From NCBI RefSeq assembly GCF_017656475.1, contig NZ_JACDNT010000010.1:1-59459 (forward strand): DNA of 59,459 nucleotides. Reading direction: 5' to 3'. Under the pieces are notes generated by a model. It saw only the letters and a list, made by a program, of their open reading frames with translations. It did not search any database and had not been told where the DNA came from. A program made the position numbers and the translations under genes. Source of the stretch: Archaeoglobus sp. (GTDB lineage Archaea; Halobacteriota; Archaeoglobi; Archaeoglobales; Archaeoglobaceae). This document shows, piece after piece, positions 1 to 59,459 of the stretch. Each line of letters starts with the position of its first letter. Position 1 is the stretch's first letter.

Positions 1-1
1 C

Positions 2-49
2 TGGATTGAGAAGTTCTTGGGTGATAAGTTTAAGATGTTATGCACTTAA
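2..49 (+). CDS. C-terminal end of a truncated upstream gene
   Basis: The first bases read as an open frame of 15 codons (W-I-E-K-F-L-G...) closed by TAA. It is followed by a T-rich stretch and then the promoter of the next gene. This looks like the 3' end of a gene lying mostly outside the window. It is too short to identify, and a chance frame cannot be excluded. Confidence 0.35.
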   Translation, partial: WIEKFLGDKFKMLCT

Positions 50-92
50 CTATAATTTCTTCCTCTTTTTTCACTACCAACATCAACAGAAG

Positions 93-101
93 CTATAAAA
101 T
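93..101 (+). promoter_or_regulatory. TATA box of the MaoC gene
   Basis: The sequence CTATAAAAT is centred about 27 nt before the ATG at 124. That is the archaeal TATA-to-start distance, so the transcript should begin at or just before the start codon. A GGAAGAGGT stretch also lies just upstream of the ATG. Confidence 0.55.
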
Positions 102-123
102 AGAGCAGGAAGAGGTCTGATTA

Positions 124-579
124 ATGACAATGCTGGAAGAGCTAAAGGGAATTTACTGCAAGAAGGGTGGAGAGCTAAAGCCCTTCGAGAAGTTTGAGGG
201 TGAAGTTAGGAAGGGATACAGGATAGAATACGAGAAAAAGCTCAATGAAATTGATGTAGCGTTCTTCGGTCTTGCTTCCGGTGATTTGAACCCGGTGCAT
301 TTTGATGAGGATTTTGCGAGCAAAACGAAATTTGGTGGGAAAGTGGTGCATGGAATGCTCACCACAAGTCTTGTTTCTGCGGCAGTTGCGAGGATGCCAG
401 GGACAATTGTTCTGCTTGAGCAGGGCTTTCGATACGTTTCTCCGGTGAGAATCGGAGATACGGTGAGGGTAGAGGGTGTTGTCACAGAGGTGGTCAAGAA
501 CCGGTGTAAAGTAGACGTGAAGTGTTTTGTTGACGACAAAGTTGTTGCAGAGGGGTGGGTGAGAGTTCTTATTTGGTGA
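124..579 (+). CDS. MaoC-family (R)-hydratase, hot-dog fold
   Basis: A 151-residue single hot-dog domain protein. Residues about 45-75 carry the hydratase signature SGDLNPVH followed by a GG-x-VVHGM segment, in which Asp and His are the catalytic dyad of (R)-specific enoyl-CoA hydratases (PhaJ/MaoC). The length fits stand-alone archaeal members, which lack the second repeat of the eukaryotic enzymes. The likely role is hydration of an enoyl-CoA in beta-oxidation or a related acyl-CoA route, in the cytoplasm; the exact acyl substrate cannot be read from sequence. ATG 124 is chosen from the TATA spacing; ATG 130 is possible. It stands alone, with a different module downstream. Confidence 0.85.
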   Translation: MTMLEELKGIYCKKGGELKPFEKFEGEVRKGYRIEYEKKLNEIDVAFFGLASGDLNPVHFDEDFASKTKFGGKVVHGMLTTSLVSAAVARMPGTIVLLEQGFRYVSPVRIGDTVRVEGVVTEVVKNRCKVDVKCFVDDKVVAEGWVRVLIW

Positions 580-625
580 TTTTTAAGCCAGTAAAGACTA
601 CATACAGAAACCCCGATAGAGGGAA

Positions 626-2029
626 GTGGAGCACAACCCATTCGCCAAGCGTTACCGGAAGGGGATGAGAAGGGTTGCCCTAGTTTATCCGAACAGGTAT
701 GTGGGGGGGATAGCCAACACCGGCCTGCAGTACATCTACGCTAAAATCAATGAAAGCGATGCTATCTGCGAGCGTTTTTACGCTGACGTCTTCGATGGTT
801 TGAGGAGTGTTGAATCAGCCACACCCCTTTCGGAATTCGATGTTGCATTTTTCAGCTTACAGTATGAGACAGATTACTTTAAGGCCGTTGAAATTTTGAA
901 GAAAAGCGGGTTTAAGGGGCTTAAGATCGCAGGTGGACCATGTGCTATGGAAAACCCTTCGCCACTGATGGACTACTTTGACGCATTTTTCATTGGCGAG
1001 GCAGAAGGTTACGTGGAGGACTTGATAGCGGCAAAAACACCTGAGGAGCTATCTGGAATTCCAGGCATTTATACCGGGAAGGAGGAAAAAGTCAGGAGAG
1101 TTTATGCTGAACTAGGCAAGCACATGGACAGACAAATAATTGGGGAGGGAGCTTACGGAAGGTGCTTTCTGCTTGAAATCGGCAGAGGATGCATCAGAAG
1201 ATGCAGATTCTGCATTGTCAGACAGATATACTTCCCTCCAAGGTGGAGGAGACGTGACCTCCTTCCTGAGGTGGGGGAGAAAAAGGTTGCAATCATCGCT
1301 CCCTCGCCCTCAGACCATCCCCAATTCAAGGAAATCGTGCAGCAGTACGTTGAGGAAGGTAAGGAAGTCTCTCCATCTTCTGTGAGAGCGGACACGCTTG
1401 ACGAGGAGCTTGCGGATTTGCTGGAATTGGCTGGAGTTAGAACGCTCACAGTTGCCCCTGAAACCGCTTCCGAGGAGCTGCAGGAGGTAATAAACAAAGG
1501 GATTGAGGAGGAAGATGTGATTGGGGCTGCAGAGCTTGCTTCAACGCGATTCGAGAAAGTCAAGCTTTACTACATGGTCGGTTTGCCCGGAGAAGAAATG
1601 GAAGACGTTAAAGCAATTATGGAGCAGAGCCTGAAGGTTAGAAATCTTGTTAGAAGGGTGGAGATCTCAGTTAACCCGCTCGTTCCAAAGCCCCACACCC
1701 CGCTCCAGTGGATTGGATTCGGTGGAAAGGCGAATCTTAAGGAGGGGCTGAGGGAACTCAAGAAAAAGCTCGATTACCTGAGAAAGGAGACAAAAAAGGC
1801 CGGAATAGAAGCGGACATATCGGGCTTCAGGGAGTTTGCCGTTCAGACCATACTATCGAGAGGAGACAGAAAAGTTGCGGCAATGCTTGAAGGTGCCAGC
1901 TACAGAAAGTTTGAGGAATACCTGCGACCCATCGACCCAGAATTGGAATTACCATGGGATTTCATCGACCACGGATACAGGAAGAGCACGCTTTTGAAGG
2001 AGTACGACAAAATAAAGAAAATTCTTTAA
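626..2029 (+). CDS. B12-binding-like radical SAM protein
   Basis: A 467-residue radical SAM enzyme. The N-terminal 130 residues look like the Rossmann domain of B12-binding-type radical SAM proteins (VALVYPNRYVGG...), with no clear cobalamin-ligand motif seen. The cluster motif is C-x3-C-x2-C (GCIRRCRFC) near residue 190, followed by conserved TLTVAPETAS and VGLPGE segments of the partial barrel. The start is GTG 626 behind a GAGGGA ribosome site; ATG 665 (MRRVALVYPN) would also give a whole domain. It leads an operon with a CooC-type ATPase and a DUF166 protein, so a part in cofactor or metal-site assembly is plausible, but the reaction is unknown. Confidence 0.8.
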   Translation: MEHNPFAKRYRKGMRRVALVYPNRYVGGIANTGLQYIYAKINESDAICERFYADVFDGLRSVESATPLSEFDVAFFSLQYETDYFKAVEILKKSGFKGLKIAGGPCAMENPSPLMDYFDAFFIGEAEGYVEDLIAAKTPEELSGIPGIYTGKEEKVRRVYAELGKHMDRQIIGEGAYGRCFLLEIGRGCIRRCRFCIVRQIYFPPRWRRRDLLPEVGEKKVAIIAPSPSDHPQFKEIVQQYVEEGKEVSPSSVRADTLDEELADLLELAGVRTLTVAPETASEELQEVINKGIEEEDVIGAAELASTRFEKVKLYYMVGLPGEEMEDVKAIMEQSLKVRNLVRRVEISVNPLVPKPHTPLQWIGFGGKANLKEGLRELKKKLDYLRKETKKAGIEADISGFREFAVQTILSRGDRKVAAMLEGASYRKFEEYLRPIDPELELPWDFIDHGYRKSTLLKEYDKIKKIL

Positions 2030-2050
2030 TCGCCATCTCTACTTCAGCCA

Positions 2051-2797
2051 ATGAAGATTGCTATATCGGGCAAGGGAGGCGTTGGAAAGACAACTCTTGC
2101 AGCAGTCCTTGCTCACCTCTTTGCGAGGGACGGTTACAGAGTCACCGCAATAGACTGTGATGCGGACATCAACCTTCCTTCTGCGCTCGGCTTGAAGGAG
2201 AAACCAAAACCGCTCTCTGAACTGCATGAAATCATAGAGCAGAGAGTTGTGGGCCCAATGGGGATGTACAAACTCAATCCGAAGGTTGACGACGTTTTTG
2301 AGGAGTATTCCGTCTACAACGAGGATGGTGTTAGAGTTCTCGTTCTCGGAACGATTGAAAAGGGTGGAGAGGGTTGCTTCTGCCCCGAAAACGCCTTTTT
2401 GAGGGCGATACTTAGGCATGCTATATTTAAGAGAGAGGACGTGCTGATTCTGGACATGGAAGCCGGGATTGAGCACCTCGGAAGGGGAACGGCAAGAGGT
2501 GTGGATTTACTTATTGCAGTAATAGAGCCGGGAACGAGGGCCGTTGAGACGCTTGACAGAATCAGGAAGCTCGGAATGGACATCGGAATAGAAAGAATTG
2601 CAGTTGTGGTAAACAAGTTCATCGAATCGGAGAGGGCGAGAGAGCTGATTTCCGGTATAGATTATCCAATTCTGGGTGTCATTCCATACAACCAGTGCTT
2701 TGTGACGGCGGACCTTGAAAACGTTCCACCATATAAAGTATGTGATCTGAAGCCTTTTGAAGAGATAAAAAGAGAGATTGAGGAGCTCGTTCAATGA
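2051..2797 (+). CDS. CooC-type nickel-insertion ATPase (MinD/ParA family)
   Basis: A 248-residue deviant Walker A ATPase. It begins KGGVGKTT and continues with DCDAD, and D-M-E-A-G in the Walker B region. Around residue 115 it has C-F-C, at the place of the CxC motif that binds Ni in CooC at the dimer interface. CooC loads Ni into carbon monoxide dehydrogenase cluster C, and archaeal paralogues probably serve other metal enzymes. No CODH gene is in the window. The stop overlaps the next start by ATGA (2794-2797), so the two are translationally coupled. Confidence 0.8.
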   Translation: MKIAISGKGGVGKTTLAAVLAHLFARDGYRVTAIDCDADINLPSALGLKEKPKPLSELHEIIEQRVVGPMGMYKLNPKVDDVFEEYSVYNEDGVRVLVLGTIEKGGEGCFCPENAFLRAILRHAIFKREDVLILDMEAGIEHLGRGTARGVDLLIAVIEPGTRAVETLDRIRKLGMDIGIERIAVVVNKFIESERARELISGIDYPILGVIPYNQCFVTADLENVPPYKVCDLKPFEEIKREIEELVQ

Positions 2798-3453
2798 AGC
2801 TCGGTGTGGTGACGAGAAAGGGAAAAAGGTGGGAAGATATCAGGATGTTCTCCCAGTTCTTCGAAGTTAAAGTGTATGAAATACCCGAGAACCTTCCTGA
2901 GCTGATAGATGAACCCGATAAAGTTCTGAGGCTACCGGAAGACTTTGACGTGGACATGATTGTATCCTTTGCCGCACATCCCGATATAAACCTTGAGCTG
3001 ATAAAGCAGGCTGCTGAGAGGGGAATTGGGCTCATCGTTGTGTCTGGAGGAGCAAAGAGCGGGGCTTACAAGCAGCTTAAGGAGGAGGGCAAGAAGAGAG
3101 GAGTCAGGGTAGTGTGGGAGGAGATCTGCTGCGCCACACCAAAGGTGGAGGATGAGAGGGTCAGGGAGTTCTTTGAGCACTTCGGCTCTCCAAAGATGGA
3201 AGTTTCGGTTGAGAATGGCAGGATAAAGGACGCGAGGGTTAAGAGGAGTGCCTTCTGCGGAGCCACGTACTTTGTGGCGGAGAAAATTAAAGGGTTGAAT
3301 GTCGAAGAAGCGCCGACAAAGGCGGGATATTACACCCAGATTTTTCCCTGCTTGGCCCCAAGAGGGCATGAGGGTGGAATACACAAGGCCGCAAGGGCGC
3401 ACAAGAGGGCGGTTGAGAAGGCAATTGAAAAGGCTTTGAAAGATGATTGTTGA
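2794..3453 (+). CDS. DUF166 family protein
   Basis: A 219-residue archaeal protein recognised as DUF166, a family sometimes mislabelled thymidylate synthase. It has an alpha/beta N-terminal half with VSFAAHPDIN and a GGAKSG loop, and several conserved cysteines: paired C-C near residue 110 (EEICCATP), then single C in SAFCGA and FPCLAP. The cysteine pattern suggests metal or cluster binding. It is coupled to the CooC-like ATPase, which supports a metal-related role; no activity is known to me. Confidence 0.7.
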   Translation: MKLGVVTRKGKRWEDIRMFSQFFEVKVYEIPENLPELIDEPDKVLRLPEDFDVDMIVSFAAHPDINLELIKQAAERGIGLIVVSGGAKSGAYKQLKEEGKKRGVRVVWEEICCATPKVEDERVREFFEHFGSPKMEVSVENGRIKDARVKRSAFCGATYFVAEKIKGLNVEEAPTKAGYYTQIFPCLAPRGHEGGIHKAARAHKRAVEKAIEKALKDDC

Positions 3454-3523
3454 TTTTTACCTGTTCAAGTATATCTCATCCTTGCAATATCAACAAAGCA
3501 ATCCATAAGCTAATTAAGGGGTT

Positions 3524-4054
3524 GTGAATCTTAAAAATATGGCTCTGGTGGTTGTTGACTTCCAGGAAAAACTCTCTCCACACATTGAAGGGATTGATTG
3601 CATACTGAAAAATGCAGTTAAGCTAATAAAAGCTTCTAAAGCACTAAAAATCCCCATTCTGGTCACAGAACAGATAAAACTTGGAAAAACTGTTGACGCG
3701 GTGGCAGATGTGGTAGATGGCAAGGCAATCAAGAAGACCACCTTCAGTTGCTTCAAAAACAAGGAGTTTAAAAAGAAACTGGAAGATACCAACGCCGACA
3801 GAGTAATTCTTATTGGAATAGAAGCGCACATATGCATTCTCCAGACGGCAATTGATTTGAAGAAAGCAGGATACAAGGTTTACGTTGCGGCAGATTGCAC
3901 AGGATCGAGGAAAAGCTACGACAAGGAGATAGCTATTATGCGGATGCAGAGTGAAGGAATAAAGCTCACAACGTCTGAGAGCATGATATACGAGCTCATT
4001 GAGAGCGCCGAGCATCCAGCTTTCAAAGAAATCTTGGAGATTGTAAAAAGTTAA
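3524..4054 (+). CDS. Isochorismatase-like cysteine hydrolase
   Basis: A 176-residue alpha/beta hydrolase of the isochorismatase superfamily. VVVDFQEKL provides the catalytic Asp near residue 12, a Lys lies in the IKKTTFSCF region, and GIEAHICILQTA near residue 105 provides the nucleophilic Cys and its preceding cis-peptide region. Members hydrolyse amides such as nicotinamide or vinyl ethers, and the substrate here is not evident. The start is GTG 3524 right after AAGGGG; ATG 3539 (MALVVVDFQ) also fits the domain and may be correct. It stands alone, convergent with the TauE gene. Confidence 0.8.
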   Translation: MNLKNMALVVVDFQEKLSPHIEGIDCILKNAVKLIKASKALKIPILVTEQIKLGKTVDAVADVVDGKAIKKTTFSCFKNKEFKKKLEDTNADRVILIGIEAHICILQTAIDLKKAGYKVYVAADCTGSRKSYDKEIAIMRMQSEGIKLTTSESMIYELIESAEHPAFKEILEIVKS

Positions 4055-4059
4055 ATTTC

Positions 4060-4869
4060 CTAACCGAAAGAAGCAAACTCCAGCAAGTATTTGGCAGAGA
4101 TTCCGATAATCAGAACGGAAAGCAGAATTCTCAGCTTTCTTTCTTCGATTCTTCCCTGCAGCTTTGAACCTATAAATATCCCTAATGCCCCGCCAGCACC
4201 CATCGCAACCCCGTTCTCCAAGTTAGGAGGATAGCCGAGAGCTGTGTAGCTAGCTATCCCGAAAGCTGAGGCTGCAAATGTGCCAACGAGGTTCGCTCCT
4301 GCAATGGCCTTAATTGGCAGGCCGAAAAGCGAGACGAGGATCGGAGCCGTCAGTGCTCCCCCACCAACACCATAAGCTGAAGCCACAATCCCGATAAGGA
4401 ATGAGATCAGAGCAACAGCAAGGGGATTGAAGGAAAACCGGCTATCGGCAAAGCTGAACTCAACTCTAAAGGGGGAAGCTTTCAGGACAGTTAGTTCCCC
4501 CTCTATGCGTCTGGATTTTGAAACAATCAGCCTGATGCCGAGGTAAAGCAGAACCAGTGCAACGAAAGCCTTGAAAACTCTCACATCCCCCAAGAAGTTA
4601 ATCCTGACGAGGGATCCAAGGTACATTCCAGGCAGATAGCCGAGAACGAGGGCGATGGCAAGCTGATGTAAAAATCTCCGCTCCCTCCAGAAATTGTAGG
4701 CTCCACCCGGAATGGACAGAATGTTGTAAAGCAGGTTGGTCGAGTTCGCAACTGGAGAGGTTACTCCGAGAACGCTAAGCTGAAATGGCAGGAGAAGGAA
4801 CGCTCCCGTCACTCCGGCTGGGGAGCAGATAAGGCCAATGATGAACGCTGCCAGGAATGGGAGGAGCAT
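4060..4869 (-). CDS. TauE/SafE (TSUP) family anion transporter
   Basis: A 269-residue membrane protein with about eight hydrophobic segments in two halves. Each half opens with the family's glycine/proline-rich first helix: G-x-x-C-S-P-A-G-V near the N-terminus and S-A-Y-G-V-G-G-G in the middle. TSUP proteins export or import sulfite, thiosulfate, sulfoacetate and similar anions; in a sulfate reducer a sulfur anion is a reasonable guess. It is the last gene of a minus-strand run after nth and an EamA transporter. Confidence 0.8.
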   Translation of the reverse strand: MLLPFLAAFIIGLICSPAGVTGAFLLLPFQLSVLGVTSPVANSTNLLYNILSIPGGAYNFWRERRFLHQLAIALVLGYLPGMYLGSLVRINFLGDVRVFKAFVALVLLYLGIRLIVSKSRRIEGELTVLKASPFRVEFSFADSRFSFNPLAVALISFLIGIVASAYGVGGGALTAPILVSLFGLPIKAIAGANLVGTFAASAFGIASYTALGYPPNLENGVAMGAGGALGIFIGSKLQGRIEERKLRILLSVLIIGISAKYLLEFASFG

Positions 4870-4908
4870 TGAAATTCTCCGGAATGCATCCTTTTAAGGA
4901 TTTTGATT

Positions 4909-5712
4909 TCAGGCGTAGTAAATGTAAATCCCGGCCAGGATTAGCATCGTCCCGGCTATTGACCTTGCCGTGAATATCTCGCTTTCTCTCAGAAAAACAG
5001 CTGATAGAAGTAAGGTGAAAAGCGGGTATGAGCTTGTAATTGGCTCGACAACGGTGACCGGAACCTCTTTCAGCGCCACGTATCTTATGAGGTGCGCCAC
5101 GCCCACAACCACTCCAGCGGCAAAGTACCACTTGGTGTTGTGCAAGTCTCTCCTTATGGCTATAGGAGTCATCAGAATCGATGATAGGGCAAATCCGAGG
5201 AATATTGCGAAAAGGGGGTTGTAGTCGATAGTGTTGCCAAACTTAACGAAATACGAGGAGATTGCAGAGAAGAATCCAGTTAGAATGCCTAAGGTTACGC
5301 CGAGAGTATCTGCCTTTCCCTTCGGCCTCGAAATCAGCAGTATTCCGGTGAATATGAGCAGAGACATTATCACAATCTTGATCGTCAGATACTCTCCAAC
5401 AAAGATTCCGATTAATGCGGCAAAGAATACTCTGGTTGCGGATAAGGGGGCGGATAGATTCGCTCCTATTCTGCTGATGGCGTGGTAGAAGCAGATTCTT
5501 GCAATAAAGAAGTGCAAAACTCCAGCGGTGGACATCAGGATTATGAAGTCTCTGTCGAGGGTTGGATGCTGTACTGAGGGAATGAAGATTAGCGTTGAAG
5601 CAATGAGACTCACGTATATTCCGCTTATGGTTTCCGCTTCGCTGCTCCCTTTCCTCACGAGAATCTGATGGATGCTGAAAAGTATCGGAATCAGCAGAAC
5701 CAAGTAGTTCAT
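4909..5712 (-). CDS. EamA/DMT-family transporter
   Basis: About 267 residues and ten hydrophobic segments arranged as two five-helix repeats. The second repeat has the typical EPITSSYPLFTLLLS segment near the end. DMT permeases export amino acids or other metabolites; the substrate is unknown. ATG 5712 is chosen rather than the longer frame from 5748, because it makes the ATGA overlap with the nth stop (5709-5712) and removes 12 non-hydrophobic residues that lie inside nth. Confidence 0.8.
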   Translation of the reverse strand: MNYLVLLIPILFSIHQILVRKGSSEAETISGIYVSLIASTLIFIPSVQHPTLDRDFIILMSTAGVLHFFIARICFYHAISRIGANLSAPLSATRVFFAALIGIFVGEYLTIKIVIMSLLIFTGILLISRPKGKADTLGVTLGILTGFFSAISSYFVKFGNTIDYNPLFAIFLGFALSSILMTPIAIRRDLHNTKWYFAAGVVVGVAHLIRYVALKEVPVTVVEPITSSYPLFTLLLSAVFLRESEIFTARSIAGTMLILAGIYIYYA

Positions 5713-6338
5713 TTTACCCCGATTTTTGGACAGTCCCTGATGGGGCACTCGTCACACAAAGGCTTTTGGGGCTTGCAAACTGTCTGTCCAAATCCAACCA
5801 TCGCCCTGTTGACTTTTCCCCAGAGCTCAACCGGAAAGAGCTTCTTCAGCTCCTCCTCTGTCTCTTCTGGCTTGGACGTTTTAACCCACCCCAGTCTGTT
5901 GGCTATCCTGTGAACGTGGGTGTCGACGGGAATTGCCGGAATTCCTGAATAAGCTAATACAACGTTTGCGGACTTCCTGCCTATGCCGGGAAGCTTCACA
6001 AGCTCCTCGAACTTGAGTGGAACTTCCGAGTTGTACTCTTTCACCAGCTTTTCGGCAAGCTCTTTCAGCCTCTTTGCCTTAACTCTGTAAAAGCCAACGC
6101 CCTTTATCAGCTCCGCTATCTCGTCCTCGCTCATCTGCAGCAAATCTTCGGGGCCTTTAACCCTCGAAAACAGATTCTGCGCTGCCCTGACTGTAGCCTC
6201 ATCTCTCGTCCTTGAGCTGAGGAGTGCTGCAACAAGGTGCTGGAACGGAGTTTTTATTTCCGCCTTAAGGTGGTAAACGGGAGCTTTCCTTTTCTTCGCC
6301 TCCTTTTCCATGAGTTCCACAACCCTGACAGGATCCAC
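5709..6338 (-). CDS. nth: Endonuclease III (DNA glycosylase/AP lyase)
   Basis: A 209-residue base-excision repair enzyme that removes oxidised pyrimidines and cleaves at the abasic site. The helix-hairpin-helix LPGIGRKSANVV carries the catalytic Lys, PVDTHVHRI carries the catalytic Asp, and the C-terminus has a [4Fe-4S] loop with cysteines spaced C-x6-C-x2-C-x4-C, the last spacing one shorter than in E. coli Nth. The start codon is GTG 6338. It is divergent from purM, with only 45 bp between. Confidence 0.95.
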   Translation of the reverse strand: MDPVRVVELMEKEAKKRKAPVYHLKAEIKTPFQHLVAALLSSRTRDEATVRAAQNLFSRVKGPEDLLQMSEDEIAELIKGVGFYRVKAKRLKELAEKLVKEYNSEVPLKFEELVKLPGIGRKSANVVLAYSGIPAIPVDTHVHRIANRLGWVKTSKPEETEEELKKLFPVELWGKVNRAMVGFGQTVCKPQKPLCDECPIRDCPKIGVK

Positions 6339-6354
6339 AGTTCAGATGGGCAAC

Positions 6355-6364
6355 CTTTTAAAAA
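6355..6364. promoter_or_regulatory. Palindromic TATA box between nth and purM
   Basis: CTTTTAAAAG is a perfect palindrome centred 24.5 nt before the purM ATG and 21.5 nt before the nth GTG. It can serve purM as a normal TATA box and might serve nth as well. Confidence 0.45.
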
Positions 6365-6383
6365 GACTTTTCCGACATGAATC

Positions 6384-7373
6384 ATGCCAAAGTTCGACTA
6401 CGCAAAGGCGGGAGTTGACATCAGGCAGGAGGAGAGGGCGATAAAATCTCTTGCAAGTGTGATAAAGCACGTCAGGAGCGGTTTTGGGAAGCCTATTTTG
6501 ACCTCACACTATGCAGGGGTTATAGATTGTGGTGATTTCGGCATAACAATTACCACTGATGGAGTTGGGAGCAAAATTCTGGTTGCTGATGCCATAAAGA
6601 AGTTCGACACGGTCGGCATTGATTGTGTTGCAATGAACGTAAACGATTTGCTGGCTATCGGCTCTGAACCGCTGGCGATGGTTGACTACATAGCCATAGA
6701 AAAGCCAGATGAGTGGGTTATGGCTGAGATAGCAAAGGGCTTAGAGGAGGGGTGCAGGATTGCCAACATAACACTTCTCGGCGGTGAGACTGCCACACTG
6801 CCGGAAATTGTGAGGGGCTTTGATCTGGCAGGCACAGCCATCGGATGGGTTAAGAAAGATGGCATAATCACCGGAGATAAAATAGAGGACGGAGATGTCA
6901 TATTTGCCATTCCGAGCAGCGGAATCCACAGCAATGGCCTGACTTTAGCCAGAAAAGTTGTTGAGGCCGCAGGGCTGAGTTACCACGACAAGTTTGGGGA
7001 TAAAACAATCGGAGAGGAGCTGCTAACTCCAACAAGGATTTACATGGAAATTCTTGATGTGGTGAAAGAATGTGAGGTTCACGGACTTGCCCACATTACG
7101 GGAAGCGGAGTGATGAAGCTCAAGAGGCTGAAGAACATGAAGTATGTCATTGACAAACCGCTCAAACCGCAGGAGATTTTCAGGTTCATTCAGAAGCTAG
7201 GAGAGGTGGATGAGGCGGAGATGTACAGAACCTTCAACATGGGGATGGGGTTCATGGTCATTCTCCCGGAGAGCGAGGTTGAAAAGCTGAAAAGGCTTTG
7301 TGAAGGTAGAGTTGTTGGTCACGTGGAAGAGGGAGAGGGCGTTTACGTTAAAGATTTGAGAATCGACGCTTAG
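6384..7373 (+). CDS. purM: Phosphoribosylformylglycinamidine cyclo-ligase (AIR synthetase)
   Basis: A 329-residue PurM, step five of purine synthesis (FGAM + ATP to AIR). It has the N-terminal YAKAGVDI segment, the TDGVGSK nucleotide loop near residue 55, MNVNDL for ATP/Mg binding, [18 protein letters not shown] and the later HITGSG segment. Length and order match the family. It is probably leaderless from the TATA box at 6355-6364. The 3' end overlaps trpS by 4 nt, convergent. Confidence 0.95.
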
Positions 7374-8632
7374 CCGATGATGGTGTACTTGCTCAAATCT
7401 ACTGCCTCCATTTTTTCCTGGTGCTCCTTCAGGAAGTTTCTGATCAGTTCAGCAGCCATTTTCTTGCATTTCCCGCAGAGCATCCTCCCCTCCCTGCAGT
7501 CTGCCTCAATCTGCCTCAACTCTTCATCTTTTTCAATTAAGTGGTAGCTGTAAAGCTCGAACACGACGCATTTCTCAGGCTCTCCTCCAAGTCTTCTCTG
7601 CTCCTCGGCAGTGGCCCTTCCTCCCGTAAAAGCTCTCATGACCTTCTTCGCTCCCTCTTCTGGAGAGTCGAGCAGGGAGATATAGCTCTCAGGCTTGCTT
7701 GAGCTCATCTTCCCTCCTGTAAGGCCGGTGGTGAATCTGTGGTATGTTGACGATGGAGGAATGAAGGCAAAGCCTCCAATATTAACCTCAATTTCTCTCA
7801 CAGCCCTCTCAATCTCCTCCACATCGCCAAAAATGTCGATGTGTTCCTCGTAAACTTTCTTTTCAAAATCAAGCTTTTTGATGTTGTCTAAATAATCACC
7901 CCCCTTTCTGCTCCTGATCCTCAAACCTTTCTCTATCGGTTCGAAGCTGAAAATGCTCACTCTCGCTGCGAGGTCTCTGGTCAACCGCATGTGAGGATCC
8001 TGATCCGCCCCGACGGGCACAACGACTGGCTTTGGCCCCCCAAAATCCGAAAGCTGGGGATGGAGGATGTCAGCAGCCTGAACAGCGGTAACGAACATCT
8101 TTGCAAGGCTTGTGTCCGAGTTAAAGCCGTATATAGCTCTCAACTCGCTGAAGTTTACCTCTGCTGAAAGTTCGAAGGCGAGATCCTTTACGTGGGGACT
8201 TTTTGACTGGAAGTAAATTACAGCATCCTCGTTCAGGCCAAGGGCTATGATGGATTTGATGTAGAACAAACCGAGCTCCCTTGTCTTCTCCCAGCTCAGC
8301 CCCCTTACCGAGTGTGCCTCCATGTCTGCTATCGCAACGAATGCCGTACCACCAGACCTCTGATGCCAGACGATTTCATCCATCGTCATTTTGTGACCGA
8401 AATGCGGTAAGCCGGAGGGCATGAAGCCCGACATCACCGCCCACGGTTCTCCGCGCTTCATCGCTTTAACAATTCTCCAATAGTCCCTGTGACCGAAAAT
8501 TGCCCCTCTCCTCATCAGGATGTGCGGATTCTCAATTTCAGGAAGCACTTCGCTGAATGGCTGCATCCCGAACTCCTCGATGAGCTTGCTGTAGTCAATG
8601 ACTCCCTCGACCTCCCATGGTGTGACGTTCAT
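7370..8632 (-). CDS. trpS: Tryptophanyl-tRNA synthetase
   Basis: A 420-residue class I synthetase of archaeal/eukaryotic type. The HIGH-like motif is PSGLPHFGH near residue 80 and the KMSKS motif is KMSSSK near residue 320, with VGADQDPH between. The open frame runs upstream to 9088, but that extension lies opposite panE and has no protein character; the start is ATG 8632 (MNVTPWEV). The archaeal/eukaryotic lineage fits the large insertion and the C-terminal CGKCKK segment. It is divergent from panE across 50 bp. Confidence 0.95.
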
Positions 8633-8650
8633 GCCAACCAGTAAACGGCA

Positions 8651-8662
8651 GGTTAATATTCT
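8651..8662. promoter_or_regulatory. Symmetric TATA box serving both trpS and panE
   Basis: The 50-bp gap between the trpS and panE start codons has one clear AT-rich site, the palindrome AATATT at 8655-8660. Its centre is 25.5 nt from the ATG of panE and exactly 25.5 nt from the ATG of trpS. Both genes would then be transcribed from their first codon. Confidence 0.55.
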
Positions 8663-8682
8663 TTGTGCAGAAATTCTTCTGA

Positions 8683-9558
8683 ATGAGGGTTCAGATAATG
8701 GGTGCAGGAGCACTCGGATCTCTAATAGGAGCATTGATTCAGCTTGCAGGCTATGAGGTAATTTTCGTTGCGAGGGGGAAGCAGCTTTCTGCTTTGAAAA
8801 ATGGATTGAGGGTTTCAGGGCTGAAGGAGTTCGAGTTAAAGGTTTACTGCACCGCAGAACCTGAGGATGCGGACATAACCTTCGTGACTGTAAAGGCCTA
8901 CGACACCGAAAATGCGGCGAAAAAATTGGCTGAAGTTGATGCAGGGGTTGTTTGCAGCCTTCAGAACGGTGTTGGGAATGAGGAGATTCTTGCCAAATAC
9001 TGCAGGAGGGTTTTGGGGGGTGTAACCACATACGGCGCGAATCTGAAGGATTACGGACATGTCGTTTATGCGGGTGAGGGCTATACATACATAGGGGAGA
9101 TGGATGGGAGTATTAGCAAAGAGGCTGAGATGGTTGTAGATGTTTTGAGGAGTTCAGGGATAAGGGCTGATGTGGTGGAGGATATCGAGTTCAGGATATG
9201 GGTGAAGGCAGTCATCAACGCGGCAATAAACCCCATCACGGCCATCTGCAGGGTCAGGAATGGCGAGGTTGTGAGGAATCCCTACCTTTGGGAGGTGGCG
9301 AAGACCATTGCCGAGGAGGGCAGAGAGGTGATGGCGAAAATGGGCTACGAATTCGATGCGGTGGCAGAAGTCAGAAGGGTGGCAGAGATGACGGCTGAAA
9401 ACAGGTCATCGATGCTGCAGGATCTGGAGAGGGGAAAAAGGACGGAGGTTGAGTTCATCAATGGTGCAATAGTGAAAAAGGGGGAGGAGTTTGGAATTGA
9501 TTGTGCGACCAACAGAACACTTCTGAATCTTGTGAGGGGTGTGGAGATTGGACGTTAG
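8683..9558 (+). CDS. panE: 2-dehydropantoate 2-reductase family (ketopantoate reductase)
   Basis: A 291-residue NADPH-dependent reductase. The N-terminus has the Rossmann loop GAGALGS, then VKAYDT and LQNGVGNEE, which are typical of PanE. The C-terminal helical domain has KAVINAAINPITA with the catalytic Lys and the SSMLQDLERGKRTEVEFINGAI segment. It makes pantoate for coenzyme A. No ribosome site precedes ATG 8683, which fits a leaderless mRNA. A COG2426 membrane gene follows almost immediately. Confidence 0.92.
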   Translation: MRVQIMGAGALGSLIGALIQLAGYEVIFVARGKQLSALKNGLRVSGLKEFELKVYCTAEPEDADITFVTVKAYDTENAAKKLAEVDAGVVCSLQNGVGNEEILAKYCRRVLGGVTTYGANLKDYGHVVYAGEGYTYIGEMDGSISKEAEMVVDVLRSSGIRADVVEDIEFRIWVKAVINAAINPITAICRVRNGEVVRNPYLWEVAKTIAEEGREVMAKMGYEFDAVAEVRRVAEMTAENRSSMLQDLERGKRTEVEFINGAIVKKGEEFGIDCATNRTLLNLVRGVEIGR

Positions 9559-9559
9559 C

Positions 9560-10000
9560 ATGCTTAGCGTGCTCATTCTCTCTGCCATGCCATTTTCCGA
9601 GCTGAGAGGGGCGATTCCCCTTGCCCTCTACCTCGGCTTCAGCCCAGTAGAGTCCTATATCATCTCCGTTGCGGGGAATATTTTGCCAGTCCCCTTTCTA
9701 CTTCTGTTCCTCGACTATCTCGTGAGAATTGCCACAAAAGTCGATTTGCTTGCCAGACTCTACGGAAAAATAGTAAGGAGGGTGGAGAGAAGGAAAGAGA
9801 TTGTTGAGAAGTACGGCTATCTCGGCCTCACACTCTTTGTGGCCATTCCTCTTCCAGTCACAGGAGCATGGACGGGGACGCTTTTGGCCTTCCTTCTCCA
9901 GCTCAACCGCTTGAAAGCTTTACTTTTCATCTCCGCTGGAGTTTGCATTGCAGGCATAGTTGTTCTTTTAGCATCTCTTGGGATAATAAGACTTCTATAA
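9560..10000 (+). CDS. COG2426 / small multidrug export-type membrane protein
   Basis: About 146 residues. SAMPFSELRGAIPLAL at the start and a PFLLLFLD helix, then a basic cytoplasmic loop (RRVERRKEIVEKYG) and a conserved IPLPVTGAWTGTLLAFLL segment match PF06695. Four hydrophobic segments are visible. The family name comes from weak drug-export evidence; the real substrate is not known. ATG 9560 lies 1 nt after the panE stop; GTG 9539, inside panE, is an alternative start. Confidence 0.75.
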   Translation: MLSVLILSAMPFSELRGAIPLALYLGFSPVESYIISVAGNILPVPFLLLFLDYLVRIATKVDLLARLYGKIVRRVERRKEIVEKYGYLGLTLFVAIPLPVTGAWTGTLLAFLLQLNRLKALLFISAGVCIAGIVVLLASLGIIRLL

Positions 10001-10049
10001 TTTATTACAAAACCAAAACTTTATTGGGGAAAATGTGCTATCTTAGAGT

Positions 10050-10517
10050 GTGATTGACTTATTCACCTCAACGAGGGTTCGGATTCTCTCAAAGCTGATT
10101 AAGAGGCCCTACACAGCATCAGAAATAGCAAAAATTACGGGTTACTCCAAGACAACAGTCAGCTACCACCTCAGCAAGCTGAGCGAGGCTGGCCTTGTTG
10201 AGAGGCTTGAGAGGGGCAAGTGGGTTTACTACAGGATAACGCCTAAGGGGGAGATGAGGGTGAAGGTTGAAGCTGCAGTCTCTCTCGCGTCTCTTGCCGG
10301 AGCGGTGATTTCTACAGTGGTTTTTGCAGCATTGAAGTTGTGGAGTGCAGCTGAGAAGCCACTTATGGTTGCGGATAAATCCATTACTCCCCACGCCATT
10401 ACTCCCTACGCTCCAACTACAGAAGCGGCTGGAGGTGCTTTTGACCTGCAACTTCTCTTTCTGATTGTAGCAGTTGTGCTGGCGGGTGTTTTTGTTTACC
10501 TGAGGTTCGGAAAATAG
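10050..10517 (+). CDS. Membrane-tethered ArsR-type HTH regulator
   Basis: A 155-residue protein. Residues 1-75 form a winged helix (TASEIAKITGYSKTTVSYHLSKL, then a GKWVYYRITPKG wing). Two hydrophobic segments follow, around residues 80-100 and 130-150, separated by a proline/threonine-rich loop. The DNA-binding part should be cytoplasmic and the loop outside. The regulator could sense an envelope signal. Start GTG 10050. The COG2426 membrane protein is its immediate upstream neighbour. Confidence 0.7.
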   Translation: MIDLFTSTRVRILSKLIKRPYTASEIAKITGYSKTTVSYHLSKLSEAGLVERLERGKWVYYRITPKGEMRVKVEAAVSLASLAGAVISTVVFAALKLWSAAEKPLMVADKSITPHAITPYAPTTEAAGGAFDLQLLFLIVAVVLAGVFVYLRFGK

Positions 10518-10525
10518 TTAATATT
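10515..10525 (+). promoter_or_regulatory. TATA box upstream of the PEBP lipoprotein
   Basis: The sequence TAGTTAATATT is centred about 25 nt before ATG 10545, the apparent original start of the PEBP gene. This supports 10545, rather than 10588, as the ancestral start. Confidence 0.4.
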
Positions 10526-10587
10526 TTTGTGTTCGACTAATATTATGAAACTTGACAAAATGTTGATCCTCTTGATCCATTTTTGCA

Positions 10588-11082
10588 GTGTCCTTCTCTG
10601 CCTGTTCTGAGGAGAGGAAAACTGGAGAAACGCAGAGTCTGACAGTTAAATCGGTTTTTGAAGAAGGAGGTAGAATTCCCGAGAAATACACATGTGATGG
10701 TGCAGATATTTCGCCACCTCTCTACATCGAGGGTTTGAAGGAAGGCGTAAAAAGTCTTGTTATAATCTGCGAAGACCCTGATGCGCCAAAAGGTGTTTTC
10801 ACACACTGGATTGCGTGGAACGTTGAACCAGCTTCAGAGATTCCTAAAAACGTGCCCAAAACCAGAGTTGTTGATCATCCAAAAATGATTCAGGGAATAA
10901 ACGATTTTGGCAAAATCGGTTACAACGGACCCTGCCCTCCAGGTGGTGAGCACAGATATTACTTCAAGGTTTATGCCCTTGACACTCTTCTGCAGGGGGA
11001 TTACAACAGGCAGGATTTACTTCGTTCCATTGAAGGGCACGTTTTGCAGTACGGCGAAATTTACGGCGTTTACAGCAGATAG
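10588..11082 (+). CDS. YbhB/YbcL (PEBP) family protein, signal peptide out of frame
   Basis: About 164 residues. The domain has GGRIPEKYTCDGADISPPL, the ligand-site EDPDAP, THWIAWN and GPCPPGGEHRYYFKVYAL, all hallmarks of the bacterial/archaeal Raf-kinase-inhibitor-like family. The open frame begins at GTG 10588 with VSFSAC-SEE, which is a lipobox. Just upstream, ATG 10545 opens a second frame encoding a basic start and hydrophobic core (MKLDKMLILLI) that is one base out of register. Dropping one C at 10577-10578 would join them into a perfect lipoprotein signal. So the gene is a frameshifted lipoprotein, or the base is an assembly error. The biochemical role is unknown. Confidence 0.8.
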   Translation: MSFSACSEERKTGETQSLTVKSVFEEGGRIPEKYTCDGADISPPLYIEGLKEGVKSLVIICEDPDAPKGVFTHWIAWNVEPASEIPKNVPKTRVVDHPKMIQGINDFGKIGYNGPCPPGGEHRYYFKVYALDTLLQGDYNRQDLLRSIEGHVLQYGEIYGVYSR

Positions 11083-11158
11083 GGGCGGTAAGACCTCCGT
11101 TGAGGCTAAAAATCATTCCGTTAATTTTTTATTCTTTTGAGGATGGCGAGTAAGAGAG

Positions 11159-11743
11159 GTGGTCAAAATTCTGATTGAGGTGAGATTTCACGGTAGAGGA
11201 GGACAGGGAGCGGTAACAGCAGCTGATCTGCTTGCCGTTGCAGGATTTAAGGAGGGATACTACACCCTCTCCTTCCCAATGTTTGGAGCGGAGAAAAGAG
11301 GCACTCCAGTTGTTTCATTTCTCAGGATTTCCGATGAACCAATAGTTGCAAGGGATGAAGTTTACAATCCAGATTACGTCGTTGTCCTCGATCCAACCGT
11401 GATGGAGACTGTAAACGTCGTTTCTGGGTTAAAGAAGGGTGGAATGCTGATCGCAAATTATCCAAAGAGTTCTGAGGATCTTAAGAAGAAAGTCAAGGCT
11501 GATGAGATGGGAATAAAGGTCGCAACAATCAACGCAACGAAGATGGCGATGGAAGTTCTTGGAAGGCCGATAACCAACACCGCTATGGTTGGGGCTTTTG
11601 GCGGAGCTACACGGCTCATATCTCTCGAAACGCTTGTAGAGGTAGTAAAAGAGTGGTTCAAAGGGGAGCTGGCGGAGAAAAACGCAAAGCTGGTTGAGGA
11701 GGCTTATCGTTACATGATGGAGGTGTGCAGGAATGAAGATTAA
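11159..11743 (+). CDS. porG: 2-oxoacid:ferredoxin oxidoreductase, gamma subunit
   Basis: A 194-residue gamma subunit. The opening FHGRGGQGAVTAADLLA and the FPMFGAEKRGTPVVSFLR segment are diagnostic. The enzyme decarboxylates pyruvate or another 2-oxoacid to acyl-CoA, reducing ferredoxin. GDAB gene order and subunit sizes match archaeal pyruvate:ferredoxin oxidoreductases. The start is GTG 11159. It overlaps porD by 11 nt. Confidence 0.9.
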   Translation: MVKILIEVRFHGRGGQGAVTAADLLAVAGFKEGYYTLSFPMFGAEKRGTPVVSFLRISDEPIVARDEVYNPDYVVVLDPTVMETVNVVSGLKKGGMLIANYPKSSEDLKKKVKADEMGIKVATINATKMAMEVLGRPITNTAMVGAFGGATRLISLETLVEVVKEWFKGELAEKNAKLVEEAYRYMMEVCRNED

Positions 11744-12017
11744 GCTCAATCTCGGAGCAATTTCGGAACCTTTGCAGTCAGAGAAGCTCAAAACGGGTGA
11801 CTGGGGAACGCATTATCCGGTCGTTGATAAAGAGAAGTGTAATGGCTGTAAAACCTGCGAGCAGTATTGCCCCGATTTATGCATTGAGGTTAAAGAGGTT
11901 GGAGAGGAGAAGTATGCTGTCGTTGACTACAACTACTGCAAGGGATGCGGCATTTGTGCTTCAGTCTGCCCGTTCGAGGCAATTAAGATGGAACTTAAGG
12001 ATATATTCAAGGTTTGA
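11733..12017 (+). CDS. porD: 2-oxoacid:ferredoxin oxidoreductase, delta (2[4Fe-4S]) subunit
   Basis: A 94-residue ferredoxin-like subunit with two C-x2-C-x2-C-x3-C motifs (CNGCKTCEQYC and CKGCGICASVC). It carries electrons from the TPP site to external ferredoxin. GTKTG-type archaeal features around DWGTHYPVVD are typical of PorD. A GAGGTGG site precedes the next gene. Confidence 0.92.
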   Translation: MKIKLNLGAISEPLQSEKLKTGDWGTHYPVVDKEKCNGCKTCEQYCPDLCIEVKEVGEEKYAVVDYNYCKGCGICASVCPFEAIKMELKDIFKV

Positions 12018-12026
12018 GGTGGTATA

Positions 12027-13202
12027 ATGAAGAAAGTCGTGAGAGGTTTTTACTCGGTTGCATATTCAGTAAAACTATGCCGTCCTAACGTCATTTGCGC
12101 TTATCCCATCACCCCCCAAACCGAAATTGTAGAAAATCTCGCTGCAATGTATGCCAACGGAGAACTGGGAGAAGCTGAGTACATCACTGCCGAGTCAGAG
12201 TTTGGGGCTGCAAGTATGCTTGTAGGAGCATCAGCTGCTGGTGCGAGGGTTTTCACAGCAACATGCAGCCAGGGTTTGATTTTAATGAGTGAAGTGCTGT
12301 TTAATGCAGCAGGAATGAGGTTGCCAATAGTACTTGTAAACACCAACAGAGCTCTGTCAGCCCCGCTAAGCATCTGGAACGACCATCAGGACAGCATGGC
12401 AATGAGGGATGCAGGAATCATGCAGGTTTACGTTGAGAACAATCAGGAAGCTCACGACATGATTCCGCAGGCCTACAAAGTTGCGGAGAACAAGAAAGTT
12501 CTCCTTCCGTTCATGGTCTGTATGGATGGCTACAAGCTCACCCATGCCTACGAGCCAGTAGATTTGCTCGAACAGGAGATGGTTGACAGCTTTCTCCCTC
12601 CATACGAGCCCGCTGCCTACATGACGACAAAGAAGCCGCTTGCCTTCGGCTGCTATGCTCCACCGCACATCTACATGGAGTTCAGGGTTGCGATGCAGCA
12701 GGCGATGGAGAGGGCAAAAGACGTTATGCTTGATGTCTTCAAGGAATGGGCAGAGGTCAGTGGAAGGGACTGGGGAGGACACATCACTGTGGATTTCCCG
12801 GATTCAAAGATTTTCGTTGTTGCGATGGGATCCGTTGTGGGCTTGCTCAGAAAGGTGGTTGAGGAACTGAGAAATGAAGGCTTGAGTGTTGGATTGATCA
12901 AAATCAGAACTTTCAGACCATTTCCGGTTGAAGAGCTAAGGGAAGCTTTGAAAGATGCTGAGAAAGTTATAGTGCTCGACCGCTCGGTTAGCTTTGGCTA
13001 CGAGGGGCCGGTTTCAATTGAACTGAAATCTGCAATCTACGGTTACAGCAGTGCTGAAATCTACTCCTTCGCTGTGGGACTTGGTGGGAGAGATATGCCT
13101 AAGGACTTCCTTGCGAAGATTATCAGGGATGTTGCTGAGGGTAAGGAGAGGCCGGGATTTGCCTTTAAAGGCTACCAGGAGTTCGAGGAGGTGATACCAT
13201 GA
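12027..13202 (+). CDS. porA: 2-oxoacid:ferredoxin oxidoreductase, alpha subunit
   Basis: A 391-residue alpha subunit. YPITPQTEIVENLA near residue 30 and AESEFGAASMLVGASAAGARVFTATCSQG follow the PorA pattern; ALSAPLSIWNDHQDSM matches the pyruvate-type enzyme better than the KorA or IorA types. The C-terminal transketolase-like domain (VGLIKIRTFRPFP, VLDRSVSFG) is complete. It overlaps porB by 4 nt. Confidence 0.92.
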   Translation: MKKVVRGFYSVAYSVKLCRPNVICAYPITPQTEIVENLAAMYANGELGEAEYITAESEFGAASMLVGASAAGARVFTATCSQGLILMSEVLFNAAGMRLPIVLVNTNRALSAPLSIWNDHQDSMAMRDAGIMQVYVENNQEAHDMIPQAYKVAENKKVLLPFMVCMDGYKLTHAYEPVDLLEQEMVDSFLPPYEPAAYMTTKKPLAFGCYAPPHIYMEFRVAMQQAMERAKDVMLDVFKEWAEVSGRDWGGHITVDFPDSKIFVVAMGSVVGLLRKVVEELRNEGLSVGLIKIRTFRPFPVEELREALKDAEKVIVLDRSVSFGYEGPVSIELKSAIYGYSSAEIYSFAVGLGGRDMPKDFLAKIIRDVAEGKERPGFAFKGYQEFEEVIP

Positions 13203-14083
13203 AGTACTTCGGCAGTGGTCATGGAGCATGTCCGGGATGCGGATTGCCGATAGCAGTTAAAACCGTCCTGAACGCTCTTGATGGGAAAGTATTTGCCGTC
13301 AACTCCACAGGCTGTCTTGAAATCATAAGCTCCCAGTACGGTAAGAACGCCTGGGGCGTTCCTTACATACACTCACTCTTCGAGAACGCTGCAGGAGTTG
13401 CTGCAGGAGTTGAGGCTGCTCTCAGAGCAATGAAGAGGAAAGATGAAGGATACGTTGTGGTCTTTGCGGGAGACGGAGCTACTGCAGACATAGGAATCGG
13501 AACGCTCAGCGGGGCATTTGACAGAAACCACGACATACTGTACATCTGCCTCGATAACGAGGCTTACCAGAACACCGGACACCAGCAGAGCGGCTTAACT
13601 CCTCCGGGAGAGTCGACAACAACAACACCGGCAGGAAAAGTCCTCCCCGGCAAGGTCGGGAGGAAGAAGGACATGATTTCAATTGCCGTAGCTCATGGCG
13701 TTCCCTATGTGGCCTCTTCATCTGTTGGATACGTCTCAGACATCAGGAGAAAGGTTAAGAAGGCGGTAAAGTTCGAGGGGGCAAAGTACATCCAGATTCA
13801 CTCCCCCTGCGTTACGGGCTGGGGCATTGATGGCAGCATAGCCATAAAGGTTGCAAGACTTGCAGTAGAGACAGGCCTATATCCGCTCGTCGAGTTTGAA
13901 CACGGAAAACTGACATCTGTGAGAAAGATAAAGGACAGAAAGCCTGTTGAGGAGTACCTGAAGCTGCAGAGGAGGTTCAGACACCTCTTTACCCACGAAA
14001 AAGGCAAGGAGATGATTAAGCTTCTCCAGAGGTTTGCTGACGAGAATGCCGAGAGGTATGGGCTTGACTTGAAGAAGGAATGA
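13199..14083 (+). CDS. porB: 2-oxoacid:ferredoxin oxidoreductase, beta (TPP) subunit
   Basis: A 294-residue beta subunit. GHGACPGCGLP supplies two cluster cysteines, GDGATADIGIGTLSGAFDRN is the TPP motif, and DNEAYQNTGHQQSG is characteristic of PorB. Together with porGDA it forms a complete enzyme, most likely pyruvate-specific. The final ATGA overlaps the start of the LysE gene. Confidence 0.93.
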   Translation: MKYFGSGHGACPGCGLPIAVKTVLNALDGKVFAVNSTGCLEIISSQYGKNAWGVPYIHSLFENAAGVAAGVEAALRAMKRKDEGYVVVFAGDGATADIGIGTLSGAFDRNHDILYICLDNEAYQNTGHQQSGLTPPGESTTTTPAGKVLPGKVGRKKDMISIAVAHGVPYVASSSVGYVSDIRRKVKKAVKFEGAKYIQIHSPCVTGWGIDGSIAIKVARLAVETGLYPLVEFEHGKLTSVRKIKDRKPVEEYLKLQRRFRHLFTHEKGKEMIKLLQRFADENAERYGLDLKKE

Positions 14084-14706
14084 TTCTTCCCTTCATTTTT
14101 AAAGTTGTCGTAATAAGCAGCTCCGGCGCTCTTGCTCCTGGCCCTTTAACGGCAGCAACTGCTGCAATAGGCCTGAAGCGTGGGTGGAAGGGCGGTTTCT
14201 GGGTGAGTGTTGGACACGCTACGGTTGAGTTACCTCTTGTTCTTCTGATTGCAACAGGTGTGGCAGTAGCTTTAACTCAACCTGCTGCAGTATCTTTCCT
14301 AAGCATAGCAGGAGGAGCGATGCTGATTTTCTTCGCATTTATGACAGCAAAAAGTGCATTTTCCAAGGCAGAGGAGAGGTCTGAAAGCTCCGCCAATCCC
14401 TTTTCAACGGGTGTTGCTCTCTCGGCATTGAATCCGTTCTTCATTGCGTGGTGGGCAGGAGTAGGAGCTATACTTGTAAGCGAGGCCATATCGCTCTGGG
14501 GCTATGCCGGAATAGCCGTGCTCTACCTGAGCCACGTCTGGCTTGACTTTGTGTGGCTGATTCTGCTTGCTCACATCACTTCACTTGCCATTTTCAGCAC
14601 AAGAGCCTACAGAATTCTGCTTATCTCTCTGTCAGCGCTCGTTTTCCTCTTCGGAGTTGATTTCATCAGCTTTGGGGTATCAGGCAGGCACGTCTTGCCT
14701 ATCTAA
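14080..14706 (+). CDS. LysE/RhtB-family exporter
   Basis: A 208-residue, six-helix transporter. The N-terminal helix has the family's G-A-L-A-P-G-P-L-T-A motif (ISSSGALAPGPL), followed by LKRGWKGGFWVSVGH. LysE members export amino acids. It is coupled to porB by a 4-nt overlap, which could reflect export of an overflow metabolite but may be incidental. It is convergent with mqnD. Confidence 0.78.
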   Translation: MILPFIFKVVVISSSGALAPGPLTAATAAIGLKRGWKGGFWVSVGHATVELPLVLLIATGVAVALTQPAAVSFLSIAGGAMLIFFAFMTAKSAFSKAEERSESSANPFSTGVALSALNPFFIAWWAGVGAILVSEAISLWGYAGIAVLYLSHVWLDFVWLILLAHITSLAIFSTRAYRILLISLSALVFLFGVDFISFGVSGRHVLPI

Positions 14707-15518
14707 AGCCTCAGAATGTCCAGCTTCGGCATCCTTACTATGCCTTTTTCCTCTGCCATCTCGTAGAGCTTTTTCAGAGCAGCCTCAACACTTTCCGGCA
14801 TGTTGTAGGTGTAGTCGTTGACGTACATCATTGCAAACCTCTTGGCCCTCTCCTTGTCCAGCCCTCTCGAGTACTTCATCGCGTACTCTATTGCCTCATC
14901 CGGATTCTGGAGAGCAAAGGCTATGCTCTCCCTCATGGCTCTGAGAAACTCTTTCTGCACTTCCTCGCTCAAATCCCTCCTGATGGCATTTAGACCCAGG
15001 GGAAGGGGGAGTTTTACACGCTGGCTCCACCAGTCCCAAAGGTCGAGAACGCATTTGAGTCCGTATTCAGAGTATGTGATTTGCCCCTCGTGAATAAGCA
15101 GACCCGCATCGCATTCATCATTCAGCACAGCATCGATAATTCGATCGAAGGGCATTTCAACTGGTTCAAAATCATCTACAGCAAGCTTCAGCAAAAGGTT
15201 GGCCGTCGTATATCTTCCAGGAACGGCTATCCTCTTACCTTCAAGCTCGACCTCTTCTTTGGAAACAACAACCGGGCCGTAACCGTCACCCACACTCGCC
15301 CCTGAAGAGAGGATGCGGTATTGGTCTTCGAGGAGGGCATAGGCGTGAGCTGAGATTGCAGTCACCTCATATTCTGCGTTGAAAGCCTTCCTGTTGAGCG
15401 TCTCTATGTCCTCAATAACGTGCTCAATCTCAAGCCATGTATCAATCTTGCCGTGGGTCATTGCGTAGAACATGAACGCATCATCGGCATCCGGAGTGTG
15501 AGCTACCTTTATTTTCAT
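14703..15518 (-). CDS. mqnD: 1,4-dihydroxy-6-naphthoate synthase
   Basis: A 271-residue periplasmic-binding-protein-fold enzyme of the futalosine route. It converts cyclic dehypoxanthine futalosine to 1,4-dihydroxy-6-naphthoate for menaquinone. The start is ATG 15518 (MKIKVAHTPDADDAF), not the longer frame from 15575. The ligand-site segments TPDADDAFMFYA, GPVVV and CDAGLLIHEGQITY are present. Menaquinone carries electrons in Archaeoglobus respiration. The other mqn genes are not in the window. Confidence 0.88.
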   Translation of the reverse strand: MKIKVAHTPDADDAFMFYAMTHGKIDTWLEIEHVIEDIETLNRKAFNAEYEVTAISAHAYALLEDQYRILSSGASVGDGYGPVVVSKEEVELEGKRIAVPGRYTTANLLLKLAVDDFEPVEMPFDRIIDAVLNDECDAGLLIHEGQITYSEYGLKCVLDLWDWWSQRVKLPLPLGLNAIRRDLSEEVQKEFLRAMRESIAFALQNPDEAIEYAMKYSRGLDKERAKRFAMMYVNDYTYNMPESVEAALKKLYEMAEEKGIVRMPKLDILRL

Positions 15519-15725
15519 GGTTTTTTGCTTTTTACTGGTTTTAAATGGGTTTTGGCTTGGATATGAGGAATGCAAATAAAATGTAGAGCAAAATTCAGCA
15601 AATTGCCAGGATCTTTAAAGTCCAGCTTCGCATCAATTCTTCAATGCTGCGGTTTCGATATCCCCGGCGAAACAGTCTTTCAACTTTTGCGATTGTTGGT
15701 TTCAGTGTTGATTGCAGGTGGAGGT

Positions 15726-15736
15726 ATTATTTATAA
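15726..15736 (+). promoter_or_regulatory. TATA box of the PUA-domain gene
   Basis: TATTTATAAC is centred about 26 nt before ATG 15757, which fits a leaderless transcript. The 200 bp before it, back to mqnD, hold no recognisable gene. Confidence 0.5.
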
Positions 15737-15756
15737 CTTTGTACAGTTAATGAAGC

Positions 15757-16221
15757 ATGCGACGGAAAAGGCTGAGGAAAAAGGAAGCAAAGAAAGTCAG
15801 TGCGGAGGTTAAAGAAACTGCAGGTGTAGATGTTGAGGGAAATATGGATGAAGTTGATTTTGGCAATATTAAGGTAATTTTAGTTGACAACGAGCCTCTG
15901 CTGATTAACTACGAGGGAAGATACTACCTCTCAGTCTATGGCGTGATGAGGCTCAGGCCCGAGAAGTACAGGGTCACGGTTGACGAGGGGGCGCTGAAGT
16001 TTATTATGAACGGTGCAGATGTGATGAAACCCGGCATCGTTTATGCGGATGAGAGGATAAAGGAAGGAGATTTTGTATTCGTCACCGTTGAGGGCAAAGA
16101 CAGCCCGATTGCGGTTGGTTTAGCTCTTTGCGATGGAAGTGAAATGATTGGGGAAAAAGGAAAGGCTGTGAAAAACATTCATCATCTGAAGGATAAAATC
16201 TGGAAGCAGTTCTTTGGATAA
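15757..16221 (+). CDS. PUA-domain RNA-binding protein
   Basis: A 154-residue protein. A lysine/arginine-rich N-terminus is followed by a pre-PUA segment (KVILVDNEPLLINYEGRYY) and a C-terminal PUA domain (GADVMKPGIV, G-D-F-V-F-V-T-V-E, PIAVGLAL). This resembles the archaeal single PUA proteins related to the MCT-1/Tma20 family, which bind tRNA or ribosomal RNA. It heads a small run with the RAM and ACT proteins. Confidence 0.75.
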   Translation: MRRKRLRKKEAKKVSAEVKETAGVDVEGNMDEVDFGNIKVILVDNEPLLINYEGRYYLSVYGVMRLRPEKYRVTVDEGALKFIMNGADVMKPGIVYADERIKEGDFVFVTVEGKDSPIAVGLALCDGSEMIGEKGKAVKNIHHLKDKIWKQFFG

Positions 16222-16250
16222 AGTTAAAATTGTCAGAGGTTACTCAATTT

Positions 16251-16484
16251 ATGGCCCTTGGGTTCGTGCTGATAAAGGTCTCACCCGGCAAGGAGAGGAA
16301 AGTTTACGATACTCTTGCATCCCTTGAGGAAGTTGAGGAACTCTATCCCCTCTTCGGAGAATACGACCTGATCGCCAAGGTTGTTGTGAGAAACTTCGAG
16401 GAGCTTAGCGATGTTGTTGTCAACAAGATAAGGGCAATCGATGGTGTGATCGAGACTAAAACGCTGACAGGGGCGAAGTTCTGA
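16251..16484 (+). CDS. Stand-alone RAM (Lrp/AsnC effector) domain
   Basis: A 77-residue protein consisting only of the Lrp/AsnC ligand-binding domain (LIKVSPGKERKVYDTL, LYPLFGEYDLIAKVV, IDGVIETKTLTG) with no HTH. Such proteins bind amino acids and can co-assemble with Lrp regulators. ATG 16251 follows an AGAGGT site; TTG 16230 would add seven residues. Its last base is the first base of the next ATG, so the two are coupled. Confidence 0.75.
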   Translation: MALGFVLIKVSPGKERKVYDTLASLEEVEELYPLFGEYDLIAKVVVRNFEELSDVVVNKIRAIDGVIETKTLTGAKF

Positions 16485-17143
16485 TGCTGAAGGGTCTCAG
16501 AATTATTGCGGAAAACAAGATAGGAGTGCTGAGAGATCTGACGACGATAATAGCGGAGGAAGGAGGAAACATCACCTTCGCCCAGACCTTTCTGATAAAA
16601 CACGGGGAGCATGAGGGAAAAGCTCTGATATACTTTGAGATTGAAGGGGGAGACTTCCAGAAAATCCTTGAAAGGGTTAAAGCATTTGATTATATAACAG
16701 AAGTTGAGGAAGAAGAGCCCTTTGAGAGGGTCTTCGGGAAGAGGGTGATAATTCTGGGCGGTGGAGCTTTAGTTTCGCAGGTTGCCATTGGCGCGATAAG
16801 CGAGGCAGACAGGCACAATTTGAGGGGAGAGAGGATAAGCGTTGACACCATGCCCGTTGTGGGTGAAGAGGAGATTGCCGAGGCTGTTAAGGCCGTCTCA
16901 AGGCTTCACAGGGCGGAGGTTCTTGTGCTTGCGGGAGGTATAATGGGAGGGAAGATAACGGAGGAGGTAAAGAAGCTGAGGAAGAGCGGTATAAGGGTTA
17001 TCTCGCTCAGCATGTTTGGCAGCGTGCCCGATGTTGCTGATGTCGTGATAAGCGATCCTGTCATGGCTGGAACTCTTGCCGTGATGCATGTCAGCGAGAA
17101 GGCAAAGTTCGACATTGACAGGGTGAGGGGAAGAAGGATTTAG
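16484..17143 (+). CDS. ACT-domain protein with DUF5612
   Basis: A 219-residue protein. An N-terminal ACT domain (LRIIAENKIGVLRDLTTIIAEEGGNI) is followed by a Rossmann-like C-terminal domain (VIILGGGALVSQVAIGAISEADRHN, VLVLAGGIMGG). This architecture is a conserved archaeal family of unknown role. Coupled to a RAM-domain protein, it looks like a two-gene amino-acid-sensing unit. Whether it regulates transcription or an enzyme is not visible. Confidence 0.72.
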   Translation: MLKGLRIIAENKIGVLRDLTTIIAEEGGNITFAQTFLIKHGEHEGKALIYFEIEGGDFQKILERVKAFDYITEVEEEEPFERVFGKRVIILGGGALVSQVAIGAISEADRHNLRGERISVDTMPVVGEEEIAEAVKAVSRLHRAEVLVLAGGIMGGKITEEVKKLRKSGIRVISLSMFGSVPDVADVVISDPVMAGTLAVMHVSEKAKFDIDRVRGRRI

Positions 17144-17152
17144 TTCGGAAAA

Positions 17153-17161
17153 AGTTTATCA
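17153..17161 (+). promoter_or_regulatory. TATA box of btuC operon
   Basis: AGTTTATCA is centred about 27 nt before GTG 17184, consistent with leaderless expression of btuC-btuD-cbiZ. I see no cobalamin riboswitch-like structure in the 40-bp leader region. Confidence 0.45.
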
Positions 17162-17183
17162 AATGACCAATTAATTTGACTTC

Positions 17184-18152
17184 GTGAGGTTTGGTACTGC
17201 TGTAACAGCCCTGCTCGCGCTCAACATTCTGGCCTTGATGCTATCTCTAGGAGTTGGTAGCGGAGGCTACGGATATCTTTTTCAGGTTATTTCCGGAAAT
17301 GCTGATGATACTGCTATGAAAATCGTTCTCGACTACAGGCTGCCGAGATACCTGATGGCGATAATCGCAGGGGCCTCGCTTTCAGCGTCAGGCTGTGCCA
17401 TGCAGGCTTTGTTCAGAAATCCTCTTGCCGAACCATACGTTCTCGGCGTGGCGAGCGGGGCGAGTGTAGGTGCTGCATTGTCAGTAGCTCTCTCCATGGA
17501 GACTATTTATTCGAGAATCGGACTTGCCTTCTTCTCCGCCCTCCTTACTGCTTATGTTGTTTATCTGATAGGTTCATCATCCAAGTTTCGCGACCAGACG
17601 TATGCGATCCTTCTGGCTGGAGTTGCCATAGCGAGCTTCTTTTCCGGCCTGACCTCCGTTCTGATTTACTTCTCAGCTCAGAGCATGCACAAGGTTGTTT
17701 TCTGGTTGATGGGAAGCTTCTCAAACCCCTTCATCGAGGAAGTTCTGTTCGCATTGCCCATAACCATCGCTGGGCTTGCTTACCTTCTTTTTACCTCCTG
17801 GAACCTCAACGCTCTGCTGCTGGGTGATGAGCATGCTGCGGCTGTGGGCATAAACGTTGAGAGGTTCAGGAAGTCTTTGATAGCCGTTGTGGCCCTCCTA
17901 ACATCAACAACTGTGGCAATCAGCGGTGTGATAGGCTTTGTGGGGATAATTGTCCCACACACGATGAGGATTCTGGTTGGGGAGGAGCATCAGAAGTTGC
18001 TCCCATCCACGATACTCCTCTCCACAGCGTTCATGCCGGTCATAGATGTGGTGGCGAGGATTTCAACGAGCGGGGAGTTGCCGGTTGGAGCGATAACGGC
18101 AATGCTCGGTGGGCCATTCTTCCTTTACCTGCTGATGAGGAGGTCGGTATGA
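17184..18152 (+). CDS. btuC: FecCD/BtuC-type ABC permease, probably corrinoid
   Basis: A 322-residue permease with about ten helices. LDYRLPRYLMAIIAGASLSASGCAMQALFRNPLAEPYVLGV is the core FecCD/BtuC signature (shown here as contiguous short motifs LPRYL, AGASLS and FRNPLAEP). The cytoplasmic coupling segment and GVIGFVGIIVPH near residue 255 are intact. Iron-siderophore and B12 permeases look alike; the neighbours cbiZ and the DUF4430 proteins argue for corrinoids. It overlaps the ATPase gene by ATGA. Confidence 0.82.
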   Translation: MRFGTAVTALLALNILALMLSLGVGSGGYGYLFQVISGNADDTAMKIVLDYRLPRYLMAIIAGASLSASGCAMQALFRNPLAEPYVLGVASGASVGAALSVALSMETIYSRIGLAFFSALLTAYVVYLIGSSSKFRDQTYAILLAGVAIASFFSGLTSVLIYFSAQSMHKVVFWLMGSFSNPFIEEVLFALPITIAGLAYLLFTSWNLNALLLGDEHAAAVGINVERFRKSLIAVVALLTSTTVAISGVIGFVGIIVPHTMRILVGEEHQKLLPSTILLSTAFMPVIDVVARISTSGELPVGAITAMLGGPFFLYLLMRRSV

Positions 18153-19366
18153 GGCTTGTGGTTAAAGGGATAACGGTAACTCTCGGAAGCAGGGATGTGC
18201 TGAAGGATGTCACCTTCGAGGTTGAAGAAGGGGAACTGCTGGCTCTGCTTGGCCCGAATGGAAGCGGTAAGACAACGATGCTTAGAACGATATTCGGAAT
18301 GCTGAAACCTCTGAGAGGAGTGGTTTTGCTCGACGGCAAAGAAATCGGAAATGCCGAAGAGGCTGCAAGAAAGCTCGGTTTTCTTCCTCAGGACACGCCG
18401 TTAACGAACCTCAGGGTTATTGATATCGTCATGCTCGGCAGAACTCCATACTTGAGCGGGCTGAAGAGGCCGGGGGATGAGGACTATAGAGCAGCTATGG
18501 AGGCGTTGAGAGAGGTCGGGATGGAGGACATGGCCGACAGAATTTTCTCGGAGCTGAGCGGTGGGGAGAGGCAGAAAGTTATGCTTGCGAGGGTATTTGC
18601 ACAGCAGCCAGAGGTCATGCTCCTCGACGAGCCCACAGCGCACCTCGACATTGCCGCGCAGATTGAGATTATGGAGATTATACAAAACAAAGTTGAAGAG
18701 GGGAGGGCAGCATTAGTTGCTATTCACGACATAAACCTCGCATCCTCATTCGCCACCCGCATTTTGATGGTTAAGGATGGAAAGGTCGCTTATGCTGGCA
18801 GGCCGGAGGATGTCATAAACGAGGAGAGTATAAGGAACGTTTTTGGGGCTGATGTGGTTGTCAGAAGGTATGGAAGGGGTGTCTACATTGCTCCAAAGCC
18901 GAAAGTTCCAAATGGTTTGAAAAGAGTTCACGTCATCTGCGGTGGGGGGAGTGGTAGGGAGATTCTCCACATGCTCAGGGATGCTGGCTACAAAGTCTCA
19001 GCAGGTGTTGTCAACGTCCTGGATTCTGACTGGGAGGTTGCTGCTGAGCTCGGTGAAGTTGTTGACGAGGCTCCTTTCTCTCCGATAAGCGATTCATCCC
19101 ACAGGAAAAACATTGAGACTATCGAGAATAGCGATGCTGTTGTTCTCGCAAACCTCAGCTTTGGAAGAGGGAATTTCAAAAATTTGCAGGCGGCGATGTA
19201 TGCCGCGAACCTCAACAAGCTGGTTGTGATGGATAAAACCCCCTTCAAAGAAAGGAACTTCGTGGGGAAGGAAGCCGAGGAACTTTACAGGGAAATTCTG
19301 GAAAGAGCCGTGGTTGTGAAAAGGGAAGAGGAGGTTCTGGATGCAGTACGAAAACTACTGGGTTGA
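18149..19366 (+). CDS. btuD: ABC ATPase of corrinoid uptake with long C-terminal extension
   Basis: A 405-residue protein. Residues 1-250 are a normal ABC ATPase: Walker [11 protein letters not shown]-loop FLPQDT, signature LSGGERQK, Walker B VMLLDEP, H-loop IHD. A further 150 residues follow, opening VHVICGGGSGREILHMLRDAGY and containing NVLDSDWEVAAELG and a conserved DEAPFSP, giving a Rossmann-like look. This tail is seen in archaeal B12-type ATPases and is of unknown role; it might bind a corrinoid or nucleotide. The 3' end overlaps cbiZ by 26 nt. Confidence 0.82.
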   Translation: MRLVVKGITVTLGSRDVLKDVTFEVEEGELLALLGPNGSGKTTMLRTIFGMLKPLRGVVLLDGKEIGNAEEAARKLGFLPQDTPLTNLRVIDIVMLGRTPYLSGLKRPGDEDYRAAMEALREVGMEDMADRIFSELSGGERQKVMLARVFAQQPEVMLLDEPTAHLDIAAQIEIMEIIQNKVEEGRAALVAIHDINLASSFATRILMVKDGKVAYAGRPEDVINEESIRNVFGADVVVRRYGRGVYIAPKPKVPNGLKRVHVICGGGSGREILHMLRDAGYKVSAGVVNVLDSDWEVAAELGEVVDEAPFSPISDSSHRKNIETIENSDAVVLANLSFGRGNFKNLQAAMYAANLNKLVVMDKTPFKERNFVGKEAEELYREILERAVVVKREEEVLDAVRKLLG

Positions 19367-19907
19367 TGACAATACTTTGGTTGTTTCAGGAGACTTTTTC
19401 GGTGTAAGCACAGGCCTGCTGGGAGGGTGGGGGAGAGTCAAGTATGCCTTCAACCATACCGTTTCAGACGAGTTTTACTCAATGGAGCCTGCTGAATACC
19501 TCAGGAAGGTCGCGAGATCCTATGGCTTGAGGTCGTATTTTGGCCTGCTAACCTCCGTGCCGATGGACAAGCTGAGCGTGAGAAGCTGGGGAGAGGTGAC
19601 GGTATTTACCACAGCAGGTGTGCTGAACCCCAACGAGAAAGTGGGGACGATAAATACCATAGCGATTTTTGAATGCAGGATGAGCAGGGCAGCAATGCTC
19701 AACGCAATCATAACCGCAACTGAAGCAAAGGCTAAAGCCCTGCTCGAATCTGGACACAACTTCACCGGCACGAACACCGATGCCGTTATTGTGCTCTGCA
19801 CTCAGAAAGGCAAATACCACCGATACTCCGGTCCTGCGAGTGAAGTAGGGCGGAAGCTGTGGAAATGTGTCGGAGAAGCTGTTAAAGAGAGTCTGGCAAA
19901 GTGGTAG
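19341..19907 (+). CDS. cbiZ: Adenosylcobinamide amidohydrolase
   Basis: A 188-residue CbiZ. It cleaves the aminopropanol arm of adenosylcobinamide to give adenosylcobyric acid, letting the cell rebuild its own cobamide from scavenged corrinoids. Recognised by GGWGRVKYAFNHTV, TTAGVLNPN, GTINTIAIFE and the C-terminal TGTNTDAVIVLCT segment. The start at ATG 19341 lies inside btuD, so translation is coupled. Its presence is the strongest evidence that this ABC system carries corrinoids. Confidence 0.9.
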   Translation: MQYENYWVDDNTLVVSGDFFGVSTGLLGGWGRVKYAFNHTVSDEFYSMEPAEYLRKVARSYGLRSYFGLLTSVPMDKLSVRSWGEVTVFTTAGVLNPNEKVGTINTIAIFECRMSRAAMLNAIITATEAKAKALLESGHNFTGTNTDAVIVLCTQKGKYHRYSGPASEVGRKLWKCVGEAVKESLAKW

Positions 19908-19962
19908 GCGGTATGGTAGCAAATCAAATACGTTTTACATTACATCAAATAATCTGGAAAAC

Positions 19963-19971
19963 TTTATAAAC
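19963..19971 (+). promoter_or_regulatory. TATA box of the secreted DUF4430/btuF operon
   Basis: TTTATAAAC is centred about 26 nt before ATG 19993. A CTGGAG stretch sits three bases before the ATG, too close for a normal ribosome site. This would be a second, separately driven unit after cbiZ. Confidence 0.55.
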
Positions 19972-19992
19972 TGAAATTCGGATTGCTGGAGT

Positions 19993-21837
19993 ATGAGGAA
20001 AGTTGTTTTGATTTCCTTCCTGCTGGTCATGGTTACTGCAACAGCTAACGCCACCACGTTTCACGGAGATGAGCAGAGAACGGGGAATTTCAGTGTAAGC
20101 AGCGAAATTTTGCCGATTCTGGCATGGAAGAAGGAACTGACAGGACTGGTAGGTGCTTCACCCGTTTACAGTGACGGACATATCTTCGTCACCAACTGGT
20201 ACGGGTGGGGAAGCTGGAGTCCCGGTTTATACTCGCTGAATGCTGACACTGGAGAGGTGGAGTGGAGGAACGACAGGATTACTGGAGCTTCAAGTGTGGC
20301 AGTTTATGGGGATACGGTTATTGTTGGAAACATCTCAGGACATCTCCACTATGTAAACGCCACCACCGGGGCAATAGAGAAATCAGTTCTGCTCGAATCC
20401 TCTCCATCGTGGTGGGGAATTGCATCTTCGCCTTTAATCTACAACGGCTCGGTCTATGTCACAACATTCTCCAACGGAACGCTTTGGAGTCTGGATCTCA
20501 GCGGAAATGTTCGGTGGAGGTTCACCACTGGAGGAGAGATTGCCCACTACACCTCACCCACTGCCTACAACGGTCTTATCTTCTTTGCTGGCAACGAGAG
20601 TGGAAGTAACGCGCTGTTTGCTGTTGATGAGACCGGAAATCTGGTGTGGAGGTTCCCCGTTGAGGGGAAGATAACAAACACTCCATCCGTGGGTTATGGC
20701 AAAGTCTTCGTTGCTACCGACGAAAAGCTCTATGCCGTCAATTTAGACGGTAGCGAAGCTTGGAGCGTGAACTTCAACGGAACCATGTCAACTGCAGCTA
20801 TTGCCTACGATAAAATCTATGTGGGCTCCTCTGAGGGCAAGCTCTACTGTTTCAATGCAACTACTGGGGAGAAGCTGTGGGAGTTCACCGCTAACGGAAA
20901 AATAGATTCTTCACCTGCAGTAGCCGGCAACGTCGTTTACTTCGCAACCAACACACCTCAGGGAACGATTTATGCGGTTAACGCCGATACTGGCAAACTT
21001 TTGTGGTATTACAGGCTCATTCCACCCTCAGGAAGCTATTACAACATCATGTCCTCCCCCTTTATAGCCAACGACAGGCTGTATATTGGGGCAGACAGCG
21101 GCTTTGTATACTGCTTTAACGTTTCAGGCAGCTTGGCGTATGACGTTTCTTTAATTCCCGGCAAGTTTGATGTTGAAGTAAATGGAAAAACTTACAGTGT
21201 AAACAGGGCAACAGCAATGGGTGCACTTTATGCTGCCCAGCAACATGCGGAGGTCTTCTTTGAGATAACTCTGGACGATAGCCGGTATGATGAACAAACG
21301 GGAACGGGTCTCTTCATATCCTCTATAATGGGCCTTGAAACTAGACAGGTTAACGGAAATTCAATAAACTGGTCAATATGGAACGAGAGCAAGGAATTGA
21401 TTTCCGTTACTGCCGACGCTTACCGGATTTCGGGATGTGAAACCATTTACTACTGCTACGGTGATGGGAGCAGCCTCGACACCTGTTCAGTGCTTCTCAT
21501 GATAAACTCGGAGGTAAAGCCGGTAGGTATCTCATCTCTGACGGTCTCGGATGGAAGGAGGGGAGGAAATGCAACAGCATGGGTAAACGTCACCTCTGCC
21601 GAAAACGGGTGGTATGTCGTGGTCGTGAGTGGTGTAAATGGCGAGGGTGAAGCGATAGCAGGAATTTCAACCTTCCACCTCAACGCTGGAGATGAGTTGA
21701 GAGTTCCGGTGCTGGTTCATATTCCGCAGCTCGCCGATACTGGAAGATATAACCTCTACGCAGGAGTTTACAGGTTTAGCGATTATCCCGGGAATCTCAT
21801 CCACATCTATGGCCCTGAAACCTGTGAGGTGAGCTGA
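19993..21837 (+). CDS. Secreted PQQ-type beta-propeller protein with DUF4430-like domain
   Basis: A 614-residue secreted protein. Residues 1-20 form a signal peptide (MRKVVLISFLLVMVTATANA). Residues about 40-380 are repeated beta-propeller blades of PQQ/PQQ-like type (YSLNADTGEVEW, YAVNADTGKLLW, CFNATTGEKLWEF). Residues about 394-490 resemble DUF4430 (transcobalamin C-terminal-like): NRATAMGALYAA, GTGLFISSIMGLE, INWSIWN, and a YYCYGD end. The last 110 residues form a beta-rich domain. There are many N-x-S/T sequons and no membrane anchor. The gene overlaps the next by one base (TGATG). Placed between cbiZ and btuF, it probably takes part in corrinoid capture at the surface; the function is inferred. 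Confidence 0.75.
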   Translation: MRKVVLISFLLVMVTATANATTFHGDEQRTGNFSVSSEILPILAWKKELTGLVGASPVYSDGHIFVTNWYGWGSWSPGLYSLNADTGEVEWRNDRITGASSVAVYGDTVIVGNISGHLHYVNATTGAIEKSVLLESSPSWWGIASSPLIYNGSVYVTTFSNGTLWSLDLSGNVRWRFTTGGEIAHYTSPTAYNGLIFFAGNESGSNALFAVDETGNLVWRFPVEGKITNTPSVGYGKVFVATDEKLYAVNLDGSEAWSVNFNGTMSTAAIAYDKIYVGSSEGKLYCFNATTGEKLWEFTANGKIDSSPAVAGNVVYFATNTPQGTIYAVNADTGKLLWYYRLIPPSGSYYNIMSSPFIANDRLYIGADSGFVYCFNVSGSLAYDVSLIPGKFDVEVNGKTYSVNRATAMGALYAAQQHAEVFFEITLDDSRYDEQTGTGLFISSIMGLETRQVNGNSINWSIWNESKELISVTADAYRISGCETIYYCYGDGSSLDTCSVLLMINSEVKPVGISSLTVSDGRRGGNATAWVNVTSAENGWYVVVVSGVNGEGEAIAGISTFHLNAGDELRVPVLVHIPQLADTGRYNLYAGVYRFSDYPGNLIHIYGPETCEVS

Positions 21838-24266
21838 TGCTTCGCGGCGTATTTGCAGTTCTTACTTTAATTTTCCTGCTTCCCTTGGCATCAGCCTTAA
21901 CCCTCTCGGTCAGCGGGGAATGTGTTGGGGAGAAAGTCACTGTGACTACAGACGAGAAAGCAGTGGTAATCTTTAGAATGAACTTTGGAACTCCGATTTT
22001 TTCCGAATCTTCGCCATCCTCTCCTGCATACTTCAAGCCGAGAGTTGAGGGAGAGCTTCTCATAACTGCCATTGCTGATGATGAAGAGGTTAGCAAAACC
22101 ATCCAGATCAAAACATGCAGCAGTGGTGGAGGAGGTGGCGGTGGAGGGAGCAATCAGCAATATCTTCCCTACGGAACCTTCGAAGTTCTCGGCAGAGAGG
22201 TGGAGTGGAGAACAGCATACGGAGCGCTGAAGAAGGCTGGCGATATACTGCACTTCACAGTCACTCCCGAACTCACGGACTGGGGGATTTTCGTCAAATG
22301 TGTGAAGGATTTGTGCAAAGGTGATATTGGCGATACTTCGGGCTGGATGTACTGGGTCAACTATCCAGATGAACCTATGCCAGGAGTTGCAGCAACCGAT
22401 TACAGAGTAAGTCCCGGAGACAGGATAGTCTGGTACTTTTCCCGCAGCATGAGCGACACTCCCGAAAATTCGCCTTACAAAATATACATAAGCATAAGAG
22501 ATGATTACAAAATCTCCGTTAGCATGGTCTGGCCGTCGAAAGTTCCGCCTGTTGCCGACTTCACGTTCTCTCCGAGCAATCCAACTGCTGGAGAAGAGAT
22601 TGTGTTCAACGCGTCCAAATCGGTCGATGATGGACAGATAACCGACTACATCTGGAACTTCGGAGACGGAAAAAGCGGAAGGGGTATGACTGTAACCCAC
22701 ACTTACACATCTCCGGGCACATATGAGGTCTCTCTCACAGTCTTCGACAATGACGGGCTGTCTGATACCGTTACAAAGACTGTAAACGTCAGTGAGGCTG
22801 GGATTAAGCTGAACTCCACAGAGCAGGTTATACCAATCCATCCCGGGGAGACCAAGGTAATACCATCCGAAGAGATTGTGGCGAACCTTTCTATCACCGC
22901 TTTAACCTTTCAATCGGAAAAACCTGCGGAGGTTGTCATTTCCAAGTGTAATATACCTCCAGGGGTGGTTTACGGAACTTTTTACAGGTGGTTCGAGATT
23001 ACAGCAAATGATTCGGTAAGGGCAAAGATAGATTTCAGAGTCCCGAAGGGTATTGCAGAGGGCAAAGAAGTAGTCCTGATGAAGTACAACGGGAGCTGGT
23101 TTGAGCTTCCAGCTGAGAAAACGGGAGAGGACGAGAATTACCTGTACTTCTCCGCCGAGATTAATTCATTCAGCGTTTTTGCCATCACCATCAAGTGGGA
23201 CGACTTCCCTCTCAATGCGACGGATGAGAGAATACAGAGAGCCCTTGAATGGCTCAAAACCATTCAAAATGGGGATGGGGGATTTGCAAATCCGGGGGAG
23301 AACAGCAGCATTTCCGCTACGGCATGGGCAATCATGGCCATAGTTGCTGCAGGTGAAGACCCTCACGGGTGGGTTAAGGACGGTAAAAGCCCAATTGACT
23401 TCATAAAGGAGAGGCTGAGAGATGAGATGGACACGATGGGGGCTGAAGATTACGCGAGAATTATACTGGCTCTGGTTTACGCAGGTGAAAATCCTAAGAA
23501 CTTTGCGGGTGTTGATCTCGTTAGCAGGCTGAAGTCCTACGTAAAAGAGAACGGCCAGATCGGTGACTTCACGTACAAGACCATCTGGGGGATTATCGCC
23601 TTGGCATCTGTAGGTGAAAATGTGTCCATGTCGGCGGAATGGTTAAAATCGCACCAAAATGCTGACGGGGGATTTTCGTGGAGCGTGGGGGAGGAGAGTG
23701 ACTTTGACGACACTGCCGCTGCGATACAGGCATTGATAGCTGCCGGAGAACCAAAAGACTCGGCTGTAATCAAAAAAGCACTGGATTACCTCAAAACAGG
23801 CCAGAACGATGATGGGGGAATGAGGTACTTTGGAAATTCAGCAAGCAATGCTGGCAGCGATTCCTGGACCATACAGGCCCTCGTTGCAGCGGGCATAACT
23901 CCCACTGAATGGATGAGAAACAATACGAGTGTTGTCGACCACCTCCTAAGCCTACAGGCAGAAGAGGGATACTTCAAGTATACAAAGTTTCAGACTTCCA
24001 ATCCGGGCTACATGACAGTTTCCGCCATCATGGCACTGCTCGGAAAGCCGCATCCCATCAAGGTGAACGCCTCTCTCGCTACAGTTAGCGTTACTCCATC
24101 TGCAACTGCAACCACAACCGTTACAGCAAGCACAACTGTTACAGCAACTACCTCCATAGCAAACGTAACGACTGTAACCGAAAGCACAACCACTCCGGGA
24201 TTTTCCACGATCGCAGTTATTGTAGCATTAGCTTTAACTGCAGCTCTTTTAAGAGGGAGAGTATGA
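21837..24266 (+). CDS. Transcobalamin-like surface protein: DUF4430-PKD-alpha/alpha barrel-PGF-CTERM
   Basis: An 809-residue cell-surface protein. Order: signal peptide (1-20); a short beta domain; a glycine run near residue 102; DUF4430 at about 109-224 (GWMYWVNYPDEPMPGV, then a Y-R-V-S-P-G-D-R-I-V-W-Y end); PKD at about 238-321 (WNFGDGKSG); a PGF-pre-PGF-like region at about 325-455; squalene-cyclase/prenyltransferase-type repeats at about 461-735 (QNGDGGFANPG, QNADGGFSW, QNDDGGMRYFG); a Thr-rich stalk; then TPGF, a hydrophobic helix and R-G-R, a PGF-CTERM signal for archaeosortase. Animal transcobalamins pair an alpha6/alpha6 barrel with a DUF4430-type beta domain; here the same two parts occur in reverse order next to btuF. 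A role as cobalamin-binding protein is an inference from architecture and context. Confidence 0.8.
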   Translation: MLRGVFAVLTLIFLLPLASALTLSVSGECVGEKVTVTTDEKAVVIFRMNFGTPIFSESSPSSPAYFKPRVEGELLITAIADDEEVSKTIQIKTCSSGGGGGGGGSNQQYLPYGTFEVLGREVEWRTAYGALKKAGDILHFTVTPELTDWGIFVKCVKDLCKGDIGDTSGWMYWVNYPDEPMPGVAATDYRVSPGDRIVWYFSRSMSDTPENSPYKIYISIRDDYKISVSMVWPSKVPPVADFTFSPSNPTAGEEIVFNASKSVDDGQITDYIWNFGDGKSGRGMTVTHTYTSPGTYEVSLTVFDNDGLSDTVTKTVNVSEAGIKLNSTEQVIPIHPGETKVIPSEEIVANLSITALTFQSEKPAEVVISKCNIPPGVVYGTFYRWFEITANDSVRAKIDFRVPKGIAEGKEVVLMKYNGSWFELPAEKTGEDENYLYFSAEINSFSVFAITIKWDDFPLNATDERIQRALEWLKTIQNGDGGFANPGENSSISATAWAIMAIVAAGEDPHGWVKDGKSPIDFIKERLRDEMDTMGAEDYARIILALVYAGENPKNFAGVDLVSRLKSYVKENGQIGDFTYKTIWGIIALASVGENVSMSAEWLKSHQNADGGFSWSVGEESDFDDTAAAIQALIAAGEPKDSAVIKKALDYLKTGQNDDGGMRYFGNSASNAGSDSWTIQALVAAGITPTEWMRNNTSVVDHLLSLQAEEGYFKYTKFQTSNPGYMTVSAIMALLGKPHPIKVNASLATVSVTPSATATTTVTASTTVTATTSIANVTTVTESTTTPGFSTIAVIVALALTAALLRGRV

Positions 24267-25222
24267 AGAAGCTTGTTATATTTCTTTTAATCGCTATCCT
24301 TCTACCCCTCTGCGCATCCAAGACTGCAGAGGAAGAAGTATCATTTAATATGACAGAAATCTTCAACGCTACACCCATCGACGACACCGGCTACAATATT
24401 TCAGAAGGGAATCCCCAGAGAATAGTCTCTCTCGCTCCCAGCAACACGGAGATACTCTTTGCAATAGGTGTGGGAGACAGGGTTGTGGGAGTGACGGATT
24501 ACTGCAATTACCCTCCAGAAGTCGTCGAGAAGAGGGAGAGAGGGGAGCTTGTAAGTATTGGCGGTTACACCACAATAAACATAGAGAAGATAGTTTCCCT
24601 TAACCCGGACCTCGTCGTGGCATCCTATGGAAACGGTATTGAGAATATAGAAACCCTCAGAAGGATGGGGTTGAATGTTATAGCCTTTGACCCAAAAACG
24701 GTTGAAGAGGTGATGAGAGACATTGTCCTGATTGGAATAGCAACCGGAGAAAAGGAGAATGCCACGAAGCTTGTTAACTGGATGGTTGAGAAGATTGAAG
24801 GAGTCAGGGAGAAGGTGAGGGATAAAGCGAGGGTGAGTGTTGCTCACATCCTGTGGTACGATCCGATATGGGTTAGCGGCAAAAATACGTTCATTGATGA
24901 GGTCATAAGGCTTGCAGGAGGTGAAAATGTCTTTAAATTTGAGGGATGGAGAACTGTGAGCGTTGAAGATTTGATTGCAGCAAATCCTGACGTGATACTG
25001 GTCAGCAGCGGATCCGGGATGGGTGGAGGCAGAGATGTGGTTTACGAATGGATCATGAGTGACGAAAGACTGAGCGGAATTAAGGCTGTTAAAGGGGGCA
25101 GGGTTTACGTTGTCGATGCGGACATCATAAGCCGTCCGTCATACAGGCTTGCTGAGGCCGTCGAAATAGTTGCCGAGTATTTGCATCCTGAGGTTGGGTC
25201 AAAATCGAAAATTGGCGAGTAA
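24263..25222 (+). CDS. btuF: BtuF-type substrate-binding lipoprotein
   Basis: A 319-residue periplasmic-binding-type protein of the FecB/BtuF family. The N-terminus is a lipoprotein signal (hydrophobic core then LLPLC). The domain opens with PQRIVSLAPSNTEILFAIG, continues with VVGVTDYCNYP and has AANPDVILVSSG in the second lobe. It delivers substrate to the BtuCD complex. It overlaps the preceding DUF4430 gene by ATGA. Iron chelates are the alternative substrate; context favours corrinoids. Confidence 0.82.
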   Translation: MKKLVIFLLIAILLPLCASKTAEEEVSFNMTEIFNATPIDDTGYNISEGNPQRIVSLAPSNTEILFAIGVGDRVVGVTDYCNYPPEVVEKRERGELVSIGGYTTINIEKIVSLNPDLVVASYGNGIENIETLRRMGLNVIAFDPKTVEEVMRDIVLIGIATGEKENATKLVNWMVEKIEGVREKVRDKARVSVAHILWYDPIWVSGKNTFIDEVIRLAGGENVFKFEGWRTVSVEDLIAANPDVILVSSGSGMGGGRDVVYEWIMSDERLSGIKAVKGGRVYVVDADIISRPSYRLAEAVEIVAEYLHPEVGSKSKIGE

Positions 25223-25331
25223 CCGAATGTGTATCCTCTTTTTCAACCACCTTTTTCATATTTTGCTGATTGCAAAGCAGGAGAGTAGCTACGAGGTCGT
25301 TTAAGGATAATACAAAAAATGTTAATCTAAA

Positions 25332-26252
25332 CTAAAAATATCCTCCAACAGATACTTTCATACCACTCTTTTCGAGGAAAGCAGCGAATTCGGTGGCAAT
25401 CTTCCTAGCGTTCTCGACCATTTCTGTCGTTTCCAGGATGTATTCTCTACCCAGCAGCCTGTATTTGTCTCTCGCTAAGGAATGGTATGGCAGGACATCA
25501 ACCCTTTCGACTCCAACACTCTCCAGCACTCCCAAATATCCCTCAAAATCCTCATGTTCAAAGTTGTAACCGGGAATCACGGGGATTCTGACTATAACCT
25601 CCGCTCCACTGTCAACAAGCTTCCTGAGGTTCAAAAGGATGGTCTCATTTCCAGCTCCACACGTTCTTCTGTGCCTGTCATCTCTGTAATCCTTCAAATC
25701 GTAAAGGAAGAAATCAACAAAAGGCAAGGTTCTCTCAATAACCTCCCATCTCGCATAACCGGAGGTGTCAACTGCCGTGTTTATCCTCCTGCTCTTACAG
25801 GCTCTCAGCAGTGCAAGGAGAAACTCAGGCTGAAAGTAAGGCTCACCACCTGAAAACGTCACTCCCCCACCGGAGTTTTCGTAGAACACTCTGTCCTTTT
25901 CAACAATAGCGATAACTTCCTCAACCGAAACGTCCTTTCCAAAAATCTCCAGAGCCCTACCGCTACACACCTCGACGCATTTACCACATCTGTCGCACAT
26001 CTCTCTGTTTATTTCTATCCCTTTCTCTGCTGCAACAATTGCACCTTTATCGCAGACTTCAGCGCATTTATAGCATGACAGACATTTCTCAGCTTTATAT
26101 CCGACCTCTGGCTCGAAACTCTGCGACTCTGGATTATGGCACCAAACGCAATGGAGGGGGCACCCTTTCAGAAATACTGTCGTCCTTATTCCGTAACCGT
26201 CGTGGATCGAGAACCTCTGTATCCTGAATATTCTGCCCTTCATAGCTTGCAT
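25332..26252 (-). CDS. pflC: Glycyl-radical enzyme activating protein (radical SAM)
   Basis: A 306-residue activase. Radical SAM motif GCPLHCVWCHNPES (C-x3-C-x2-C) near residue 30, then two [4Fe-4S] motifs (CLSCYKCAEVC and CDRCGKCVEVC), SGGEPYFQPEF, and TSGYARW. The double ferredoxin insert is typical of activases for glycyl-radical dehydratases and fumarate-adding enzymes rather than classical PFL. The start ATG 26252 overlaps the end of pflD by 13 nt; ATG 26243 overlaps by 4 (26240-26243) and is equally likely. It abstracts hydrogen from the glycine of the neighbouring enzyme. Confidence 0.9.
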   Translation of the reverse strand: MQAMKGRIFRIQRFSIHDGYGIRTTVFLKGCPLHCVWCHNPESQSFEPEVGYKAEKCLSCYKCAEVCDKGAIVAAEKGIEINREMCDRCGKCVEVCSGRALEIFGKDVSVEEVIAIVEKDRVFYENSGGGVTFSGGEPYFQPEFLLALLRACKSRRINTAVDTSGYARWEVIERTLPFVDFFLYDLKDYRDDRHRRTCGAGNETILLNLRKLVDSGAEVIVRIPVIPGYNFEHEDFEGYLGVLESVGVERVDVLPYHSLARDKYRLLGREYILETTEMVENARKIATEFAAFLEKSGMKVSVGGYF

Positions 26253-28567
26253 GAAACCCTGCGAATTATCTCATCCTGCACGGGTTTTGAGAGTTCCACA
26301 AAGTAAGCACTCCACCCGGCAACTCTCACAAGGAGCCATCTGTACTTTTCTGGCTCTTCCTGAGCCTTTTTCAGAACGTCTGCCTTTAAAATGTTGAACT
26401 GAGCGTGCATGCAGCCCAAATCCAACGCACTTTTGATCAGGGCTTTTATGATCTCGACACCTTTTGACCCAAGCACATCTTCGCTCAGATTCAAGGTCAG
26501 TGATGCTCCGTTAGGTATCTTTGCGTAGTTTATCTTTGAAGCGGACTTGATTACACCAGTAGTACCCTCCCTGTCCATCCCGGTTGATGGGCTGACACCC
26601 GGATTTAGGGGCTCACCACTTCTTCTACCAGATGGCAGTGCTGAGGTAAGGAACCCGAATCCGACATTTGTGGTCATGGGATAGCAGCCAGCAGCAAAAT
26701 ATCCTCCCCTGAAGTTTCTATGCCTGTTGACTTCATCGCAGTAGAATTCAAGAACCATCCTTGTGTATTTGTCCGCCCTATCATCATCGTTGCCATACTT
26801 CGGGCTCTCAATCAGGATTCTGTGGAGCTCTTCATTGTCAACAAAGTTTGTCTTGCATGCTTCAATTATCTCATCCATCGTGTATCCTGCCTCTAAAGCT
26901 CTTTCAATAGCTGCAAGTGAATCCCCAACGTCAGCAACACCAACAGCCTGTATTCCTGTGAAGTTGTATCTCGCACCACCCCTTGTCACATCTCTGCCCT
27001 CTTCAAAGCAGTCTTCAATGCAGAGCGACAAAAGCGGTGTTGGTTTGATTTCAGCATTTGCATATCCGAGAATATTGCATCCTTTTACAACGAGCTTTAT
27101 TATGTGTGCAAGCTGCTTTCTGAAGTTTTCAATCAGTTCTTCCAGCGTTTTTGGCTTTTCCGTCTTTACACCAAATTCATGACCAAACTGAACGTCTTTT
27201 CCTTCGTTCATTGCGTATTCCAGAGCTTTGGCAACATTTATCAGGGCAGCATCGCTGGAGGTGAAGCTGTTACCAAAAGGTGCAATTTCTACACAGCCGA
27301 CAGTGGTGTAATTCCAAGCATCCTCGTCTCTCACACCCATAGCCCTTAGAGCTTCAACCGCAACCTCGTCATTAAACAAAGCTATGGCATTACAGCCTGA
27401 AGCTATAACTTCGGCTAGTTTAACCAGAAAATCCTCAGGAGTTCCTTTGCTCACTCTCACATGGACGTTCGGCTGCCTAAGCCTTAGCCTGTTCGTAACT
27501 TCAAGCATGAGATACGTCAGCTCATTCGTAGCGTCTCTTCCGTAGATGTCGCATCCTCCAATTGTTAGAGCCTGATTTGTTGTCTGACCGCTGAAGAACT
27601 GTTCAAGCAGTGAGTCAAATGGGGGAACTATCTCGTTTGTCTTAATCCACAGATTCGCGAGAATTTCAAACGCTTTATGCTTGTCAATTCTACCCTCCTT
27701 CAAGTCTCTGTAGTAGTAGGGATAGAGATACTGGTCAATTCTTCCCATCGAAATGGCTTGCTCGTAATTCTCCTGATGAAGAGCGGATTGAACAAGCCAT
27801 AGAAACTGAACAGCTTCCCAGAAGCTCTCTGGCTTCTCTGCTGGAACTTTTCTGCAGATTTCTGCGATTTTCAAGAGCTCATCTTTCCTCGTTTCATTCT
27901 CAGTCTCTTCTGCAATCCTCTCTGCGAGTTCAGCGTATCTCAGACCGTAATTTATTATTGCCTCAGAAACTATTCTTGCTGCATGATAAAATACATACTC
28001 CTCTCCCTCATAAACGCCGTTCTCCTCAAGCTCTTTAATCCTCCTTTCACTCTCCTCCAGAAACCATCTGAAACCTCTTCTCATCAGATATGGATAATTT
28101 ATTGCTACATGAGATATTCCAGCAAGCTCGGTCAGAACGAAGACCGAGCCAGTGTAAAGAACGCTCATGATATCGGGCATTAATGGAAACGAAAAGGCCT
28201 CAATAGTTCTTTTCTGCCAGTAAGGAGCTATTTCTTCTCTGAGAACTCCTGCATCTTCTTCGTCAACAAGCAACCTGTTTGTCTCTCTTTTGGGCAAGGT
28301 GTCAAGCTCATTTATCAATCTGAGACCCACACCCTCTGGAAAAAGAATTGCTCCCGGAGGATTGGGGAGCATGGTTCCAACAATTAATTCGTCGTCAAGT
28401 ATCTGAATAGGTATGTTCTCAAGAATATTCTTCAGGGCTTTTGCCTGCCTTAATATCATTGGTTCTCCTTCACTATTCCTCATTGAATCTGTATACAGCT
28501 TTGCCCTCTCGATACTGAGTCTTGGAGGTTTTGCCAGATTTCTAACAAGAGTTTCAATCCTGTCCAT
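26240..28567 (-). CDS. pflD: PFL-like glycyl-radical enzyme
   Basis: A 775-residue glycyl-radical enzyme. The active-site Cys lies in TTVGCVEIAPFG at about residue 423, and the glycyl-radical motif RVAGWSAYF is at about residue 750. CVE after Gly resembles glycerol/diol dehydratase-type enzymes, in which the Glu is catalytic. The A. fulgidus homologue has been proposed in the literature to act as an alkylsuccinate synthase in n-alkane oxidation; sequence alone does not settle this. It is not a classical PFL, which has adjacent cysteines. A TATA-like AATAATTTATC lies about 20-25 nt upstream of ATG 28567. Confidence 0.85.
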   Translation of the reverse strand: MDRIETLVRNLAKPPRLSIERAKLYTDSMRNSEGEPMILRQAKALKNILENIPIQILDDELIVGTMLPNPPGAILFPEGVGLRLINELDTLPKRETNRLLVDEEDAGVLREEIAPYWQKRTIEAFSFPLMPDIMSVLYTGSVFVLTELAGISHVAINYPYLMRRGFRWFLEESERRIKELEENGVYEGEEYVFYHAARIVSEAIINYGLRYAELAERIAEETENETRKDELLKIAEICRKVPAEKPESFWEAVQFLWLVQSALHQENYEQAISMGRIDQYLYPYYYRDLKEGRIDKHKAFEILANLWIKTNEIVPPFDSLLEQFFSGQTTNQALTIGGCDIYGRDATNELTYLMLEVTNRLRLRQPNVHVRVSKGTPEDFLVKLAEVIASGCNAIALFNDEVAVEALRAMGVRDEDAWNYTTVGCVEIAPFGNSFTSSDAALINVAKALEYAMNEGKDVQFGHEFGVKTEKPKTLEELIENFRKQLAHIIKLVVKGCNILGYANAEIKPTPLLSLCIEDCFEEGRDVTRGGARYNFTGIQAVGVADVGDSLAAIERALEAGYTMDEIIEACKTNFVDNEELHRILIESPKYGNDDDRADKYTRMVLEFYCDEVNRHRNFRGGYFAAGCYPMTTNVGFGFLTSALPSGRRSGEPLNPGVSPSTGMDREGTTGVIKSASKINYAKIPNGASLTLNLSEDVLGSKGVEIIKALIKSALDLGCMHAQFNILKADVLKKAQEEPEKYRWLLVRVAGWSAYFVELSKPVQDEIIRRVSCKL

Positions 28568-28706
28568 GAAAATGGTTTTAATGATAAATTATTAAAACTA
28601 TCGCCTGTACGAGTTTAGAAAGTTTCATTCTGTCTTATTAAAAATCTTAGAACTTACCACTATCCGAAATCAAATTATTGGCGTTTAATCTAAAAATAAC
28701 TACACT

Positions 28707-29189
28707 TTAAAACCTTTCCATCGGAAAGAACTCCGTAATGTTTATGAGAACCTTTCCACGATGTATGATGTTGTAGTTTCTTGAAATCACCCTTTTATCA
28801 TTTATTCCAAGCTCCTCTGCAAGTTTTGAATCTGCATCCTCAACCCTGCTCCATCTTATCTCTCTCCTCGCCTCTATGTTGTGCTTTTTCATTATCCTGC
28901 CGATCGGGATGTCTGCCCTCATCAGGTCTTCCTTAAAGCTGTTCTCAAGCCTTTTTAGAGGTGTAAAAGAAATGGCCTTTGCGTAAATCTCTCCATCAGC
29001 CTTGAGATATACAACCCGGTAGTTCACCTCGTCCCCTTCATTGACTTCAAGAAGTTCTGCGAGCTCTTTATCTGCCCTGATTACTCTCTGCTCCAGAGTT
29101 TCAACCTCAACTTTTTTCTGAGTTACTGCCTCAATTATGGCCGTAATCGAGCCGTCTGTTGACATCAAAATGCGGTGAATTGCGTTCAT
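28707..29189 (-). CDS. DUF98 / chorismate-lyase-like protein
   Basis: A 160-residue protein matching archaeal DUF98 (HRILMSTDGSITAIIEA near the start, LENSFKEDLMRADIPIG in the middle, RNYNIIHRGKVLINITEFFP at the end), a family related to chorismate pyruvate-lyase and the UTRA fold. If a lyase, it would make 4-hydroxybenzoate from chorismate; the archaeal need for that compound is in methanopterin-type cofactor synthesis. It has no HTH. It is the last gene of a five-gene overlapping minus-strand operon, with a 4-nt overlap upstream. Confidence 0.65.
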   Translation of the reverse strand: MNAIHRILMSTDGSITAIIEAVTQKKVEVETLEQRVIRADKELAELLEVNEGDEVNYRVVYLKADGEIYAKAISFTPLKRLENSFKEDLMRADIPIGRIMKKHNIEARREIRWSRVEDADSKLAEELGINDKRVISRNYNIIHRGKVLINITEFFPMERF

Positions 29190-30157
29190 AGCCTCTCAAT
29201 CTCTTTAACAGGTCTCCCGTCCTTGGTCTCAGGTGCAATGTAGTCCAGAAATCTCGAAAAAGGAATGTTGTTCAGCCTGAAGGTAACCTTTATCGGAGAG
29301 AGAACAGCATCCTCATCGCAGAAGTTTATCCTTGAAACTGTCGCAGTTTGCTTGTTCAGATAAAGCGTAACCTCATTCCCATCTCTCCTTTTCAGAATTT
29401 CACTCCTCGCAGTGTCGAGGATTCTCTGCCTCCTGAGGAGTTCTCTGAACCTCTCAAGGCTGTAAGCTCTGCCGTATACCTCCCCATCCTCCCGAATCTC
29501 GATTTCCGCATCGGGGAAAATGTTTTTGATTGCCTTCACAACCTTTTCCTCACCTTCAGTGGGATGAACTTTCGTCCTGATTTCAATTTCAACGTTTCTT
29601 GCCAGCTTAATCAGAATTTGCCTTATCTTCTCCACGAAGTCCTCATAACTGCCTATGTTCTCAACAGTGAAGTCTGCTATCTCCATGGCTTCTTTCAGGC
29701 CCCAGCTTTCCTCCCTTCTGTCCCTCTCCTTCAGGTCTTCAATGCTTGAAACATCATCGCTCCTATTTCTCATCTTCGCCCTCTCGAATCTCACTTCCAG
29801 CGGAGACTCGATGGCTATGAGGATAAAATCGTCACCAAAAGCCTTTTTGAACCTCTCAATCTCAGCCACACCTCTTATCCCATCAACAACAACCACTCCA
29901 TGCTCCTTTAAGAGCTCCCTGATTTTCGGAATGCATCTCTTAGCTATTGCATCCATCCCCTCTTTCTCCCTAAGTTCTCTTGCCACTTTTCCTAGATTCT
30001 CATCCGTAAGCTCCAAACCCCTTCTCAAGGCCTCTTCTCTGACAACGTCACCCATCACAACTACCGGCAGTCCAAGCTCCCTTGCAACATGGGATGCTGT
30101 ACTCTTACCGCTCAGAGGGTAGCCCACAAACGCGATTACCTTCATCTGCATCACCAC
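29186..30157 (-). CDS. Fused UPF0200 (nucleotide kinase-like) and UPF0201 protein
   Basis: A 323-residue fusion. Residues 1-185 are a dephospho-CoA-kinase/adenylate-kinase-like P-loop domain (GYPLSGKST, VVVDGIRG, RNRSDD), UPF0200. Residues about 190-323 are UPF0201 (VHPTEGEEKVVKAIKNIFPDA, FLNNIPFSRF-like end), a ribosomal-L5-like fold. The same fusion is known in A. fulgidus. The substrate is unknown. The start is uncertain: ATG 30157 gives MVMQMK, while ATG 30145 (MKVIAFVGY) is closer to the domain. The gene overlaps the upstream gene by 40-50 nt either way. Confidence 0.8.
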   Translation of the reverse strand: MVMQMKVIAFVGYPLSGKSTASHVARELGLPVVVMGDVVREEALRRGLELTDENLGKVARELREKEGMDAIAKRCIPKIRELLKEHGVVVVDGIRGVAEIERFKKAFGDDFILIAIESPLEVRFERAKMRNRSDDVSSIEDLKERDRREESWGLKEAMEIADFTVENIGSYEDFVEKIRQILIKLARNVEIEIRTKVHPTEGEEKVVKAIKNIFPDAEIEIREDGEVYGRAYSLERFRELLRRQRILDTARSEILKRRDGNEVTLYLNKQTATVSRINFCDEDAVLSPIKVTFRLNNIPFSRFLDYIAPETKDGRPVKEIERL

Positions 30158-30500
30158 ACTCGCAGTGAATTAAGGCGTAGAAGGCTGCGGCAATCCTGTA
30201 GTCTTTCTCATCAGCCTTAATCTCCACCGCTTTTTCCTCAATCTCGTCAACTTCTCGCATTAAATGGTTATCGTAAATCCACCTGCTATCTCCGCTAACC
30301 AAAACCGCATATCTCGCTCCCCTGATTTTAGAGTAGCTTTTTAAAAAGGTCTTGACAGGCTCGGAGGCGGTGGGAGAGGAAAAGTCGAGGCAGAGCAAAA
30401 CCTTCCTGCCTTTAAACCCGAGATAGGACGCTCTTACGTAATGGCTCCTACCATCAAGCTCTACCGCCACCCCCTCATCCCTGACAAACTCAATTTTCAT
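30105..30500 (-). CDS. Uncharacterised archaeal protein, DUF2209-like
   Basis: A 131-residue protein. The core pattern (KGRKVLLCLDFSSPT, RYAVLVSGDSRWIYD) suggests an RNase-H-like beta sheet with acidic residues; I believe this is DUF2209 but am not certain. The last 15 residues overlap the following kinase gene in another frame and may be extra. It is coupled to livM by a 4-nt overlap. Confidence 0.55.
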   Translation of the reverse strand: MKIEFVRDEGVAVELDGRSHYVRASYLGFKGRKVLLCLDFSSPTASEPVKTFLKSYSKIRGARYAVLVSGDSRWIYDNHLMREVDEIEEKAVEIKADEKDYRIAAAFYALIHCECGDADEGNRVCGLPSER

Positions 30501-31528
30501 GCCCTCTTCTTTACCTTCTCCAAGATGACTTTTGAGAATATCGGTCTCTCCTTGATCAACCCCTCAGGCCTGTAAAGCAGGACGAAATACATCAGCAGGC
30601 CGAAGAGGATATACTCAAGCCAGACTGCCTCGAAGGGAAGCATGAGGGCACTCTTTATCTCGTACTTGTACATAGTCAGCATTATTTTCACGAGAACAAA
30701 AGTGAACGTTCCGACCACAACTCCTCTGTTGTTCCCGGCCCCTCCGAGCAGAACCATTAAGAAGGGATAGAATGTCCACTCAACTCTCGAAAAGCTTGTT
30801 GCAATGACGTTTGCTGAGTATAGGGAGAACAGAGCTCCAGCAATAGCGGCTATGGAAGAGCCTATGGCGGCTGTTTTTATTCTCAAAATCATTACGCTCT
30901 TTCCCATTGCCTCAACAACACTCTCGTTCTCTCTCATCGCCCTCAAAAGTCTGCCGTAAGGAGAGTTGAGCAATCTTTCAACAAAAATGTAAACGAGAAG
31001 GGCAAATAAAATGGCTATCGCAGCAAAAGCGTGTGACCTGTACTGCCCAGGAAGAAATGCAAAAACATCGGGAACGGTAACACCGTAGTAACCTCCGATT
31101 ATTCCTGTATGGTAGTAGAAAACCATGAAAGCGACTTCACTTATCGCAAGAAGCGTGATTGCAAGATAGTCTTCAGACAGCTTCGCACTGGGGAGTATAA
31201 AGAGAGCACCAGTAACCGCCCCTATAACCATTGCGAGAGCCACCGACAGAATAATCAGCCCAATTCCGAAGGCAGGATTGCTTGCTATTATGTCGTTAAC
31301 TATAGAGGCCGTTTTCCCGCTAACTTCCGTAAGCGCTCCTCCCTGAACTCCAAAGTGGAAAATCAAAATTCTGTTCACTATAGCTCCAACCGTAAAGGCT
31401 CCCATCAGCACCGCTAAGGCTCTTCCGAAGTTTGGAATGCCTGCAAATCCATACTCGATGTTCAGGCTGAGGCTGACGATTGTGTAGAGACCGAACCAGA
31501 TTGCTATATTCAAGATTATTTCTTCCAT
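30497..31528 (-). CDS. livM: LivM-type branched-chain amino-acid ABC permease
   Basis: A 343-residue permease with about nine to ten helices. LSEDYLAITLLAISEV and SPYGRLLRAMRENESVVEAMGKSV carry the EAA-like cytoplasmic loop typical of LivM. The C-terminus IILYRPEGLIKERP-like end (LLYRPEGLI) is also typical. It overlaps livH by 13 nt and the next gene by 4 nt. Confidence 0.88.
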   Translation of the reverse strand: MEEIILNIAIWFGLYTIVSLSLNIEYGFAGIPNFGRALAVLMGAFTVGAIVNRILIFHFGVQGGALTEVSGKTASIVNDIIASNPAFGIGLIILSVALAMVIGAVTGALFILPSAKLSEDYLAITLLAISEVAFMVFYYHTGIIGGYYGVTVPDVFAFLPGQYRSHAFAAIAILFALLVYIFVERLLNSPYGRLLRAMRENESVVEAMGKSVMILRIKTAAIGSSIAAIAGALFSLYSANVIATSFSRVEWTFYPFLMVLLGGAGNNRGVVVGTFTFVLVKIMLTMYKYEIKSALMLPFEAVWLEYILFGLLMYFVLLYRPEGLIKERPIFSKVILEKVKKRA

Positions 31529-32454
31529 AATACTCTCCTCCAGTTAACCCCTGTTAACCCTCTTGGAGCGATAACCAGAGTTATCACGAGCACTATAAGC
31601 GATACTACACGACCGTAAAGCAGTATTCCGGTGCCGAAAATAGTTGAGAGGCCATAAGTAACGCTTGTTTCAGAGAAACCGATTATGTATCCTCCAATTA
31701 GAGCACCATAAATGCTGGAAAGTCCTCCCACAATGCTTGAAGCGAAAATTGAAACAATTATTATTGCCCCTGTGCTTGGTACAATTTCATATTTGAATGG
31801 AAGAAGGCAGCCAGCCATAGCTGCCAGGGCTCCGGACAGGAACCACGAAAAAAGTCTCGTGTACTCGACATTAACACCCATGACCTCTGCAAGGGAAGGG
31901 TTCTCCATTGAAGCTCTCAGAGCGATTCCAAACTTGGTTTTGTAAAGCAGGACTATCAGAGATATCAGCACAAGAATAATTACAAGAGAGGAAACAAAGA
32001 GAGAAGCAGAGACGGAAAGAATAGTGAAGTCCTTCGGGATGAAAGTGAATTTTGAGGCTGATTTTCTCGTAATTACTGCGAGTGTGTCAGAATACGATCC
32101 AATAATCCCAAGGAGGATCAGGTCAAAGGCAAGAGTGGCAATCATCAGTATAACAACCGTTGCACCTCTCCGGATCAGAGGGCGAAGAATCAAAAGGTAG
32201 GTCGTAATACCAAGCAATCCACCCAAGATAAAAGTGACGGGAAGGGATGCGTAGGGATGAATGTTGAAGAGTCTGAGCATTGTTAGTGCAACGTATGAGC
32301 CGAACACCGCAAAAGAACCCTGTGCAAAGTTGGGAACCGCTGTTGTTATATAAGTAATTGTTAGCCCGATACTGAGCAGGACAAGAAGATTAGAATATAT
32401 TAGCGACCCTTCCACAATATTTTTTACTATTACCCATGCCGGAGTTATATCCAT
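31516..32454 (-). CDS. livH: LivH-type branched-chain amino-acid ABC permease
   Basis: About 312 residues and eight to nine helices. GLTITYITTAVPNFAQGSFA near the N-terminus and the FGIALRASMENPSLAEVMGVNV loop are LivH hallmarks. ATG 32454 (MDITPAW) is chosen because it is 25.5 nt from the palindromic TATA box; TTG 32463 is the longer alternative. It starts the five-gene operon livH-livM-DUF2209-UPF0200/0201-DUF98. Confidence 0.87.
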   Translation of the reverse strand: MDITPAWVIVKNIVEGSLIYSNLLVLLSIGLTITYITTAVPNFAQGSFAVFGSYVALTMLRLFNIHPYASLPVTFILGGLLGITTYLLILRPLIRRGATVVILMIATLAFDLILLGIIGSYSDTLAVITRKSASKFTFIPKDFTILSVSASLFVSSLVIILVLISLIVLLYKTKFGIALRASMENPSLAEVMGVNVEYTRLFSWFLSGALAAMAGCLLPFKYEIVPSTGAIIIVSIFASSIVGGLSSIYGALIGGYIIGFSETSVTYGLSTIFGTGILLYGRVVSLIVLVITLVIAPRGLTGVNWRRVLWKK

Positions 32455-32475
32455 AGACCGCAAACTTCAGTAAAG

Positions 32476-32487
32476 TTTTAAAATTTT
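32476..32487. promoter_or_regulatory. Symmetric TATA box between livH and the binding-protein gene
   Basis: The palindrome TTTTAAAA at 32476-32483, followed by TTTT, lies in the 51-bp divergent gap. Its centre is 26.5 nt from ATG 32506 of the binding protein and 25.5 nt from ATG 32454 of livH, so one site could position leaderless transcription both ways. Confidence 0.5.
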
Positions 32488-32505
32488 AACGTTAGTATAA
32501 TCACT

Positions 32506-33777
32506 ATGCGAGTGGGAGGCAAAATCGTTCTGGCTGCCGTATTGCTGGCAGTAGTGTTTGCTCTTTGTGCACAACCAGCAGAAGAACAGAAGCCTGCAGA
32601 AAAAACGCCCATTAAAATAGGAGTGATGATCGACCTCTCAGGGCCACTGACAACCTACGGAAACAGCATTAAGAATACGCTTGAAATTGCGAAGGATGAT
32701 ATAAACAGTTACCTCGAAGAGAAAGGGATGCCATACACTGTGGAGTTCTACGTGGAGGACACGAAGGTTGACCCCAAGGTGAGTCTGGAGAAAGTTCAAA
32801 GCCTGCATTCGAAAGGTATAAACCTGATCATCGGTCCGATGGGAAGTGGTGAAGTGAAGAACATTAGGGGTTACGTGCAGTCGAACAAGATCATTATAAT
32901 CTCGCCATCCTCCACAGCCTTGCCATCTTTGCTTGGATTTACGAAGCCGGAGGACAAGAAATACATATTCAGATTCGTTGGAACCGACGATCTTCAGACC
33001 GATGCGATTACAGCGGAGCTTAAGGATCTCGGCATAAAGGCAGTTCTGATAACCTACATTGGAAACGCCTGGGGCAAGGGGCTTTATGAGACAATTGAGC
33101 CCAAGCTTGAGGCAGCAGGTATCGAAATTAAAGGCTATGTCGAATATCCTGAACCACCACCGGCTGACTTCTCGCCATTCATCGCAGAGCTTGAGGGACA
33201 GCTTAATGACCTTCTCCAGACCTACGATGCTTCTGAGGTTGCAGTTGTGGCCTTCAGCTACGAAGAAGTGGCAACCATGCTTGCTCAGGCAAAGGATGAC
33301 AGCCCACTTCTCAATGTAGTTTGGCTTGGTTGCGATGGAACTGCTTTGAGCGATAAAGCACTTGAAGTGTGTGACAAGACAAGCAAGGTTAGACTGCTCA
33401 GCACACTCTTCGAGTCCAAGGGTGATGCATACGATGAACTTGCAAAGAAGTACAAAGAGAGAGGATTAGGAGATAGTCCGTATCAGTATGCGCTCAACTC
33501 TTATGATGCCGCGTGGGTGTTAGTGCTCAGTTACATTGAAGTGGTTAAAGAAAAGGGAAGCTATGATGCAGACGCAATGAACGCAAAGATTCCAGAGGTG
33601 ACGGAAAAGTACAGTAAGGGAGAGTATGGTGTGAAGCCAGTGTCAGGATACATTGAGCTCAATGAGTGGAACGACAGAGCAAGTGGAGACTATGCCATCT
33701 ATGAGGTCACAGAAGAGTGTAATTGGAAGACTGCCGGCGTTTGGAAGTTCTCAGAAAATAAGATCGAGTGGTTATGA
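32506..33777 (+). CDS. Branched-chain amino-acid-type ABC binding lipoprotein
   Basis: A 423-residue Peripla_BP_6-type protein. It has a lipoprotein signal with lipobox V-F-A-L-C near residue 22, and a charged linker (PAEEQKPAEKTP). The domain starts IKIGVMIDLSGPLTTYG, followed by EDTKVDPKVSLEKVQ and GPMGSGEV. It binds a small solute outside the cell and feeds LivHM/LivGF; branched-chain amino acids are one option, but amides or other solutes are common in this family. Confidence 0.87.
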   Translation: MRVGGKIVLAAVLLAVVFALCAQPAEEQKPAEKTPIKIGVMIDLSGPLTTYGNSIKNTLEIAKDDINSYLEEKGMPYTVEFYVEDTKVDPKVSLEKVQSLHSKGINLIIGPMGSGEVKNIRGYVQSNKIIIISPSSTALPSLLGFTKPEDKKYIFRFVGTDDLQTDAITAELKDLGIKAVLITYIGNAWGKGLYETIEPKLEAAGIEIKGYVEYPEPPPADFSPFIAELEGQLNDLLQTYDASEVAVVAFSYEEVATMLAQAKDDSPLLNVVWLGCDGTALSDKALEVCDKTSKVRLLSTLFESKGDAYDELAKKYKERGLGDSPYQYALNSYDAAWVLVLSYIEVVKEKGSYDADAMNAKIPEVTEKYSKGEYGVKPVSGYIELNEWNDRASGDYAIYEVTEECNWKTAGVWKFSENKIEWL

Positions 33778-34547
33778 AGATACTCCAAACTCAAAATCTT
33801 TCCAAATTTTTTGAGGGTCTTAAGGCCTTAAACAGAGTTAACATAGGAGTGGAGAAGGGAAGTATAACTCTCGTCATAGGTCCAAACGGGAGCGGTAAAA
33901 CTACTTTCATCAACACAGTCTCAGGCTTCTACAGGGCAGATGAGGGAAAGGTGCTTTTTGAGGGCAAAGACATAACCAACAAACCACCTCACGAAATCAG
34001 CAAACTCGGTATAGTAAGAACCTTCCAGATACCTCAGCCACTGAAAAAGATGACAGTCCTTGAAAACCTGCTTATAGCACCTGAGGGGTATGGAGAGCGC
34101 ATTTTTCACTCCGTAAGTGGAAGATGGTTAAAAGAGGAGGAAGACATAGTTGAGAAGGCCTTTAAAATCCTCGAATTCCTAAAGCTCGACCATCTCTGGG
34201 ATTCAGAGGCTCAGAACCTAAGCGGAGGGCAGCTAAAACTTTTGGAAGTGGCGAGAGCGATGATGAAGGACGCAAAGCTAATAATAATGGACGAACCAAT
34301 TGCGGGAGTCAATCCTGTTCTGTCACACAGCATGCTTGAAAGGTTCGTTGAGCTTAAGGAGATGGGTATCAGCTTTCTCATCGTTGAGCACAGGCTGGAC
34401 ATAGTTCTTAAATACACGGACCACATATACGTTATGGCCAATGGTAGTGTGATTGCAGAGGGCAGGGAAGAGGATATCCTGAACAATCCGAAAGTGGTGG
34501 AGGTGTATCTGGGTGCTCAGGACAGTGAAATTGAATGCGGGGTATAA
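33774..34547 (+). CDS. livG: LivG-type ABC ATPase
   Basis: About 257 residues. Walker [11 protein letters not shown]-loop, the LivG-typical [18 protein letters not shown], signature [10 protein letters not shown], Walker [14 protein letters not shown], and switch His in VEHRLD. The ATG at 33774 forms an ATGA overlap with the binding-protein stop; GTG 33768 is possible. The 3' end overlaps livF. Confidence 0.9.
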
Positions 34548-35223
34548 GGAGCTCCACATCCTTTTCGATGTGGATGCGGAGATAAGGAAGAACTCTATCA
34601 CTGCTGTAGTCGGGCCTAATGGATCTGGCAAGTCAACACTGCTTAAGTCGATATTTGGACTTGCAACCGTGCATTCAGGGCAGGTTTTCCTCAATGGTGG
34701 AGAGATAACGAGTTTCCCTCCCCACAAGAGGACGAAACTGGGGATCGCTTATCTTCCGCAGACTGATAATGTCTTTTCCAATCTTACAGTGGATGAGAAC
34801 CTCAGAATTGCGGCCTATACTGTCGATAAGGAGGAAGCGAAGGACAGGATTGACTCAGCGCTCGATGTATTTCCTGAGCTAAGAGAGTTCATGAAGAGGA
34901 AGGCGGGGACGTTGAGTGGTGGAGAGAGACAGATGCTGGCAATGGCAACAGCTTTGGTTAGAAAGGCAAATGTTCTCATGCTGGACGAGCCCACAGCACA
35001 GCTCTCACCGAAGTTTGCGGAGATGATATTTGACAGAATTTTGAAGCTGAGGGATGATTTAAAGCTGACAATCCTCCTGGTGGAGCAGAACGTTCAGAGG
35101 GCCTTGGAGATAAGCGATGATGCTTACCTGCTTGTAAGTGGAAGGGTTGCATTCAGCGGAGCTTCAAGTGAGCTTTTGGAACATGAAAAGTTCGAAAAGC
35201 TCTGCATGGGTATTGTTGATTAG
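34513..35223 (+). CDS. livF: LivF-type ABC ATPase
   Basis: A 236-residue ATPase. Walker [29 protein letters not shown], signature [12 protein letters not shown], Walker [23 protein letters not shown]. The GTG start at 34513 gives a 35-nt overlap with livG; GTG 34525 is another candidate. With livG it completes the transporter whose permeases lie divergently. Confidence 0.9.
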
Positions 35224-35230
35224 ATAGAGA

Positions 35231-37177
35231 TTAAGGTTTTGAGTCGCAGTCGAATTGGTTCAAGGCTGGAACATAGATTCCATTCTCTTTTACAAATTCA
35301 ATCAATTTCCGGTAAGATCTGTTTGTGCTTAGTGTAGAGCTATCCCCTATAATAATTAGCTTTCTTCTCGCCCTCGTCAGTGAGACGTTAAGTCTCCTAA
35401 GATCATCAAGAAAGCCAATCTCTCCTGTTCTGTTGCTTCTGACGAGTGAGATTATTATCACTTCTTTCTCCCTTCCCTGAAAGCCATCAACGCTGCTTAC
35501 CTCCACATCAACTTTCTGTCTCAGTAGATCAACCTGATCGTCATAGGGCGTTATCACCCCAACCCATTCCTTTTTTAAACCCATTCTGAGCAACTCTGAA
35601 ACGATTTCCGCAACTATTTCCGCTTCAAGCCTGTTAAATCTCGATGGTGAATCTGCAAGCTTTCCTTCCCACCTGTTGCTGCAAAAAGAAGTGTCAATAA
35701 AAACCAAGGGCTCTTTTCCAAGTATTTTCCTGAACTTTCGGTTTTCAGGTCCTCTGCTGGCTATCTGGCTCAAAACTATACCTGCACAACTTTCGTGGGC
35801 TCTTATTTTTCCCCCGTAAAATTCTCTGCTGGGGAACTCCATCAGCTTTTCGTTCATCCTGTATTGCACATCAAGTAGCTGTGATTTTTCAGGGAATTTT
35901 TCTATTAAAATCTCAAATAGTGTTTTTGAGAGTTTTTCCGCCTTTATAACGGTTGGTGGAAGCTGTCTGTGATCTCCTGCAAGAACAAATCTTTTTGCCC
36001 TGTTAATTGGAATGAGCACACTTGGGATTGTTGCCTGACTTGCTTCATCTATAACAGCAACATCGAAAACATCTTCTAGCAAAAAGGAAGAGGAGTTGGT
36101 TGATAGGACAACATCACTCTCTTCAATTACCTCTTTTACGATTCTCTCTTCCTCCTTTCTTACCCTGTCATAAAGTTGATCAAGGGCTTTTCTGTCCTCA
36201 ATCCACTCAGCCATCGAACTCATTTTTTCAGCAGAAATCCCCCTTGCCCCTCTGTTTGCTCTGGCAAGCTTCATTATTTCTTCATCACTTAGACCACGCC
36301 TCATCTGCGGAGTGGGCTTCGTCAGCTTTTCCATTCTTCTCTCGATCTTCTCAATCTCCCTTTTCATCTCTTCAATTATTCTGTAGCCGCTATGTTTAAA
36401 GACAAGAGAGGCGAGGGTGCGATCCTTGAGCTTCTTCTCCACCCTTGAAGGATGGCCGAGTCTCACAATATTTATGTCGGAGAGAAGCTCAACGAGGTTG
36501 TCAACTGCTGTGTTGCTTTCGGCAATGACAAGAACCTTTTCATCCTTTTTAACAAGCTGCCTGACAACCTCTGCTATTGTTCTGGTCTTTCCAGTTCCGA
36601 AAGGGCCATGAATAAGGAAGAAATCGTCAGCGGAGATTGCACAGCCAACAGCCCTGAGTTGGGCTTTGTTGAGGGAAGAGTCGAAGGGTGTGAAATCAAC
36701 ACACTTTTGCTCAGAAGGCTCTTCAAGTCCGAAGGCGAATTTCAGAGCCCTTTTACCTTTTTCCGTCAAATTCCTTAGGTTCTCAATCCACCTCCGGTAT
36801 GTAAGGTCACTCGCGTAAAGGTCAATTCTAACGTCTCTCAGAGCCCATTCAGGAACAGACTCAAGGGCAACAACTAGGTATCTTCTGCCCTTTTCAGCCA
36901 CCACTCCCCTTAAATCACTTTTTAACGGCTCACCTCTGCTGATCAACACCTCATCCCCTACTGAAATTTCGGTATCTATTGTCCTTCTTCTGCCGTACCT
37001 GACGAGCTTGAATCCGAGCTCCTCTCCAACTATTTTCCCTCTCAGCCCCAGAACAGCACGCCCTTTCTTTTCCCTCTTCTCTCCACTCAACCGCTTTATC
37101 TCATCTACCATTGTAGAAATCTGGGCATCCCTCTCTACCTTCGTTAGCTCTATTAGCTCCTCGATAATCTTTTTCAC
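35231..37177 (-). CDS. Upf1/IGHMBP2-like superfamily 1 helicase
   Basis: A 648-residue SF1B helicase. An N-terminal beta-barrel-like region (residues 1-140) precedes Walker A GPFGTGKT at about residue 192, motif II DEAS at about 377, VLAGDHRQLPPTV, DVQYRMNEKLMEFPSREFY, ITPYDDQVDLL, SVDGFQGREKEVIIIS and RLNVSLTRARRKLI. It resembles archaeal/eukaryotic Upf1-like helicases that work on single-stranded DNA or RNA. It stands alone, convergent with livF. Confidence 0.88.
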   Translation of the reverse strand: MKKIIEELIELTKVERDAQISTMVDEIKRLSGEKREKKGRAVLGLRGKIVGEELGFKLVRYGRRRTIDTEISVGDEVLISRGEPLKSDLRGVVAEKGRRYLVVALESVPEWALRDVRIDLYASDLTYRRWIENLRNLTEKGKRALKFAFGLEEPSEQKCVDFTPFDSSLNKAQLRAVGCAISADDFFLIHGPFGTGKTRTIAEVVRQLVKKDEKVLVIAESNTAVDNLVELLSDINIVRLGHPSRVEKKLKDRTLASLVFKHSGYRIIEEMKREIEKIERRMEKLTKPTPQMRRGLSDEEIMKLARANRGARGISAEKMSSMAEWIEDRKALDQLYDRVRKEEERIVKEVIEESDVVLSTNSSSFLLEDVFDVAVIDEASQATIPSVLIPINRAKRFVLAGDHRQLPPTVIKAEKLSKTLFEILIEKFPEKSQLLDVQYRMNEKLMEFPSREFYGGKIRAHESCAGIVLSQIASRGPENRKFRKILGKEPLVFIDTSFCSNRWEGKLADSPSRFNRLEAEIVAEIVSELLRMGLKKEWVGVITPYDDQVDLLRQKVDVEVSSVDGFQGREKEVIIISLVRSNRTGEIGFLDDLRRLNVSLTRARRKLIIIGDSSTLSTNRSYRKLIEFVKENGIYVPALNQFDCDSKP

Positions 37178-37248
37178 ATCTTAAGTTGGGAGAGGGTTAA
37201 TAAGTTAAATTGTCTCCGAAAAATGGTAAAGACCGATTGAATGAAAAA

Positions 37249-37641
37249 TTAAGCCTTATCGGATGACATGTATTTCTCAATAGTTTCTAGAAGTTTTTTC
37301 CTTGTAAAAGGCTTTTCGATAATCTCCAGAGCACCTGCGTCGAGAAGCTCTTGCCCCCTTCTTTTTGCGTAGGCTGTGATACCGATAATCCTTGCGTTGG
37401 GGTCGATCTTCTTTATTTCTTTCGTAGCCTCAACACCGTCCATGACGGGCATGGCAATGTCCATTAACACAACTTCGGGCTTGAACATCTTGTACATCCT
37501 CACAGCCTCCTCTCCGTTTGTTGCTGTGAGTAATGTGTATCTGTCCGAAATCATAAGCTGAATTGCCTCGAGAATTGCCGCGTCATCTTCAACAACAAGA
37601 ACTCTACCTTTCTGCTTCATTTGTCCCACTTTTATCCTCAA
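37249..37641 (-). CDS. Stand-alone response-regulator receiver protein
   Basis: A 130-residue CheY-like receiver domain. VVEDDAAILEAIQ gives the acidic pocket, VVLMDIAMPVMDGVEA the phospho-acceptor Asp, IGITAY the Thr and EIIEKPF the Lys. There is no output domain, and no histidine kinase is in the window. The basic N-terminus (MRIKVGQMKQKGR) may not be translated; ATG at residue 8 is possible. Confidence 0.87.
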   Translation of the reverse strand: MRIKVGQMKQKGRVLVVEDDAAILEAIQLMISDRYTLLTATNGEEAVRMYKMFKPEVVLMDIAMPVMDGVEATKEIKKIDPNARIIGITAYAKRRGQELLDAGALEIIEKPFTRKKLLETIEKYMSSDKA

Positions 37642-37653
37642 TCTTTAAAAATT

Positions 37654-38433
37654 TTACTTTCTCTTGAGAAATTCTATAATGTAGAGGTTGAACTCCTCGG
37701 GATTCTCCAGCTTTGCCAGGTGGGCAGCATTCTTAACCTCCTTAATTTCGGCGTTTGGAATTAGAGAGACCATCTCTCTTCCCAGAGAGGGCGGAGTTGT
37801 GACATCGAACTCGGCGGTTATCACGAGTGTGGGCACATGAATTGTGGGAAGTAAATCCTCGTAGTTGGCGTTTCCTATTTCGGCTGTGACCTTTGTGTAG
37901 AACTCCTTATTGTTTTTCCTTATTATCGTTTTCACCATTTCCTTCAAATCTGGTCTGTCCTGATGAATGGACATTTCCGCTATGAACTCAGCTATCTGAG
38001 TCATGTCGGGGGAGCTCTCCAGCACCTTTAATCTCTGCTCAAACATCGCTCTCCCCGCCTCCGGAAGCTTGTGGAGTGTGTTTGCTAGAATTAGAGTTTT
38101 AACTCTCTCAGGATATTGTTTGTAAAATTCCATGCACACCATCCCTCCCATTGACAAGCCCAGAAGGCTGGCCTTTTCAATACCGAGATAGTCCATCAGA
38201 TTTCTCACGTCTCTTGCAAAATCCTCAATGGTTATGTCTTTGGGCACATCAGACATTCCGAAACCTCTCAGATCAAGGGCAACAACTCTGAAGTGCTTGG
38301 AAAAATCTTCGTACTGGAATGTCCACCCCTCTATGCAGTCTCCGAGGCCATGAATTAGGATTAAAGGCTCTCCTTCACCACACTCAAAGTAGCGAAGCTT
38401 TAAACCGTCCGAGTCGAAGAAACCGAACCTCAT
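37654..38433 (-). CDS. Alpha/beta hydrolase
   Basis: A 259-residue hydrolase. HGLGDCIEGW forms the oxyanion region, GLSMGGM near residue 95 holds the nucleophile Ser, EFDVTTPPS the acid and AAHLAKLENPEEFN the catalytic His. It resembles 3-oxoadipate enol-lactonase and non-haem haloperoxidase types; the substrate is not known. This is the last chromosomal gene before the integrated element. Confidence 0.85.
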   Translation of the reverse strand: MRFGFFDSDGLKLRYFECGEGEPLILIHGLGDCIEGWTFQYEDFSKHFRVVALDLRGFGMSDVPKDITIEDFARDVRNLMDYLGIEKASLLGLSMGGMVCMEFYKQYPERVKTLILANTLHKLPEAGRAMFEQRLKVLESSPDMTQIAEFIAEMSIHQDRPDLKEMVKTIIRKNNKEFYTKVTAEIGNANYEDLLPTIHVPTLVITAEFDVTTPPSLGREMVSLIPNAEIKEVKNAAHLAKLENPEEFNLYIIEFLKRK

Positions 38434-38545
38434 ACCATGAGTTTTTCAAGCACTATTTAAAACTATTTAAAAAAGTCATTGAAAATTTGTGGAGAATGAG
38501 GAAAAGCTTTGCAGGAAAAATTAAAGAAAGGCTATAATCATAACT

Positions 38546-38800
38546 ATGAATTTAGATGACAAGAAGCTCAAAATGCTATTCAAAAAATAAGAGAAAATTG
38601 AAGATTTTTTAACTTTAATTCATGAGAACAGAAACAATAGAACAAGAATTCTCAATGAAAACTTCAGAAATCGCTTTTCAGAGACTATCGATAAATTACT
38701 GGGCTATCTCAGAACCGAACAGGCCTTTGAAATCTGGATTTTTGGAAAAAATGGGCTCGGCCGGATTCGAACCGGCAATCTCCGCCTTGTAAGGGCGACG
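38546..38800 (+). pseudogene. Remnant of an older integrase N-terminal part (intN)
   Basis: The frame opens at ATG 38546, meets an in-frame TAA at 38588, then runs open through the att core into the intC frame. The part after the stop ends NFRNRFSETIDKLL then GLGRIRTG, clearly related to the intN at 54977-55249 (NFRGRISETIDKLV then GLGRIRTG) but diverged. It lies outside the element's left end, so it is best explained as intN left by an earlier integration in the same tRNA. Apart from this, the 370-bp gap holds no gene. Confidence 0.65.
38749..38800 (+). repeat. Left attachment-site copy (att core)
   Basis: 52 bp identical to 55192-55243 except for A instead of G at 38777. It corresponds to the tRNA-Val 3' half from past the discriminator base to the anticodon stem. 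Beyond 38800 the sequence leaves the tRNA and continues into intC. Confidence 0.85.
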
Positions 38801-38803
38801 ATT

Positions 38804-39898
38804 TTGGAGGAAGGAGAACAGTCCATTAAGGATATAACAGAATTACAACAAATATCTAACAATAGTATAGTAAAATTACAACAAAAACAGTCTTCGCCCT
38901 CAAACAGTCTCATGGATCTTGAACTTGATTACGCAAAAGAGGAGCTTGAAGCCTATACAAAGCAGAGATTAAAGGGAGTGGCAAAGAAAACTCAGGATTG
39001 GATCAAAAGGGCAAGCCGAACCCTGTGGGAGCAAACTGAGGGGGTTATCAGCTACGAAACAATGAGCAATCTGAGAGAATATACTTTAAACAAGTGGAAA
39101 TCTGAGGATTCATGGGGGAAAGTTCTAAACTTTGCAAAGAGTTTTCTGGAGCATCTTGCAAAGCTGAGATTAGATAGCCGATACCTCAACTTCAGCATAT
39201 TCCTCGATAAGCCTAAAGCCCGCAAAGAAGAAAAGATGGTTACTAATAGAGTTATCACGGAAAAGGATGTTCAGAACGTTATCAAGTTTTTCATTAAGAA
39301 GTGGAAAGCTGGAAAGATGGATAGAGAAACAGCTCTTGCCAATGTTGTAATGGTGATTTTTGGAGCATATTCAGGGCAAAGACCATATACCCTCAAAAGG
39401 CTGAGAACTGAGCAATTTGAGAAGGCTTTAAGCTCCAAATCTCCCGTTCTGATTGTTGAAGCATCTCAGGATAAGATCAGAATGAAGCATTACGTTCCCT
39501 TACATCCTGATGTCGTTCCATTCCTCAAAGAACTATTGAAGATCAGGAAAAAGCAAGGTAAGGAAAGGATGTTTGAATATGGCAGCATGGAAAATCAGCT
39601 CAAAAGAGCAAAGATTGAACTTGAACATTCTGATCTAATTGATAATCCAAAAGAGCGGCATTTCGTGATTGGAGATCTCAGGAAGTTCGCAGAACAGATG
39701 GCTGATAAGATCAAGTGGGATGTGAGCAACAAGAATTACATTCTAACCCATGGAGTTGCAAGCGTTGACTGGAGCAGATATAAGCATCCCCTTCCAGAGT
39801 TTGTTTACAAGATTTACATCGAGAGCTGGAAGGATGTTCATTTAGTTCCAAAGGAGGCTTATGAGCTTCTGGGGACTATAGAACAAGAGAATTCTTAA
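38804..39898 (+). CDS. int: C-terminal part of SSV-type tyrosine integrase (intC)
   Basis: About 364 residues from TTG 38804, but the frame is open through the att core, so the natural product is the join of intN and this part (about 454 residues). The catalytic region has SGQRPYTLKRL (first Arg), a Lys in QDKIRMKHYVPL, GDLRKF (second Arg, with the usual box II His not evident), ILTHG and WSRYKHP with the likely nucleophile Tyr. In the integrated state there is no good start codon, which fits silencing by integration. The family normally integrates in tRNA genes through a site inside its own gene. Confidence 0.8.
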   Translation: MEEGEQSIKDITELQQISNNSIVKLQQKQSSPSNSLMDLELDYAKEELEAYTKQRLKGVAKKTQDWIKRASRTLWEQTEGVISYETMSNLREYTLNKWKSEDSWGKVLNFAKSFLEHLAKLRLDSRYLNFSIFLDKPKARKEEKMVTNRVITEKDVQNVIKFFIKKWKAGKMDRETALANVVMVIFGAYSGQRPYTLKRLRTEQFEKALSSKSPVLIVEASQDKIRMKHYVPLHPDVVPFLKELLKIRKKQGKERMFEYGSMENQLKRAKIELEHSDLIDNPKERHFVIGDLRKFAEQMADKIKWDVSNKNYILTHGVASVDWSRYKHPLPEFVYKIYIESWKDVHLVPKEAYELLGTIEQENS

Positions 39899-39965
39899 TT
39901 TTTAAGAAGAAGCTATTTTATTACATTTTATTCTCTCACTGAAAGTGCATCTTATCTAACTACCA

Positions 39966-40034
39966 CTACTCCTCAAAATCACCCAATTTAAGAGTATCGT
40001 AAGCTCTCTCCATGTATTTTTCATGTTCTGGCAT
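39966..40034 (-). pseudogene. Truncated HEPN-gene start
   Basis: The minus-strand frame MPEHEKYMERAYDTLKLGDF ends after 22 codons. Its ATG overlaps the end of the decayed MNT frame, as in intact MNT-HEPN pairs. It looks like the first residues of a HEPN protein, the rest being lost. Confidence 0.4.
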
Positions 40035-40340
40035 AGACTGTAACTCCCTCTCTCAAAACATTTTTTACAAAACTCGTTCCTTCAGCCTTCAGCATCTCGA
40101 AGTAATCCCTACTCATAATTATTGGCGAGATGTATATTCCATGTTTAAGTGAAAGAGGATAGGAAACATGATAACCTCATCAAGTTTGACATTGCCAATT
40201 ACCAATACGTCCAGATCACTCTCTTCCCCAAACTTCTTTCTTGCATACGAGCCGAAGGGTAACCCGCTCCACCCGATCTCCAAATTTTTCTCTGAGTTTT
40301 TGTGCGAATTCTTCGACTATTTTACCAATGCAGACAGTTA
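40021..40340 (-). pseudogene. Frameshifted MNT nucleotidyltransferase
   Basis: On the minus strand a broken MNT-type nucleotidyltransferase is readable in three frames: IVEEFAQKLREKFGDRVERV, then PFGSYARKKFGEESDLDVL (the GS...DxD active site), then SPIIMSRDYFEMLKAEG to VYART and a stop. At least two frameshifts separate the pieces. It was probably the antitoxin partner of the truncated HEPN start at 39966-40034. Confidence 0.6.
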
Positions 40341-40345
40341 AATTT

Positions 40346-40462
40346 GTGAAGGAGATAACGATCAAAGTTCCTGAGTGGATGAATGAAGATGAAGTAAAAA
40401 ATAGTAGAGGAATACGTGACCAAGAAAAAGCTTGTGGAAAAATATTATTCTCTGATTGAATG
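40346..40462 (+). pseudogene. Frameshifted VapB-like antitoxin
   Basis: GTG 40346 opens KEITIKVPEWMNEDEV, the usual start of archaeal VapB antitoxins. After an A-run at 396-401 the frame must shift to read IVEEYVTKKLVEKYYSLIE before a stop. A single-base indel in the A-run explains the break. Confidence 0.5.
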
Positions 40463-40525
40463 AGTAGATTTCAATAAGATTGAGGGAGAAAGCAGAGAGT
40501 TTAGAGAATCCCTTTAAACTCAGGA

Positions 40526-40590
40526 ATACTCGTTGATACTTCAATTTTAGTAGAATATTCGAAGCTGAATTCAGATTATGTTCATATATT
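40526..40590 (+). pseudogene. VapC (PIN-domain) N-terminal fragment
   Basis: The plus frame ILVDTSILVEYSKLNSD matches the first strand of PIN-domain toxins, with the first catalytic Asp. The frame degenerates as it enters the 3' end of the HEPN gene on the other strand. Together with 40346-40462 it is the relic of a VapBC pair. Confidence 0.45.
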
Positions 40591-40974
40591 ATCAGCCTCC
40601 GCCTTTATTCTGCTAACAAAACCGGAGCATTTCTCAAGCAGGTTCACCATTTCGAGCAGCTCACTCTCAGATATTCTGTAGTACTCGTGAGCTATAAGGT
40701 TTCGGAGAAATATCAGGCGTTTGAAGATTTTGAGTTCATCTTCACTTATGTATCCCTCACTTTCAAGGACCTCAAAAAGTTCTCTGTAGGTCGAGGGAAA
40801 TCCCAGTTTCTTCTTCGCAACTATGTACTGGGCTAAATCTATGGGGTTGGCACCCTGAGAACATTCCATTGCCAGAGTGTTGTAAATGAAGTAATCCTTC
40901 ACGACTTTGGATTTGAGGTTTACCGCACCTTTTAGATGCCTCTCGAAACGCAGTATGTACTCTGCAAGCCTCAT
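40582..40974 (-). CDS. HEPN-domain (HepT-like) toxin
   Basis: A 130-residue all-helical HEPN/DUF86 protein. RNLIAHEYYR near residue 96 holds the R-x4-H-x-Y RNase motif. HepT toxins cleave RNA and are silenced when the MNT partner adenylylates the tyrosine of the motif. It overlaps the MNT gene just upstream by ATGA, with antitoxin first in this pair. Confidence 0.85.
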   Translation of the reverse strand: MRLAEYILRFERHLKGAVNLKSKVVKDYFIYNTLAMECSQGANPIDLAQYIVAKKKLGFPSTYRELFEVLESEGYISEDELKIFKRLIFLRNLIAHEYYRISESELLEMVNLLEKCSGFVSRIKAEADNI

Positions 40975-41342
40975 CCAAGCACCTCTGAAGAGATTTGCCT
41001 GTACATTCGATGTGTATCGAGGTACTCTCTCATGACTTCAAGTTTGATCTCCAGTAGCTTTTCCTCGTTCCGGACGAAGATTTCCCTGCCGTACTTGAAG
41101 ACCTCATGTTTTATGTGCAACGGTAAGCGGTGAAAAAGGACTACATCGATTTGTGATGATGCCAAGCTCCCGATTTCTGCCTCACTTTCGGGAGTGGAAT
41201 TTTCCATTATAACCGCAATGTCAATATCCGATAGAGGAGTTGCCTCTCCTTTGGCGTGAGAACCAAAGAGGTAGGTTGCAATAACGTCTGGGTGGGCTTT
41301 GATGGTTTCGATGATTTTCGAGAGTTTGTGGTTTAATTCCAT
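40971..41342 (-). CDS. MNT-type nucleotidyltransferase antitoxin
   Basis: A 123-residue minimal nucleotidyltransferase. LFGSHAKGEATPLSDIDIAVI gives GS-x10-D-x-D, the exact MntA pattern, and a third acidic residue lies in IDVVLFHRL. It is predicted to AMPylate the HEPN toxin encoded next to it. The translation is coupled by the 4-nt overlap. Confidence 0.87.
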   Translation of the reverse strand: MELNHKLSKIIETIKAHPDVIATYLFGSHAKGEATPLSDIDIAVIMENSTPESEAEIGSLASSQIDVVLFHRLPLHIKHEVFKYGREIFVRNEEKLLEIKLEVMREYLDTHRMYRQISSEVLG

Positions 41343-41381
41343 AGCGTTTTTATTGCGGTGAAAGTTAATATCTTTTTGCTT

Positions 41382-41524
41382 ATGAATTACTTTCGAATAT
41401 TCACAGCCTTTTTAATCGCAGTTTTTATGTTAAAATCTTGGTAATGTTAGTATTTCTTCTATCGATCGAAATTTTGACAACTATCCTGTTAATTTCCTTT
41501 CTTTTGCTCAACAATCAGGGCTAA
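41382..41524 (+). other. Two tiny overlapping hydrophobic frames in a 207-bp gap
   Basis: ATG 41382 opens 20 codons ending TAATG, whose ATG (41444) opens 26 more (LVFLLSIEILTTILLISFLL). Both are strongly hydrophobic. They may be a single small membrane protein with a frameshift, a fragment of a lost gene, or chance in AT-rich DNA. Nothing else is visible between the MNT and EVE genes. Confidence 0.2.
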
Positions 41525-41549
41525 GTCTAGTATCCAATCCTATTTATCA

Positions 41550-41987
41550 TCACTTACCTACAATCAACCTGTAATCCTCCTCGGGTATTTCCCTCATCGC
41601 CTTGCCCATCAGATGTCCTGACCACTTCCGTTTGTTTGTGATGAACTTCAGCTTAGGAATGAGTGGTTTGAACTCTACGGGTTTTTCAAAAACCTTAACT
41701 GGTTTCAGTTTTATTCTCAGTGGGAAAGTTTCATTGCTCATTCCCTTTGGCATTTTGAATATTCTGGAGGAATCCTTGAACACTTCCGATGCTGCCTCGT
41801 AAACAGCCATTATCCTTGAAAGTTTAATTTCATCCCCCACCTTCTCCTGTTTAACGTAAATCAGGAGCTTGTCTCCCGGCTTTACCTTTGCTATGGCGTT
41901 TTTATGTCTCTCAGGAACTCCCCACACGTTCTTCTCTTTTATCACTTTCCAGTTATCCTCGGTTGTAATGCAGAGCCAGTAAGCCAT
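41550..41987 (-). CDS. EVE-domain protein
   Basis: A 145-residue EVE domain (PUA-like fold). It opens [11 protein letters not shown] and contains [25 protein letters not shown] and [19 protein letters not shown] at the end. EVE domains are proposed to read modified DNA or RNA bases and often accompany restriction systems, as here in an element with a type I system. It is transcribed alone. Confidence 0.85.
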
Positions 41988-42065
41988 AAAATCACCACTA
42001 AATAATCAATTTGAATAGATTTAAGGATTTTCATTCAGCAAAGAAAACTATAAAAGAGATCAGAT

Positions 42066-42482
42066 ATGACTACAGATGTGAGGGCTCACACAGTTGACGA
42101 GAGTGAGAGAGAAAAAATCGTAAAAAAGTTAACTGAAGTTCTGAGAGGGAAAGAAGAAGTTATTTTCGCTTATCTTCACGGATCGTTTTTAACGGGTAAT
42201 TTCAGGGACGTTGATGTGGCAGTATACCTTACAGAAAGTAAGGACGTCTCCTATGAGCTTAATCTTGAAGTTGAACTGAAAGAAATCCTCAAACTACCTG
42301 TGGATGTCAGAATCCTGAACTCTGCCCCACTTTCATTCAGATTCAATGTTATAAAGAATGGTTTAATCCTTTTCAGCAGAGATGAGCGAGCAAGATCGGA
42401 ATTTGAGAGCAAAACGATTTCCGAATACCACGACTTTGCTTACTTCAGAAAGAGATACAGGAGGGAAGCTCTTGGAATATGA
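42066..42482 (+). CDS. MNT-type nucleotidyltransferase, second pair
   Basis: A 138-residue MNT protein. AYLHGSFLTGNFRDVDVAVYL gives GS and D-x-D with a shorter spacing (seven residues) than the canonical ten. VDVRILNSAPLSFRFNVIKNG matches the pair at 53773. The C-terminus (SKTISEYHDFAYFRKRYRRE) is also shared. It overlaps the HEPN gene by 11 nt. Confidence 0.82.
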   Translation: MTTDVRAHTVDESEREKIVKKLTEVLRGKEEVIFAYLHGSFLTGNFRDVDVAVYLTESKDVSYELNLEVELKEILKLPVDVRILNSAPLSFRFNVIKNGLILFSRDERARSEFESKTISEYHDFAYFRKRYRREALGI

Positions 42483-42897
42483 TGAGGAAAAGATAACAAA
42501 GCTTTCATCAGAACTGTTCAATGCTCTAAGAATGCTCAGGGAGCTGTCAGAGCTACCGAAAGATGAGTTTCTCTCTAATCCACATTACGTGGCGAGTGCG
42601 AAGTACTTCCTCATCGTGGCCATTGAGGCTGCTACAGATATCTGCAACCACATCATTTCAAGGAACAAGCTGAGAGTTCCAGAAGACTATGCAGATACTT
42701 TCAGAGTAATGAAAGAAGCAGGATTTTTTGATGATGAATTCGCTGAAAGATTGATGAGAATGGCGAGGTTTAGGAACAGACTTGTACATATTTACTGGAA
42801 TGTTGATGATGAACTGATTTACGAGATACTGCAAGGAGATATTGAGGATCTGGAAGAGTTCATTGATAGGTTGATGGGAAATTTGAGAAAACTGTAA
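42472..42897 (+). CDS. HEPN-domain toxin, second pair
   Basis: About 141 residues from TTG 42472, behind GGAGGGA at 42460-42466; the longer frame from 42382 runs through the MNT gene and is not credible at its N-terminus. RFRNRLVHIYW gives R-x4-H-x-Y. HYVASAKYFLIVAIEAATDICNHIISR is the typical HEPN helix pair. Paralogue of 54167-54580. Confidence 0.82.
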   Translation: MEYDEEKITKLSSELFNALRMLRELSELPKDEFLSNPHYVASAKYFLIVAIEAATDICNHIISRNKLRVPEDYADTFRVMKEAGFFDDEFAERLMRMARFRNRLVHIYWNVDDELIYEILQGDIEDLEEFIDRLMGNLRKL

Positions 42898-43064
42898 AAT
42901 AGAGCTTACCAGTTTTAAAAACCACCAACGAGTCTTTACCGCTTTTTTCCGGCTTAATGGCTCCCAGCATCGAAAACAACTCTCGATGTTAGTACTAAAC
43001 CTCTTCCTAAACTTGCAAGTTCTTCAAAATTCGGGAAGTTCGATAAACCAACCTGTCGCCCCAA

Positions 43065-43441
43065 TTAACTCCTAACTTTCCTTAACCTTTTCCAGACTTC
43101 ATTCCTCTCAACGAAAATCCAGTATCTCTTGAGTTCTTTTTCAGCCTCCTCGTACTCGGGATAGTAGAATCCCACAGTCTCCCAGAAGGCAGAATTTCAA
43201 AGGTATTATCCATAACCAGATGGTAGAACCTACCGTTCAGCAGGAGCATGTTTTCCCTTCCTTCAACTTCCTTAGCTATGCTCTCTATCTCAGCCCTCTT
43301 TTTTCTTATCCACTCCAAATGCTCTTTTATGAGCGAGTTAACGTCAAATCCCGGAGGAGCTACAACTCTAACACTCCCATCCGCCAGAACGTGAATTCTT
43401 GCGTGCTTTACGGGTTTCCTTTCAATGATGACGTTTCTCAT
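43065..43441 (-). pseudogene. YgjP-like metallopeptidase (M48/DUF45) with internal deletion
   Basis: The N-terminal 90 residues (ARIHVLADGSVRVVAPPGF, EHLEWIRKKRAEIE) belong to YgjP-type metal-dependent hydrolases. At about 43190 the frame passes into a second frame reading FWETVGFYYPEYEEAEKEL to the end, which is the family's C-terminal part. The middle, including the HExxH zinc site, is missing. So an internal deletion has killed the gene. Intact YgjP-like genes are common in type I restriction operons. Confidence 0.7.
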
Positions 43442-43518
43442 TCTTTCACCTCAGCTTTGATTCTCTTTTTAAATTTGGAAATTTTTGGAATATCCAATGG
43501 ATAACAAGGACAGCAAAA

Positions 43519-43528
43519 TATTTATACT
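43519..43528 (+). promoter_or_regulatory. TATA box of the nuclease-HTH-membrane cassette
   Basis: ATATTTATAC is centred about 25 nt before ATG 43549 and supports that start over TTG 43543. Confidence 0.5.
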
Positions 43529-43548
43529 ATCATGGTTTACAATTGATC

Positions 43549-43857
43549 ATGGTGAATACATACAGGAGAGGTAGGATTTCAGAAAAGAAAGTCAAAAATA
43601 GGTTAGAACAGCTCGGATGGAAAAACCTCGTGAGGAGTAAAGGCAGTAGAGGTGCTTGGGATTTAAGGGGGCGAACTCCAAGAGGTACTAAAGCCTACAT
43701 CCAAGTTAAAAGCTACTCTTCAAGAGCATCGAAGAAAGAGATAGAAAGGCTAAAGGAGTATGCAAGAAAGCACAAAGGATTGGCAGTTTTAGCGCATTAC
43801 TACGGGAAGGGAAAGATAAAATTTAGGTTCCTGGGTAACTGGGGATTGAAAAGGTGA
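43549..43857 (+). CDS. Small PD-(D/E)XK nuclease, Hjc-like
   Basis: About 102 residues. RRGRISEKKVKNRLEQLGW, then SKGSRGAWDLRGRTPRG and YIQVKS follow the layout of archaeal Holliday-junction-resolvase-like nucleases, with D near residue 38 and Q-V-K as the (E/Q)xK half. It may be a junction resolvase of the element or a small restriction-type nuclease. It leads a compact run with two unknown genes. Confidence 0.65.
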   Translation: MVNTYRRGRISEKKVKNRLEQLGWKNLVRSKGSRGAWDLRGRTPRGTKAYIQVKSYSSRASKKEIERLKEYARKHKGLAVLAHYYGKGKIKFRFLGNWGLKR

Positions 43858-43861
43858 ATCT

Positions 43862-44335
43862 ATGGAAGCAATACTAAACCCAACAGAGGAAGTTGTACTC
43901 AACTTAATCAAAAATACCTGGGAAAAGAGGAGAAAGAAAATCAGTATCGCGGATTTGAGAGAACTCTTAGAAAGAAAAGGGATTAAATTGTCCCATGAGA
44001 AAGTTAGGCTGATTGTAGAATCTCTATGGAGAAAAGGCGAGATATTGATAGATGTTCATGGAAGGGAAAGAATCGTAAGGCCAAACCACGTGATCGTCAA
44101 TTCAAAATCTAAACCACTTGATTTTAGAAATTTCACGATACTAGACAAAGATGGGAAACCAATCCAGAGAATATGGGTTTCTGTCTATAAGGACAAGAAG
44201 GGTCAAGTGTATTTTACGATTTCAGAATCCAAATGGAATGGTTCGTGGAAAACTACAAACAACATAATAATCCCGCCAGAAGCAAAAGAAGAGCTAAGGG
44301 AGGTTGTAAAATTCATCGAGAAATGGATAGAGTAA
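43862..44335 (+). CDS. Unknown protein with N-terminal winged-helix
   Basis: A 157-residue protein not recognised as a family. Residues 1-75 look like a winged helix (ISIADLRELLERKGIKLSHEKVRLIVESLWRKG). The C-terminal 70 residues are beta-rich (IWVSVYKDKKGQVYFTI) with a final helix (AKEELREVVKFIEKW). It follows the nuclease gene by 4 nt and precedes the membrane protein by 10 nt. Confidence 0.5.
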   Translation: MEAILNPTEEVVLNLIKNTWEKRRKKISIADLRELLERKGIKLSHEKVRLIVESLWRKGEILIDVHGRERIVRPNHVIVNSKSKPLDFRNFTILDKDGKPIQRIWVSVYKDKKGQVYFTISESKWNGSWKTTNNIIIPPEAKEELREVVKFIEKWIE

Positions 44336-44345
44336 ACAAGGTAGG

Positions 44346-45563
44346 ATGTTAGGCGATTTATTGAAGTTTTATGTTCTTGAGAGGACAGACAAACAATTGC
44401 TTCAAAAAATTCCATATAGCCTTTTTGGTTTCTTAATTTTATACTGGTTTGGGATTAGCATTTCTATTCCGGTGATTATTTCTTTAATCGTATTGTTTCT
44501 TTCACTATTTGTGCTCTTCACATACCTTTTTAATTCAATGATTTCTTCCGCTCTCGAAAATGCTTTTCTTGATATTAACCTGACTGAACTCAGAGATAAA
44601 ATAATTGCAATCTTTGAGCGCAGATTATCGTTTCTCGATGATAGGAAAGACATAGAACGGAAACTTGTTGCCTTCTATGCTATTGGTGGTCTTTCACTAA
44701 CCGCATTGATGGTCTTGATGGTTTATATGTTTTCCAAAAATTATAAATTTAATGGAAATTTAACTTTACTACTGGCAGTTTCTGTTGTTCTATATATCTT
44801 TTACGATGTGGTGAAATACAACCTCTCTTATGAATACACTGGAAAAGATAGCAAGTCCCCATTTTTAGAAGATATTGCCGAGAAATATTTCATAGAAAAT
44901 TCTTTACGCAAACTACCTGGCAGTAAGTCCTTTTATTCAATCTTTATGACTTTTCTGGCAAGAGTTCTCGGCACTATTACGTTTTTCGAAATACCACCAA
45001 TTAAGTTTGATGTTCTGTTGGTTTATGCGAATGAGAACATTAGAAAATTTATCAAAGAATTAACTGTCGATGAGAATACGCAAACTTATGGCAAAAATAA
45101 TAAAAGAGAAATAGTCCTCAAGTACGCAAATGGTCTTAAACCAAGCGAGTTCTTCGAAGATAAACTTTTCAAACCACCCAGGATAACAGTGCTAAGTGAA
45201 AAATCCCCTATTGAAAATTTTCCTTACCTATTTGATTCTGAATACAATCTAGGAGATAAGAACAAGAATTGCGGCAAGTGGATCATGTATACTCTTAAAG
45301 AGGGGATAAATGGTAGAGTTGTGGGTTACGTAATCATCCAGGCTTTCAAGGGGCTAAAAATAAAAAGGAAATTTAGGAACATTAACAGGCATCCAATTAA
45401 GTTTGAGGGAAAAGCAGAGACCGTATATATGTTCATTTTCATTGGACGGAGAGGTGAAATAGAATATTTCAAAAATGAGGTTGCCCTTAGAACCGCAAAA
45501 TTTGATCCTTCACTGATAGATGTCGAGCCTGACAGTACAAGATATTTTACAACTCACCTCTAA
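44346..45563 (+). CDS. Unknown membrane protein with large cytoplasmic domain
   Basis: A 405-residue protein. Two long hydrophobic segments lie at about residues 28-45 and 45-68, and two more at about 112-130 and 140-160. The rest (about 165-405) is soluble and mixed alpha/beta, with LKRKFRN-type basic stretches. I do not recognise the family. The codons are visibly AT-rich. It ends 17 nt inside the 3' end of hsdS, convergent. Confidence 0.5.
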   Translation: MLGDLLKFYVLERTDKQLLQKIPYSLFGFLILYWFGISISIPVIISLIVLFLSLFVLFTYLFNSMISSALENAFLDINLTELRDKIIAIFERRLSFLDDRKDIERKLVAFYAIGGLSLTALMVLMVYMFSKNYKFNGNLTLLLAVSVVLYIFYDVVKYNLSYEYTGKDSKSPFLEDIAEKYFIENSLRKLPGSKSFYSIFMTFLARVLGTITFFEIPPIKFDVLLVYANENIRKFIKELTVDENTQTYGKNNKREIVLKYANGLKPSEFFEDKLFKPPRITVLSEKSPIENFPYLFDSEYNLGDKNKNCGKWIMYTLKEGINGRVVGYVIIQAFKGLKIKRKFRNINRHPIKFEGKAETVYMFIFIGRRGEIEYFKNEVALRTAKFDPSLIDVEPDSTRYFTTHL

Positions 45564-46797
45564 ACGCCTTACTCAATATTGCCTGCTTCACCAATTCCAG
45601 CTCTTTTTCTGTTTGCTCGTACAATTCTAAAAGTTTTCTCTGCTTCTCTGCGATTTTGTCGAGGTAAGCTGCTATGCGTTTTTGTTCTTCGAGGTCTGGT
45701 TTAGGGACGGGAATTCTTAACATCGGTTTTTGTGATAATTTAGGTCTCGTTGCACCGGTTAAGTATGGTGTAAGATCTGCTAAATTTAAATAATACATTA
45801 GAAATCTAATATTCATTCCGTTGGTGACCTTTAAAACATGTACGTGATTATTTGCCCAAAATTTTCCATTCATAATGTAAGCAGTCGACTCACCAGGTCC
45901 AAAAAATCCCCCATCCTCAGCAACCAATAGAAATTCACCCTCGTGGGTATACCCATTTACATGGTCAATGATACCATTAGCTCCACAATAAGGATACGGT
46001 CCTTTTTTACGATCCTCTTTTTTTACAGGTATTCTGTAATTGTCCCATACCTCTACTACATCTCTCAACCTAACCCATTTCCAGCCTCTCTCATCCGCCC
46101 TCGAAAACACATGATGCAAAGCTGCTTTAAGCAAGTTCTCCGCTTCCTCTCTTGCCTGCCTTCTCAATTCTTTTATCCTGTCAATTTTGCTGAAAAGCTC
46201 CTGGATTTTTGCGACGATGCGTTTTTGTTCTTCGAGGTCTGGTTTGTTGTTTTTGAAAGGAATAGGGACAGGCAATTTAAAGAACGCATTTAAATCAACT
46301 CTCGGTTGCCTCGCACCAGTTAAATTCTTCATTGCGTAATTAACCACATATTGCGTTCTTAAATAGATAGCAAGAAAGTCTCTATAAATCCCATGATCGG
46401 GCAATAGCGGTATAAATTCTGTTGTACAAATACCTTCTCCGTCTGGAGCGTACACTTTGTTTAGGTAAGGTCTAAGTTTTCCATATAGGATATGTTTTGA
46501 ATTAAATCTAAATTTTACACTCTTAATTTCTTTTCCTCGAACAACAACTCTCTGAAGAAGCTTACCAGTGTTTGGCTCCACACAATCCATTGTAACTAAC
46601 CAAAATTCTTGGTCAGGAAAGTCTTGAGGGCTAATCTGGTCCCGGTCTTCGGTGACTATATCTTTTAACTTAGTCCATTTCCAACCTTCTGGCAACTCAT
46701 AAGGTCCTTTAACTCTCTTTACTATTGCTTTATCCATTTTCTCATTTATTTCCATTCTTTCAAGCTCGTCAAAAGTTAATTGCTTCGCTCCGCCCAT
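45547..46797 (-). CDS. hsdS: Type I restriction-modification specificity subunit
   Basis: About 416 residues with two target-recognition domains. Each TRD starts with the family's GWKW motif (LPEGWKWTKLKDIV and GWKWVRLRDVV) and ends in a coiled-coil spacer preceded by EEQKRI (LEEQKRIVAKIQELFSKI and LEEQKRIAAYLDKIAEK). It sets the DNA sequence recognised by HsdM and HsdR. ATG 46797 (MGGAKQLTF) is preferred to 46833 because it follows a GGATAGGA-type site and clears the upstream gene. Last gene of the hsd operon. Confidence 0.92.
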   Translation of the reverse strand: MGGAKQLTFDELERMEINEKMDKAIVKRVKGPYELPEGWKWTKLKDIVTEDRDQISPQDFPDQEFWLVTMDCVEPNTGKLLQRVVVRGKEIKSVKFRFNSKHILYGKLRPYLNKVYAPDGEGICTTEFIPLLPDHGIYRDFLAIYLRTQYVVNYAMKNLTGARQPRVDLNAFFKLPVPIPFKNNKPDLEEQKRIVAKIQELFSKIDRIKELRRQAREEAENLLKAALHHVFSRADERGWKWVRLRDVVEVWDNYRIPVKKEDRKKGPYPYCGANGIIDHVNGYTHEGEFLLVAEDGGFFGPGESTAYIMNGKFWANNHVHVLKVTNGMNIRFLMYYLNLADLTPYLTGATRPKLSQKPMLRIPVPKPDLEEQKRIAAYLDKIAEKQRKLLELYEQTEKELELVKQAILSKAFRGEL

Positions 46798-46801
46798 CCT
46801 A

Positions 46802-47995
46802 TCACAACCCGAGATGACCTTGACCTTTAACACTCCTCAGAGCTCTAAGGAGAGTCGCTTTCTCCCTAATGTAGTCTTCTGTCTCACTATGTAAGATAAA
46901 CTCTCTCGAAGCTTCAAATTCCCTTTCACTGGCTAAAAACTCGTGGACTCGTGAGATTGCATTCAAAACTTTAATTTTTTCCTTATCACCTTGTGCTTCC
47001 CTGTAGTTTTCAAGAATTTCTCTGATTTCTTTACTTCTGTCGAAATATCTTGATATTTCGTCTATCCAATTGCTTGAACGCATGAATTCACGAAGAGTGG
47101 GTACTCTTAACTCTTCTTGATCAAAAATTCTCAGCTTTTCTTCTATCGGTTTTTTACGCTTCGTGGTCTTTTTTGTGGATGTTTCTGAATCTTTTTTCTT
47201 TTTCCTCCCAAAAATCCTAATAGTCTCTAAAGAGGTTACATCCCCCAATACAAATTCGTTGAGATGGATATTTGAGACGTCGTTAAGATCTTCTTCATAT
47301 CTCTTTACATCCAGCATAATAATACACAAATCTGCCTCCTTTAGAATCTCCCAAGCTAAATCGTAGCTCGCCAGAGCTTCTCTAACAGGTCGATGAATGA
47401 TTCCAAAGAAGTTTAATTCGCCAGTCGTGCTAACTTCTTTCACGTATCTAAAGATGGGTTCAAGTTCCTTAGGTTCCTCCTTAATGTCTATAACAGGAAT
47501 GATTTCGTAACCCTCACCCAAATCGTTTTTGTGTTTCTCGATTATAGTCAGAAATTCTCGTGCTGGCAACTTTAACCATGGGATAGATACGTGTCTAAAC
47601 CCTGCCTCAATTTGTGCCCGTACGATTAATCTGATGTATTTCTCTTTATTAAAATCTGCAATTAATGCAGACTCATAAGGCTGAAGGAATGGCAAGACGA
47701 ATTCAGAATGTTGCATCCTGATCCTATATTCTTCAAGAAACTTAATTAAACTTGAAAGATATTTATTACTTCCCAAAACCTTCTCCCTGATTTCTTTAAG
47801 CGTAAACTTCCTGTGGATGACAGAAAAATCTGAATGTAACAAGACATCTTCAGGAATGTTGTTTTTAGCGTTTAGTTCTTGGTGGGTTATAGCTCTGTAT
47901 GGCGTTTTAATGGTCTTACCTTTCACTTTAATCCTTAACGTTCTGGTTGAGTAAAGGCCAGCTTTTTCGTCTACGTTCTCAACTGATACTTTCAT
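46802..47995 (-). CDS. Unrecognised 397-residue protein inside the hsd operon
   Basis: I cannot assign a family with confidence. The first half is alpha/beta with repeated strand-helix units (YIRLIVRAQIEAGFRHVSI, IIPVIDIKEEP, ELNFFGIIHRP), which could be a TIM barrel. The opening (GLYSTRTLRIKVKGKTIKTP) faintly recalls the first strands of tRNA-guanine transglycosylases, a base-exchange fold also used in DNA 7-deazaguanine modification. Then come a lysine-rich linker (about 265-290) and a helical tail. It overlaps the gene before it by 4 nt and hsdS starts 4 nt after it, so it is made with the type I enzyme. Confidence 0.45.
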   Translation of the reverse strand: MKVSVENVDEKAGLYSTRTLRIKVKGKTIKTPYRAITHQELNAKNNIPEDVLLHSDFSVIHRKFTLKEIREKVLGSNKYLSSLIKFLEEYRIRMQHSEFVLPFLQPYESALIADFNKEKYIRLIVRAQIEAGFRHVSIPWLKLPAREFLTIIEKHKNDLGEGYEIIPVIDIKEEPKELEPIFRYVKEVSTTGELNFFGIIHRPVREALASYDLAWEILKEADLCIIMLDVKRYEEDLNDVSNIHLNEFVLGDVTSLETIRIFGRKKKKDSETSTKKTTKRKKPIEEKLRIFDQEELRVPTLREFMRSSNWIDEISRYFDRSKEIREILENYREAQGDKEKIKVLNAISRVHEFLASEREFEASREFILHSETEDYIREKATLLRALRSVKGQGHLGL

Positions 47996-48567
47996 CCTTT
48001 ACCCCTTCCCCACTTTATATCCTTATATTTGTCTTTTATCTTTGATTTTTCTTTAAATTCAGGATAATAAGTATACACGTATTTCAAAATGCCATCTGTT
48101 CCCATCTGATCCCAAGCAATTCTATGGTTCTCTATCTCCTTCTTTAAGTTCTCATTAAGTTTTTTCCATTTCTCTTCAATTTCACGGATTCCTTGCTCTG
48201 TTATTATGAATCTCTCTTTCCTTGTGTTTTTCTTTCCTTCAATCTTTATATAGCCTGCAAATGCGAGGTCCTCTGCTACTTTAGCCACAGTAAAGCTATA
48301 AGGTCCGTAATGGTAAGGCACAAACTTTGGATTCTGAATTTTTAGGTTGTATTTCTTCAAAATTTCTTCAAACAGTAAAAACACTTGTTTCATAAGCATA
48401 GTTCTGCCGTATATCGGTTTAGTCTTCCTTGCATAAAGTAATAGTAGTATCAAATCTCTCACAAGCAAATCAGGACTTTCTCTTTTTTCGGCTATGGCAA
48501 TTGCCTCTTTGTATGGTAGTATTTCCGTTCCGTCGCTTAATTTCAAAACTTTTTGCTTCTCGATCAT
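47992..48567 (-). CDS. Panacea (DUF4065/SocA)-like protein inside the hsd operon
   Basis: A 191-residue helical protein. TMLMKQVFLLFEEILKK, FVPYHYGPYSFTVAKVAEDL and a KERFIITEQGIREIEE wing follow the pattern of the Panacea domain found in SocA-type antitoxins (Leu-rich helix, then Y-G-P, then a winged-helix-like end). Panacea proteins neutralise diverse toxins encoded next to them. The 4-nt overlaps on both sides make it an integral part of the operon. The assignment is by eye and only moderate. Confidence 0.5.
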   Translation of the reverse strand: MIEKQKVLKLSDGTEILPYKEAIAIAEKRESPDLLVRDLILLLLYARKTKPIYGRTMLMKQVFLLFEEILKKYNLKIQNPKFVPYHYGPYSFTVAKVAEDLAFAGYIKIEGKKNTRKERFIITEQGIREIEEKWKKLNENLKKEIENHRIAWDQMGTDGILKYVYTYYPEFKEKSKIKDKYKDIKWGRGKG

Positions 48568-49040
48568 TCTATCACCACTTTATCAGCATTCAAAGCTAAA
48601 TATTTTCCTCTATAATCTGGATCTGAACCGGTATATTTTTCACACGAAATGAAATATCTCTTATTTGAATATAAAATAACAATATATATTAAATTTCTGG
48701 AATTTTCCGGCTGAGCAATCCCTATAACATAGTCAGTCAACTCATTTGGAGGTAAGCCAAATGCTACAATAGAATCTATGACGTCAGTAGTTAAAAGAAC
48801 GTGATTATTGAGAAAATAATCAACAAACGCCTTATCTGTCTCCATTGCAAATAAGTAATACCTTCGATTACAAAGTAAACAATTAACCAAGGGTGTAGGA
48901 CTGACTACCTGGAATCTTTGTCGGTTTCGAGAGATTAATCCTCTCAATGAAAATCCGGTTTGGGCACTTTCTTGCAATTCTCTCAAAATGCTTGGTCTAG
49001 GATTTCCACAGAATATGCAGCTTATATTCTGTTCATTCAA
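48564..49040 (-). CDS. Unknown zinc-ribbon-like protein inside the hsd operon
   Basis: A 158-residue protein. Two C-x2-C pairs (CIFCGN near residue 8 and CLLCNRR near residue 55) suggest one zinc ribbon with a long insert. The C-terminal 90 residues are alpha/beta (VIDSIVAFGLPPNEL, IYIVILYSNKRYF). No family recognised. It directly follows hsdM with a 4-nt overlap. Confidence 0.5.
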   Translation of the reverse strand: MNEQNISCIFCGNPRPSILRELQESAQTGFSLRGLISRNRQRFQVVSPTPLVNCLLCNRRYYLFAMETDKAFVDYFLNNHVLLTTDVIDSIVAFGLPPNELTDYVIGIAQPENSRNLIYIVILYSNKRYFISCEKYTGSDPDYRGKYLALNADKVVIE

Positions 49041-50563
49041 GGTTTGCCACCACCGAGAGCGTGTTTTAATTCCTCAAGCAAAACATTAATCTCCTTCTCT
49101 TTCTCCGCTATACTCTCCACAATCTCAATCGGTTCTGGGTAACTTATCTCCTCCTTTCTATTTGGATTCCTCGCCGTCATGTCGTAGTCATTTTCAATTA
49201 TCTCTTCAACTGGTACAACCCAAGACCATTCACCGATCTCCCTCTTCTTCCAAGCTTCGTAAACAACAGCCAAATCTTCGTCCGTTACGGGATTAGCTTT
49301 GGTGTACTTCTTTTTCAAAACAACTTCAGAGTAACCGGCAAAATCGAAGTACCAGATTTCCTTTGTTGGTCCATCTCTTGTGAAAAAGACGAGATTCGTT
49401 TTGGGTCCTTGACCTGAAGCTGTAACATTTGCAAAAACTCCTGAAGGGAGACTTATTATTGTGTGAACGTTGTAATTTTCAAGAAGATCTCTTTTGGTGT
49501 TAACGAAAGCTTTCTCGCTTGTGTTAAACAGAATACCTTCCGGAACAACTATTCCGCATCTACCACCTTTCTTAAGCTTCCTCATCACGTACTGCAAAGC
49601 CAAAATTTCTGTTTTGCTCGAAGGGTAGGGAAAGTTTTGCCTTATATGCTTCCCCTCCTTCCCTCCAAATGGAGGATTCGTCAAGATCACTTCAAATCTC
49701 TCAGCTTCGGGAACGCTTCTTATGTTCTCCTCAAGCGTATTCTTCCTTACAATGTTCGGATGGAGCAATCCATGGACAATACAGTTCATTACCCCGAAAA
49801 GATACGGCAAAGGTTTCTTTTCCTGTCCGTAGAATGTCTTGTACTGCAAAAGCTCGTAATCTTCTATGGTCAGCTCTTTTGATTCTAACATACGCTTGTA
49901 CGATTCAACTAAGAACCCGCCAGAACCGCAGAAGGGATCGAAAACTCTCTCACCAATAGCAGGATCTACAATTTTAACCATAAGTCTTACAACTGGACGA
50001 GGAGTGTAGAACTCTCCAGCAACTCCGCCTTCTTTTCCAAGCCTCAAAAGTAGTTCCTCGTAAACCTGAGACAAGACATGAGAGTCTTCAGCTTTGTTGA
50101 AATCAATCTCATCGAGAATAGATATAACATCTCTCAAGTTGTAAGGTGATTTCATTCTATTTCCAGTTATTTCCTGAAATATCGATGCTATTCTTTCTTT
50201 TTCTGGTGTGCCTTTTAAAGATCTCAGATAGGGAAAGAGTTTTCTGTTAATAAAAGCTATAAGAATGTGCTCGTTACTCGCTCTCAACTCATTAAGCTCC
50301 TCTTCGGAAAAATATTCTTCAAGCTCTTTGTCTGACTTATTAGCCCATGCCGACCATCTAAACTTTGGATCTATTATCGGCTCGTAATCCCTTCCTTCGA
50401 ATTTAGCTTCGTCCTCAAACCTCTTCTCAAGATCCTCGAAAACTTTCAGGAAAATCATCCATGAGAGTTGCTCCATGTATTCAAGAACGCCCGTTGTGCC
50501 ATCATCTCTCCTCATAATATCGCATGCATGCCAGATTTTGTTTGCCAGATCCCTTCTATTCAT
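49037..50563 (-). CDS. hsdM: Type I restriction-modification methyltransferase subunit
   Basis: A 508-residue N6-adenine methyltransferase. An N-terminal helical HsdM domain is followed by the SAM motif DPFCGSGGFLVE at about residue 215 and the catalytic NPPF at about residue 290. It methylates the recognition site with HsdS. It overlaps hsdR by 4 nt upstream and the zinc-ribbon gene by 4 nt downstream. Confidence 0.95.
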   Translation of the reverse strand: MNRRDLANKIWHACDIMRRDDGTTGVLEYMEQLSWMIFLKVFEDLEKRFEDEAKFEGRDYEPIIDPKFRWSAWANKSDKELEEYFSEEELNELRASNEHILIAFINRKLFPYLRSLKGTPEKERIASIFQEITGNRMKSPYNLRDVISILDEIDFNKAEDSHVLSQVYEELLLRLGKEGGVAGEFYTPRPVVRLMVKIVDPAIGERVFDPFCGSGGFLVESYKRMLESKELTIEDYELLQYKTFYGQEKKPLPYLFGVMNCIVHGLLHPNIVRKNTLEENIRSVPEAERFEVILTNPPFGGKEGKHIRQNFPYPSSKTEILALQYVMRKLKKGGRCGIVVPEGILFNTSEKAFVNTKRDLLENYNVHTIISLPSGVFANVTASGQGPKTNLVFFTRDGPTKEIWYFDFAGYSEVVLKKKYTKANPVTDEDLAVVYEAWKKREIGEWSWVVPVEEIIENDYDMTARNPNRKEEISYPEPIEIVESIAEKEKEINVLLEELKHALGGGKP

Positions 50564-53064
50564 GGGTTCACCTCTGTACTTTCATACAAACCATGCTCAA
50601 GGAGGCTTATAGCTTCTTTTAATTTACCAATTCCGCCAAATATCTCGGCAACGCCTCTCAAATAACCCATCTTGTCGAAAGGTGGTAATCTAAATACTTC
50701 AGCTCTGCTTATCTGATCAACTCCGCCCACTCTGTATTTGTCAAGCAAAGCAAGTATAACCTCTCTCGCTTTATCTCCCAAAGCATCAAGCAACTGCCTT
50801 TTCTTATTAAGGAAAGCTCTTGCTCTCTCATCTCTCGTTAGAAGGGGTGCACCGAAGGCTACATGTGCCAAAACGTCAAAAGTGTCTGCATCAGGAGTTT
50901 TTAGTATTCCCGCAAGGAGTTCGGGTATTATAGATTCCTTTCTTAGCTCCTCCAAAAACTTCTCTCTCCTTTCCCTGTCCATCCATACCTTGTATAAATC
51001 TCCGAGAGTAGCTACTCTTTTTGTAACTCCTTCTCTGCTGTATTCTATGTATTCTGCATCTGTTAACGTTTTTCCGGTTGCAGAAATGAAAATACTCGTT
51101 TCTTCAGCTATGTAAACTTCAACACCCTCAACTACTATTTTTTCCCTTTTTGGTCTTTCAGGTTTCAGCTCTATTATAATCGGTTCCATCTCCTCGGACG
51201 GTGTGATGGTCATTTGCCTCGATCTAAACTTTCCTTTTGAAATGTAAATTGTTATAGGAGAATGGGGGAGTTTTTCGAGAATGAAATATCCCCTTTCATC
51301 AGTTCTGGTAATTCTTTGCATATTTACTCCGATTTGAGCAACTATTCTTGCTCCACCTATCGGCTCATTCGTTTCAGCATGGACAACATATCCCGAAAGT
51401 TTCAGGTCGTACGGTCCCTCTGGAATTACTGGCCCCGTACCAGAAGGATAATCCCACTCATCAAGCAATCTCGTGGCGTTAACGTAGTCAATTATCCTGA
51501 AAAAGTACTTTCCAGTCGTTTCATCGATTCTACACCCTCTACCAATATGCTGTTTGAAATAAACCTTTGAGCTAATGGGCTTAAGAAACACAAGGTTTCT
51601 TACGGATGGAATGTCAACACCTGTGGTAAGCAAATCTACTGTCGTTGCAATCACTGGAGTTTTACTTTCAGAATCTCTAAATTTCTCATACAACGCTTGA
51701 GCTTCGTATTCTTCAGCAACAATCCTGATAGCATAGTCATCGTAGCCCAAATGAGAAAAGAGATTTTGCAGTTCCTTGGCCACCTGCGCAGCATGCTCCA
51801 TATTCACGCAAAAAACTATGGTTTTCTGCATGGGACCAAATCTCTCCAGTAACGATGCTAAATGCTCGCATATTTTCCTCGTTCTGTCCGGAATTACAAC
51901 CTCCCTTTCAAAATCTTCGAGAGTATAAATGTCCTTCAGATCTGACTCCTCAGGGATATAAACCTGCGCCCCCTGGTGAATTGCTTCTTCCAAATGCAGA
52001 CCTTCTCTATCGATGTTTGTGAATATCCTGTAAATCTGGAAAGGGGCAAGAAAGCCATCTTCAATTCCCTGCCCCATGCTGTAAGCATATACTGGGTCGC
52101 CGAAGTAAGCGTAAGTATCTATGTTATCGCTTCTTTTTGGTGTTGCAGTCATACCTAAATGTACGGCAGAACCGAAGTAATCCAGAATCTCTTTCCAAGT
52201 TCCGTAACCTGAACGGTGGCACTCATCTATTATAATTAAATCAAAAAAGTCAGGTGGATATTGTCTGTAAACTTTATTTTCATCTTCGCCACTATAAAGG
52301 GATTGGTATATGCTGAAATAGATTTGCCTGTTTCTCAGTGTGTTACCACTTTCAATAATTGCCCTTGCATCTTCAAATGGCGCAAATTCATTGTAAGCTT
52401 GGTCCCTCAAGAATATCCTATCTGCTACGTACAGAACTCGCTGGAAATAGCCTGACTTTATCAGCTTCCATACTATTTGGAACGCTACAAACGTTTTGCC
52501 TGTTCCAGTAGCCATTGTTAAAAGTATTCTCTTTTTACCATTGAGTATTGCTTCGATTACACTTTTTATTGCGGCCTCTTGGTAGTATCTTGGCCTTTTT
52601 CCTCCAGGTGTTGTGAAATACGGATAATTCAGTGGATCAGGTTTAATTGTCTTGTCTTTAAAAATATAGCGCGTATATCGCTCATAAAGCTCATCAGGAG
52701 TGGGAAATTCTTTCAATGTCCTTTGCTGGTTTGTTGTGAAATCAAATTCTTCTATTTCATGCCCATTAGTAGAAAAAGCAAAAAACACACCAAGCATTTT
52801 GGCATAAGCTTTTGCCTGCCCCAACCCATCCAGAGCTGATTTTGCCTCTTCTTTAGCTTCAACGACAGCAATTGGAAAACCGGGAGAATAGTACAAAACA
52901 TAATCTGCAAACTTTCCTCGTTCTCTCTTTCCCTCCTCAGTAAGAAGTTTACCAGGTGTTAAGTGAACCTCTCTTCTTATTCTATCTTCAGTCCACCCAC
53001 TTTTTCTTAGTTTTGGATCAATCAATTTTGCTTTCGTATCACTCTCAGATAAGGTGGCTTTCAT
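50560..53064 (-). CDS. hsdR: Type I restriction endonuclease subunit with inserted beta domain
   Basis: About 834 residues from ATG 53064 (MKATLSESDT), the EcoEI-type start; ATG 53112 would add 16 residues. Nuclease region AVVEAKEEAKSA near the N-terminus, Walker A MATGTGKT, IIDECHRSGYG, and SF2 helicase motifs up to QHIGRGCR. Between the helicase and the C-terminal EcoEI-type domain, residues about 548-638 form a beta-sandwich-like insert (LSGYVVHAETNEPIGGARI, TRTDERGYFILEKLP) resembling the carboxypeptidase regulatory domain, unusual for this enzyme. Cuts unmodified DNA after translocation with HsdM/HsdS. Confidence 0.9.
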   Translation of the reverse strand: MKATLSESDTKAKLIDPKLRKSGWTEDRIRREVHLTPGKLLTEEGKRERGKFADYVLYYSPGFPIAVVEAKEEAKSALDGLGQAKAYAKMLGVFFAFSTNGHEIEEFDFTTNQQRTLKEFPTPDELYERYTRYIFKDKTIKPDPLNYPYFTTPGGKRPRYYQEAAIKSVIEAILNGKKRILLTMATGTGKTFVAFQIVWKLIKSGYFQRVLYVADRIFLRDQAYNEFAPFEDARAIIESGNTLRNRQIYFSIYQSLYSGEDENKVYRQYPPDFFDLIIIDECHRSGYGTWKEILDYFGSAVHLGMTATPKRSDNIDTYAYFGDPVYAYSMGQGIEDGFLAPFQIYRIFTNIDREGLHLEEAIHQGAQVYIPEESDLKDIYTLEDFEREVVIPDRTRKICEHLASLLERFGPMQKTIVFCVNMEHAAQVAKELQNLFSHLGYDDYAIRIVAEEYEAQALYEKFRDSESKTPVIATTVDLLTTGVDIPSVRNLVFLKPISSKVYFKQHIGRGCRIDETTGKYFFRIIDYVNATRLLDEWDYPSGTGPVIPEGPYDLKLSGYVVHAETNEPIGGARIVAQIGVNMQRITRTDERGYFILEKLPHSPITIYISKGKFRSRQMTITPSEEMEPIIIELKPERPKREKIVVEGVEVYIAEETSIFISATGKTLTDAEYIEYSREGVTKRVATLGDLYKVWMDRERREKFLEELRKESIIPELLAGILKTPDADTFDVLAHVAFGAPLLTRDERARAFLNKKRQLLDALGDKAREVILALLDKYRVGGVDQISRAEVFRLPPFDKMGYLRGVAEIFGGIGKLKEAISLLEHGLYESTEVNP

Positions 53065-53303
53065 ATTGCAGTTGATTTTATTTTGAAAAAACATAAGAAG
53101 TTTTCTTTTCAACTTAGAATCTACAATTTGCTTGTGCGCTACTTAGGGTTACTAACTAATCCTCTAAGAGATCGACATCTGATTTACAGTTGAGTTAATC
53201 TGATTTTGTGTTGATTTTTGAGTTAATTCCATGCTGATCCACTCAGCTAACTGTTGATCAAACTGATCAACATGTTGAGTCGGCAAAAATCAACGTTGGT
53301 CTG

Positions 53304-53460
53304 ACTCTGATTCAATGTTGATTTCCTGTTGATGTTGATCAATTCAACGTTGATTCCGATCAACATTGAGTTGGTTCTAATCAACAATTTGGTTGATTGC
53401 TTAGACCTGCATGCTGATTTTAGGGTTGAATCAAACCCACGTTTATATTGATCAACTTGA
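53304..53460. repeat. Left copy of a 157-bp block rich in TTGATC palindromes
   Basis: About 97 percent identical by eye to 54695-54849 (five differences). It is crowded with ATCAAC/GTTGAT units, such as ATCAACGTTGAT-type and GTTGATCAA palindromes. The preceding 130 bp (53180-53303) hold further single units, so the block sits in a larger iteron-like field between hsdR and the wHTH pseudogene. No gene is seen in 53113-53456. Confidence 0.75.
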
Positions 53461-53752
53461 CCAGAACGAGAGTTGAAATTGAAACTGAGGACTTCTCCAA
53501 GGTGATTGAGTTGCCTGCAGCGTTGTTAAAGCTTGTAAGATCGATGCCTGGTAATGATAAAGTGCAGGTTCTTCAGACTGTGAAGAACGGGATGTGAAGT
53601 CGATTTCCAGAGCTGTTGGAAGAGATGAAAGTACTGTCAGAAAGCATCTTTTCAGCTTTAGAGGAGATGGGGCTTGTAAAGGCGAGAAGAGAAAACCCCT
53701 CATTGTTAGAGCTACAAAGCTTGCGGATATTGCAACCGAAACACATAAACCT
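53457..53752 (+). pseudogene. Decayed winged-helix regulator
   Basis: Pieces of one protein appear in three frames: VEIETEDFSKVIELPAALLK from TTG 53457, then VKSISRAVGRDESTVRKHLF (an HTH), then LEEMGLVKARRENP, then LIVRATKLADIATETHKP and a stop. At least three frameshifts. It was probably an ArsR/TrmB-like regulator beginning at the edge of the repeat block. Confidence 0.5.
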
Positions 53753-53772
53753 TAGAACCATAAAAATTCTTT

Positions 53773-54180
53773 ATGACTAAAATGCAGGAGCTCATCAAAG
53801 CCTCCAGAAACATCCTGAGCAAGAGAAATGAAGTAATAGCAGCCTACCTTTATGGTTCTTTCCTGAAAAGCGATAGCTACAACGATATAGACATAGGGCT
53901 GCTCTTGGATGAGAATTTCAAACCTCCCGCTCTATACGAGGCACGGATTGCTGGAGAGTTCGAGAGGGAATTCAAACGCCAAAACTTCGACGTTCGTATC
54001 TTGAACGGAAGACCAGTAAGGTTCCTTTTCTCAATTCTCAGAAGTTCGAAGCTTATATACTACAGAGATGAGCGAAAGAGGATCGAATTCGAGAGCAGGG
54101 TTATGAGAGAGTATCTGGACATTAAACCCCACCATGAGCTGTATGAAAAGATGAGGAGAGTCAGATATGGTAGAAAATGA
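53773..54180 (+). CDS. MNT-type nucleotidyltransferase, third pair
   Basis: A 135-residue MNT protein. AYLYGSFLKSDSYNDIDIGLLL holds GS and D-x-D, with spacing one longer than in the 42066 paralogue. FDVRILNGRPVRFLFSILRSSK and SRVMREYLDIKPHHELYEKM match that gene. It overlaps the HEPN gene by 14 nt. The pair is flanked by the two repeat blocks. Confidence 0.85.
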   Translation: MTKMQELIKASRNILSKRNEVIAAYLYGSFLKSDSYNDIDIGLLLDENFKPPALYEARIAGEFEREFKRQNFDVRILNGRPVRFLFSILRSSKLIYYRDERKRIEFESRVMREYLDIKPHHELYEKMRRVRYGRK

Positions 54181-54580
54181 GATAATAGAGGGAAAAATTG
54201 ACGTAATTCAGAGAAATCTGGAGTTTTTAGAAGAATATAAACATATTGACGAGGATACATTTTTGAATAGCTATAAGGATGTCCAAGCGGTCAAGTACTC
54301 TCTTCTCGAAATAATTGAGGCCTGCCTGGATATCGCTTCCCATATAATATCTGCAAGAGGGTTTGAGAGGGCTGAGAGTTATGCAGAGATGTTCGATATA
54401 CTTGGAAGGAGGGGAATAATCAGTCAGGAGCTGGCTGAGAAATTGTCGGACATGGCAAGGTTTAGAAACCTACTCGTCCATGGATATGGGAAGGTGGATA
54501 ATGCGAGAGTCCTTGAAATCGTGAAAACTGAGCTCAGCGATGTGGAAGAGTTCGTAAGGCAGATACTTCGTAAACTATGA
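54167..54580 (+). CDS. HEPN-domain toxin, third pair
   Basis: A 137-residue HEPN protein. MARFRNLLVHGYGKVD near residue 105 gives R-x4-H-x-Y; VKYSLLEIIEACLDIASHIIS is the HEPN helix pair. Likely a ribonuclease toxin held in check by the MNT partner just upstream. Confidence 0.85.
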   Translation: MVENEIIEGKIDVIQRNLEFLEEYKHIDEDTFLNSYKDVQAVKYSLLEIIEACLDIASHIISARGFERAESYAEMFDILGRRGIISQELAEKLSDMARFRNLLVHGYGKVDNARVLEIVKTELSDVEEFVRQILRKL

Positions 54581-54694
54581 CCTTCTCCCTCAAACTAACC
54601 AAACTAAGGGCAAAACCTGACTTCTTATAGGTCATATTGATTTCTGTTGATGTTCAATCCACCTGTTGATCAACGTTTTATTTTTGTTGATCAA

Positions 54695-54849
54695 ACTCTG
54701 ATTCAATGTTGATTTCCTGTTGATGTTGATCAATTCAACGTTGATTCTGATCAACATTGAGTTGGTTCTAATCAACAATTGGTTGATTGCTTAGATCTGC
54801 ATGCTGATTTTAGGTTGAATCAAACCCACGTTTATGTTGATCAACTTGA
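54695..54849. repeat. Right copy of the TTGATC-palindrome block
   Basis: Direct repeat of 53304-53460. It also contains the perfect palindrome GTTGATCAAC at 54836-54845, and the same palindrome lies just before it at 54665-54674. The 396-bp gap 54581-54976 contains only this field and the intN promoter region. Confidence 0.75.
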
Positions 54850-54970
54850 AGAAAATCAAATCCAATGATCTCTAACCAACTAAATCCAGATTGTTTGCAC
54901 CTTCTCAAAACCTGATATTGTCCTGCTGAGCTTTTTCATCACGAAATGTTTAAGACCTTTCGCCGCTATT

Positions 54971-54998
54971 ACGTTCATGCACGAACGTGTACGAACGT
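54971..54998. promoter_or_regulatory. ACGTTC/GAACGT operator-like repeats over the intN start
   Basis: ACGTTC at 54971-54976 faces GAACGT at 54983-54988, with a second GAACGT at 54993-54998. The intN ATG (54977) lies between the arms. A regulator bound here would block initiation of integrase expression. Confidence 0.4.
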
Positions 54999-55249
54999 AT
55001 AATGGATCAACATTTAGAGAAGAGCTTTCGCCCAAAAGAGCCAGAGAACTAAAAGATTTGCACATTACAATTTCTAAAGAGAACTATATATTTCTAAAAG
55101 AGAATTTTAGAGGGAGGATTTCAGAGACTATCGATAAACTTGTGGAGTTTTTGAGGGCTGGAGAACCAATAGAAATCCAGATTTTGAAAATAAATGGGCT
55201 CGGCCGGATTCGAACCGGCGATCTCCGCCTTGTAAGGGCGACGTCATAA
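54977..55249 (+). CDS. int: N-terminal part of SSV-type integrase (intN), running into tRNA-Val
   Basis: A 90-residue frame. SPKRARELKDLHITISKENY and NFRGRISETIDKLVEFLR lead to NGLGRIRTG inside the att core, then a stop in the tRNA gene. Its frame in the core is the same as that of intC at the left end, so excision would make one continuous protein of about 454 residues. The end with the intact tRNA carrying intN is the normal arrangement for SSV-type integration. Confidence 0.8.
   Translation: MHERVRTYNGSTFREELSPKRARELKDLHITISKENYIFLKENFRGRISETIDKLVEFLRAGEPIEIQILKINGLGRIRTGDLRLVRATS
55192..55243 (+). repeat. Right attachment-site copy (att core)
   Basis: The 52-bp partner of 38749-38800, lying mostly within the tRNA-Val gene and reconstituting its 3' half. 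Confidence 0.85.
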
Positions 55250-55267
55250 CCGCTAGACCACGAGCCC
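55195..55267 (-). tRNA. tRNA-Val (anticodon TAC)
   Basis: 73 nt on the minus strand. The acceptor stem pairs GGGCTCG with CGAGCCC, followed by discriminator A; the T arm is CCGG-TTCGAAT-CCGG; the anticodon loop is CTTACAA with TAC. CCA is not encoded. No intron is seen. The T and anticodon arms are the integration target. Confidence 0.95.
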
Positions 55268-55291
55268 TTAAAACGCTTTAGAAGGGTGTGA

Positions 55292-55301
55292 TTATTAAGC
55301 T
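55292..55301 (-). promoter_or_regulatory. Box A/TATA of tRNA-Val
   Basis: On the minus strand GCTTAATAAT lies about 28 nt upstream of the tRNA 5' end, where an archaeal box A is expected. Confidence 0.45.
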
Positions 55302-55435
55302 TAACGCTATCTTTGTTTTTGGGGGGGAGAGGTATTTGATCAATCAGCTTTATTTATTTTCACAGAGTATGAACTCAGCGAGCAAATAATTCCTTGTAGC
55401 AGAAATTTTTATAAAGTTATATGGCAACCATGTGT

Positions 55436-56362
55436 ATGCCAATTGACCCCGTTTATTACCAGCTTGCCGGGTATTTTGAAAGCCTGCCTAAGTTTGACCA
55501 GTTCACGTCACCTATCGAATATAGGGAGGCAATAAACCAAATTTATGCCGAGAGGAACAGGCAGGTAAGCCAGTTTGAAAAAGTTGAGAGAGTTGAAGAC
55601 AGAGTGGTAAGGGGGAGAAACGGAGATATAAGGATCAGGATTTATCAGCAAAAGCCAGATTCTCCTGTTCTGGTTTACTATCACGGAGGTGGATTTGTAA
55701 TTTGTAGCATTGAATCACATGACGCCCTTTGCAGGAGAATTGCAAGACTTTCAAACGCTACTGTTGTCTCTGTTGACTACAGGCTCGCACCGGAGCACAA
55801 GTTCCCGACTGCCGTTTACGATTGCTATGATGCAGCAAAATGGGTGGCTGAGAATGCAGATGAGCTTAAAATTGATCCTTCGAGGATATTAGTGGGTGGA
55901 GACAGTGCAGGAGGAAATCTTGCTGCATCGGTTTCCATAATGGCAAGGGACAACGGAGAGGATTTCATAAAGCATCAAATTCTGATCTACCCAGTTGTAA
56001 ACTTTGTAACTCCTACTCCGTCGATTTTAGAGTATGGCGAGGGTTTGTGGATTCTCGATGAGAAAATAATGAGGTGGTTCTCGGAGCAGTACTTCTCAAA
56101 GAAAGAGGACATGTTCAACCCCCTCGCATCCGTAATTTTTGCCAACCTTGAATGTCTTCCACCAGCACTGATTATCACTGCCGAATACGACCCGCTGAGG
56201 GATGAGGCGGAGATTTTTGGGCACATGCTTAGAAAGGCTGGAGTTGAGACAGCTACTGTCAGGTACAAAGGAGTATTGCACGGATTCATCAATTATTACC
56301 CTGTGATTAAGGCTGCAAGGGATGCAATAAACCAGATTGCTGCTCTCCTAGCATTCGGCTAA
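55436..56362 (+). CDS. HSL-family carboxylesterase (AFEST-like)
   Basis: About 308 residues. YYHGGGFVI oxyanion motif, GGDSAGGN nucleophile, EYDPLRDE acid and LHGFINYY His form a complete hormone-sensitive-lipase-type site. It closely matches the thermostable A. fulgidus esterase AFEST as I recall it, with scattered substitutions. A TTTATAAAG box at 55408-55416 is about 24 nt from ATG 55436 (MPIDPVYY), so that start is preferred; ATG 55421 and 55430 are upstream alternatives. It hydrolyses short-chain esters. Confidence 0.92.
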   Translation: MPIDPVYYQLAGYFESLPKFDQFTSPIEYREAINQIYAERNRQVSQFEKVERVEDRVVRGRNGDIRIRIYQQKPDSPVLVYYHGGGFVICSIESHDALCRRIARLSNATVVSVDYRLAPEHKFPTAVYDCYDAAKWVAENADELKIDPSRILVGGDSAGGNLAASVSIMARDNGEDFIKHQILIYPVVNFVTPTPSILEYGEGLWILDEKIMRWFSEQYFSKKEDMFNPLASVIFANLECLPPALIITAEYDPLRDEAEIFGHMLRKAGVETATVRYKGVLHGFINYYPVIKAARDAINQIAALLAFG

Positions 56363-56772
56363 ATTCTCTTTCCAAAATTTTTTGCCAGCGTGAGGGCGAA
56401 GCCGATTGCCTTTTGCACGTCTGGGTCTCTCAAGGCCCTCATCGCCTCCATCATACTCATCTGCTCGTAAACCATGGATTCTTCAAAAGCATCGATTAAC
56501 CTCTTAATAACCTTAAGGACTCTCTCGTCAACAGAAAGCAATATCTTTAACAGCAGCTCGAACCTTTCTGCAATCTCTCCAATCTCTTCGGGTGTGATAG
56601 GCACTTTAAACTCGGAAAGCTTCACTATTTCGTCAAAGACGCCTTTTCTTTCGAGAATTAGGAGCTTGTCAATAGCATCGAGAATTTCATCGTGATTTTC
56701 AACGACCTTCTCGAAAATCTCGTAAATCGCCTCAGCTGCCTTTGCAAATTTGTCTGGGAAAATCTCCGGCAT
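56359..56772 (-). CDS. DUF1641 family protein
   Basis: A 137-residue helical protein matching DUF1641: IDKLLILERKGVFDEIVKLS in the first half and the diagnostic AMRALRDPDVQKAIGFALTLAKNFG at the end. The family often accompanies disulfide or sulfur redox enzymes, but none is next to it here. It precedes a small DUF5371 gene upstream and overlaps the esterase end by 4 nt. Confidence 0.75.
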   Translation of the reverse strand: MPEIFPDKFAKAAEAIYEIFEKVVENHDEILDAIDKLLILERKGVFDEIVKLSEFKVPITPEEIGEIAERFELLLKILLSVDERVLKVIKRLIDAFEESMVYEQMSMMEAMRALRDPDVQKAIGFALTLAKNFGKRI

Positions 56773-56799
56773 CCCTACACCTAAAAAATAAAAGGAGGC

Positions 56800-57000
56800 T
56801 TACTTCTTTTTCTTCTTAATTACTTCCTCAAGTCTTTTTTCAAGCGGCTCTTCGTGAGTGTAAGGGCACATGAGATAATGCTCTACAGCCTTTGCTATGG
56901 CATCTTTCGTAGCATTCTCTCCTGTTTTCCTCTTAAGCTCCTCAAGTACGTTCTCTGGCAGTACCGTTTGAGCGTGAACGATTTTCACCATCACTACCAC
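56800..57000 (-). CDS. Small DUF5371-like protein
   Basis: A 66-residue protein: KIVHAQTVLPENVLEELKRKTGE, KDAIAKAVEHYLMCPYT, then a lysine-rich tail. The helical pattern resembles a ribbon-helix-helix partner, and I recognise it as the archaeal DUF5371. The methionines at residues 1 and 4 are both possible starts. Probably cotranscribed with the DUF1641 gene 27 bp downstream. Confidence 0.65.
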   Translation of the reverse strand: MVVMVKIVHAQTVLPENVLEELKRKTGENATKDAIAKAVEHYLMCPYTHEEPLEKRLEEVIKKKKK

Positions 57001-57059
57001 CTATCATTATAATGAACACTACCATATTTAAGTTTTTCTCATTATTACAATTTTGAAAT

Positions 57060-57539
57060 TCATTTTTTGTTTCCCCTTACCATGGCAACTTTTCCGGTTC
57101 TTGCAAGCTCCTTGATGCCATACTGCTTCATCAAGTCGATGAACGCTGAAACTTTATCTTCATCACCGGTAACCTCGATAATAAAGCTATCCCTCGAAAC
57201 GTCAACTATTCTCGCCCTGAAGATGTTTGTTAGCTCAACTATCTCTCCCCTCTTTTCAGGAGGTGCGTGAACCCTTATGAGGCAGAGCTCCCTCTCAACT
57301 GAACTCTCCGATAGCTCGCTGACTTTGATTGTCTCAATGAGCTTGTTAAGCTGCTTTATCACCTGCTCGACGACCTTGTCGTCTCCCTCTACAACAATCG
57401 TCATTCTTGACAGGTCTTCTTTCTCTGTGGTGCCGACCGTGAGGCTTTCTATGTTAAATCCTCTCCTCCTGAACAGACTCGCGACTCTTGCAAGGACACC
57501 GGGCTTGTTCTCAACCAGAACAGCTATCGTGTGCTTCAT
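57060..57539 (-). CDS. ilvN: Acetolactate synthase small (regulatory) subunit
   Basis: A 159-residue subunit. An N-terminal ACT domain ([26 protein letters not shown]) and the C-terminal ALS_ss_C domain. It binds valine and controls IlvB. ATG 57539 is chosen; the longer frame to 57608 overlaps ilvB. A GAGGTGG site sits upstream, and ilvB ends 10 nt before it. Confidence 0.93.
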
Positions 57540-57549
57540 GATTACCACC

Positions 57550-59208
57550 TCACTCCTCATCGATAATCTCTTTAAGTGAAGCTCCTGGTGGGACCATCGG
57601 GAAGACATTTGCCTGATAGTCGACTCTGAAGTCTATGACCACTGGAGCATCAATTTCTTTTGCTTCCCTGAGGGCGTCATCAACTTCCGATGGCTTCTCG
57701 ATGGTCATTCCTATTGCCCCAAATCCTCTCGCTATTGCCTCAAATCCCGTTTTCTCACATCCAATGCATGTTGCCGAGTACCTTTCCCTGTAGAATAGCT
57801 CCTGCCACTGCCTGACCATTCCAAGATATCCGTTGTTCAGAACCAGAACCTTCACCGGAATCTCGTAGTTGACGCATGTGGCCAGCTCCTGAATGTTCAT
57901 GAAGAAGCTACCGTCTCCGGCAATGTCGATAACAGTTTTTTCGGGAAACGCAACCTGTGCACCCATCGCTGCAGGAAAGCCAAAGCCCATCGTCCCAAGG
58001 CCACCACTCGTTATGAACTGTCTCGGATACTTCACCTTAAAAAACTGGGCGGCCCACATCTGGTTTTGCCCAACCTCTGTTGTGACGATTGCATCAGGCA
58101 TGATCTCGCAGGCTCGCTCAATCACATACTGCGGCTTGAAACCTTCTTTTTTGTATTTTAACGGATGCTTCATCTTCCAGTCGTTCACTTTGTCTTCCCA
58201 CTCCCTTCTCTGCTTGTACTCAACTGCCTTCTTCAGCTTTGCAAGAACCTTTTTTGCATCTCCGACTATCGGCACATCAACATTGACATTTTTACCTATT
58301 TCTGCGGGATCAACGTCGATGTGGATTATTTTGGCGTTGGGGGCGAACATCGCGACGTTTCCCGTAGTTCTATCACTAAACCTGCAGCCGACCGCAATAA
58401 TCAGGTCACTCTCACTGAGGGCGTAGTTGGCGTACTTGGTACCGTGCATCCCGGCAAATCCGAGTGACAGTGGATGAGTTTCAGGAATCGAGCCCTTCCC
58501 CATCAGTGTTGTAACAACAAAAGCAGGAATCGTTTCTGCAAGCTCGACGAGCTCTTTTGAGGCATTTGAAATAATAACACCACCACCGGCAAGTATAACC
58601 GGTCTTTCAGCTTTCATTATCAGCTCGGCCGCTCTTGCTATCTGCTTTGGATGTCCTTCAAGCTTAGGTTTGTATCCCGGAAGGTTAACTCTTTTGGGAT
58701 AGTTGAAGTCTATGTCGGCGGTAGTGACATCCTTGGGCAGATCAACAAGAACGGGGCCGGGTCTGCCCGTTGAAGCAATGTAAAAAGCTTCCTTTATCGT
58801 GTGCAAGAGGTCTTTAGCATCCGTAACCAGATAGTTGTGCTTGGTCACGGGCATCGTAATTCCCGTTATGTCCGCCTCCTGGAAGGCGTCGTTTCCAATC
58901 ATGCTCGTTGGAACCTGACCTGTGAACACAACCATTGGTGAGGAATCCATATAGGCTGTTGCTATTCCCGTGACGGTGTTGGTGGCTCCCGGCCCGGATG
59001 TGGCGAAGGCAACTCCAACTTTCCCGCTCGCTCTCGCATAGCCATCGGCAGCGTGCGTCGCACCCTGCTCGTGTCTCGTTGTGATATGCTGAATCCCGGA
59101 ATCGTAGAGCGCATCGTAGACTTCAATTATCGCTCCTCCCGGTATTCCAAACACGACCTCTATTCCTTCCATCTCCAAAGCCTTGACAATGGCATCAGCA
59201 GCACGCAT
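57550..59208 (-). CDS. ilvB: Acetolactate synthase large (catalytic) subunit
   Basis: A 552-residue TPP enzyme. [17 protein letters not shown] near the start, [21 protein letters not shown] (catalytic Glu), FAD-site segments, and the TPP motif [29 protein letters not shown] (shown in short pieces: [15 protein letters not shown]). It joins two pyruvates to acetolactate, first shared step to valine and leucine. A GAGGTGG ribosome site lies just before ATG 59208. Confidence 0.95.
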
Positions 59209-59459
59209 TTAAAACCACCTCAAACCACCTCTGATTACCTTTAGAAAAGAAGTACAATCTGTACTACAATGAGTTTCTTTCCGGAGGACTTTCTCATTGT
59301 CTCTCACAACAACATGCGTTTTAAAAAGTTTTGCTTCCATCTCTAAGCCATGTTCTCTCGAAGATTTGGGACATAAGCTTTTCACAAAAATTCTTTGAAT
59401 ATTCTTGGGTATGTCCACATTACCAAAACCTATAAATCTAAAACATAACACTAAAATAT
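59209..59459 (-). promoter_or_regulatory. Upstream region of ilvB
   Basis: A TATA-like GATTTATAGG occurs at about 59426-59435 on the minus strand, which would give a leader of around 190 nt before ilvB. I see no leader peptide rich in branched-chain residues and no clear stem-loop. An 80-codon frame in the leader is not credible as a gene. Confidence 0.35.

Follow-up and report, generated by a model that had tools for sequence, protein, structure and literature searches.

Gene organization of the probable corrinoid transport locus

The window (the whole stretch of DNA that was analyzed, 59,459 nt) carries the gene order btuC-btuD-cbiZ-[propeller]-[transcobalamin-like gene]-btuF, with starts and stops that mostly overlap:

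17184..18152 (+), BtuC-type permease of a corrinoid ABC importer (FecCD 289.7 bits; the best NCBIfam match is the BtuC model, below its equivalog cut-off)
18149..19366 (+), BtuD-type ATPase with a C-terminal extension (best NCBIfam match, which stays below its cut-off, is to "corrinoid ABC transporter ATPase" in residues 3-368)
19341..19907 (+), CbiZ, adenosylcobinamide amidohydrolase of corrinoid salvage (Pfam CbiZ 145.6 bits, cut-off 27)
19962..19969 (+), possible archaeal TATA box, CTTTATAA, found by eye ~25 bases 5′ of the propeller gene start
19993..21837 (+), secreted beta-propeller protein of PQQ/BamB type whose C-terminal part has a DUF4430-like and an Ig-like domain (PQQ_2 145.6 bits)
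21837..24266 (+), transcobalamin-like surface protein, 809 aa (intact ORF; Pfam, NCBIfam, alignment and AlphaFold model)
24263..25222 (+), BtuF-type corrinoid substrate-binding protein (Peripla_BP_2 134.2 bits; NCBIfam BtuF 110.5 bits, below equivalog cut-off; wide alignment)

The components of a BtuCDF importer are present, i.e., an FecCD permease, an ABC ATPase and a Peripla_BP_2 protein, together with the corrinoid enzyme CbiZ. The NCBIfam equivalog cut-offs for BtuC, BtuD and BtuF are not reached, and we take the importer to be one for corrinoids because CbiZ is encoded in the operon and because the best matches of BtuC and BtuD are corrinoid models. The initial annotation of this DNA had placed the gene for the 809-aa protein directly before btuF, which is correct (btuF starts at 24263, an overlap of 4 nt with the 3′ end of that gene), and after btuC, btuD and cbiZ, all of which do lie upstream, although one propeller gene stands between.

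The possible TATA box suggests that the propeller gene, the transcobalamin-like gene and btuF may have their own promoter. A scan of the window for bacterial-type promoters and terminators gave no more sites than expected by chance, and a search with Rfam found no cobalamin riboswitch in the window, the only model to pass being a tRNA. The same genome has genes for CbiD (corrin ring) and CobS, from which we consider that the organism can probably synthesize cobamide itself; the presence of CbiZ would fit salvage running alongside such synthesis.

Domain architecture of the 809-aa protein

From its N-terminus, the protein consists of a signal peptide, a beta domain (residues ~21-95), a DUF4430 domain, a PKD domain, a PGF-pre-PGF domain, a toroid and a PGF-CTERM-type tail. 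The features that we could place are:

21837..21896 (+), signal peptide, residues 1-20 (by eye; hydrophobic N-terminus kept in homologues)
22152..22508 (+), DUF4430, a transcobalamin-type beta-grasp (SLBB) domain (Pfam PF14478; PDB profile matches led by transcobalamins)
22542..22790 (+), PKD domain, spacer (PKD_4 80.5 bits, residues 236-318, Pfam)
22953..23189 (+), PGF-pre-PGF domain (TIGR04213 46.6 bits, cut-off 28; residues 373-451)
23199..24080 (+), alpha6/alpha6 toroid, residues 455-748 (Pfam, conservation and AlphaFold model)
23565..23567 (+), Asp577 in NGQIGDFTYKT (paired in the alignment with NGIIGDIYST of intrinsic factor)
23700..23711 (+), D-x-D-D, Asp622/624/625 (falls on the DXDD region when aligned to squalene-hopene cyclase)
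24195..24263 (+), C-terminal tail of PGF-CTERM type, membrane anchor (PGF, hydrophobic and basic pattern, kept in homologues)

The match to PF14478 covers residues 126-202 and scores 35.1 bits against a curated cut-off of 23.8 (Pfam). The toroid has Pfam matches over residues ~596-744 to SQHop_cyclase_C (57.8 bits) and Prenyltrans (48.6 bits), and in the AlphaFold model of the protein (pLDDT 87.7, pTM 0.60) it is predicted with high pLDDT as 12 helices in residues 464-734 (444-714 in the numbering of the model, which starts at residue 21), that is, an alpha6/alpha6 toroid with the fold seen in transcobalamin. The alpha/alpha barrel described in the initial annotation is therefore there, and Pfam and the model agree that DUF4430 lies N-terminal to it, the reverse of the order in transcobalamin, as had also been noted. 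The PKD spacer was likewise correctly identified, though it is missing from many homologues in the alignment and so is dispensable. As to the proposed PGF-CTERM anchor, the pattern exists and is kept in homologues, but no PGF-CTERM model of NCBIfam matched the 809-aa protein directly and the assignment rests on the motif. Three parts had been overlooked: the PGF-pre-PGF domain, the beta domain ahead of DUF4430, and a DUF4430-like domain encoded in the preceding propeller gene.

The toroid is the most conserved part of the protein, with a mean column identity of 73% (17 Archaeoglobales and related sequences) vs. 65% for DUF4430. Among aligned toroids, position 577 is Asp in 22 of 23 and the motif SD-x-DD-T is invariant or nearly so. 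The N-termini of the inner helices bear 11 acidic residues and one basic residue, which we count in favor of corrinoid capture; conserved positions are not significantly concentrated at these N-termini, the mouth of the cavity (54 of 294 circular shifts do as well).

Relationship to animal B12 carriers and to cyclases

When a wide DUF4430 profile was compared with the PDB, the top five matches were all transcobalamins (4kki, E = 1.3e-4; 5no0, E = 0.0067; three more at ~0.065), and a WGxxxxCIxxxC hairpin is common to the Archaeoglobales DUF4430 domain and haptocorrin. Judged by these sequence matches, the archaeal beta domain is recognizably homologous to that of transcobalamin, in agreement with its earlier assignment to the family of the transcobalamin C-terminal domain.

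The toroid gave a different picture. In the PDB it best matches squalene-hopene cyclases and further terpene cyclases (E = 4.7e-31), the 367-aa cyclase MstE being one of the matches, and there was no B12 carrier among the 60 matches listed, up to E = 10. The idea that the toroid is a direct sequence relative of transcobalamin thus finds no support in the PDB profile searches. Alignment by hhalign with segments of intrinsic factor, haptocorrin and transcobalamin, fetched with a query fragment that differs from the PDB chain at a single position, produced one weak 35-column match, KENGQIGDFTYKTIWGIIAL with KDNGIIGDIYSTGLAMQAL (37% identical, P = 1.6e-4, probability 50%). It pairs Asp577 with intrinsic factor Asp204 (numbered as in chain 2pmv), a residue that we take to contact cobalamin, as Asn224 of transcobalamin presumably does. 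The toroid D-x-D-D, for its part, aligns with the DXDD region of cyclase 1gsz (359-419), so that the class II terpene cyclase motif is present and descent of the toroid from an enzyme is plausible. The 50 matches listed from a fold search with the whole multidomain model include small squalene cyclases, at a TMt near 0.6, but not a B12 carrier; the search was dominated by complement/TED and PKD matches and is of little use for single domains. The earlier statement that the protein is built from the same parts as intrinsic factor is consequently secure for the beta domain, whereas for the toroid it holds at the level of fold, the nearest solved sequences being squalene/terpene cyclases.

Linkage of the toroid to BtuF

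Profiles of the toroid and of BtuF were each searched over 290 genomes of the phylum and the positions of their matches paired; the sequences behind the toroid profile came from Archaeoglobales and from loci selected for DUF4430, not for BtuF. Among the best 50 toroid matches, with the proviso that genomes of relatives are not independent samples, 15 are encoded together with BtuF in a single ORF, 24 have BtuF at most 500 bases downstream, eight have it 0.5-1.4 kb downstream and three have no BtuF match at the threshold used. For one of these three (locus L127 of genome G117, which belongs to the genus of the window) btuF is directly downstream but split over two overlapping frames, 7376-8391 (-), by a frameshift or a sequencing error, bringing the total to 48 of 50. 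The 18 weaker toroid matches mostly have no BtuF nearby. A gene that usually accompanied unrelated transporters would, according to the initial annotation, have spoken against its reading; instead, 47 of the best 50 matches, 48 with the frameshifted case, either form one ORF with BtuF or have it no farther away than 1.4 kb. The toroid module is, in short, strongly linked genetically to BtuF.

All 15 fusions belong to four archaeal families other than that of the window (f6, f16, f24, f25), and in six of them (L087, L089, L091, L092, L095, L097) Pfam finds Peripla_BP_2 and SQHop/Prenyltrans in a single ORF. About 20 Archaeoglobales and related loci keep both the domain architecture and the order propeller, toroid protein, BtuF, often with BtuC, BtuD and CbiZ alongside, and hence the domain set of the 809-aa protein is not a chance match. 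The genes cbiZ, btuC and btuD recur at L002-L006, L009, L011, L108, L114, L115, L127 and L129. At L093, L094 and L124 the toroid and DUF4430 are in separate genes.

The neighboring propeller protein

One further feature lies within the propeller gene:

21145..21417 (+), DUF4430-like domain in degenerate form (scores too low for Pfam in the window; seen by alignment with related proteins in which it exceeds the cut-off)

Relatives of the propeller protein at L002, L013, L014, L021 and L022 have one or two DUF4430 copies per protein that exceed the Pfam cut-off, and propeller proteins of other archaeal families have up to four or five. We infer that the propeller protein is probably a partner of the transcobalamin-like protein. 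The possibility that it is a seven-bladed relative of BtuG was rejected, since the best fold and sequence matches (model pLDDT 92.4) are BamB, YxaL, tetrathionate hydrolase and PQQ-type proteins.

Three side observations concern related propellers. The protein of a near relative, L002 7714-9618 (+), is 44% identical overall to that of the window with an almost identical C-terminus and an intact DUF4430, a pattern resembling a mosaic in which the propeller part has been exchanged. At L105, 5465-7990 (+), a single ORF of 841 aa joins BtuF to a PQQ-type propeller, which gives this system another type of fusion. DUF4430 proteins and many PQQ-type propeller proteins are clustered at L101, L118 and L120, with no BtuF nearby, and would represent further surface proteins of the DUF4430 kind.

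Comparison with known systems

Like animal transcobalamin, intrinsic factor and haptocorrin, the archaeal protein is a single secreted polypeptide that has both a toroid and a beta-grasp domain of the DUF4430 family. Unlike them, it has the domains in reversed order, joined by PKD and PGF-pre-PGF; the animal carriers are soluble, whereas the archaeal protein is anchored, its corrinoid binding is putative and its toroid is nearer in sequence to squalene cyclases. The cobalt-binding histidine of transcobalamin has no evident counterpart in the archaeal protein, and most intrinsic factors and haptocorrins also lack it.

The DUF4430/transcobalamin-like SLBB clade was defined by Burroughs et al. 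(2007; PMC1796856), who described bacterial fusions of SLBB and toroid in both orders, read them as likely B12 scavengers, and reported paralogous SLBB genes in one operon and fusions with propeller and Ig domains. They also listed an Archaeoglobus SLBB protein and considered a distinct metabolite for archaea. The bacterial SLBB-toroid proteins resemble the system described here in that either domain order occurs, in surface anchoring, in a second SLBB paralogue in the operon, in the propeller/Ig fusions and in the inferred B12 scavenging. They differ in transporter, as the bacterial operons have CbiO/CbiQ-type transporters and the archaeal locus has BtuF-BtuCD and CbiZ, and the toroid-BtuF fusion found in archaea is absent from the text of Burroughs et al. 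(2007). B12 scavenging by a protein of this kind had thus already been proposed in outline, and it is the BtuF-linked arrangement that appears to be new: in searches of the open literature we found no description of the archaeal BtuF-linked module or its fusions.

There is also a likeness to BtuG and BtuH of Bacteroides, surface proteins that hold B12 for a transporter, all the more so as BtuG is a beta-propeller, like the archaeal neighbor. However, BtuG has seven blades and serves a TonB-dependent transporter of the outer membrane, whereas the archaeal propeller is of the BamB/YxaL types and would feed at most an ABC importer. Relative to the archaeal BtuCDF importer with CbiZ, all four components of which are found here, the window adds a surface module before BtuF, and other families fuse that module to BtuF.

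Proposed function and alternatives

We confirm what the initial annotation observed at this locus, and its interpretation, a cell-surface cobalamin trap made of intrinsic factor parts, is partly supported. Building on the domains, conserved gene order, toroid-BtuF fusions and DUF4430 family membership that we observed, we consider it likely that the 809-aa protein is a cell-surface capture protein for corrinoids (cobamide/cobinamide) that works with BtuF-BtuCD by the two-domain logic of transcobalamin. With a corrinoid inferred as the ligand, two domains as the clamp and the propeller protein as partner, the order of hand-off would be as follows. The DUF4430 beta domain of the 809-aa protein, and that of the propeller protein, would take hold of the corrinoid and the toroid would close over it; the corrinoid would then pass to BtuF and on to BtuCD, and CbiZ would remodel it inside the cell. 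Such salvage would run beside the organism's own cobamide synthesis (cbiD, cobS). In the vertebrate carriers, cobalamin is bound first by the beta domain, after which the alpha domain closes; each domain can bind when isolated, and it takes the ligand to bring the two together (PMC11107200). Because carrier domains can bind alone and meet through their ligand, a reversed order or separate chains need not matter, and a clamp independent of order and chain fits the archaeal series: one reversed chain in Archaeoglobaceae, separate genes at the three loci given above, and a toroid carried on BtuF.

Could the module serve the same importer but a different ligand? Several observations count against corrinoid capture: the toroid sequence is not detectably closer to transcobalamin than to cyclases and its hhalign match to intrinsic factor is weak, de novo corrin genes are present, DUF4430 occurs apart from BtuF at L101, L118 and L120, and conserved positions show no significant concentration at the inner-helix N-termini. 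Evidence of the second kind, biosynthesis genes in the genome, was what Burroughs et al. (2007; PMC1796856) used in favor of a different metabolite for the archaeal proteins. The module might thus assist BtuF while binding another tetrapyrrole or a metal chelate, or it might merely scaffold or tether BtuF at the S-layer with no contact to the ligand; importers of the Peripla_BP_2/FecCD type do carry haem and siderophores too, and the matches to BtuF and BtuC fall short of their equivalog cut-offs. Nevertheless, we regard this as rather unlikely, as corrinoid-specific CbiZ is encoded in the operon and at the loci of relatives, the nearest solved relatives of DUF4430 are B12 carriers, and salvage alongside de novo synthesis accords with CbiZ.

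Did the toroid instead remain an extracellular enzyme similar to class II terpene cyclases, or the remnant of one? The cyclase matches and the aligned D-x-D-D, with an enzyme as small as MstE among those matches, speak for it. But the protein is secreted and anchored, nearly all of the best toroid matches (47/50) are fused to or beside BtuF, the operon has no terpenoid genes, and intrinsic factor too has acidic residues in the corresponding segments (VDT, GD-Y-T), all of which makes a cyclase function most improbable. Equally slight are the chances of a general adhesion or S-layer protein present in the operon by coincidence, a reading suggested by PKD, PGF-pre-PGF and PGF-CTERM being common in archaeal surface proteins and by DUF4430 proteins unlinked to BtuF. 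It is the toroid rather than the spacers that is conserved, and the toroid is tied to BtuF in several archaeal families; given the fusions, this reading is disfavored.

Corrinoid capture, the reading that we prefer, would offer a concrete archaeal counterpart of the animal B12 carriers that is open to testing, and the toroid-BtuF gene fusions speak to the doubt, left in 2007, about a role of archaeal DUF4430 proteins with corrinoids. Should binding be demonstrated, it would bear on the origin of the parts of intrinsic factor and would give a function to proteins now named just squalene cyclase-like, DUF4430 or PQQ-like propeller. More tentatively, and with somewhat less than even confidence, we envisage a dedicated external corrinoid relay in Halobacteriota. 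A propeller with at least one transcobalamin-type beta domain would catch the corrinoid and a transcobalamin-like toroid would shut on it; this toroid, which four families carry as a fusion to BtuF, would then deliver the corrinoid to BtuCD. In such a relay a carrier resembling transcobalamin would be physically linked to the binding protein of an ABC importer.

Downstream of the corrinoid operon, and convergent with it, are the genes for a glycyl radical enzyme, 25332-28567 (-), which reaches no equivalog cut-off and belongs to the TIGR01774 family (1205.7 bits), and for its activase.
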